Below the pieces are notes generated by a model. It did no database searches and was not told where the DNA came from. It saw only the letters and a list, made by a program, of their open reading frames with translations. A stretch of DNA of 38,359 nt, from contig JAGVLQ010000011.1 in assembly GCA_020054235.1 (NCBI GenBank), positions 1 to 38,359 of the forward strand, written 5' to 3'. Each line of letters starts with the position of its first letter. Positions within the stretch are counted from its first letter, which is position 1. Made by a program: the position numbers and the translations under genes. This document shows positions 1-38,359 of the stretch, in pieces. Source of the DNA: Candidatus Babeliales bacterium (GTDB lineage Bacteria > Babelota > Babeliae > Babelales > JACPOV01).

Positions 1-480
1 AAAATACACCAGCATGCTGCTGGACTGCTGTACGCTCGTAACTCGGTCCTAATTTTTTTAAAATTGAGGACCTCAAACAGTGACGAGCTAAAAAAGTTTT
101 AAATATCGTATTAATTCATTTTTTTATTCGGCAGTGCTCGAATAGTTCGCTATCGCTCATCTCTCGCAAAATTAAATTAATTTTTTTTTCGCAGAAAAAA
201 ATAATTTGGGTTCGCGAGAGCAAAGTTTTCGTAAGAAAACTTCCCATTTGAGCGCTTCAAAATAAAAAAAATGGTTAAATAAGATGTTTTAGCCAAATTA
301 GCTCAACTTGTATGAGCGTTCTTAATTTTTTCAAGAAAAAAATTAGAATGCGAGTTGGAGCGTACGAGAGATACATAAGAGATCCTCTCTTATGTGGTCT
401 GGGGTTAAGGGGTGTTGACCAAACAATACCCCTTATGCTGCCCGCATAGGGCCGTAAGATTAAATTAAAAAAAAATTAAT
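1..480. repeat. Nested inverted-repeat element, copy A
   Basis: This stretch holds no credible gene and is built of repeats. A forward arm at about 14-145 recurs in inverted orientation at about 250-365, so the two arms could fold on each other around a spacer of roughly 105 bases. Smaller palindromes are visible inside it, for example 372-394 (ACATAAGAGA, three bases, then its complement). A diverged copy lies at 9239-9710 and shares the opening block (AAAATACACCA then a CATGCTG palindrome) and the closing block (a short hairpin, then AAGATTAAATT-like sequence running into poly-A). Both copies sit just downstream of the 3' end of a minus-strand gene (galE here, yraN there). It resembles a foldback or MITE-like repeat; no transposase is nearby. 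Confidence 0.7.
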
Positions 481-575
481 AACCCTGAGAATTTCTTTGC
501 ATTTTAAAATGCATCAAAATAATTTTTAATAAAAAATTTTTTAAAAAAAATTCATTAAATACTTTTTTCAAAGTA

Positions 576-1586
576 TTACGCCGTCTTTTCTATGATCAAA
601 CTTTGGTGCAATGCGGTTTTTTCAAATGCTAACGCTGATTGGACAATAAACGATAATTCTGAATATTTTGGTTTCCATCGCAAAATTGATTGTGCTTTTC
701 TTGGGTCAGCAACTAAAATTGCTGGATCGCCGGGGCGGCGTGCTTGCCAGTTAACGTGAATGTTGGTTTTGCAAATTTGCCCAACCGTTTCTACCATTTC
801 TTTAACTGAAAAACCATTACCAGTTCCTAAATTAAATGCATCGGAGGGGTTGCCACGTTCCAAATGCTGCAAGGCTGCAAGGTGCGCTTGTGCAATATCA
901 AGTACATGCAAATAGTCACGAACAGCAGTGCCATCTTTTGTTTTGTAATCGCTGCCAAAAATTGAAAATGGTTGTTGAGTGCGGGCTGCTTTCAGGAGCA
1001 AAGGAATAATATGTGTTTCCGGTTTGTGTTGTTCTCCCAGTTGTTCTTCAGGCAATGCGCCAGCAGCATTAAAGTAGCGCAAGCTAACGGAGCGGAAATT
1101 ATATGCTTGTGCTGCATCGTGCAAAATAGTTTCAACTATTGCTTTGGTTTTGCCATAGGGGCTGATCGGATTGAATGGATGCTCTTCCACGAGCGGAACT
1201 TCTTGAGGCACACCGTAGACGGCACAACTTGAAGAAAAAATTAATTTGTCCACATGATGCTTGCGCATGGTTTGTAAGAGCGTTATGGTTTTGGCAACAT
1301 TATTTTCATAAAATTTTAATGGATCTTTGACCGATTCGCCGACTTCAATGCATGCGGCAAAATGCATTACGGCACCAATTTGGTGTTGAGAAAAAAGTGA
1401 ATCTAAGATTTGTTGGTCTGCAAAATCAGCGCGAACTATCTGCGCCCAAGTAGGGTTAAAATATTGGTTATGCACAAAGGAATCCAGCACAATCACCTGA
1501 TAATTGTTTTTTGCCAAAAGATATGCAGTGTGCGAGCCAATGTAGCCGGCACCGCCGATGACCAAAACCGTTGGGCGCGAAAGCAT
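576..1586 (-). CDS. galE: UDP-glucose 4-epimerase
   Basis: Interconverts UDP-glucose and UDP-galactose in the cytosol using bound NAD, supplying galactose for surface glycans. The protein is 336 residues, the usual length. The N-terminal Rossmann motif GGAGYIGSH is at residues 10-18, an SSSCAVYG segment carries the catalytic Ser region, and the YGKTK motif supplies the Tyr-x3-Lys pair of extended short-chain dehydrogenases. The ATG at 1586 is chosen over an in-frame start 51 bases upstream because AAGGAA sits just before it and the protein then begins right at the nucleotide-binding fold. The gene stands alone, with a repeat element downstream. A related UDP-sugar epimerase is possible, but the whole sequence reads as GalE. 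Confidence 0.93.
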   Translation of the reverse strand: MLSRPTVLVIGGAGYIGSHTAYLLAKNNYQVIVLDSFVHNQYFNPTWAQIVRADFADQQILDSLFSQHQIGAVMHFAACIEVGESVKDPLKFYENNVAKTITLLQTMRKHHVDKLIFSSSCAVYGVPQEVPLVEEHPFNPISPYGKTKAIVETILHDAAQAYNFRSVSLRYFNAAGALPEEQLGEQHKPETHIIPLLLKAARTQQPFSIFGSDYKTKDGTAVRDYLHVLDIAQAHLAALQHLERGNPSDAFNLGTGNGFSVKEMVETVGQICKTNIHVNWQARRPGDPAILVADPRKAQSILRWKPKYSELSFIVQSALAFEKTALHQSLIIEKTA

Positions 1587-1655
1587 GGAAATTCCTTTTT
1601 TTATTTGATGAGCTTTGAATATTTTTGAAGGTAGCATATTTAAAGAAGTAGGTAA

Positions 1656-1690
1656 AATAAAAAAAGCCCAGGTGAGACCTGAGCTTTTTT
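1656..1690 (-). terminator. Intrinsic terminator after the 1725-2375 gene
   Basis: On the minus strand a stem AGCTCAGGT / ACCTGGGCT with a three-base loop and one mismatch is followed by a T-rich tract. It lies between the end of the secreted-protein gene and the start of galE, so it separates the two minus-strand transcription units. Confidence 0.75.
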
Positions 1691-1724
1691 AAATTATGCT
1701 GAATAAAATAAGTCTTGCGATTTA

Positions 1725-2375
1725 TTATGCCTTTTCTATATCAACAGGTTTCATTTTTAAGGCATGATTCTTCATATCGTTAAAATCCGTAAAACCCCAA
1801 CTCTGTGCAAGAGCATTTTGTTTGTTGGTATCGATTTTATCAGCTGCAGTCAAAACGTCACTGAAAGCTTTTTGTGCCGCATTATTAGCGGTGTTAACGC
1901 CTGTTGGTGCTGGTGCCGGAGCTGGTGCTGGAGCAGCTTGAGCAAGCTTTGTAGCATTGGTATGAATTGAAGCTAAACCACTCAAGTCACCACTATACTT
2001 GCCAGTATTTATTGCATTTTGTAGATTTGTATATTCTTGTAACCATTTCTGAGCAGAAGATTTATCAGTTGGCGGTGTTTGGAGCGCTATATACTCATTT
2101 GATGCTGTGACTGGACGTGGTGTTGGAGGTGGAGGAGTTTCTCTAAGTACTGTTTTGTAATCAACACCAAATTCTTTTGTAAAACTATCTTGCAATTCTT
2201 TTTCAAAACGAGGTGTTAATTTTTGTTCTTTTTTATCTAGGATTCGCTCAAGCAGTTTAGCTGCTCCTGGTTTATCCTTATTCTTTATTGCTGTTTGAGC
2301 ATCTTTAAATAGATCTGCAAATAATGCTGTACTAAATATGAGGGAGAAAAATAATATATAAAATTTTTTATTCAT
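1725..2375 (-). CDS. Secreted protein with proline-rich linkers
   Basis: I do not recognise a family. The 216-residue product starts with a clear signal peptide (MNKKFYILFF, hydrophobic to about residue 20, cleavage near LFA). After it comes a charged helical segment, a proline stretch (PPPPTPRP near residue 81), a second helical part, a repeated Ala-Pro linker near residue 148 and a final helical part. The alternation of small helical parts with Pro/Ala linkers suggests a periplasmic or cell-surface spacer protein rather than an enzyme. It lies between galE and the outer-membrane protein gene, each separated by its own terminator, so it is probably transcribed alone. Confidence 0.75.
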   Translation of the reverse strand: MNKKFYILFFSLIFSTALFADLFKDAQTAIKNKDKPGAAKLLERILDKKEQKLTPRFEKELQDSFTKEFGVDYKTVLRETPPPPTPRPVTASNEYIALQTPPTDKSSAQKWLQEYTNLQNAINTGKYSGDLSGLASIHTNATKLAQAAPAPAPAPAPTGVNTANNAAQKAFSDVLTAADKIDTNKQNALAQSWGFTDFNDMKNHALKMKPVDIEKA

Positions 2376-2390
2376 TCAAACCCCTTTTTT

Positions 2391-2428
2391 AAAAAAAGAG
2401 CTCCGATATTTATCGAAGCTCTTTTTTT
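2391..2428 (-). terminator. Intrinsic terminator after the outer-membrane protein gene
   Basis: A near-perfect stem (GAGCTTCGAT / ATCGGAGCTC on the minus strand) with a four-base loop is flanked by A7 and T7 runs. It follows the stop of the 2442-4016 gene and ends before the RBS of the next minus-strand gene. The A and T runs make it potentially bidirectional. Confidence 0.85.
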
Positions 2429-2441
2429 AAATGCTATTTCG

Positions 2442-4016
2442 TTACAATGATACGCCGAATTTACCCCAAACGGTGAAACGATTTACGGCGCTGCAGCTGG
2501 AAGCAAGTTCATAAGAACCGCCTACGCCGACAAATACCGGCCAGCACCAGTTATCCCAACGGTAACCCAATGAGCCATAGAAGATATTGCTAATAGCGCA
2601 TGGTGTTGCAGCTGAACCAAGATCAAGGTCTTGTTCTTGAATTCGTGCATTATTGCTATAAGCGATTGTTGCTCCAGTTCCGTCAAATATTTCCTTGATT
2701 GTAATTGCGCGGTTGATTTCTGAAATATCAGTTGAGAAGCCCGCAGCATTTATATTTGCAAATGCCGGTCCTGGTACCCATGGAGTATTTAGGCTAACTT
2801 TTTCACTAGTTTTTGCCCAGAAGTTATAACCGATTTCTCCTTGGAATCCGCAGTGGCTATATACTAATGCAGTGTTCAAGTCTTTTTGGTAGCGAGGGCG
2901 TACTTTTACTTTTTGAGTAAATACGTTAATACCTTCTTGTACTACCTGAGCAGCCGCTTCAGTTGCATTACGGTATACCAATTGGTAACGGCTCCATGGT
3001 TTGTTTTTTACGTCAAATGAACGTGTTTGAGTGTTTTGGAACAAGTAGCGGCCGTTAGTTGCCATTTCAAAATGCAAGTAGCGGTCACAGCTGCACCAGA
3101 TTTCCCAACCCCAGGAAGCACCCCACATTAAACCACCATGGAAGTTGTTACCAACAATTGGTTCAAACACAAATTCACCTTTTGGTCTGTTACCTGTTGG
3201 TATCAAGCCACCAATGTAACCTTCTGCATGGCACATTTCTTCACAAAGATAGTCATACCCAATTTTTACTTCAATTTCTGCAGCGGCAGTATGAGTTCTG
3301 CTACCAGCTATTTTACCAAAATTCCATACTGAACCAGTTACCAAGAAGCCAACAGCACTTGGTTGCGTTATGTTATTTAAGAATGGTTTTTGACCTAAGA
3401 AAGCTTCTTTCATGCTGGTATTAACTTTACCTTGCGCGCCAGCTGCAACAGTACCTGGGTTACTGATAGACTCTGTTAAACGAACATCATTGCGCACCCA
3501 CTCAATTGGTGATGAAACTTCAAACCACCATCTTTTTTCGCAGGCATCACGGCGATGGAGATATTGTTTGTAGTCAATACCAACACCTGCAAAGCTTTGG
3601 CGCGGGCTAAAGCAAATGGTACTTTCGAAATTAGCGCCTGTTGTATGGATATTGAAGTTTGCAGCATTTACATCGCGTAAGTTCGGATTGTAATTACCAG
3701 CACCAGGTACTAATGCCCCACCGAAAGCGTTACCTTCAGCTACAACTAAACAATTTTTGTTGCAGAACATGAAGTATTTGCCGATGTCTTTACCTTGCGT
3801 GGTTTGACCACCGAATGGAACTGCTTGAATTGCACCACTTATGCCACAATCACGAGCAAGGGCACGATCACGCCACATTGCTTCTTTTTCTGGCATATGA
3901 GATTGGAAGGGTGGACGAATCCAGAGGAAGGTATGTGATGAATTATCACAATCCTCTGCTTGTAATAAACTAGCTGCACTGAGAAGAAGGAGAGAAACTT
4001 TTAATTGTTTTCTCAT
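2442..4016 (-). CDS. Cysteine-rich outer-membrane beta-barrel protein
   Basis: Probable major outer-membrane protein of 524 residues. A signal peptide (MRKQLKVSLLLL, cleavage after LQA near residue 20) precedes a long domain rich in aromatic and alternating polar/apolar segments such as GFQGEIGYNFWAK and GSLGYRWDNWCWPVF. The chain ends in WGKFGVSL, an aromatic-containing terminal beta-strand of the kind the Bam complex recognises. I count 14 cysteines in the mature part, several in close pairs (CEEMC, CSC), which is uncommon for porins and recalls disulphide-linked chlamydial MOMP-type envelopes. The ATG at 4016 is preferred over one 39 bases upstream because AAGGAG stands just ahead of it. 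The gene is monocistronic, with its own terminator and a possible promoter at 4072-4101. Pore function is inferred. Confidence 0.75.
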   Translation of the reverse strand: MRKQLKVSLLLLSAASLLQAEDCDNSSHTFLWIRPPFQSHMPEKEAMWRDRALARDCGISGAIQAVPFGGQTTQGKDIGKYFMFCNKNCLVVAEGNAFGGALVPGAGNYNPNLRDVNAANFNIHTTGANFESTICFSPRQSFAGVGIDYKQYLHRRDACEKRWWFEVSSPIEWVRNDVRLTESISNPGTVAAGAQGKVNTSMKEAFLGQKPFLNNITQPSAVGFLVTGSVWNFGKIAGSRTHTAAAEIEVKIGYDYLCEEMCHAEGYIGGLIPTGNRPKGEFVFEPIVGNNFHGGLMWGASWGWEIWCSCDRYLHFEMATNGRYLFQNTQTRSFDVKNKPWSRYQLVYRNATEAAAQVVQEGINVFTQKVKVRPRYQKDLNTALVYSHCGFQGEIGYNFWAKTSEKVSLNTPWVPGPAFANINAAGFSTDISEINRAITIKEIFDGTGATIAYSNNARIQEQDLDLGSAATPCAISNIFYGSLGYRWDNWCWPVFVGVGGSYELASSCSAVNRFTVWGKFGVSL

Positions 4017-4071
4017 GGTCACTCCTTTTTTAGAAGTGTTATACATTACTGACACTCCGACACTATATTAT

Positions 4072-4101
4072 TTTCTACCAATTTTTATCTACGTTAGTCA
4101 A
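4072..4101 (-). promoter_or_regulatory. Possible sigma70-type promoter of the outer-membrane protein gene
   Basis: On the minus strand TTGACT (4101-4096) is followed after 18 bases by TAGAAA (4077-4072), with a TAATAT a few bases further on. It lies about 55 bases upstream of the chosen start. The -35 is good and the -10 weak. Confidence 0.35.
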
Positions 4102-4274
4102 TCTTTTTTATATTTTTTTTTTGACATTAAATACAATATTTATTTTTTCTTCATCGCACCATAGTTACCTCCTTCTTAAATTATATGGTATGCTAGGAGT
4201 TTTTATGTTTTACCTATGTTCTAACATTATACCTGAATAAAAGTCAACTATTTTCAAAAAAATGTATAAAACTT

Positions 4275-4303
4275 TTTCATAAATTTGCTAAATTGAGTAT
4301 AAT
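4275..4303 (+). promoter_or_regulatory. Possible promoter of hisS
   Basis: A perfect TATAAT at 4298-4303, preceded at 17 bases by the weak -35 TTTCAT (4275-4280), lies about 38 bases upstream of the hisS ATG. The -10 box carries the call. Confidence 0.4.
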
Positions 4304-4341
4304 TTTTTTTAGTTTGTTGCAATGAAAAATAAAGGTGCCCT

Positions 4342-5592
4342 ATGGTCAGTAAAATTCGTGGAACGCAAGATTTTTTAGATTTAATACTATTCAATTTTAT
4401 TGTTGATACCACAAAAAAATACCTTATGTGTCATCACTTTACTGAAATTGCCACACCAATTTTAGAATCAACGGAGCTTTTCAAGCGTTCATTGGGTCTT
4501 GAAACTGATGTTGTTACCAAACAAATGTTTACTATCGCAACGCAAAAAGAAGAGGAATTAATGTGTCTGCGGCCAGAAGCAACAGCCTCTACTATGCGCG
4601 CGTTTTTGGAGCATAGCATACAAACTTTTCCTTGGAAAGTTTTTTCTTGGGGTCCCATGTTCAGGTATGAACGACCGCAAAAAGGTCGATTCCGTCAGTT
4701 TCATCAAATTAATATGGAAATTATCAATACACCATCTACTTGGTATGATGCTTATTTAATTACGTTGCTTGATCGTTTATTTTCGCAGCGCTTTCAACTT
4801 CAAAACTATGCCTTATTAATAAATTTTTTAGGTTGTCAGGCTGATCGTCAACGTTTCAAAACGGTACTAGAAGCATATTTAAATTCGGTAAAACATAATC
4901 TTTGCGAAACGTGTTTAGTTCGTAAAGAAAAAAACATTTTGCGTGTTTTTGATTGTAAAAACTCTGTATGCCAAGAACAGTACCGGAATGCACCAAAAAT
5001 TGCTGACCATGTATGCACAGAATGTGCACAGGAATGGAAACAAGTACAAGAAACCTTGCAAGAGCTTTCAGTGACCTTTAGTGTTGAACCAACGCTGGTG
5101 CGTGGCCTTGATTATTATGATAAAACGGCGTTTGAATTTGTTAGTACCGAACTTGGGGCCCAAAGTGCCTTTTGTGGTGGTGGTAGGTATAACCATTTGG
5201 CGGGGCAATTAGGCAGTAAAACAGAATATCCTGCCCTTGGAGCTTCTATTGGCATAGAGCGCTTGATGTTGCTGCTTGAACCGCTTAAAAATATATTACC
5301 ATTGCCGCAGCAGCCAGGAATACAGGTTGTTGTGCCCATGGGGCCTGAGCAACAAAATCTCGCGTTATTTATTGCTGATGAATTACAAAATAATGGCTTA
5401 TGTACTGATGTGCTCTTGGATGGCGGTTCACTTAAAAGCATGCTGCGCAAAGCAAACAAAATAGGCGCACAGCATGTGCTCATTATTGGCCAAGAAGAAC
5501 AAGAGACCGGAACCGTAATGGTAAAAAATATGCAGACGGGCGCTGAAGAGCGCATTGCTCAAACAGCGTTGGTTGCCTACTTAAAACGATAA
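4342..5592 (+). CDS. hisS: Histidine--tRNA ligase
   Basis: Class II aminoacyl-tRNA synthetase that charges tRNA-His in the cytosol. The 416-residue length is normal. The protein opens with the family's KIRGTQDF segment. Class II motif 2 is at residues 107-121 (FRYERPQKGRFRQFHQ), the histidine-binding segment LVRGLDYYDKTAFEF begins at 252, and GGGRYNHL (279-286) with GASIGIERL forms motif 3. The C-terminal anticodon-binding domain is present. An AAAGG sequence precedes the ATG. The gene stands between two minus-strand genes with a bidirectional terminator behind it. Two CxxC-like pairs near residues 189-226 occur in an insertion and may be a small metal-binding or structural module. Confidence 0.96.
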   Translation: MVSKIRGTQDFLDLILFNFIVDTTKKYLMCHHFTEIATPILESTELFKRSLGLETDVVTKQMFTIATQKEEELMCLRPEATASTMRAFLEHSIQTFPWKVFSWGPMFRYERPQKGRFRQFHQINMEIINTPSTWYDAYLITLLDRLFSQRFQLQNYALLINFLGCQADRQRFKTVLEAYLNSVKHNLCETCLVRKEKNILRVFDCKNSVCQEQYRNAPKIADHVCTECAQEWKQVQETLQELSVTFSVEPTLVRGLDYYDKTAFEFVSTELGAQSAFCGGGRYNHLAGQLGSKTEYPALGASIGIERLMLLLEPLKNILPLPQQPGIQVVVPMGPEQQNLALFIADELQNNGLCTDVLLDGGSLKSMLRKANKIGAQHVLIIGQEEQETGTVMVKNMQTGAEERIAQTALVAYLKR

Positions 5593-5599
5593 AAAATTA

Positions 5600-5626
5600 A
5601 AGGGCTGAGGAAAGTTCCTCAGCCCT
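5600..5626. terminator. Bidirectional terminator between hisS and the 5657-6841 gene
   Basis: A perfect 12-base stem (AAGGGCTGAGGA / TCCTCAGCCCTT) with a short loop lies between two convergent genes. The T-rich tract is on the minus-strand side (TAATTTTTTA), so it best fits the minus-strand gene and may serve hisS as well. Confidence 0.85.
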
Positions 5627-5656
5627 TATGATTAGCTAGCCTCTTGCGAGAACTAA

Positions 5657-6841
5657 TTACTTGATTTGCTCGAGTGCTTTAACAACGTTGTCATAAGCAG
5701 TTGTAACCGCTTTAACGCGTCGGTCTTCTTTAATCCTAGTAGAATTCTTAAGATCGGAAACTGTTTTAAACTGGATGTTTTTCATTTGATTAATAACCGA
5801 AACGAATTCTTCGTTGTTACGTGCAGTAAAGAATGTATTAGTTAACTGAGTTAAGTCACCACAGTTTGCTTCTTTAAGTGCTGTAACAATGTTATTAGCT
5901 TCAACTTTGTTATTAGCATTTAATGCTTTTACTAAGTTTTGCTTAACTTCTTCTACGTTACTTGTAGAGAACATGCCACCTTTGTTTACAACAACAGGAT
6001 TTTTAGATGTTGTTGTAACAGTTGTAGTCGGTTTTGTAACCGGTTTCAAGTTAGCTTGTGAACCTTGTTGACCAGTTGTTGCAGTTGGTTGTGCATTAAC
6101 TGGTTTTTTTGGAGCTGGGTTCACTTCAGGTGATTTTTCTTCTTTGTTCGGGTAAGCTTCATTAGCTGGTGCTAATTGCTTGTTGTTGTATTGGTTCAAG
6201 CCATAATAACCAAGGCCAATTATACCAAGAGTACCTAGTGCTGTGCCAGTTTTCCAGTTGAATGCTGCATTGCTTAGTGTTTCTTTGCTAGGCATGTAAC
6301 CTTTAACAGTTTCCATGCTTGGCATAGAAGGCATGTAACCTTTAACAGTTTCCATGCTTGGAACGTATCCATAGTGGTTCGCTGCATAGGCAGAACCAAC
6401 TAAAGCTGTAGTACCAATCAAGCCCATTCCTAAAGCTTTTTTGTTGTTGTTTACAAACTTCTTGATGGATTCTATGTTGCCATATTTGTACACAACCCAA
6501 GAACCGCCAATAACAGCAACGGCGCCAGCAGTGTAATATGGATGGTTCACTGGAATAGCTAGAACTGTTTGACCTTTTTCTAAAGCTGCTTTAGCAACTT
6601 CTTTAACAGTCTCAGTCCAAGTTGAAGCAACTTTTGCAGCTTCTGTAACTGGTTGAGCTGAAGTAATTTCTTCAGCAGCTGTAACTGGAATTAAATCTAT
6701 TAGAGCTTCTTGTGTCTCTTTTTCTAGAGCTTGCATCTTTTCTTTAAAGATTGCATCTAAAGCTTGATTGTCCATTGCAACTGCTTGGGATGTTACTAAT
6801 CCCAAAAGAGTGATTAATGAGAATAAACGAATAGTATTCAT
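5657..6841 (-). CDS. Secreted/membrane protein with internal tandem repeat
   Basis: Unrecognised protein of 394 residues. A signal peptide (MNTIRLFSLITLLGLV, cleavage near AVA, residue 22) is followed by a charged helical part. Three hydrophobic segments follow, near residues 105-117, 137-153 and 200-217, the first introduced by NHPYYTAGAVAVIGG. Then come a Pro/Thr/Asn-rich linker and a C-terminal helical domain. A 13-residue unit (SMETVKGYMP) is present twice between the second and third hydrophobic segments, from an exact 32-base DNA repeat. The same plan recurs in the neighbouring 7256-8329 gene (signal peptide, HPY motif, three hydrophobic segments, low-complexity linker, helical C-terminus), so the two look like diverged paralogues. 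On the minus strand a TTGACA at 6956-6951 may be part of its promoter. Function unknown. Confidence 0.8.
   Translation of the reverse strand: MNTIRLFSLITLLGLVTSQAVAMDNQALDAIFKEKMQALEKETQEALIDLIPVTAAEEITSAQPVTEAAKVASTWTETVKEVAKAALEKGQTVLAIPVNHPYYTAGAVAVIGGSWVVYKYGNIESIKKFVNNNKKALGMGLIGTTALVGSAYAANHYGYVPSMETVKGYMPSMPSMETVKGYMPSKETLSNAAFNWKTGTALGTLGIIGLGYYGLNQYNNKQLAPANEAYPNKEEKSPEVNPAPKKPVNAQPTATTGQQGSQANLKPVTKPTTTVTTTSKNPVVVNKGGMFSTSNVEEVKQNLVKALNANNKVEANNIVTALKEANCGDLTQLTNTFFTARNNEEFVSVINQMKNIQFKTVSDLKNSTRIKEDRRVKAVTTAYDNVVKALEQIK
6291..6361. repeat. Tandem 39-base repeat inside the 5657-6841 gene
   Basis: A 32-base stretch starting GGCATGTAACC is identical at 6291-6322 and 6330-6361, giving a 39-base period. 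It encodes the duplicated SMETVKGYMP unit. The exact identity points to a recent duplication. Confidence 0.9.
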
Positions 6842-7255
6842 ACGAATACACCTCCATTAATGTGATTAAACATAATCTTACATTCAATTTTTCTTAGTTT
6901 GCGAATGTAAGGCTAGCCATTTCTTTTAACTTTATAGAATTTAAAAAGTATGTCAATACCGTGGCTATATTTTTTTTATTTCAATTATAATTTATTCTAC
7001 GCTTGATTCAATGTTGTTTTGTAAATTCCAGTGTGAAACAATTTGTTATAATTTATGCTGCCAAATAATTTCAATGTGAAAACATTTATAAATGGACTGA
7101 AAATCCACAACGATATCTCCCTTACGCCGTTCACCCTGCGAAGTACGGTGAAGCTTTGCGCAAAGCCTGGGATACTTCGATAAACTCCCAGCCTTCACTT
7201 GAACTTCGGCGTACAAGCAGCATGAAGGGAAGATTATCAGCCTAAAAATTTCAAA
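6842..7255. other. Gene-free spacer with a structured palindromic block
   Basis: Between the two paralogous secreted-protein genes no reading frame looks real. The right half (7122-7213) is packed with nested palindromes, listed separately. The left half is AT-rich and should hold the promoter of the 5657-6841 gene; a TTGACA on the minus strand at 6956-6951 is the best -35 candidate, but the nearest TATAAA is only 14 bases beyond it. Confidence 0.6.
7122..7213. repeat. Nested palindromic element
   Basis: Three inverted repeats sit one inside another: TACGCCG (7123-7129) with CGGCGTA (7207-7213), CGAAGTA (7139-7145) with TACTTCG (7173-7179), and the 14-base palindrome GCTTTGCGCAAAGC (7153-7166). 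An alternative hairpin pairs CTGGGA (7167-7172) with TCCCAG (7186-7191). The block is richer in GC than its surroundings. It resembles REP/MITE-type repeats, but no second copy was found in the window. Confidence 0.6.
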
Positions 7256-8329
7256 TTAATTGAGTTTCTTAATGTTTTTTAAATGTTGTTCAATAGCAAA
7301 TTTTTTACTCGCAGCATTTCCATAACTGGTTTTTTTATCGTCGCTTTTAAGTTCTGTGAAAAATGTTGTAATAAGCTCATTAAGTTTTTGATCGTTAAAA
7401 TCTTTAACTTGTAGCAATAAAGCATTTTCGGTTAATGACGGTTTATTTCCTAAAATATTTTCTAGATTTGTAACAAGTTGTTGTTTTTTTTCTTTCAAGT
7501 TTGTTGAAGAAGAGCTATTAGAAGAGTTTCCAGAACTGGGCGTTGATTCTTTTGAGCTGGATGTACTTGAAATAGATGATGTCGAAGAACTTAAATCATA
7601 ATGCTGCTGAGTGTTTTCTTCCTTTTTCTCTAATTTTTTTTGATCTTCAGCATTTTCAGGTGTTGTTGAAGAATCTTTTGTTGAAGGTAAAGCGGGATAA
7701 ACTTGTTGCGTTTTTTCTTTGCCGCTTGTAAGCCAGTTATAAAATTTGATGCCAGCTCCTACAGTAAGGGTTAAGAAACCAATTCCTTGCCAGCTGCCGA
7801 CATTTTTGTAGATTGAACTTACGGCACTTTCAGGATTTAAATTACTTGCCACATACAAGCTAAAATTTAGAAGGCTTAGAAATGTCACCGCACTTATTTC
7901 AGGATTTTTTTTGATAAATTCTAAAACGGTATCGGTTTTATGCAAGCTTCCTGTTTTGTAAACGAGATATAATGCAGTACCAATAAGAACAACACCGACA
8001 AAACCTTGTGCAGCTAAATAAAAGTACGGATGATCTATGGTAAATTCTTCAAAAAACTCTCCATAGGAGTTGAAAGAATTTATTGTTTCTTGTGCTTCAG
8101 GGGAAGTGATAATTTCTTGAGCTTGTTCGATGTGCTTTTGTGTAGGTGTACCTTCAAGATATTGGGCAAAATCAGCTGCTAATTTTGAAGTTTTCTTTGC
8201 ACCTTGAACGGTTAGAATTTTTGCATTTTCTTTAAATTCATTTAAATCCATTGCATTAAGAAAATACATGCAATTTGAAAGTATGAATGAAATGGCAATA
8301 ATGCCAAAAAGAATACGTCTGAAATTCAT
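7256..8329 (-). CDS. Secreted/membrane protein, paralogue of the 5657-6841 product
   Basis: Unrecognised 357-residue protein. It begins with a hydrophobic signal segment (MNFRRILFGIIAIS, cleavage perhaps after LNA near residue 26). A charged part ends in the motif DHPYFYLAAQGF near residue 99. Hydrophobic segments follow near 103-123, 147-163 and 182-194, then a charged linker, a long serine-rich run (residues about 247-277) and a helical C-terminal domain. The order of parts matches the downstream neighbour although sequence identity is low, so a shared origin is inferred. Weakly ribosome-binding purines precede the ATG. The Ser-rich stretch is low complexity and may be a flexible tether. 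Function unknown. Confidence 0.78.
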   Translation of the reverse strand: MNFRRILFGIIAISFILSNCMYFLNAMDLNEFKENAKILTVQGAKKTSKLAADFAQYLEGTPTQKHIEQAQEIITSPEAQETINSFNSYGEFFEEFTIDHPYFYLAAQGFVGVVLIGTALYLVYKTGSLHKTDTVLEFIKKNPEISAVTFLSLLNFSLYVASNLNPESAVSSIYKNVGSWQGIGFLTLTVGAGIKFYNWLTSGKEKTQQVYPALPSTKDSSTTPENAEDQKKLEKKEENTQQHYDLSSSTSSISSTSSSKESTPSSGNSSNSSSSTNLKEKKQQLVTNLENILGNKPSLTENALLLQVKDFNDQKLNELITTFFTELKSDDKKTSYGNAASKKFAIEQHLKNIKKLN

Positions 8330-8516
8330 TGTTTTTATGCCTCCATTTTTACGCTGCTTTGCAGCGGGATATTAAATCCATTTCCTGGTAGGGTTACTTT
8401 AAGCTTGCCTATTTGTACCAGGTAATAGTTTAACTATAGCATAAATATTACAAATGTAAATTGTCTGGATAAAATATTTTGCAAAAATTTCCTAAGAAGC
8501 ATTCATGTGGTAAGAT

Positions 8517-9146
8517 TTATAGGTTGATTAGTATGAAAATTGTTACAGATAGAAATATTATGCTGTCAAAACGGTCCAGTAGGCCCCCATGGCCAGGTAA
8601 AAAAGAGCCAGCATCTTTTACCCGAGCTTGGCGTTTGAGCCACGATTCAAACAGATCTCCCAAGGTGGCAGTGCAGGTCAAAAGTAGGCTCATCCCTATC
8701 CACTGAGTCAAAGAAAAGGGGAGAATTGGGTATATTTTGAGTACAAGCAGGGTTGCCAGAAGGCCACTTAAAAAACCCTCCCAGGTTTTGTTTGGGCTTA
8801 TTGAAGGTGCTATGTGATGCTTGCCAAAAAGCTTGCCGCCAAGATAGGCGAAAGTATCATGGCAGAAAGCTACCAGGAAGATCAAAATGAGAAAGGGTTT
8901 ATAGGCTGCATTAATGGCCATAAAAGCCATTAATGCAAAAGGGGTTGCCAGATAAAAAATTAATAAAAACCAGAATTTTAGAGTATTAGGTTTGGCTAAA
9001 AGAGGTAGTTCTTTGATAGCGATGCTGCCGGCTATCAATAATAATAAAGCAACAAAGGACCAAGGGGGCAATAGCATGAGGGTGCCTAGTATAGTTACAG
9101 CGAAACAAAAGCCTGTTATTGATCTTAATAATAGTTCTTTTTTCAT
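8517..9146 (-). CDS. cdsA: Phosphatidate cytidylyltransferase (CDP-diglyceride synthase)
   Basis: Makes CDP-diacylglycerol from phosphatidate and CTP in the inner membrane, the branch point for phosphatidylglycerol and phosphatidylethanolamine. The 209-residue protein has several transmembrane stretches (about 10-26, 30-43, 57-76, 83-95, 126-137, 149-160) and both conserved family segments: SPNKTWEGF (117-125) and the C-terminal signature from TATLGDLFESWLKR through KDAGSFLPGHGGLLDR (159-192), including the acidic metal-binding residues. It is shorter than the usual 260-285 residues at the N-terminus, as in some reduced genomes. A perfect hairpin and repeat copy B lie upstream, separating it from yraN. 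Confidence 0.9.
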   Translation of the reverse strand: MKKELLLRSITGFCFAVTILGTLMLLPPWSFVALLLLIAGSIAIKELPLLAKPNTLKFWFLLIFYLATPFALMAFMAINAAYKPFLILIFLVAFCHDTFAYLGGKLFGKHHIAPSISPNKTWEGFLSGLLATLLVLKIYPILPFSLTQWIGMSLLLTCTATLGDLFESWLKRQARVKDAGSFLPGHGGLLDRFDSIIFLSVTIFILINL

Positions 9147-9204
9147 CTTATTTCTCAGTAATAAAACTTCATTTTTAAAATCTCATGGCCCTGTGCGGGC
9201 AGCA

Positions 9205-9236
9205 CCAATATTTTTTGAGTGTACAAAAAATATTGG
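9205..9236. repeat. Perfect 12-base inverted repeat
   Basis: CCAATATTTTTT (9205-9216) and AAAAAATATTGG (9225-9236) pair perfectly around an eight-base loop. It lies about 60 bases upstream of cdsA and touches the left end of repeat copy B. It may be an end structure of that repeat or a transcription stop or attenuator between yraN and cdsA. Confidence 0.6.
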
Positions 9237-9238
9237 AT

Positions 9239-9710
9239 AAAAAATACACCAACATGCTGTTGGATTGCTCTACGCTCGAACTCGCATTCTAGATTTTTCT
9301 TTGAAAAATCTGAGAACGCTCATACAGGCGAGCTAAAAAAGTTAAAAACATCATATTTAGCCATTTTTTTATTCAGAAGCGCTCGAATAGCTCGCTACGC
9401 TCGTCTCTCGCGAAGATTTATTATTTTTTTCGTAGAAAAAAATCTAGAATGCTATAAGTACCTTCTATGCGTTTTATTGTTAGGGTTCCGCAGCCGATTC
9501 TAGCTACATGCAGTAAACCAGAAATGAAGAACGTAAAGTTAGTGAAGAAAAATTTTGAAAATAAGAAGGCGAGAGGGCCCTCTATAAAACGCTGAGGGTT
9601 TAAAAGGGAAGACCATCCCTTTTTGCCCTTGTATTAAAGGTATTGGGCAAGCAATACCTTTATGCCCCGCTGGCATGAAGCGCGTGAGATTAGATTTAAA
9701 AAAAAATAGG
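9239..9710. repeat. Inverted-repeat element, copy B
   Basis: Diverged copy of the element at 1-480. Shared blocks are the opening AAAATACACCA with the palindrome CCAACATGCTGTTGG, the arm at about 9276-9383 and the tail at about 9636-9710. The arm at 9276-9383 matches copy A both directly (34-145) and in reverse complement (250-361), which shows that copy A carries this arm twice in opposite orientations. Copy B has one arm plus unrelated middle sequence, flanked by GCGTTTTAT (9469-9477) and ATAAAACGC (9583-9591). A reading frame across 9219-9503 is an artefact of the repeat. Together with 9147-9238 this makes a 617-base gene-free stretch. Confidence 0.7.
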
Positions 9711-9763
9711 TGGCCTTGAAAAAATTTTTACAATAAAAAAAGAGATTTTTTCATAACTTTTTT

Positions 9764-10141
9764 CTAAAAAAATTCACAGGGTTTGCCAAATGCATGGGGG
9801 ATATAGTTGATCTTCGCTTGATCACCATAGCCTTCTACTAAAGCAACATCAAAACGAAGGATGTGTTCATACAAATGTTTGCTGGCAACATAACTTTCAG
9901 CAGTTTTAATAATTTTGCGCTGTTTTGAAGGAATAATGAGTGTTGAAAGCTCAAAATACGCTTTTTGTCGCATTTTTACTTCAACAAAAACGATGGTGTC
10001 ATCACGTTGCGCAATGATATCAATTTCACCGTAAAACTTTTTATAGTTGCGCTCAAGAACAGTAAAACCATTTTTTTTTAAATAATCGACGACGAGATTT
10101 TCACCGTAGGTGCCAAAGGTGCTTTTATAAGTTGTATTCAT
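9764..10141 (-). CDS. yraN: YraN family (UPF0102) endonuclease-fold protein
   Basis: The 125-residue product has the family length and conserved core. N-terminal GTYGENLVVDYLKKNGF matches the usual GxxGExxAxxYL segment, GEIDII (38-43) and FVEVKMR (52-58) are the Asp and Glu-x-Lys of the restriction-endonuclease-like fold. Its cellular job is unsettled; a role in DNA repair, uptake or replication restart is presumed from the fold. The ATG at 10141 is preferred over a TTG two codons earlier; it follows the bamD stop by two bases, so the two are translationally linked. The gene pair order is bamD then yraN. Repeat copy B lies directly downstream. Confidence 0.88.
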   Translation of the reverse strand: MNTTYKSTFGTYGENLVVDYLKKNGFTVLERNYKKFYGEIDIIAQRDDTIVFVEVKMRQKAYFELSTLIIPSKQRKIIKTAESYVASKHLYEHILRFDVALVEGYGDQAKINYIPHAFGKPCEFF

Positions 10142-10143
10142 AA

Positions 10144-11133
10144 TCAAAATAAATCAATAAATCTTTTTTTAGGTTGTGTTGCTGCAATCAAAACAGTTGG
10201 ATTGTAGTTTGGAAAACGACGACTCAGTTCATCTTTTTTTTGTACTACAATAGTCTCTTTACCTTGCTTTTGCGCAACAACTCCTTCTTGCTCAAGCAAC
10301 ATAGGTTCAATTTCTGGCATAATTGGTAAAAATTCTTGTTTGATTGATTCAAGACGGGTTTGTGCGGCAGTGAATTTTTCAAGATTGATATATTGATTGA
10401 AAATATTCATTTCATATTCATACAAGTCTTTGTAGCAAGTTTGACGAATTTTGATAACGTCATCTTCGTAGGTTTTTTTATCCGTACGATCCAAATATAA
10501 CGTGGCCAATGAAATTGTTTTACGCGTTTTGCTTTGATCAAGTGGAGGTTTTAAGCGCACATAGAAACGGCAAAGAACTGACTTATATTCTGCATAATCG
10601 CGGTTTTTGCTGCCAGGATAAAATTCTACGTATTTACGATACAATTTTCCTGAATGTTTGATGTCGCCTTTGTCAAAATAAAGATCTGCAAGCTCCAAGC
10701 GCGTTGTTCTTAAAATTTCTTGATCGTTGCTTTTGGTAATTACTTGCTCAAGAAATTTGATCGCCAATTCTTTATCCTGAGAAGCAAGTGCGTAGTTTTT
10801 AGCATCCAAAAGTTGCTCAATGTTGAGATCGCGAATAGGCATTTTTAAGAGATTTTCTTTGTAGGTATCCTTTTTTATAGTTACTATAATAGGTTTTGGA
10901 ACTTTTTTTGGTTTAAATTTTTTTTGATAAGGTTTTTTTGTAAAGCGATTAAATTTTTTAGGTATGCGTTGTTGTTTTTGAGATTCGCTAGTTTTTTTAT
11001 AGAATTTTCTTTGTGTCAGTGATGGAGATTCTTGGTTTGCCAAGGTCAAGGTCTGTTCTTGTTGAGCTGCCAATTTAAAAGAGCCCAGTATAAGAGAGCA
11101 GAAAAAAAAGTTGAAAAATTGATGTAGTTTCAT
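10144..11133 (-). CDS. bamD: Outer-membrane assembly factor BamD-like TPR protein
   Basis: Probable periplasmic component of the Bam complex that inserts beta-barrel proteins into the outer membrane. The 329-residue chain has a signal peptide, a strongly basic Lys/Arg/Pro stretch at about residues 42-85, then tetratricopeptide helices. These include LADLYFDKGDIKHSGKLYRK, a YAEYKSVLCRFY segment matching the BamD/YfiO TPR region, and YEYEMNIFNQYINLEKFTAA near the end. The only early cysteine (residue 12) is in FFFC, which does not fit a lipobox, so unlike classical BamD it may not be a lipoprotein; cleavage after LAA near residue 23 is likelier. A promoter may lie at 11183-11211. A different TPR protein of similar shape cannot be excluded. 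Confidence 0.75.
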   Translation of the reverse strand: MKLHQFFNFFFCSLILGSFKLAAQQEQTLTLANQESPSLTQRKFYKKTSESQKQQRIPKKFNRFTKKPYQKKFKPKKVPKPIIVTIKKDTYKENLLKMPIRDLNIEQLLDAKNYALASQDKELAIKFLEQVITKSNDQEILRTTRLELADLYFDKGDIKHSGKLYRKYVEFYPGSKNRDYAEYKSVLCRFYVRLKPPLDQSKTRKTISLATLYLDRTDKKTYEDDVIKIRQTCYKDLYEYEMNIFNQYINLEKFTAAQTRLESIKQEFLPIMPEIEPMLLEQEGVVAQKQGKETIVVQKKDELSRRFPNYNPTVLIAATQPKKRFIDLF

Positions 11134-11182
11134 AGGAAATCCAGCGGATTATGATTTTATGAAATAATCTAAAATAATGATT

Positions 11183-11211
11183 AAAATAGCATAATTGACC
11201 CGCTTAAGCAA
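11183..11211 (-). promoter_or_regulatory. Possible bamD-yraN promoter
   Basis: Minus-strand TTGCTT (11211-11206) and TATTTT (11188-11183) are separated by 17 bases, about 50 bases before the bamD start. Both boxes are imperfect. The interval is the divergent space between bamD and the fucosyltransferase-like gene. Confidence 0.35.
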
Positions 11212-11289
11212 ATTAGTGACTGGACGGTAAAAGCTTTTCGGGCTATGGTACTTAAAAATATTTGTTTTAAAAAAAGGATGGACAGTAGT

Positions 11290-12378
11290 ATGAAAAAATC
11301 GTTTATTTTGGGATTGTTGGTTGTGGTGTTTGCGACAATTGCTTTTGCAGTAGGCGATACGTTTTACCTCAATATTCCAGAAAAAGATTTTACTAATATA
11401 CAGGATTCAGTGCGCGATGGTGTTTGTATGCCTTTTTATTATTTGAGCCAATCAATACAAAAACTAGGCTATAAAGTAAAAACTATTAACTTTTTTGATG
11501 CAAAAAATTGTGCAGGGTGTTTTTTTATTGGTTCTCCTGAAAAACATACTTTGGTATCAATGGGTGTTCCAGTAGAAAGATGTGTACTTTCTGTTTGGGA
11601 GCCACCATTAATTTGCAAGGCAGCATATAATGACTTTAGCCCTTATAAAATATTGCATTTGGCCGATCATATGGTTAATAATATTAATAGTTTTAAGTTT
11701 TTTTATCCGCAGGCTTCACTTGAAGTTGAAAAAGAGGTTCTCAGTTTTGAAGAAAAAAAATTATGTACTATGATCTGTTCAAACAAAATGTATTCTGGTC
11801 CTGGTGAGCTTTATTCTGCGCGTCGCAAAGTAATTTTTTTCTTTGAAAATCTTGCTAAAAAAGGAGTAGATGATTTTTATTTTTATGGTCAAGGAGGTTG
11901 GCCTCGTACCTATGTTACCTTTAAAGGTGAGGTTCCTCATAAACGACCAGTATTAAAAAAGTATCGTTTTTGTTTTTGTTATGAAAACTCAAATAATACT
12001 CCAGGCTATATTACGGAAAAAATTTTTGATTGCTTAGTGTCCGGTTGCGTCCCAATTTATTGGGGAGCAGAAAATATTACTGATTATGTTCCTGAAGATT
12101 GTTTTATTGATCGTCGTAATTTTGCAAATAATCAAGATTTATATGAATTTTTGAAATCTATGTCAAAGGAGGAATATGAAAAATATCTCGAGCATATAAA
12201 AAATTATTTATCAACTCCTGCTGCATATCTTTTTTCAATCGATTATTTTATTGATTCCGTTTTATCGCTCACACTAGGGAAGTATGATAAAATAAAAATT
12301 TTTAGTTCTGAACAAATTGCTATGCTTGCAAAAGCACGTGCATATTATGAGAGTATTGCTAGACTACCAAGTAGATAA
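11290..12378 (+). CDS. Exported GT10 (alpha-1,3-fucosyltransferase-like) protein
   Basis: Glycosyltransferase family 10, whose members transfer fucose from GDP-fucose to N-acetylglucosamine or related sugars. The C-terminal half carries the family signature: YENSNNTPGYITEKI (231-245), then CLVSGCVPIYWGAENI, a short segment reading YVPEDCFIDRRNF, and earlier LSVWEPP near residue 100. Length is 362 residues. The ATG at 11290 gives a textbook signal peptide (MKKSFILGLLVVVFATIAFA). Two upstream in-frame ATGs at 11245 and 11278 exist, but AAAGG lies within the latter's leader and suits 11290. Bacterial GT10 enzymes are normally cytosolic, so export is odd; GDP-fucose is not expected in the periplasm. 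The gene precedes gspE by 61 bases on the same strand. The donor sugar is not proven. Confidence 0.85.
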   Translation: MKKSFILGLLVVVFATIAFAVGDTFYLNIPEKDFTNIQDSVRDGVCMPFYYLSQSIQKLGYKVKTINFFDAKNCAGCFFIGSPEKHTLVSMGVPVERCVLSVWEPPLICKAAYNDFSPYKILHLADHMVNNINSFKFFYPQASLEVEKEVLSFEEKKLCTMICSNKMYSGPGELYSARRKVIFFFENLAKKGVDDFYFYGQGGWPRTYVTFKGEVPHKRPVLKKYRFCFCYENSNNTPGYITEKIFDCLVSGCVPIYWGAENITDYVPEDCFIDRRNFANNQDLYEFLKSMSKEEYEKYLEHIKNYLSTPAAYLFSIDYFIDSVLSLTLGKYDKIKIFSSEQIAMLAKARAYYESIARLPSR

Positions 12379-12439
12379 AAGATATGGTAACATTAAGGGC
12401 AAAGCTTAAAAATCCATCCAACCATTGGAGATGGTAACG

Positions 12440-14149
12440 ATGATAAAAAATGACATCGGCCAAATTCTTATAGAACAAAAAAAGCTTACACAAGCACAAC
12501 TTGATGAATGTTATGCTACTATGCAGCAAACAGGAATTTCTCTTGAACAATGTTTGCGTGAAAAAAATTTTGTTTCCAATGTTGCTATCGCACAAGCTTT
12601 TGCACAACTTCTTTCTTTGCCTTTTCTTGAAAAAATTACGGAAAAAATAGCTGAACCATCTTTGCTTGCAAAAGTTCCCTTGCGTTTTTTACGACAAAAT
12701 GTTGTTATTCCTGTTATGCTTGGCGAGCGGATTTCGCTTGTTACAACCAATCCACGTAATTTTCAGCCACTTGATGAATTAGACCTTTTATTGGGCGGGG
12801 ATACCGAGAGAGCGGTAGCTACTCCAGAAGTTATTATTGATGCTATCAATCGTTACTATCCTCTTGAAGGCACCAAGCAGATGATCGAGGAGCTCGAAGA
12901 AGAAAAAGGTGCGCCAGAAACTATTGAACTTGCTGGCATTGAAGAAAAAGATATTCTTGCCATGGCAGCAGAAGCACCGATTATTAAATTGGTAAATCAC
13001 ATTTTGGTGCAAGCAGTCAAGCGTGGTGCTTCTGATATTCATATCGAACCATTTGAAAAAGAAGTTCGAGTACGTTATCGCATAGATGGTGTTATGCATG
13101 AAGCATTTATGCCACCAAAACGGGTTCAAGCGGCCTTGATTTCGCGTATAAAGATTATGGCCAATTTAAACATTGCAGAAAAACGTATACCTCAAGATGG
13201 ACGTATTGAAATTAAAGTTGCGGACAAAGCGTGGGATATTCGTGTTTCCGTATTACCAACAACATTTGGTGAACGGGTTGTGATGCGTTTACTTGATAAA
13301 ACTAAGGCTTTTAAAGCTATCAAAGAGCTTGGTTTTGATAAGCGTGATTTAAAAGTTGTTGAACAAAATATTGCACGGCCTAATGGTATAATATACGTAT
13401 CGGGACCGACTGGCTCTGGTAAAACTTCAACGTTGTATTCTGTGCTTTCACAATTAAATAAGCCCGATGTTAATATTATTACGGTTGAAGATCCAGTTGA
13501 ATATCAAATGAAGGGTATTGGTCAAGTTCAAGTTCGTGAAAAAATTGGCTTAACCTTTGCCGCTGCTTTGCGTTCAATTTTGCGTCAAGATCCTGATATT
13601 ATTATGATTGGTGAAACACGAGATCAAGAAACAGCCCACATTGCAATTCAAGCAGCACTTACAGGTCATTTGGTGCTTAGTACTATTCATACGAATAATG
13701 CTCCTGCAACTATTACGCGTTTGATTGATATGGGCATTGAACCGTTTTTGATTGCTTCTTCGGTTATTTGTGTAATTGCTCAACGTTTGATTCGTACGTT
13801 GTGTCCTTTGTGTAAAAAAGTATATGAACCAACTGAAGAAGAATTAGAAAGCATAGGCCTAACACGCAAACATGCAGCAGATATTACTTTTTATAAACCT
13901 GTTGGTTGTGAAGAATGCAATAAAACTGGTTACAAAGGACGTATGGCAATTTTTGAAGTTATGGAAATGACGAATGAAGTTGCAAAGTTAACTATGGAAC
14001 GTTCAGATATGTCAGTAATCAGAAAACAAGCATTAGTCGACGGCATGACACTTTTAGTAACTGATGGATTGCGCAAAATCAAAGAAGGTATTACCACTAT
14101 TGCTGAAGTAGCACGGGTTGCTGCTGTTGAGGAAGAAGAGATTATCTAA
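12440..14149 (+). CDS. gspE: Type II secretion / type IV pilus assembly ATPase
   Basis: Cytosolic hexameric motor that drives pseudopilus or pilus assembly. The 569-residue protein has the N-terminal GspE/PilB domain (ILIEQKKLTQAQLDE), Walker A GPTGSGKT at 322-329, the Asp-box region, Walker B DIIMIGE at 386-392, and the tetracysteine zinc site C455-x2-C458 ... C490-x2-C493 typical of GspE and PilB. The ATG at 12440 has GGAG nine bases before it; a TTG start 15 bases upstream is less likely. Its stop overlaps the ATG of the pseudopilin gene by one base, giving translational coupling. Other secretion components (secretin, GspF, major pseudopilin, peptidase) are not in the window, so GspE versus PilB cannot be settled; the family is certain. 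Confidence 0.93.
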   Translation: MIKNDIGQILIEQKKLTQAQLDECYATMQQTGISLEQCLREKNFVSNVAIAQAFAQLLSLPFLEKITEKIAEPSLLAKVPLRFLRQNVVIPVMLGERISLVTTNPRNFQPLDELDLLLGGDTERAVATPEVIIDAINRYYPLEGTKQMIEELEEEKGAPETIELAGIEEKDILAMAAEAPIIKLVNHILVQAVKRGASDIHIEPFEKEVRVRYRIDGVMHEAFMPPKRVQAALISRIKIMANLNIAEKRIPQDGRIEIKVADKAWDIRVSVLPTTFGERVVMRLLDKTKAFKAIKELGFDKRDLKVVEQNIARPNGIIYVSGPTGSGKTSTLYSVLSQLNKPDVNIITVEDPVEYQMKGIGQVQVREKIGLTFAAALRSILRQDPDIIMIGETRDQETAHIAIQAALTGHLVLSTIHTNNAPATITRLIDMGIEPFLIASSVICVIAQRLIRTLCPLCKKVYEPTEEELESIGLTRKHAADITFYKPVGCEECNKTGYKGRMAIFEVMEMTNEVAKLTMERSDMSVIRKQALVDGMTLLVTDGLRKIKEGITTIAEVARVAAVEEEEII

Positions 14150-14655
14150 TGTTCCACTTTAGACGTGGATCCCTTCTTATTAATCTTGGAATAGTTCTTG
14201 CAATTGTATTACTTCTTGTTTCTTTAAGTATTCCGAGTATTTCTGCTGTGAGACGTTTTTTAGTGCGCACTGAAGTTGAAAAATTGTATAGCATTTTTTA
14301 TTATCTCAAACAACGAGCTATCACTCTTGATGAAGATCAAGTATTACTATTTGATATACAACATAATGCTCTTTCTTCAACTTCAATAAAGCAACAGCTG
14401 GTGCCAGGTGTTGAAATTGGTTTTTTGAAAGGGTCTTATGGTCCGCCATCTCAACCCTCGAAATTGATAAGATCCGGCATTACTTTTAAAGATAATAAAG
14501 TAATTTTTTATGCTGATGGCACTGTCAGTGCAGGTACGCTATACTTAGTTGATCGTGACCACAAATATATGTATGCATTAACAAGTCCAATTTCTCAAAT
14601 TTCATTTATTCGAATGTATTGCTACAATAACGGTTCTTGGATTTTACTAAAATGA
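14149..14655 (+). CDS. Pseudopilin-like (GspH-type) protein lacking Glu5
   Basis: Small inner-membrane protein of 168 residues, likely a minor pseudopilin. After the basic leader MFHFRRG comes a 20-residue hydrophobic helix (SLLINLGIVLAIVLLLVSLS) leading into a helical then beta-rich globular part, as in GspH/FimT proteins. A prepilin peptidase site after Gly7 is plausible, but mature position 5 is Asn rather than the Glu found in nearly all pilins. It overlaps the gspE stop by one base and the tamB start by four bases. The coupling to gspE supports a pseudopilin role. The assignment rests on the N-terminus, size and place, since no strong family motif is visible in the C-terminal part. Confidence 0.72.
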   Translation: MFHFRRGSLLINLGIVLAIVLLLVSLSIPSISAVRRFLVRTEVEKLYSIFYYLKQRAITLDEDQVLLFDIQHNALSSTSIKQQLVPGVEIGFLKGSYGPPSQPSKLIRSGITFKDNKVIFYADGTVSAGTLYLVDRDHKYMYALTSPISQISFIRMYCYNNGSWILLK

Positions 14656-17354
14656 AAGTAACACTAAAAATAATTGTTTCGCTGATAATCGGCCTTGGCA
14701 TTACACTTTTTTTACTCCAAGAAGATCGACAATTTAAGCAAGCTCTTCATGGTAAACTTAAAGACTTATTTGAAAAAATGTTTGACTGTGAAGTTTCTTA
14801 TACCTTAAAAAGTGTAAGTTTTTTTAATCGGTGTATTCATGCGGAAAATGTTTGCGTGCGCAATCCAGATGGTTCATGGTCATGGCATGCAAAGGAGTTT
14901 GTTCTTGATCTTTCATTAGTATCATTATTTTTGCTCGGTAAAGTTGGTCTTGAAATTACCATGACTGATGTGGATGCTCAATCATGTATAATTGATGGCA
15001 TTCCCGTAATTAATGAACACATAAAAAAATTAATTTTAGAAGCAAGTGATGTTCCATGTGTTATGAAAAATCTTTTTATTCGCAAAGGACAGCTTTCTTT
15101 TTTTGATGCCCAAAAGATTGTACAAGGAACTATTTCTTTTTCTAATGAAATGACGGTAGGGCAACAGCGGCTTAAAAATAATTTGTATATTACTGATGCG
15201 CAGGTGGATATATGGCAAATTCCTTGTATTAGAAATGTATATGCTCATTGTGTTCTTGAAAAATCAGAAATCAAGCAAGAAGCCTTAGTAAAGGCAGAGG
15301 GTAAAATTACCTTTGAACCGTTTGAAGCTGATGAAAAAGATTGTTATTTTTCTGCACTTTATGATGGTGATCAAGCAACTATCAGCTTACATAATAAACA
15401 CCACTCTTTGAAAAGCGAGCTTCGCTTGGTACAAGATAGGCGCTGTGTTATTATTAGTAAATTTCCTATTAATTTATTAAATAAACTTATACTATTTGCA
15501 GGCGATTCATTTTCCGGTTTTTGTACGAGTGCAATTACCATAGATTTTGCGCAAAATTTTAAAGTGCATGGCGATCTTTCTATCGATAATGCACAGTATC
15601 GTGCAATTCCATTAGGAACTATAAAAACTGCTTTTGATAAAAATAAAGATCTTTGGAGTGGTACTCTTATTTTTGATCATCAAACAGGAGGGACCATGGA
15701 GGGATCTTGGGAATGGCATGAAAAATTAGGCCGTGGTCAATTTGATATTATAAATACCGCTACCTTGCAATCAAAAATGACCTATTGGTTTGTTAAGCCT
15801 GGAGATGGGCAAATAAAATGTGTTTTTGAGCGTAATAAACCATCAACCGGCTTTTATTCTTTTATTGCAACTCATAATATTTTAAATTCGCAGCTTGAAT
15901 CTAAAGGTAATTTTTTTATGCACGATGTTTTTAAAGCACAGGGTACCATTGGAAAAAATAAATATGCCTTGGCCATGGATATTATGCCGACCTTATGTTT
16001 AAAAAATTTGGTATATCATGATTTTCATGATCAGCGACTTTTTTCAGTTTTTTCTGATCCTCATGACCATAAAGAATTACAGGCTCGTATTAATTATCAG
16101 TTCATGCGAGGGTTGATGAAAGACTTGGGAGGTTTTGATTTACGGGGCGAAGGGGAACTTTTTATTAAAGGGAGGCTTGAAGATTCTTTACTGACAGGAA
16201 CAATCAATATGCAAAATGCCCATATTCAAATTCCGCAAACGTATAATTTTATTCACAATATTAATGCTTTAATTAAAGCTGATTTATCTGAAAAAAAAGT
16301 TGTTGCACATGATGTTGCGATTGATCTTCATAAAGGAACTATAGCAAGCAAACAAGCAACAATTAGTTGGGATGATATACATGAAACATTATTTGTTCAT
16401 ATTCCCTTATTATGTGCGCAGGTTTTTTTAAATCTTGAAAAAGAAGTTTTTGCAGAATTTTCTGGTAATGTATTATTTGAAAAGCGGGCATTACAAAATC
16501 TGATGTGCCGTGGCGCAATAACAATAGATCATGGACAATGTAAAAAAAATATATTTTCTGCCGTTTCACAACGTGATGTTGCTATTAAATTAATAAATCC
16601 ATTTAGTTCGTATTATAGTGGCATAGGTTGTAACCTTTTTGTAAAAACAAAAAAGCCGCTCGTTATACAAACTTCTTTTTTACATACAAATGCTCATCTT
16701 GAGCTTATGATCAAAGAAAATATAGAAAATCCTTTGATAACTGGTAATATTCATTTGTCTTCTGGAATGTTAGCATTTCCGTACAAGCCATTGTACATCA
16801 CTAAGGGGACCATTTATTTTATGCCGCATCAACTTGAAGATCCTGCTCTTGAATTGATTGCAAAAGGTAAAGTGAAAAAATATCATGTAACGCTTCATGC
16901 TAATGGTTCATTACAGCGTCCTCATATTAGTCTTGAATCAACACCACCATTGACTGAAGAGCAAATTATTACCTTGTTGCTTGCTGGCTCAGAAGAAGGC
17001 TCTGTTGCACTCGTGATGCCAACGTTAATAATGCAAAATCTAGAGAATTTGATTTTTGGTCCTGAGCAACCACATTCAAAACTAGAAGGGTATTTTAAAA
17101 ATTTATTAGGGCCTTTAAAGCATATTCGTATTGTACCCAGTTTTTTTGATCAAACAGGACGAGGCGGGCTTCGCGGTGCTTTTGAGATTGATGTATCTGA
17201 TCGTTTGCATGCACTGATCGAAAAGAATTTTAGTTTATCAGAAGATACTCGCTACGAAGTTGAATATTTGTTGTCTGATGATGTTACTATTCGTGGCATC
17301 AAAGATCAACGAGATGATGTCGGTGGTGAGGTTGAAATGCGATGGAAGTTTTAG
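14652..17354 (+). CDS. tamB: TamB-like translocation/assembly protein (DUF490)
   Basis: Large periplasm-spanning protein anchored in the inner membrane. TamB-type proteins form a lipid-conducting beta-taco or groove and work with an Omp85 partner in outer-membrane assembly. The 900-residue product has one N-terminal transmembrane segment (residues 4-23), a long beta-repeat body, and a C-terminal TamB domain with the characteristic run near residues 760-900. That run includes PLTEEQIITLLLAGS, a LGPLKHIRIVPSFF segment and YEVEYLLSDDVTIRG, and the chain ends in an aromatic residue (MRWKF). It is shorter than E. coli TamB (about 1260). The ATG at 14652 lies within the pseudopilin stop region (ATGA overlap). 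No TamA is present here. AsmA-like proteins share the N-terminal part, but the C-terminus favours TamB. Confidence 0.83.
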   Translation: MKVTLKIIVSLIIGLGITLFLLQEDRQFKQALHGKLKDLFEKMFDCEVSYTLKSVSFFNRCIHAENVCVRNPDGSWSWHAKEFVLDLSLVSLFLLGKVGLEITMTDVDAQSCIIDGIPVINEHIKKLILEASDVPCVMKNLFIRKGQLSFFDAQKIVQGTISFSNEMTVGQQRLKNNLYITDAQVDIWQIPCIRNVYAHCVLEKSEIKQEALVKAEGKITFEPFEADEKDCYFSALYDGDQATISLHNKHHSLKSELRLVQDRRCVIISKFPINLLNKLILFAGDSFSGFCTSAITIDFAQNFKVHGDLSIDNAQYRAIPLGTIKTAFDKNKDLWSGTLIFDHQTGGTMEGSWEWHEKLGRGQFDIINTATLQSKMTYWFVKPGDGQIKCVFERNKPSTGFYSFIATHNILNSQLESKGNFFMHDVFKAQGTIGKNKYALAMDIMPTLCLKNLVYHDFHDQRLFSVFSDPHDHKELQARINYQFMRGLMKDLGGFDLRGEGELFIKGRLEDSLLTGTINMQNAHIQIPQTYNFIHNINALIKADLSEKKVVAHDVAIDLHKGTIASKQATISWDDIHETLFVHIPLLCAQVFLNLEKEVFAEFSGNVLFEKRALQNLMCRGAITIDHGQCKKNIFSAVSQRDVAIKLINPFSSYYSGIGCNLFVKTKKPLVIQTSFLHTNAHLELMIKENIENPLITGNIHLSSGMLAFPYKPLYITKGTIYFMPHQLEDPALELIAKGKVKKYHVTLHANGSLQRPHISLESTPPLTEEQIITLLLAGSEEGSVALVMPTLIMQNLENLIFGPEQPHSKLEGYFKNLLGPLKHIRIVPSFFDQTGRGGLRGAFEIDVSDRLHALIEKNFSLSEDTRYEVEYLLSDDVTIRGIKDQRDDVGGEVEMRWKF

Positions 17355-17392
17355 TAGCATTTAAATGTTTTTTTACAAGAGAGTTGAGGAAT

Positions 17393-18079
17393 ATGAAGAA
17401 GTTATTGTTAATACCATTCTTATTATTTTCATCCTATCAAAGATGTGGTCGACCTGTTACTCAAGAAGAAACAATTGCTTATGCAAAACAGCATTTGATA
17501 AAGGATAAAAATCGTATAAAAGCTTTATATTTTTTACCCAATCAAGACATTGATATAAAAAAAATTTTAATCGGGCTTATTAATAATGAAGCACTAAGCA
17601 TTCATTTTGCTCAGTTTATTGTCAATGATAAAGATATTGCCAATGCCTTATGTCAGGCGCATGAACGTGGGGTTAAAGTTACTGGAATAGTTGATAATGG
17701 AAGCTTGGAGCAATCTAATCAAAAAGTTACGCAACTTAAAGAGATTGGTATTAATTTAATTGTATACAAAAAACCCTATTCTATTATGCATTTAAAATGT
17801 TTTTTGTTTGGCAAAAATTTTTTTGATAAAGAGATTTTATGGCTTGGATCTGCCAACACTACTATTTCTGCCTATAGAAGAAATCATGAATATGTGCATA
17901 TAACCGAAAATCGATTATTTGTTCAACAGTTCAAAGATAAATTTCAAATTTTGTATCGTGAAATTTCTTCTGTACCTGAACAAAAACCAAAAATAAATAC
18001 GCTCTTTAGTGGAATCTGGCAAATTGGAAATATGAAGATTATGCTCACAAGAGATTGGATAAATTTAATTAAAAGATAA
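17393..18079 (+). CDS. Exported single-HKD phospholipase D-like protein
   Basis: PLD superfamily protein of 228 residues with one HKD motif, as in Nuc/EDTA-resistant nucleases and small mitochondrial PLD6-type enzymes, which act as dimers. The motif region reads MHLKCFLFGKNFF near residues 139-151, then WLGSANTT, where the GSxN element is typical. The usual Asp after HxK(x)4 is replaced by Gly, though an Asp occurs a few residues later. A signal peptide (MKKLLLIPFLLFSSY) is present; a cysteine at residue 18 is not in a good lipobox. The ATG at 17393 has GAGGA just before it, and 51 bases of upstream in-frame sequence are discarded. It follows tamB by 38 bases, last in the run. Substrate (phospholipid or nucleic acid) is unknown. 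Confidence 0.8.
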   Translation: MKKLLLIPFLLFSSYQRCGRPVTQEETIAYAKQHLIKDKNRIKALYFLPNQDIDIKKILIGLINNEALSIHFAQFIVNDKDIANALCQAHERGVKVTGIVDNGSLEQSNQKVTQLKEIGINLIVYKKPYSIMHLKCFLFGKNFFDKEILWLGSANTTISAYRRNHEYVHITENRLFVQQFKDKFQILYREISSVPEQKPKINTLFSGIWQIGNMKIMLTRDWINLIKR

Positions 18080-18114
18080 AAAAACTGAAGCATTTTTTTT
18101 GTTAGACGCTTCAT
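18078..18114 (-). terminator. Terminator after the pseudouridine synthase gene
   Basis: On the minus strand an ATGAAGC / GCTTCAG stem with a loop of about 15 bases is followed by T7. It lies between the convergent PLD-like and rluD genes; the T tract fits rluD. The long loop lowers confidence. Confidence 0.5.
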
Positions 18115-18226
18115 TACTACAATTCCTTCTTAGCTGGCACCATCGTAAGTCGCTTTAAAAAAAAAATCAAGAAAAATTTGTTATTCAAAAAATGGAAGTG
18201 AAAATAATGGTGATATCTCTATGATT

Positions 18227-19186
18227 TTATTTTTTTTCTGATGATAATTTTTCTATTAAGGCAACCATGTCTGGTGGCAAAGGAGACTCAAAGAAAAAAT
18301 TTTTTCCATTAAAATTGAATGTTAAAGTATGCGCATGCAAAGCGTGTCGTTTAATGAGAGGAGATTTAGAGCCGTATACTTCATCGCCAATAATTGGATG
18401 ACCAAGTGCTTTGAGGTGTACTCTAATTTGATGAGTTCTTCCTGTTACTGGTGAAACTTCAAGCAGCGCACTGTTTTCAAAATAGCGTAGTACTTTATAA
18501 TGGGTGATGGCAGGGCGGGCTTCTATGCCATTGATAGTCATTTGATTTCGCACAATCGGATTTCTGCCAATTGGTGCATCAATAGTACCTTCTTTATCGG
18601 GATGCCCTTGAACAATTGCTAAATAGGTTTTTTTGATGCCGCGGTGTTTGAAAAGATTACTCAAAATATTTTGTCCAATAGGCGAACGAGCAACAATCAA
18701 GAGCCCTGAAGTATCTTTATCAAGACGATGAACAATGCCAGGGCGGCTTGGGTGACCAATAATTGCGATTTCTTTCATTGAATTTACAAGCCAGTCAACG
18801 AGTGTAATTTCTTTGTTTTTTGTCGAGGGACGATGAACCATGAGAAAAGGAGGTTTATCGAGTACGGCGAAATGTTCATCCCTATAAAGTATTTTAATAT
18901 TGAGTTGTTCTAAAGCATTTTTTTGCTCAGGAGTTGGTTGGGTAATAAACGCAGGCTCTTCTTCTGGAATAGTAATAGTAATAACATCGTGAGCTTTTAC
19001 CAGTATGCTTGATTTTGTCTTTTTTTTATTAAGAGTTATAAAGCCCTGTTGTATAAGATTTTGTATAAAAGTGCGGGAATAGAGTGAAAAATGGCGATGA
19101 ACAAAATTATCTAGCCGTGTTGGAGTATGATTTTCGGGGACAACAAAGGTGTGAATAGTTTTAAAAGAGCTACTAGTTTGGTTCAC
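18227..19186 (-). CDS. rluD: RluD/RluA-family 23S rRNA pseudouridine synthase
   Basis: Isomerises uridines to pseudouridine in large-subunit rRNA (RluD acts in helix 69). The 319-residue product has an N-terminal S4 RNA-binding domain (RLDNFVHRHFSLYSRTFIQNLIQQG, about 24-48) and the catalytic domain with HRLDKDTSGLLI at 153-164; Asp156 is the expected nucleophile. LEVSPVTGRTHQIRVHLKALGHPI follows, as in the family. The start is GTG with a poor RBS. The S4 domain and length favour RluD over RluA, but RluC-type specificity cannot be ruled out from sequence. Expression is probably housekeeping and independent of mgtE, which is divergently transcribed. Confidence 0.9.
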   Translation of the reverse strand: MNQTSSSFKTIHTFVVPENHTPTRLDNFVHRHFSLYSRTFIQNLIQQGFITLNKKKTKSSILVKAHDVITITIPEEEPAFITQPTPEQKNALEQLNIKILYRDEHFAVLDKPPFLMVHRPSTKNKEITLVDWLVNSMKEIAIIGHPSRPGIVHRLDKDTSGLLIVARSPIGQNILSNLFKHRGIKKTYLAIVQGHPDKEGTIDAPIGRNPIVRNQMTINGIEARPAITHYKVLRYFENSALLEVSPVTGRTHQIRVHLKALGHPIIGDEVYGSKSPLIKRHALHAHTLTFNFNGKNFFFESPLPPDMVALIEKLSSEKK

Positions 19187-19402
19187 AAAGCACCCATTTT
19201 ACACGTAGGAAAGATGATTATTCGTTAATAATTGAAAAGTATTGGCTAAATTCTATGTAAATAAGAGAATATAATATTCAAAGTTAAAGTCAAATGGACA
19301 ATAGGTTGCTAATCCAGTATGCTGGCTTTAAGAGAGGTTTTTTAGCAAAAGATTACCTTTGTTCATTAGTTGCAAATTAAACATGTTGATAGGGAGATAT
19401 TC

Positions 19403-20764
19403 ATGGCTGACAATAAAGAGTTTATTACAATCCTTACCCAATCTGTTGATCAACTGATTAAGCATGATACACCAGAAGGTGAAAAATTGTGGCATGAACT
19501 TCTCAAACTCCATGAAGCCGATATAGCAGACTTTTTCTCTCGGATTGACCATGAAGAAGTAAAACAAATTTTTTTACAACTTCCCGATGAATTACAGTTT
19601 GAGGTTTTTGGTCACCTGAGTGATTCGATGAAAGTTTTTGTGCTTTCATGTCTGAATGACCAAGGTAAAACAGCTATTTTAAGTAAAACTCCTTTCGATG
19701 AATTGACTGATTTATTTGATTCCCTTTCTGATGAAGAATTAAAAAAATATTTGGTTTTATTAAGTACGCAAGATCGTCAAAAAGTTCTTTCATTGATGAA
19801 ATTTGATCCTGAATCAGCAGGTGGGATTATGGATACTGATGTTCTTACCTTAATGCAAAGTTTTACGGTAGAAAAAAGTATTCAGATTTTACAACGGTTG
19901 CAACCGCGCAGAGAATTGCATCAAGAAATTTATGTTACCGATCAAGACAATATTCTTGTGGGGCATATAGAATTGCAAGATTTAGTTTTAAAATCTCCTA
20001 AAGAACGTTTATCATCTTTTTTGCGCGAAAATGAGTTGGTAATTGAGGTGAAAGAAGATCGTGAAGAAGTAGCAAAAAAAATGGTGCACTATGAATTAAT
20101 GACGGCACCGGTTGTAGGTGAACATAATTATTTTCTTGGTGTTATTTCTAGTGACATTTTGGTTGAAGTTTTGGTTGAAGAAGCAGGTGAGGACGTTACT
20201 CGTATGGCTTCCTTGCCAACAATCAAAGAGCCTTATTTTGAACTTTCTTTTGCAAAACTTTTATATTTACGTGGTTATGTTTTGCTTGCACTTTTAATAG
20301 CAGAATCTTTTTCGGGTAATATTATTCGTGCCTATGAAGCAACCATGACGGGTATTTTAATTTCATTTATTCCTATGTTAACTAGTGCTGGCGGTAATAC
20401 TGGCAGCCAAACTTCGGCCGTTGTTATTCAGGGTATGGCATCAGGAGAAATTGGCTTTTTTAATATGTATCGTTTCTTGCGCCGTGAATTTGCTGTTTCA
20501 TTGACTATTGCGCTGATTATGGCCTGTTATTCTTTTGTACGCAGCTATTCAGTTGGTGGTACTGTGCAAGAAGGTTTGGCAATTTGCAGTGCGCTGGGCA
20601 CCATTGTTTTTATTTCTGCTATGCTTGGTAGCGCTATTCCTTTTTTATTACGTCGTCTAAATATTGACCCTGCCTTTTCAGCAGGGCCGTTCTTGGCAAC
20701 GCTTATGGATATTCTTGGGATTGTTATTTATTGCTATATTAGTAAGTCGATTTTATTTTCTTAA
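19403..20764 (+). CDS. mgtE: MgtE-family magnesium transporter
   Basis: Inner-membrane Mg2+ channel/transporter of 453 residues. Domains in order: the cytosolic MgtE N superhelical domain (about 30-130, with acidic LSDEELKKYL), two CBS domains (about 130-255, including the FDPESAGGIMDTD segment at the junction), a connecting helix and five transmembrane helices at the C-terminus. The pore-forming family signature is present in PMLTSAGGNTGSQTSAVV, and GPFLATLMDILGI near the end matches the conserved last helix. The ATG at 19403 follows AGGGAGAT; a start 33 bases upstream lacks this. No Mg2+ riboswitch was recognisable in the 216-base leader. The gene ends against a minus-strand gene relic. Confidence 0.94.
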   Translation: MADNKEFITILTQSVDQLIKHDTPEGEKLWHELLKLHEADIADFFSRIDHEEVKQIFLQLPDELQFEVFGHLSDSMKVFVLSCLNDQGKTAILSKTPFDELTDLFDSLSDEELKKYLVLLSTQDRQKVLSLMKFDPESAGGIMDTDVLTLMQSFTVEKSIQILQRLQPRRELHQEIYVTDQDNILVGHIELQDLVLKSPKERLSSFLRENELVIEVKEDREEVAKKMVHYELMTAPVVGEHNYFLGVISSDILVEVLVEEAGEDVTRMASLPTIKEPYFELSFAKLLYLRGYVLLALLIAESFSGNIIRAYEATMTGILISFIPMLTSAGGNTGSQTSAVVIQGMASGEIGFFNMYRFLRREFAVSLTIALIMACYSFVRSYSVGGTVQEGLAICSALGTIVFISAMLGSAIPFLLRRLNIDPAFSAGPFLATLMDILGIVIYCYISKSILFS

Positions 20765-20986
20765 TTTTTATACATTTTATCAGGGAAGGCATTTTTAAAT
20801 TTTTGGTAGCTTTCTTGATAGGTTTTTTCTAGATTTTCTTGTTTCCTTTTTTCGTTTGTTTTTTTGTAAGTTTCTAACAGCTCTTGATATTCATCTTTTA
20901 GGATCCACAGAAAAATAAACTGTTGCCTTCTCTGGTTTGGTTGAATTTTCAATTAAAGCTATATGAAGATTCTTGTTGTCGTACAT
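20761..20986 (-). pseudogene. Frameshifted small gene remnant
   Basis: From an ATG at 20986 the minus strand reads MYDNKNLHIALIE, then KPEKATVYFSVDPKR and a stop. A different frame continues from the same point as DEYQELLETYKKTNEKRKQ to a stop at 20761. Joined by one frameshift near 20893 the product would be about 74 residues, ending in a Lys/Gln-rich coiled-coil-like segment. The open frame also extends upstream of the ATG through hydrophobic codons (LAIIIC) without a start, hinting at a lost signal peptide. Its end overlaps the mgtE stop. It could instead be chance reading frames; no family is recognised. Confidence 0.35.
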
Positions 20987-21138
20987 AGCATGGCGTGAGC
21001 AGATTATAATGGCTAGGTAACAAATTTTTTTTAGGTAAATCCTAGCAATCTAAGGTGGGTAGGTTTCAAAGGGTCCAAGGATTTTTGTGAAAATTTATGC
21101 ATAGATACATTAATTTTTTATTTTCTAGGTGCTTTTTC

Positions 21139-21167
21139 TTGACAAAAAAGACCTGAATTTATACTAT
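21139..21167 (+). promoter_or_regulatory. Strong sigma70-type promoter of the tRNA genes
   Basis: TTGACA at 21139-21144 and TACTAT at 21162-21167 are separated by exactly 17 bases. The tRNA-Lys 5' end is 19 bases beyond the -10. This is the best promoter match in the window. Confidence 0.85.
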
Positions 21168-21186
21168 TATTACATCTTTTCTTGAA

Positions 21187-21262
21187 GAGCCGGTAGCTCA
21201 GTTGGTAGAGCAACAGCCTTTTAAGCTGTGGGTCGATGGTTCGAATCCATCCCGGCTCACCA
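21187..21262 (+). tRNA. trnK: tRNA-Lys (UUU)
   Basis: A full 76-base cloverleaf with encoded CCA. The acceptor stem pairs GAGCCGG (21187-21193) with CCGGCTC (21252-21258), discriminator A. The anticodon stem ACAGC/GCTGT encloses CTTTTAA, giving anticodon UUU. The T arm has GGTTCGAATCC. Directly downstream of the strong promoter. Confidence 0.97.
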
Positions 21263-21402
21263 GTCTACGTTTATCCGGGCCTTCAGGCTTGGCAAACTTC
21301 GACTGGCGCGGCCAGTAAAAGGTTGAAATTAATAAGCTTTAAGTTACACTGAGCGTTATCAGTTTCTGAATCTTATCAAAAGATTTTATCTGAAATTAAT
21401 GT

Positions 21403-21480
21403 GTCCCTGTCGTCTAGCCCGGTCTAGGACATCGCCCTTTCACGGCGAAAACATGGGTTCGAATCCCATCAGGGACGCCA
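21403..21480 (+). tRNA. trnE: tRNA-Glu (UUC), likely integration target
   Basis: A full cloverleaf with encoded CCA. The acceptor stem pairs GTCCCTG (21403-21409) with CAGGGAC (21470-21476), discriminator G. The anticodon stem TCGCC/GGCGA encloses CTTTCAC, giving anticodon UUC. The D arm TCTAGCCCGGTCTAGGACA is typical of tRNA-Glu. It probably shares the tRNA-Lys transcript 140 bases upstream. Its last 12 bases (21469-21480) also encode the C-terminus and stop of the serine recombinase on the other strand, as expected for an element integrated into the tRNA 3' end. Confidence 0.97.
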
Positions 21481-22926
21481 TAGTGTATAATCGGCGTTTT
21501 CCAGTAGTACATCAAACGGTTTATTAGCCTCCCAGACGACATTCTCATCTTTCAATTGTAAGTTCGATAGTAAAAACTTGAGAAGCACTCTTTTTTCCTC
21601 AACTTCAGAACTTACAAAAAGATCGTGCGAGCGATTGGCTAGATCTATAATATGTTTTGTGGTGATAAAGTAGTTATCATCTGCTTTTTGTAATTGCTCT
21701 AAACGGATAGCAATATCGGTCACTTGGGTCCTGAGGTTTTGGTAAAATCTGTCATACTCACTCTCAGTAATTCTCCCTTTGAGTTTATCCATGTATAAAT
21801 TATCAAGCATAGAAGTCAGTGATTTGTGCTCCTTGATGAGCTTATCGTACTGTTGCTTTTGAAATTCGATTTTATCTTTATGAGTCTGTTCTAACGTTTC
21901 TTTTATTTGCTCGGCAATCTCTACGGGCATTTGCATGCGTTTAAACACGGTAGCCAACTGCCGGGTAATCTCTTCTTCTCGCAACCATTTTGCTCCATGC
22001 TTACCGTTGTATTGCGTGCAATGGTAATAAACAAAGCCCTTATGCTTTTCTGGTGTTACGGATAATCCACAGTCTGCGCAGCGAATAAGGCCACGGTAGA
22101 TGTAAGGTTTGCCGGCGTATTTATATTTTTTCTTGTTATAACTTTTTTTTACGTCATCCACTTGTTGGAATAATGCTTGGCTGATGAGAGGTGGGTATTT
22201 GTGCGGGTACTGTTTTTCTTTAACGACCATAACCCCATAATAAAAATGATTTTTTAATACTTTATCAAGAAAGCTTACCGTCCAGTTGTTGCCGTAATCA
22301 TGTTTTATTTTGTTGCATAAGAGCGCCATGGAATAAGCGCCCGTTGCATAAAGCTCAAAGGCTCGTCTGACAATGTGGGCTGCATAATCATCAATAACAA
22401 TCTCTTTGGTTGAATCGTTTATTGCTTTATTGATGTAACCGTAGGGTGCTTTGCTTATCCATTCACCATTACGTAGTTTTTGTTCTATGGCGCGCTTTAC
22501 ATTGTCGCCAATGGCATCGGAATAATATTTTGCAAGGCCAAGGCTGATACCAAATTGGAACTTTTCTACGGCTGAAATTTTGCTGTTAATGATTTGGCCT
22601 TCAGAGGTGAAATGCAACTCAATTTCGTCTTGTAAAGCTTTTTCATAAAGCGCTGAAATACGTTTGTCAAAAACATTGCGTGATAATCTATCTACTTTAT
22701 CACAACAGACGGCGATTTTTTCTTTATGCTCTAAAATGTTATCAATAATTTTATCAAAGGCCGTGCGCTTAGTTTTGTAAGCACTTTCATCAAAGCTACA
22801 TATTTGTATGATTTCAAAACCTTTGCGTTGACAGTATTGCTCAAGCCGAGCCACTTGGGCAGGTAATGAGTTGCCGGCTTCTTTTTGTTCTTCTGTGCTT
22901 ACACGGGCGATGATGATAGCTTTCAT
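21469..22926 (-). CDS. Large serine recombinase / integrase
   Basis: Site-specific recombinase of 485 residues. The resolvase catalytic domain (residues 1-150) begins MKAIIIARVSTEEQ with nucleophile Ser10 and Arg8, and DRLSR at 79-83. The recombinase domain follows (about 155-265), then a zinc-ribbon with C283, C286 and C303; the fourth ligand of the usual CxxC pair is not Cys (HGAKW follows). A coiled-coil region near 345-420 completes the large serine recombinase plan. The ATG at 22926 is chosen because the fold starts there; a longer frame adds 12 unlikely residues. The final three codons and the TGA lie within the tRNA-Glu 3' end, so the gene end is formed by the attachment site. It probably integrates and excises the adjacent accessory DNA. 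Confidence 0.92.
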   Translation of the reverse strand: MKAIIIARVSTEEQKEAGNSLPAQVARLEQYCQRKGFEIIQICSFDESAYKTKRTAFDKIIDNILEHKEKIAVCCDKVDRLSRNVFDKRISALYEKALQDEIELHFTSEGQIINSKISAVEKFQFGISLGLAKYYSDAIGDNVKRAIEQKLRNGEWISKAPYGYINKAINDSTKEIVIDDYAAHIVRRAFELYATGAYSMALLCNKIKHDYGNNWTVSFLDKVLKNHFYYGVMVVKEKQYPHKYPPLISQALFQQVDDVKKSYNKKKYKYAGKPYIYRGLIRCADCGLSVTPEKHKGFVYYHCTQYNGKHGAKWLREEEITRQLATVFKRMQMPVEIAEQIKETLEQTHKDKIEFQKQQYDKLIKEHKSLTSMLDNLYMDKLKGRITESEYDRFYQNLRTQVTDIAIRLEQLQKADDNYFITTKHIIDLANRSHDLFVSSEVEEKRVLLKFLLSNLQLKDENVVWEANKPFDVLLENADYTLWRP

Positions 22927-23301
22927 AATAAAACTCTTTGCTTTAAAGATTAAGATTAGCAAAGAGTGTACTGGAAAAAATTAATTTGTTGAGCTTTAAA
23001 AATCTTCTTGCAATTATTAACAAAGCGTATAAGCTTCTTTCCTAAGTCATTATAAACAGGAGAAACCCATGGATTGCGATATCATATTTTTTGCGCCAGC
23101 AGCCAGAGCATGCCGAGTGCATCTCTTTGGAATGGGTTCTTTCTTTTCAAAAAAGTTCTAATATTTTTCTAAGACGAATTCATTTCAACCACAAGCTAGC
23201 AGAGCGCTCCTCAAGTGCCCATCGGCATAAGAGCGATTAATTATTTTTGGTAATGAAAAAATTTTCACCAAGAGCATGAGCTCTGTATAAGAAAGTTTTG
23301 T
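22927..23301. other. Spacer upstream of the recombinase
   Basis: A 375-base stretch without a secure gene. It holds one possible 30-residue ORF (listed separately). An 11-base direct or inverted block AAAGAGT / ACTCTTT near 22933-22963 flanks the recombinase leader and might be an operator. An AGAGCATGAGCTCT palindrome-like block lies at 23272-23285. Confidence 0.4.
23069..23161 (+). CDS. Possible 30-residue peptide with strong RBS
   Basis: ATG at 23069 is preceded by AGGAG at a spacing of seven bases, one of the best ribosome-binding sites in the window. The frame encodes a 30-residue peptide (MDCDIIFFAPAARAC, ending FFSKKF) and stops at 23161. No family is recognised. Its setting between a serine recombinase and a phage-like replication initiator leaves room for a small phage or regulatory protein, but size alone makes chance likely. 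Confidence 0.3.
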   Translation: MDCDIIFFAPAARACRVHLFGMGSFFSKKF

Positions 23302-23568
23302 ATGTTAAGAAACCGAACAATGAGTTTGGTTTTGTCTTTTGATGAGCGTAAAAGGCTTGCAACGTTATTTGTTTTGCTTGTTAACGTTCATAAACGAACG
23401 GCTGCTAGTGCGCAGTCACGCCGTAGCACTAAGTGCGGAGGCGGAAAGAAGGCGAAAAGCAAACTCAAAGAAAAAGGCCCGCAGATACACGGGCCTTTAG
23501 TTTTTAAAGTAATAGGTTTTTTGCTAAATAAACTTTTCATTTTTCAAAAGTGGTTGTATGCATGGTAG
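23302..23568 (+). CDS. Doubtful small basic protein
   Basis: An 88-residue frame that is Lys/Arg-rich in the middle (HKRTAASAQSRRSTKCGGGKK). The first 60 residues look protein-like (LSFDERKRLATLFVLLVNV), but the frame then runs through a clear terminator hairpin at 23473-23505 and overlaps the end of the convergent 23524-24282 gene. That argues against the 3' part, so the frame may be truncated or spurious. No family recognised. Confidence 0.25.
   Translation: MLRNRTMSLVLSFDERKRLATLFVLLVNVHKRTAASAQSRRSTKCGGGKKAKSKLKEKGPQIHGPLVFKVIGFLLNKLFIFQKWLYAW
23473..23505. terminator. Terminator hairpin after the 23524-24282 gene
   Basis: AAAGGCCCG (23473-23481) pairs with CGGGCCTTT (23490-23498) around an eight-base loop. 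T-rich sequence follows on both strands; the minus-strand side fits the end of the 23524-24282 gene. Confidence 0.8.
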
Positions 23569-24282
23569 ATTGCTTATATCTATGGTGAAAAAGGTCTCAT
23601 CCATTTTTAATAATAATAATTTTCCTGAAGAAATATATTCAATACCGATATACGTTGCTTTTTCTAGATTAATAGCATCTGAAGATTCAAATACTTGAGA
23701 TATTTCTTTTGGTGTGGGATTCAACCAGGCAGCTAAAACTCCCAATGATGTAGATTTACGTTTATTGTCCCATTCTTCATCAAATAAAGCATCATATTTT
23801 GTTTGAATAATAAGAACCTTCTCATCATTTTTATTAGTACCAATAGTAAAAAAGACTGTATTGTCTTTATATGCAGTAAAGGTATCTACTGTTTTCAATA
23901 TAGATGGTAGTGCAAAAGAAAGAACAGCTTGATCTTCTTTGTTATAAACATCGTAAAAATATCTTTGAGTTGTTGTAATGGGACTTTGGGTTGTCTGATG
24001 TTTGGTTTTTGCAAGTAAGATTAGATGATTTTCATTTTTATAAAAATCTTCAAGAGCTTCCGTATGTTCATTATATAATCGAGTTATATCTTTACTTTCT
24101 TTATTGGGATAAAAATTAAACATATAAGCAGCTAATTTTCCTCTAAACCCATTGTTTTTTTCTTTAATTTTATCTTTTAAACTATCGATTTGATCAAGAG
24201 ATAGTTTAAAAGATGATTCTGCTGGCAAGAGAGATTGTATTAAGCTTAATAAACTTAAGCATAAAAATATTTTTCTTTTCAT
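23524..24282 (-). CDS. Secreted protein of unknown function
   Basis: Unrecognised 252-residue protein with a signal peptide (MKRKIFLCLSLLSLIQSLLPA, cleavage near residue 21). The mature part is charged and mixed alpha/beta, without cysteines until near the end and without repeats. AAAGGG precedes the ATG. It lies between the serine recombinase and the replication initiator, so it may be cargo of the presumed mobile element, or host DNA if the element is shorter than thought. Codon use and AT content match the rest of the genome better than the replication gene does. Confidence 0.75.
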   Translation of the reverse strand: MKRKIFLCLSLLSLIQSLLPAESSFKLSLDQIDSLKDKIKEKNNGFRGKLAAYMFNFYPNKESKDITRLYNEHTEALEDFYKNENHLILLAKTKHQTTQSPITTTQRYFYDVYNKEDQAVLSFALPSILKTVDTFTAYKDNTVFFTIGTNKNDEKVLIIQTKYDALFDEEWDNKRKSTSLGVLAAWLNPTPKEISQVFESSDAINLEKATYIGIEYISSGKLLLLKMDETFFTIDISNLPCIQPLLKNEKFI

Positions 24283-24380
24283 GTTAACCCTTTAATTCTA
24301 CTGTATAGATAAGACTTTTATATCCTATTTATAGTGTATTATTGAAATTAAATAATGTAAATCCATATTGCTTTAGATCA

Positions 24381-24417
24381 GCAAATTGATAATTTTTGGC
24401 TTTGGCAATTTGTCAAT
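24381..24417. repeat. Two imperfect direct repeats upstream of the replication gene
   Basis: GCAAATTGATAAT (24381-24393) and GCAATTTGTCAAT (24405-24417) match at 10 of 13 positions, 24 bases apart, around GGCTTTGGC. They lie about 100 bases before the replication initiator and might be binding sites or an origin. Two copies are too few to be sure. Confidence 0.25.
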
Positions 24418-24516
24418 CCCTTGCCTTTACCGCCCAAACCTGTACCCTAGGTTAAAACATCCGTCGTTGCTTTTTAAGCTATGCCGGACAAGCTAATTCG
24501 CATGCTAATAAATAAT

Positions 24517-25632
24517 ATGATTGACACCATAATCCTCCTTCTACCCCCTAACCAATTCACGATCACCAAGCCAGAGCTCTTTATGCCCCATGCAGGGCTT
24601 ATCCTAAAGGGAAGCGGCATGCCGGGGCTGTATGCCAAGCAAAACCCCACCAAGAAGGAATTAAAAGAGGGAATCTATAAACCTCGCCTGACGCTCTATA
24701 GTTCCCTGCAAAAGCACAACGCCTTTGAGCCACACCTCAAAATAGAGCTTTCATTACCCAAGCTCATATTTGGCAACAACTTTCAAGAACTACGCTATAA
24801 AGATTTTGGCGCCGTAGTGAAAAAACTTGCAATTGTTCTTAGCCAGATGGGTGTGCAAACAAGTGAAGAAATTCTCGCTCATTCCTCTGTTTCAGGAATT
24901 CACTATGCTAAAAATATTCCACTTACTGATGGCACAACGCCGTATCAGTACATAAAGAAAATAAAAGAAGCACAGTTGAGTGGCACCCTTGATGTTAATG
25001 AAACACAATTTAAAAATGATGGCCATAGTTACAAGTGGCACTGCAATGCCTATGAGGTTGTATTTTATGACAAGATAAAAGATTTAGAACAATCATTTAA
25101 ATCAGAAAAGCGTGCGCTAGAAAAAGATAATGCGCTCCAAGCGCCATTATTTAAAAAACTTAAAAAAAGAAAAAAGAAGTTTGAGCTCTTGCGCATGGAA
25201 GTGCGTTTGAATAAGCGGCAAAAAATAAAACAGCTCTTTGCAAAACTTAACATCAAGCATGACCTTAGCTTCAAAAAACTTTTCAAACCAGCGATAGCCC
25301 GTAAAGTATTGTTGCACTATCTTGATAGCCTTTCCGGTAAGCGCTTAGCTCTTCTTGATTACCACGCAAGCTCTGACGTTGATATGCTCACCACATTAAC
25401 CTTAAATAACCTCCATTTATCGCCAAAACAGGTAATTCAACAGTTTGGCCTCAAAAAAACCCTAGAATCAATGAACCTGGGGCAATTAAGGAATCTCTTT
25501 GCTCATTGTTCTTCAGGCTCCTGGCGTCGCCTTCTGGTTGACGCAAATCAAGCAACGCCACCAAAAACTCCTGTGGGCCTAGAAAAAATACGGGAATGTA
25601 TAGAGAAGATGAAAGCCGTGGAGAAGCTTTAA
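24517..25632 (+). CDS. Gene II/X-like phage/plasmid replication initiator
   Basis: Resembles rolling-circle initiators related to filamentous-phage gene II/X proteins (Phage_CRI / Phage_X families), which nick the replicon origin. Visible family-like features in the 371 residues are the N-terminal MIDTIILLLP, the segment LSLPKLIFGNN (78-88), YEVVFYDKIKDL (179-190) and LLRMEVRLNK near 224, in the order expected. A Lys-rich linker precedes the last. The ATG at 24517 is preferred over 24481 because family members begin with MIDT; neither has a good RBS. The 5' third is clearly richer in C and G than its neighbours, a sign of transfer. It lies between the recombinase and the toxin-antitoxin pair. 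The family call is from memory of motifs, not a search. Confidence 0.6.
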   Translation: MIDTIILLLPPNQFTITKPELFMPHAGLILKGSGMPGLYAKQNPTKKELKEGIYKPRLTLYSSLQKHNAFEPHLKIELSLPKLIFGNNFQELRYKDFGAVVKKLAIVLSQMGVQTSEEILAHSSVSGIHYAKNIPLTDGTTPYQYIKKIKEAQLSGTLDVNETQFKNDGHSYKWHCNAYEVVFYDKIKDLEQSFKSEKRALEKDNALQAPLFKKLKKRKKKFELLRMEVRLNKRQKIKQLFAKLNIKHDLSFKKLFKPAIARKVLLHYLDSLSGKRLALLDYHASSDVDMLTTLTLNNLHLSPKQVIQQFGLKKTLESMNLGQLRNLFAHCSSGSWRRLLVDANQATPPKTPVGLEKIRECIEKMKAVEKL

Positions 25633-25675
25633 ATGTTTAGTTTGGTTTCTAGATATTGTTGAAAGCGTTTAGGCT

Positions 25676-25978
25676 TTATTTTTTTGCTGGTTGTACAGCA
25701 AGTGAATATCCCATAGCATTAAGTAATGAAGTAACATTTGTTAATTTAGGATTTCCTTTTTTGGAAAGAATGCGATAAAGGTTTTCTCTGCTGATGTTTG
25801 ATTTTTGTGCAAGCTTTGTCATTTCTATGCCCTGTGCTTCACAAACATTTTTTAATGCAAGCAAGAAGATGTGGGGATCTTTATCTGCAAGGGCTACATT
25901 AAGATAGGCAGTTGCAAGTTTAGGGTCTTGCAAATCATCTAATAATTTTTCTTGGTAATCTCTAAATTTTCTTTTCAT
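25676..25978 (-). CDS. HigA-like antitoxin (HI1420 type)
   Basis: Antitoxin of 100 residues of the addiction-module antidote group. The N-terminal DLQDPKLATAYLNVALADKD is followed by a Cro/C1-type helix-turn-helix (ALKNVCEAQGIEMTKLAQKSNISRENLYRILS, about 41-72) and GNPKLTNVTSLLNAMGY, which match that family's pattern closely. It would neutralise the toxin and repress the operon. Its ATG overlaps the toxin stop by four bases; the toxin comes first, the order of HigBA systems. It lies next to the replication gene, where a TA pair can stabilise a mobile replicon. Confidence 0.88.
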   Translation of the reverse strand: MKRKFRDYQEKLLDDLQDPKLATAYLNVALADKDPHIFLLALKNVCEAQGIEMTKLAQKSNISRENLYRILSKKGNPKLTNVTSLLNAMGYSLAVQPAKK

Positions 25979-26304
25979 AATAATTCCTTATAATCAAGCC
26001 AATATTTTACTGCTTTTGCAATATCTTTTTTTTGGCTTTTTTTATCTCCTCCAGTGAGCAGCACAACAATCGTTGTACCTTGTTTGCCAAAATAGATTCT
26101 GTAACCGGGCCCATAATTTATTCTTAACTCCCAAATGCCACCCATTCCCTTTAATATTTTTGCGTCACCAAAATTTCCAATCCTTATCCGATCTAGTCTA
26201 TTTTTGATAATAGCCTGGGTCATAAGGTCGAGGTCATCTTCCCATTCAGAGTAGGGCTCTTTTCCAGAGTCTGTAGAGTAAATAATAATTTTAATAAAGC
26301 TCAT
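25975..26304 (-). CDS. RelE/HigB-like toxin (Gp49/HI1419 type)
   Basis: Toxin of 109 residues in the RelE/ParE superfamily, phage-derived Gp49-like. Members usually cut ribosome-bound mRNA. Visible family elements are the N-terminal strand IIIYSTDSGKEPYSEWEDDL, the helix with IKNRLDRIRIGNFGDAK, and the core IWELRINYGPGYRIYFGKQG followed by VVLLTGGDKKSQKKDIAKA. All are intact, so it is probably active. First gene of a two-gene operon with the antitoxin; the promoter should lie in 26305-26440, where binding by the antitoxin is expected. Confidence 0.9.
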   Translation of the reverse strand: MSFIKIIIYSTDSGKEPYSEWEDDLDLMTQAIIKNRLDRIRIGNFGDAKILKGMGGIWELRINYGPGYRIYFGKQGTTIVVLLTGGDKKSQKKDIAKAVKYWLDYKELL

Positions 26305-26532
26305 AGTATCTTTACTGTAGCATAAAGGTCACATGCCTAGCAAGTAAATTTATAGTTTAATAAAAAACAGCTCAAATATCGTTTGAATGCTTGATAAGGT
26401 TATGGTATGATCTAAAGAGTTGTTCCTGAATGTATTTTTTTGTTGACGCCATACATCCGTTATTTTTTCAAAATGATCGAATGTCTCTGGCAGGCAACAT
26501 CAAATCTCTTCATAGTGGATATTTTAACGAAA

Positions 26533-27465
26533 ATGTTTATATATTTTTTAAGTATTGCGCTTTGTTTTTTTATGCCAGCCATTGGCACGACAAATATACC
26601 TCTTGAATATGAAAAATATTTGCCTGACTTTTTATCTGAAATTACCTATCCGGAAAAATCAAAACTCCTTATCTTTCAGCCTTCTAAAAATAAAAAAGTT
26701 ATGTATTTAGCAGCATATCATACGGATGATTTTAATAGCATAGAGCGGCAAGCAATCAAAAAAATTCTTACTACAGAGCGCCCTGATCTATGCATTTTGG
26801 AGGGAATTCCAACTTCTGAAGGTTTAAATCCTCAATGGATTATTGAGACTGCACATAATCTTTATCAAAAAAAAGTGGGTGGAGAAAATACCTATGCTGC
26901 CTATTTTTGTCACCAATTCAATATTCCATTTATAGGTGGAGAAATAGATCATTCTCTTTTTTTTAATAAGTTATTAGAAAGGGGACACTCCAAAAAAGAT
27001 ATTGTATTTTTTATGCTTCTGCAGCAAATACCTTTTTGGGACAGAGATAATAAAATAGATGTTGAAAATCAAAAGAAGCAATTTGAATTATTTATGCATG
27101 ATGCAGTAGCAAGCTGGTTTAAAGTTAAAATAGATTATACTCTTGAAGAATTTTTAACGTGGTATCAAAACCACTACCGTAAAGCTTATAATTCAATTGA
27201 TTTTAAGTGGAAAGAAGCTCAGGATCAATCGTGGACTGATAGGCGTACTGGCGCATGTATGCATCAAAAAATTGGTGCAGATTGCATGAATATACGAGAT
27301 AATCACATCATATTAGCCATACGAAGGTCTCTTGAGCGCTACAATAAAATTTTAGTTATTTTTGGTGCAGCTCCAACGGGGAATCACTATGTGTGGCAAA
27401 AAGAAGCCTTAGAATCATTTTTGGGAACTCCCAACGAGATAGAACTTACATCGGTTCTAGAATAA
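26533..27465 (+). CDS. Exported TraB/PrgY-like protein
   Basis: Probable member of the TraB/GumN-like (EreA/ChaN-like) superfamily, based on fold-level pattern. A strand-loop AAYHTDDFNSIERQ near residue 60 precedes LCILEGIP (86-93), matching the first strand and PD-x-[LV]-E region, and a C-terminal helix-strand AIRRSLERYNKILVIFGAA is in the right place. The family usually ends this strand with GxxH; here the sequence is GAAPTGNH, so the normal histidine position is changed. The ATG at 26533 starts a signal peptide (MFIYFLSIALCFFMPAI); the open frame extends upstream from a TTG at 26440 without an RBS. The 310-residue product is likely periplasmic or exported. Function unknown; catalytic activity doubtful. 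Confidence 0.6.
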   Translation: MFIYFLSIALCFFMPAIGTTNIPLEYEKYLPDFLSEITYPEKSKLLIFQPSKNKKVMYLAAYHTDDFNSIERQAIKKILTTERPDLCILEGIPTSEGLNPQWIIETAHNLYQKKVGGENTYAAYFCHQFNIPFIGGEIDHSLFFNKLLERGHSKKDIVFFMLLQQIPFWDRDNKIDVENQKKQFELFMHDAVASWFKVKIDYTLEEFLTWYQNHYRKAYNSIDFKWKEAQDQSWTDRRTGACMHQKIGADCMNIRDNHIILAIRRSLERYNKILVIFGAAPTGNHYVWQKEALESFLGTPNEIELTSVLE

Positions 27466-27474
27466 AAGCTAATT

Positions 27475-28036
27475 ATGAAAATTTATAACTTATTTTTTAT
27501 TATACTGTTTTATCAATGTTGCATTTTTGCTGAAATAAGAACAATATTTTCTTTAAAGGAAGCACAGGAAGTTTTAGAAAAGCTTGATGAAAATGCCTTA
27601 GTGGTGTTTGATATAGATGAAACTTTAATACTCGTTAAAGACAAGATTAGACGCAAACATCCAGAAAAAATTATTGCCGATTTTAACTTGACCCATTTTG
27701 ATACACTTATTGAAGATGTCGAAAGGAAAGAGTGCCTTGATAGTATTATATTAAAAACTGCTCAGCAAAAGCTAATAGAGCCTGAAAGTGTTGATATTAT
27801 TAAAAAATTGCAATCAAAAAACATAAAAGTTATTGCATTAACACATATGCATGCAGGAAAATATAGTAGCATATATTCCATGCATAGCCTTTCATTATAA
27901 AGCAACGGAAATAATTGCTAACAATATAGATTTTGAAATTGCAGAATTTCAATATAAATATTTATTGAAACATGAAAAATGGCTTGGGGATGAAAAAGTA
28001 AAAAAAATTATCGGCTATGAATGTTTTCATAATTAA
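27475..28036 (+). pseudogene. DUF2608 HAD-like gene with internal deletion and frameshift
   Basis: The first frame (27475-27900) encodes a signal peptide and the start of a DUF2608 protein, with the HAD motif VVFDIDETLI near residues 43-52. It ends in out-of-family residues at 27900. A second frame picks up near 27885 with CIAFHYKATEIIANN and EFQYKYLLKHEKWLGDEKV, the usual end of that family, to a stop at 28036. The break lies near 27870-27885, after the segment with TGHMHAGK-like ALTHMHAGKY. DUF2608 proteins are roughly 250-290 residues; the joined relic is about 187, so some 80-90 residues around the second HAD half are missing. A deletion with a frame change explains both. The HAD metal site is partly lost, so activity is unlikely. 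Confidence 0.72.
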
Positions 28037-28061
28037 AAAAAATCTTAAGCAAGAGGATTCG

Positions 28062-28487
28062 ATGTTAAAAAAAATAATTGCTTTATCTTTTATCATGGGA
28101 GTCAATTTTATTTTTGCTATGGATAAGTTATCTGAAATGGATAAAAAGGAAATAAGATCTGCAGTTAATGTAATGAAGGAAAACATCGAGTATGCTTCAT
28201 TGGTTGACTTTTTTAGGAGAAAGCAGAGTTTAATAGCTCTAAATGTTAATGAGAAAGCAATAACAGAAATATTGCGAAAATATCCAATGAGCAAAAAAGA
28301 AAAGTCAGAATGGCTCGTGGAAATTGGCAGTAAACCCCTTAGAAAAGAAGTCTGTGGATCAATTTTCATGCTAGATTTTGATTCTTCCGGGGAAGAGAAA
28401 GATGCTCTGTCTCTTGATGAAAAAATTTCTCAATGGTCGGTGTGGTTAAAAAAACTTGATGAAGTACTGCTTTGTGAAAAAGAGTAA
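28062..28487 (+). CDS. Small secreted protein of unknown function
   Basis: Unrecognised 141-residue protein with a signal peptide (MLKKIIALSFIMGVNFIFA, cleavage near residue 19) and a charged, mostly helical mature part. The ATG at 28062 is preferred over one 45 bases earlier (inside the DUF2608 relic) because AGAGGA stands before it and the signal peptide then starts cleanly. It follows the DUF2608 relic by 25 bases and could be co-transcribed with it. A Ser-Ser-Gly-Glu-Glu linker divides the mature part near residue 107. Confidence 0.7.
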   Translation: MLKKIIALSFIMGVNFIFAMDKLSEMDKKEIRSAVNVMKENIEYASLVDFFRRKQSLIALNVNEKAITEILRKYPMSKKEKSEWLVEIGSKPLRKEVCGSIFMLDFDSSGEEKDALSLDEKISQWSVWLKKLDEVLLCEKE

Positions 28488-28933
28488 TTATTTTTAGTAG
28501 TTAGTTTTTTAATCTTTTTTTAAAAGAATTTAAAATGCCCTATAAAAAAATGAAGAGAAGGCCTTTAAAGTTGCGTGATCTGCAGTAATATCGCCATCAC
28601 TTTTGGGCCTTTTCTTTGCCATCAGCAAGGTAGAGTACATTGCATGTAGATAAGGCTTCGCTTGACTTTCCCTGAAAATCTGTCATAATATAAAGTAATG
28701 ATCACTGTTTATTCTCTAATAAATCTGTTCATATATAAATCCCCGACTAAAAAAGCTTGGCAAGGCTCTTTTGCAGTACATGTACTATTTAACAAAAAAG
28801 ATACCTTAACTTTTAATAACGCATACGCGGAAAATCAGAGTATAAGGTATATGAGTTTACCTAATTTTAAGTATCATTGTTTCTGCTGAAGGGCCTGGAT
28901 TTTTTGCATACTAAAAATAAACAAGAAGGAATT
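28488..28933. other. Gene-free stretch with a long hairpin
   Basis: A 446-base interval without a secure gene. AGAGAAGGCC (28553-28562) can pair with GGGCCTTTTCTTT (28605-28617) across a loop of about 40 bases, followed by T-rich sequence, possibly a weak terminator. A 63-residue frame at 28698-28889 was considered and rejected. Confidence 0.4.
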
Positions 28934-29590
28934 ATGAACTATAAAGCAGTTATTTTTGACATGGATGGCACGATAATTGACACCGTGCATTTATGGCAAA
29001 AAGCAAGTAGATTACTGTTAGAGCATCACCGTATTATATGTACTCAAGAAGAAGTTAATCAACTACAAGAGCATTTACATGGACTATCTACCGCTGATCA
29101 TTGTCTTTTTTTAAAAATGGAATTTGGTCTTCATGCCGATGTTGCTACTCTTATTGAACAAAAAAATACTATAGCAATGAATCTCTTCCAACAAGAAGTA
29201 GCATTTGTTCAAGGATTTACTGATTTTCACCAAATTGTTGTCAGCAAAAATTTAAGAACCGGTGTTGCAACCAATGCCAATGATCTAACGGTTGCAATTA
29301 CTAACAAAGCTCTGAATTTATCGGGTTATTTTGGAGAGCATATTTATGGTATTTCGTGTGTAAAGCAGGGCAAACCTAATCCTGCAATTTTTTTTCATGC
29401 AGCGCAACAGCTAGAAACTGATCCCAAGGAATGTATAGTGATTGAAGATTCACCGCATGGCATTCAAGCAGCAAAAGCAGCGGGCATGATGTGCATTGGT
29501 ATCAATACATCAAAAAATCGCAAAGCATTAACGTCAGCGGACCATATTGTTGATCATTATCAAGAAATTAATCTTGATCTATTTATATAA
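28934..29590 (+). CDS. HAD-IA hydrolase (beta-phosphoglucomutase-like)
   Basis: Cytosolic HAD-superfamily phosphatase or phosphomutase of 218 residues. All four HAD motifs are visible: DMDGT (9-13) with the nucleophile and acid Asp, VATNAND (motif II Thr), Lys in VKQGKPNP (motif III), and VIEDSPHG (motif IV acids). The alpha-helical cap (about 20-85) is of the IA type seen in beta-phosphoglucomutase and phosphoglycolate phosphatase. AAGAAGGA precedes the ATG at 28934, which rules out the longer frame from 28877. Unlike many neighbours it has no signal peptide. Substrate cannot be read from the sequence. Confidence 0.9.
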   Translation: MNYKAVIFDMDGTIIDTVHLWQKASRLLLEHHRIICTQEEVNQLQEHLHGLSTADHCLFLKMEFGLHADVATLIEQKNTIAMNLFQQEVAFVQGFTDFHQIVVSKNLRTGVATNANDLTVAITNKALNLSGYFGEHIYGISCVKQGKPNPAIFFHAAQQLETDPKECIVIEDSPHGIQAAKAAGMMCIGINTSKNRKALTSADHIVDHYQEINLDLFI

Positions 29591-29714
29591 AATCTGTTAA
29601 TTTTCCAAAACCAAACTTCACGTTTATGAGAAAATAAGCGTGTTATTGCAAAATATCACAAAAAAGAGTTCAAAAAAATTAATCAGAAAAAAAAGAATGA
29701 AACTATGTGTTAGA

Positions 29715-30407
29715 TTATGGAAAAAGAACATTTTGCTTATTTTTTTCCCAATAAAAACTATTTAAGCCACATTCATGAGTAGATGAAGATTGAGAAAGAT
29801 TGATCAAAATATCGAGGCACTCTTGTTCTGAGTTTGCTACAGTTATCAATGCAAGATGTTTAGGATGCAATAGCTTATGTTCTTCCATGACTTTAAATTG
29901 TTGCAAAAGGTTATCCCAATAGCCATCGATGTTACAAATTATAATTGGTATTTTTTTAATCAGTTCAAATTGAGAATGTACTAAAAAATCCATCAGTTCA
30001 TGCAGCGTTCCGTAACCACCGGGCAAAATAATTATCGCATCACTTATATTTTGAAAATTAGTTAACCTACAATGCATTGTTTGAACCCAAAGCAATTGAT
30101 TTTCCGGAATTTTTTTGTGATGCACATCAAATGGTTTTAGAGCATCCGGCATTATGCCAAAAAGATTGTGTAATGAATCTGTAGCGTGAACATAACCATC
30201 AACAATTTCTTTCATTAAACCCGTTTGCGAGCCACCAGTAACCAAACCAAAGCCATGCTGGCCAAGTAGTGCTCCTAAGTTGTGTGCAATGGTTTTAAAT
30301 GAATCACTTACTTTGTTATCTGCGCTACAAAAAACAGCAATGGTTTGTTGCTGTGCAAAGCAGCTATATAACCAAAAAGTTAGGACAAAAAATATAATCT
30401 TTTTCAT
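29715..30407 (-). CDS. Exported LOG-family (TIGR00730) Rossmann protein
   Basis: LOG proteins cleave the ribose-base bond of nucleoside monophosphates (cytokinin activation or purine turnover). The 230-residue product has the family core: TGGSQTGLM (57-65), the conserved Arg in MHCRLTNF (111-118; the following Lys is Leu here) and PGGYGTLHE (129-137). What is unusual is an N-terminal signal peptide (MKKIIFFVLTFWLYSCFA). A Cys at residue 16 follows L-Y-S, a poor but possible lipobox; simple cleavage after FA near residue 18 is as likely. Exported LOG proteins are rare, since their nucleotide substrates are cytosolic. It may act on host or periplasmic nucleotides. Monocistronic, minus strand. 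Confidence 0.85.
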   Translation of the reverse strand: MKKIIFFVLTFWLYSCFAQQQTIAVFCSADNKVSDSFKTIAHNLGALLGQHGFGLVTGGSQTGLMKEIVDGYVHATDSLHNLFGIMPDALKPFDVHHKKIPENQLLWVQTMHCRLTNFQNISDAIIILPGGYGTLHELMDFLVHSQFELIKKIPIIICNIDGYWDNLLQQFKVMEEHKLLHPKHLALITVANSEQECLDILINLSQSSSTHECGLNSFYWEKNKQNVLFP

Positions 30408-30454
30408 GGGTTCTCACAACAAAAATTTTTGTTTGTAAACTTTGAAAGTTAATA

Positions 30455-30907
30455 TTAAGGGATATCATCAAAATCACAAGGTAGATCTCTGAAAACTAAC
30501 TTTGGTTTTAATGTATCTAGGTTTATATTTTTTTCTTTGCTTTTTTCAAAACCAGTATTTTGTTGGGGATTAGGAATTTTTTGCAAGGGCGGGTTAGTTT
30601 TTTTTGATGGAGGTTTTATTGAGGGAGCATTTTTGTAGAGAAGTTTTTTTGGTTGTTTGTCATCAAGATTTTGTTCTTTGTTTTTGGATGTTTTGTTAAT
30701 ACGTTCAAGACCTAGCATTGTGGTATTTGGCTTTGAATCAATGTTAGGTTGATTGGCAAGAAGATTTTGGCTCTTTTTTTCTTCGAACTTGTATTCAGTA
30801 GGATTAGGATTTTTTAACAAAGCTTTCAAATAAGTAAGCTTTTCTGGCTCCATGCCAACAAGAGATAATGCATAAATGAAGTGAAAAGAAAATAATAACT
30901 TTTTCAT
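30455..30907 (-). CDS. Secreted Lys/Pro/Asn-rich protein
   Basis: Unrecognised 150-residue protein with a signal peptide (MKKLLFSFHFIYALSLVGM, cleavage near residue 18) and a low-complexity mature part rich in Lys, Pro, Asn and Gln (for example KPPSKKTNPPLQKIP). It is likely disordered and may be a surface or effector-like protein. The ATG at 30907 has AAGGA eight bases before it, so a longer frame from 30949 is rejected. It lies downstream of nothing on this strand and 47 bases before the LOG gene, so the two could share a transcript. Confidence 0.7.
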   Translation of the reverse strand: MKKLLFSFHFIYALSLVGMEPEKLTYLKALLKNPNPTEYKFEEKKSQNLLANQPNIDSKPNTTMLGLERINKTSKNKEQNLDDKQPKKLLYKNAPSIKPPSKKTNPPLQKIPNPQQNTGFEKSKEKNINLDTLKPKLVFRDLPCDFDDIP

Positions 30908-31028
30908 GATTTCCTTAACCCGTTGCAAGCCTTTCTCATGAGAATTCATATAGAGTTCCTTTATTTTTTATCAAAGTTTAGCATACTGTTTATATCTTGA
31001 ATATAATTTATTTAATCAAGGATTTTAT

Positions 31029-31703
31029 ATGAAACATTTTTTATTCTCAGCATTTATTGTGTGGAGCAGTTTTTGGGGAAATTTGAATGCAGATCAACAA
31101 TCTGAACAGTATTCTATTCATCTTGTTTCGGGTGAAGAAATAAAGCAGATTTTTCCTTTATATCGGCACTTGTACCTAGTAGAATTTAAAGAATATCCTT
31201 ATTTGTATGTGGGAACATCAGAAGAAGTTGAAGGTTATATAACCTTTTTAAAAGAACAAAAGGACACAGCAGCAGCGGTTGCATACCATAATGAAAAAGT
31301 TATCGGTTTTGTCTGTGCAACGTCATTAGTAAATTTTGGTAAGCATTTTGAAGGATCAATTGAAATTTTTAAAGATGCGGGCTTAAATCCTGAGGATTAT
31401 TATTATATTGCTGATGCTTATATTCAAAAAGAGCATCAAGGCAACTTTTTAAGTAAAGAACTTGTGCAAGTAATTGAAAATCATGGTAAAAAATTGAACT
31501 TTAAAAAGATATGTTTTGCTCATGAATCTCATCAAGAGCATCCTTTAAAACCAACTGATTATAAAGAAATTGATTCAGTTGCTCACCGACTTGGCTACTT
31601 AAAAACTAATCTTTCAACCAAATTTACTTGGAATACACGATTAGCTGATGGACAAACAAAAGATCAAGAACATGTGCTTGATTTTTGGGCTAAGGATCTT
31701 TAA
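31029..31703 (+). CDS. Exported GNAT-family acetyltransferase
   Basis: GNAT N-acetyltransferase-like protein of 224 residues. After a signal peptide (MKHFLFSAFIVWSSFWGNLNA, about 1-21) come the GNAT strands: AAVAYHNEKVIGFVCAT (about 79-95), and the acetyl-CoA loop in AYIQKEHQGNFLSKELVQVI (about 131-150), where the usual R/Q-x-x-G-x-G is altered (Q-G-N-F). CFAHESHQEHP and LGYLKTN follow in the position of the C-terminal strands. AAGGA precedes the ATG. Acetyl-CoA is not expected in the periplasm, so the export signal is notable. It lies 15 bases upstream of the methyltransferase gene. Activity is uncertain. Confidence 0.75.
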   Translation: MKHFLFSAFIVWSSFWGNLNADQQSEQYSIHLVSGEEIKQIFPLYRHLYLVEFKEYPYLYVGTSEEVEGYITFLKEQKDTAAAVAYHNEKVIGFVCATSLVNFGKHFEGSIEIFKDAGLNPEDYYYIADAYIQKEHQGNFLSKELVQVIENHGKKLNFKKICFAHESHQEHPLKPTDYKEIDSVAHRLGYLKTNLSTKFTWNTRLADGQTKDQEHVLDFWAKDL

Positions 31704-31718
31704 TAAAAAGGATTATAC

Positions 31719-32531
31719 ATGATTACCGATGAAATTATTCCTTATACCACCCTAGAAAGTTTTTATGCAGATGAAAATCATATTCTCAATGAGTTTTTTC
31801 CAAGCAATAGTTATATTAATTTTGGATATTATTCTCATAAAATTGATGTAACTCATAAAGTTACTATTGAAGAACGAGTTGCGTCACAAGCTGCTCTTTA
31901 CGATTACCTATTTCATGTATTAAATCCTCAGGCTTCAGATGTTATTTTAGAGGTTGGCTGTGGTCGCGGGGATGGTTGCGCGCGATTGGTAAATACGTAT
32001 ACAATTTCTTCTATTGTAGGAGTGGATCTTTTTCCTGAACAGATTTCTAGGGCATTACTAAAACATTCTACTCTTTTAAAAAAGAAAGATAACATCAGTT
32101 TTCAAGTGGGAGCAGCAGAAAAATTACCTTTTTCTAAAAATTCATTTTCAAAAATTTATTCAGTTGAGGCTGCACAGCATTTTCAATCGTTGGATGAATT
32201 TGCAAGCGAATGCTGGAGAATTTTGCAACCATCAGGAAATATAGTACTAACTACTTTTTTTGCTTTAAATAATAGTGCATTGCAGAATTTAAAAAAACTT
32301 ATGCCCCACAATATAGGTACAGTAGATAAAGTAAAGCCTATAGAGGAAGTAATTAATATTTTTAAAAAGGCTGGTTTTAAAAGTACTCAGATTGAAAAAA
32401 TTGGTTGTTCTGTTTTTCCATTTTTTGATTTGTGGTTGTCCCAACAAAAAACACAGGATTGGGCTCGTTTATGGGCTAAAGCGTGGAGAGAGGGGCTTTT
32501 GGAGTATTATGTGTTGAATTTTGAAAAATGA
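31719..32531 (+). CDS. SAM-dependent methyltransferase
   Basis: Class I methyltransferase (Methyltransf_11-like) of 270 residues without a signal peptide. Motif I VILEVGCGRGDGCARL is near residues 79-94, an acidic residue (VGVDLF) follows as motif II, and EKLPFSKNSFSKIYSVEAAQHF matches the family's motifs III/IV. The N-terminal segment NFGYYSHKID resembles tocopherol/sterol-type or small-molecule C- and O-methyltransferases. It follows the exported GNAT gene by 15 bases with an AAAAGG RBS, so the two probably form an operon. Substrate unknown. Confidence 0.88.
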   Translation: MITDEIIPYTTLESFYADENHILNEFFPSNSYINFGYYSHKIDVTHKVTIEERVASQAALYDYLFHVLNPQASDVILEVGCGRGDGCARLVNTYTISSIVGVDLFPEQISRALLKHSTLLKKKDNISFQVGAAEKLPFSKNSFSKIYSVEAAQHFQSLDEFASECWRILQPSGNIVLTTFFALNNSALQNLKKLMPHNIGTVDKVKPIEEVINIFKKAGFKSTQIEKIGCSVFPFFDLWLSQQKTQDWARLWAKAWREGLLEYYVLNFEK

Positions 32532-32888
32532 TCTCTAAGCTCTTGCTTCATCCCTATTTTTCCTCTATTGACTTATTTGTATATTTCAATTAGAATAATA
32601 TTTTGACAGTAAATACTACAATTTTTGGAAAAATAATGGAAACAAAAAGCTTAAAATATACTTATTTTTTGCAAAGCCTTCATAAAAAAGGGCGAAATTT
32701 TTGTTTTTTAAGCCATAAATTTACTGTTTTTTTACTCAATTCTTTTCTTTTAAATTCTTTCGTTATTATCTCAATAGTGGTCGGCTAACGCCGATTTATT
32801 CTATTTTTCTCTTTACCAATTTTTTTGTTTTGAAGGTATCAGCCAAAAAGGCTGAATAATAATTAATTAATCTATTGAGGTTTTTATT
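32532..32888. other. Gene-free stretch with two hairpins
   Basis: A 357-base spacer. TCGGC-TAAC-GCCGA at 32781-32794, followed by a T-rich tract, may terminate the GNAT-methyltransferase transcript. A second hairpin CAGCC-AAAAA-GGCTG at 32840-32854 lies about 35 bases before the next gene's ATG. A 61-residue frame from a TTG (32603) was rejected. Confidence 0.5.
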
Positions 32889-33527
32889 ATGAAATTTTTA
32901 AGACTTTTTTTATTATTGTATCTATCGGTGAATTCACTCTATGCGCAAGAAACGAGCAAAGCTCCTCTTGCTTTACCATGTAGAGATGGGGTTTATCCCT
33001 ACAATCAATATTATAAGAATGCAGTTAGAGCCATAGTGCGTCAATATCCTTTTGAATTACTTGATGTTAGAGAGAGAATGTTTAGTGACACAGAGAAAGA
33101 GTTTAACTATGAATTTAAATTGCTAGAGCGAGGTTTTCTTAACGAAAATAATGCTAAGGTTTATATTAAGGATAGCAAACTGGTTGGTTTTATAACGTAT
33201 GAGGAATGGTACCCACGGCATTATGCTTTACTAGGGCTTCCTGAAAGAAAAGGACAAATCGGCCATCTTGCTGTTGACAAATCATATCAAAAAAATGGCT
33301 ATGCTAAACGCTTAATGGAAAGCGTATTAGATGATTTTCGTAAAAAGCCTATTTCGAGTGTAAAATTAGTAGAAATGCATACGATTCGTACAAATTTAGA
33401 TAGTTTTTACAGCAAATTTGGCTTTGAGGGATGGCCAAAAGGCAAATTTGGTGGGACCATATTTATATTGAAACTTACTCAAAATCCATTTTTAAAAGCA
33501 ATGAAAAGGCTTTTTGGTTATGATTAA
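32889..33527 (+). CDS. Second exported GNAT-family acetyltransferase
   Basis: GNAT protein of 212 residues with a signal peptide (MKFLRLFLLLYLSVNSLYA, cleavage near residue 19). Strand KVYIKDSKLVGFITYEEWY (about 93-111) leads to the conserved core IGHLAVDKSYQKNGYAKRLME (about 127-147), whose Q-K-N-G-Y-A is the canonical acetyl-CoA pyrophosphate loop. The C-terminal FYSKFGFEGWP fits the typical Tyr/Phe-Gly-Phe strand. It is better conserved than the exported GNAT at 31029. TTGAGG precedes the ATG. A perfect hairpin follows the gene. Export of an intact GNAT is unexpected; it may act outside the cytosol where acetyl-CoA is supplied by a host. Confidence 0.85.
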   Translation: MKFLRLFLLLYLSVNSLYAQETSKAPLALPCRDGVYPYNQYYKNAVRAIVRQYPFELLDVRERMFSDTEKEFNYEFKLLERGFLNENNAKVYIKDSKLVGFITYEEWYPRHYALLGLPERKGQIGHLAVDKSYQKNGYAKRLMESVLDDFRKKPISSVKLVEMHTIRTNLDSFYSKFGFEGWPKGKFGGTIFILKLTQNPFLKAMKRLFGYD

Positions 33528-33571
33528 TTTTTTTAATATTTGATTTGTATTTTTAATAGAGGAAACAAAAA

Positions 33572-33618
33572 AAATTGAGATTAGGCTTGCCGGTAATCCA
33601 GCTTCCTAATCTCAATTT
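33572..33618 (+). terminator. Perfect 14-base hairpin between GNAT and membrane-protein genes
   Basis: AAATTGAGATTAGG (33572-33585) pairs with CCTAATCTCAATTT (33605-33618) over a 19-base loop. The right arm ends 16 bases before the next ATG. It may terminate the GNAT transcript, though the T tract is short, or regulate translation of the membrane protein. Confidence 0.55.
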
Positions 33619-33634
33619 AAAAATAAGGTGTTAT

Positions 33635-38359: not shown

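Follow-up and report, generated by a model that had tools for sequence, protein, structure and literature searches.

According to a 2015 account (PMC4383910), no serine integrase was known that specifies tRNA genes, and a locus in Candidatus Babeliales raises the question of whether one does so. In the window (the whole 38,359-nucleotide stretch analysed here, from a source genome of 1.25 Mb in 29 contigs), a recombinase reading frame on the minus strand (21469-22962) ends inside a tRNA-Glu gene, as a sequence-only reading of this DNA had noticed, and takes its final residues and its stop codon from the antisense strand of the tRNA. That reading took the region for a mobile replicon that ends with a toxin gene at 26304. 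The features discussed below are collected in Table 1.

Table 1. Features of the element and its target in the window.
Feature	Position	Strand	Remarks
tRNA-Glu (ttc), target gene	21403..21480	+	ARAGORN; left intact; 3' half is the attB left half
T-loop GTTCGAA, proposed attB zinc-ribbon (ZD) motif	21457..21463	+	starts 24 nt from the CCA end
Large serine integrase, body	21469..22926	-	ATG start; ORF open to TTG at 22962
attL core GACGCCA	21474..21480	+	last 7 nt of the tRNA; common to attR
Right P arm, mirrored ZD motif position	21491..21499	-	bases 11-19 past the CCA; lies within integrase coding DNA
Apparent signal-peptide protein	23524..24282	-	no family match
Rep, candidate replication initiator	24481..25632	+	conserved start near 24517
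Antitoxin (PF21716, HTH)	25676..25978	-	same pair in the G048 element
Toxin (Gp49-like, phrog_3445)	25975..26304	-	same pair in the G048 element
Detached integrase C-terminal tail (WRQQKNTFRNNSLDHTITLSSIQTIFELFFIKL, stop)	26350..26451	-	joins the integrase ORF in the circle only
Left P arm ZD motif GTTCCTGAA	26422..26430	+	starts 30 nt from the core end
attR core GACGCCA	26445..26451	+	displaced copy of the tRNA 3' end

The recombinase is a serine enzyme, as had been proposed, with Resolvase (PF00239, 1.2e-21), Recombinase (PF07508, 1.4e-11) and zinc-ribbon (PF13408, 7.4e-07) domains, a catalytic serine within the invariant residues R8, V9 and S10, and a match to phrog_95 'integrase' at 3.3e-72. 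The structure of the A118 integrase aligns with residues 166-470, so the integrase fold is complete before the tRNA junction. By these features the protein would catalyse recombination between attP and attB.

If the tRNA is the target, its displaced 3' end should mark the far side of the insertion, and the sequence-only reading had suggested looking for such a copy past 25632. We found it, ending 147 bp beyond the right end first assigned to the element, after a conserved P arm and the tail discussed below. The mobile element is therefore delimited as window 21474-26451, 4,971 bp, bounded on the left by the 3' end of the intact tRNA-Glu and on the right by a displaced copy of 7 bp that lies beyond both the candidate initiator and the toxin-antitoxin pair. 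This is the Islander signature, an intact tRNA at one end and a displaced 3' fragment at the other, except that the integrase is a serine rather than a tyrosine recombinase. Two relatives of a single genus, here G045 and G048, provide the empty and the occupied site: their sequences match up to the end of tRNA-Glu and resume after a 10.4 kb insertion in G048, a clean boundary at the identical position. The empty site in G045 reads AGGGACGCCA joined to GTCTTCGCT, while in G048 attL reads AGGGACGCCA joined to TACTTGATC and attR reads TATGTGACGCCA joined to TACTTCGCT. We assign the attR and the 4,971-bp size in the window because the layout is the same as in G048. On sequence grounds, both ends and the empty site in a relative are established, and the predicted circle junction would join window 26444 to 21474 (GTTGACGCCATAGTG). 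All resolved attL sites are alike. Synteny gave no help on the right-hand side, where the flanking gene lacks homologues in 17 relatives.

Far ends could be located for 17 elements, in which the core consists of the final 5-10 nt of the tRNA and the attP and attB arms differ, as expected of large serine integrases. A long direct repeat as boundary is absent, the core in the window being just 7 bp. An att site near codon 426, hinted at by C-terminal fragments and contig breaks, was rejected because the boundaries lie at the CCA end, and a mobile unit consisting of the recombinase and about 200 bp was ruled out since Rep follows in sister elements. Two IMG/VR contigs of 5.6 and 5.9 kb, considered as free small circles, have no terminal repeats and resemble phage fragments.

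Besides the integrase, the element encodes an apparent signal-peptide protein, a candidate Rep and a type II toxin-antitoxin pair, in which adjacent toxin and HTH antitoxin genes bear out the original assignment. The proposal of a gene II/X-like initiator fared less evenly. The reading frame is real and conserved beside related recombinases, co-occurring with the integrase clade of the window, but the label remains unproven: Rep has no match in Pfam, and one of 13 homologues matches phrog_702 'replication protein' weakly (2.7e-6). A first fold model was poor; a deeper alignment raised it to pLDDT 81, and this model matched four unnamed viral proteins and nothing in the PDB. A search of IMG/VR with a Rep alignment gave no matches. 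Rep's class and its role in replication are accordingly put forward here as a candidate assignment. The sister element on contig C5 of the same genome lacks the signal-peptide protein and has Rep directly after the integrase. Integrase, Rep and toxin-antitoxin are common to the window and G048 elements, and the latter additionally carries genes for a multicopper oxidase and for an outer-membrane efflux protein. Primase or helicase genes occur in elements of the other two integrase clades (L178, L172, L174) and in L047 of clade 1, that of the window, and none was found on scanning the L182 element. Some related elements additionally contain a tyrosine recombinase. No structural, mobilisation or packaging genes were found in the element, in agreement with the sequence-only reading; in particular, no relaxase or conjugation genes were found in window 21474-26451 and no coat or assembly genes among the element ORFs tested.

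Together these data are best explained by an integrated circle of 4,971 bp whose serine integrase very probably carries out recombination between attP and the tRNA-Glu 3' end. An insertion made by another recombinase, such as a tyrosine integrase encoded elsewhere in the genome, with the serine recombinase as a passenger, would fit the classical preference of tyrosine integrases for tRNA 3' ends (PMC4383910) and the tyrosine recombinases of some related elements. We regard it as extremely unlikely: cores of 5-10 nt are far below the 25-76 bp that one survey gives for tyrosine integrases inserted at tRNAs (PMC8092301), the junction is almost always spanned by the serine gene, no other integrase was found in the window element or in that of G048, and the att geometry suits serine integrases. 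Some observations weigh against the integrated-circle explanation: neither a circle nor a read junction was seen for the source genome, the window core is only 7 bp, the C5 element has only 5 nt in common with its tRNA, and a 92% identical copy on contig C14 sits on a protein gene and not on a tRNA.

The arrangement recurs throughout the family. Recombinase matches occur in 42 of 101 genomes of the phylum, and 38 of 43 distinct full-length Dependentiae recombinases end antisense inside a tRNA 3' end (Asp 13, Arg 10, Glu 7, Gln 6, Met 1, Asn 1), so the arrangement in the window is not due to chance. At the tRNA end the recombinase has a Trp codon, which is CCA read antisense, with the stop located within or past the tRNA. 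Among the best 80 GTDB relatives, an overlap with a tRNA or tmRNA is seen in 59, while 5 extend past the end of their contig and 16 do neither, several of the latter being unsplit copies with tails; their hosts include Patescibacteria, Chlamydiae, Rickettsiales, other Alphaproteobacteria and Legionella, among others. The layout thus recurs in bacteria of many phyla that depend on hosts. Relatives in IMG/VR and GTDB came from an alignment-based search, a peptide scan with the single protein having returned no close relatives in either. tRNA targeting is the rule within this integrase family, which the sequence-only reading, though supported in its mobile-element interpretation, had missed along with the splitting of the integrase gene described below.

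C-terminal fragments that persist at many tRNAs, stops in some copies and frequent tandem accretion could instead suggest a fixed neighbour of the tRNA, a decayed relic inherited vertically. That is very unlikely in our view, given that one genus has both occupied and empty tRNA-Glu sites and that the source genome holds four nearly full-length copies, three of them without an internal stop. The recombinase tree, with three main clades, moreover implies that the target tRNA changed no fewer than 17 times, and it departs from the host families.

How could one enzyme family use so many tRNA genes? The zinc-ribbon motif recognised by the A118-type integrase occupies positions 16-24 of attP, and in attB it sits 5 bp further inwards (PMC3783163). 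We compared P arms with the tRNA across 17 elements and 29 offsets, and the best offset was 5 bp (0.407; the highest of 1000 shuffles reached 0.367), so that across all 17 elements the attP copy of the ZD motif lies 5 bp outwards of the attB one, although this shift is not distinct in clade 1. The peak stands out most in the two remaining clades; for clade 1 alone the value is 0.37 against 0.38 at offset 0, with offsets 4-6 similar. The test rests on the P arms, because the T-loop is conserved in every tRNA. In the left P arms of the elements compared, GTTC lies at 29-30 nt, and the right arms (n=47) carry T11 in 98% and C12 in 74%, a mirrored TC.GA at bases 11-15 after CCA. The attB right half has no conserved motif. 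A centre at -6/-5 puts the motifs at positions 13-19 in attB and 16-24 in attP; arm symmetry gives this centre weak support (0.36, where the 95% null is 0.35), and the C5 element, mismatched to its own tRNA at -6, does not fit it unless it has mutated since. The geometry read from these sites matches the published serine-integrase model (PMC3783163), and in the best model the T-loop GTTCGAA is most likely what the zinc-ribbon domain recognises, with crossover inside the last 5-7 nt of the tRNA, which end in CCA. As this T-loop is common to nearly all tRNAs, the family could shift between tRNA genes.

Integration at this site also divides the integrase gene itself. When the ends of the element in the window are joined, integrase, core and QQKNTFRNNSLDHTITLSSIQTIFELFFIKL form a single stop-to-stop ORF of 533 codons, so attP falls within the 3' portion of that gene. 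In the integrated state the tail lies detached at attR and the tRNA supplies the stop codon, so that the att core falls within the gene and integration alters the C-terminus. Both states occur in related phage contigs: L221 and L211 are 90% identical until the core and diverge after it, L211 having the tail and L221 an integrase that runs into an apparent tmRNA 3' end (judged by eye), and L222 compared with L226 and L227 likewise shows the gene in both forms, one ending in a tRNA or tmRNA and the other not. On integration, then, the tail would be shifted to attR while the tRNA remains intact, and the two states would produce different integrases, because the free circle would encode an enzyme with a conserved C-terminal tail and the integrated form one that terminates in the antisense tRNA. 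The circle would be replicated by Rep and the element stabilised by the toxin-antitoxin pair.

The tail could be no more than P arm DNA that is in frame by chance, in which case the split would mean nothing for the protein. Part of it, FR[TN], does coincide with the GTTCGAA DNA motif, and an array in genome G069 has recurring P arms that lack the remainder of the tail. Past the P arm, however, the integrase frame alone is open, with its protein sequence conserved, in eight clade 1 elements, whose tails align without gaps: codons 12-31 contain no stops in this frame and 5-13 in the other five, identity by codon position is 0.49/0.60/0.33, and none of 2000 shuffles attained the observed score (the frame-shifted L061 tails were left out of this coding test). 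Scored with a profile built from the other seven tails, the window tail ranks first among 974 Trp-codon starts across the whole window (39.7; runner-up 0.0). Unsplit relatives also have long tails, many of which end in -LVA, -LAA, -LCA or -KAA, and we consider a chance tail improbable. The split gene, the coding conservation of its tail and the att geometry are documented in the DNA itself, and we favour a tail that matters to the protein.

One version of this explanation holds that integration strips a degradation tag and leaves a stable integrase, as in integration-dependent phage immunity. Outside Dependentiae, about 15 of 19 unsplit tails (hand-picked from 30 loci and including some near-copies) end in [AVCS]A, compared with 2 of 71 tRNA-terminated ends; by analogy these endings resemble ssrA-like degrons, and mycobacteriophage repressors are likewise truncated at attL (PMC8092301). 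The window tail, however, ends in -FFIKL, which rules out an ssrA-like degron for this element, and no clade 1 Dependentiae tail examined ends in [AVCS]A. We view the degron version as possible, with the balance tipping against it.

Archaeal integrases of the SSV type offer a parallel, in that integration at a tRNA splits the integrase gene; unlike the integrase here, they are tyrosine recombinases of an archaeal virus and are split far into the gene. The large serine integrases of phages (A118/LI, Bxb1, phiC31) share with the window enzyme the domain order, the invariant catalytic serine, a short core and a ZD motif that moves by 5 bp from attP to attB, but differ in that here attB is a tRNA 3' end, with several tRNA isotypes serving within one clade, attP is embedded towards the 3' end of the integrase gene and an extra tail extends past the A118 C-terminus. 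In the rumA serine-integrase ICEs of Streptococcus (PMC4701971), integration swaps the 3' ends of target and integrase and changes the integrase C-terminus, as here; those elements alter a protein-gene target, whereas tRNA-Glu stays intact and the window tail is conserved and detached. The ssrA islands of Dehalococcoides, according to passages on them (PMC3146451), also combine a serine recombinase specific for a tRNA-like gene (DsiB) with direct repeats of the ssrA 3' end and tandem accretion. DsiB is described there as CcrB-like, with a DsiA partner, a 20-bp repeat and a crossover reported in the T-loop, and these passages describe no integrase split. In mycobacteriophage integration-dependent immunity (PMC8092301), attP lies inside a gene and a stop at attL removes a C-terminal tail of 20-35 residues that is often degron-like; the gene split there is the repressor and the integrase is a tyrosine enzyme, while in the window the integrase gene itself is split. 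Partial precedents exist in what these accounts describe, namely DsiB at ssrA and the rumA ICEs with their 3'-end exchange.

We hold in even balance the broader proposal that the tailed and tail-less enzymes form a built-in state sensor for integrase stability or direction, combined with the T-loop as address, a cut at the CCA end and an attP in the integrase's own gene, in a family that extends across Dependentiae, Patescibacteria, Chlamydiae, Rickettsiales and phages. Present in many phyla, a family of tRNA-targeting serine integrases could account for a large share of gene flow among intracellular and ultra-small bacteria. Under the T-loop model, integrase specificity can be tested directly, and enzymes with a site in nearly every bacterium may become available. 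The split gene illustrates how an integrase could tell whether it is integrated.

In both L182, a Dependentiae element, and L204, the stretch directly upstream of the serine integrase is occupied by a tyrosine recombinase together with one SpoVG-like and one HTH gene (table). The relative of the window element at tRNA-Glu in genome G048 carries a multicopper oxidase, an outer-membrane efflux protein and a DUF326 gene, apparently a copper-handling cargo.

Coordinates of features at the window element and related loci
Feature	Locus	Position (nt)	Remark
SpoVG-like/HTH/tyrosine recombinase set	L204	6098-9503	Legionella adelaidensis plasmid
SpoVG-like/HTH/tyrosine recombinase set	L182	3370-5442	Dependentiae genes identified partly by eye
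Cargo of G048 element	L038	6814-10647	
Integrase copy	L034 (G000:C14)	11789	92% identical
Far cores	L049 (G069:C8)	14360, 15072, 15914, 16713, 18256	distances from tRNA-Asp
Palindromic repeats	window	21263-21315	also after many tRNA CCA ends (L076, L080, L089, L164)
Gene immediately right of attR	window	26440-27465	TTG start overlaps attR

Palindromic repeats (GTCTTCGCT..AGCTTCGTCTGGC and similar), which are REP- or MITE-like, start immediately 3' of many tRNA CCA ends phylum-wide. None of 17 related genomes has a homologue of the gene adjoining attR in the window; translation of this gene probably begins at a codon internal to the TTG.

Among relatives with an unsplit integrase (L208-L318), the tail often terminates in LVA, LAA, LCA, LSA or KAA, endings that resemble ssrA-type degradation tags. 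At L049, five near-identical copies of the P arm and core lie 0.7-1.5 kb apart and only the last contains a full tail, an arrangement like an array of small integrase-less cassettes.

The 3' end of the L034 integrase copy runs into a protein-coding ORF at ACGCCATAG rather than a tRNA, possibly reflecting a secondary site or a rearrangement. At five further loci (L055, L057, L058, L062 and L066), tRNA ends bear C-terminal integrase remnants of ~50-70 codons without a full integrase, and these are probably traces of older insertions.
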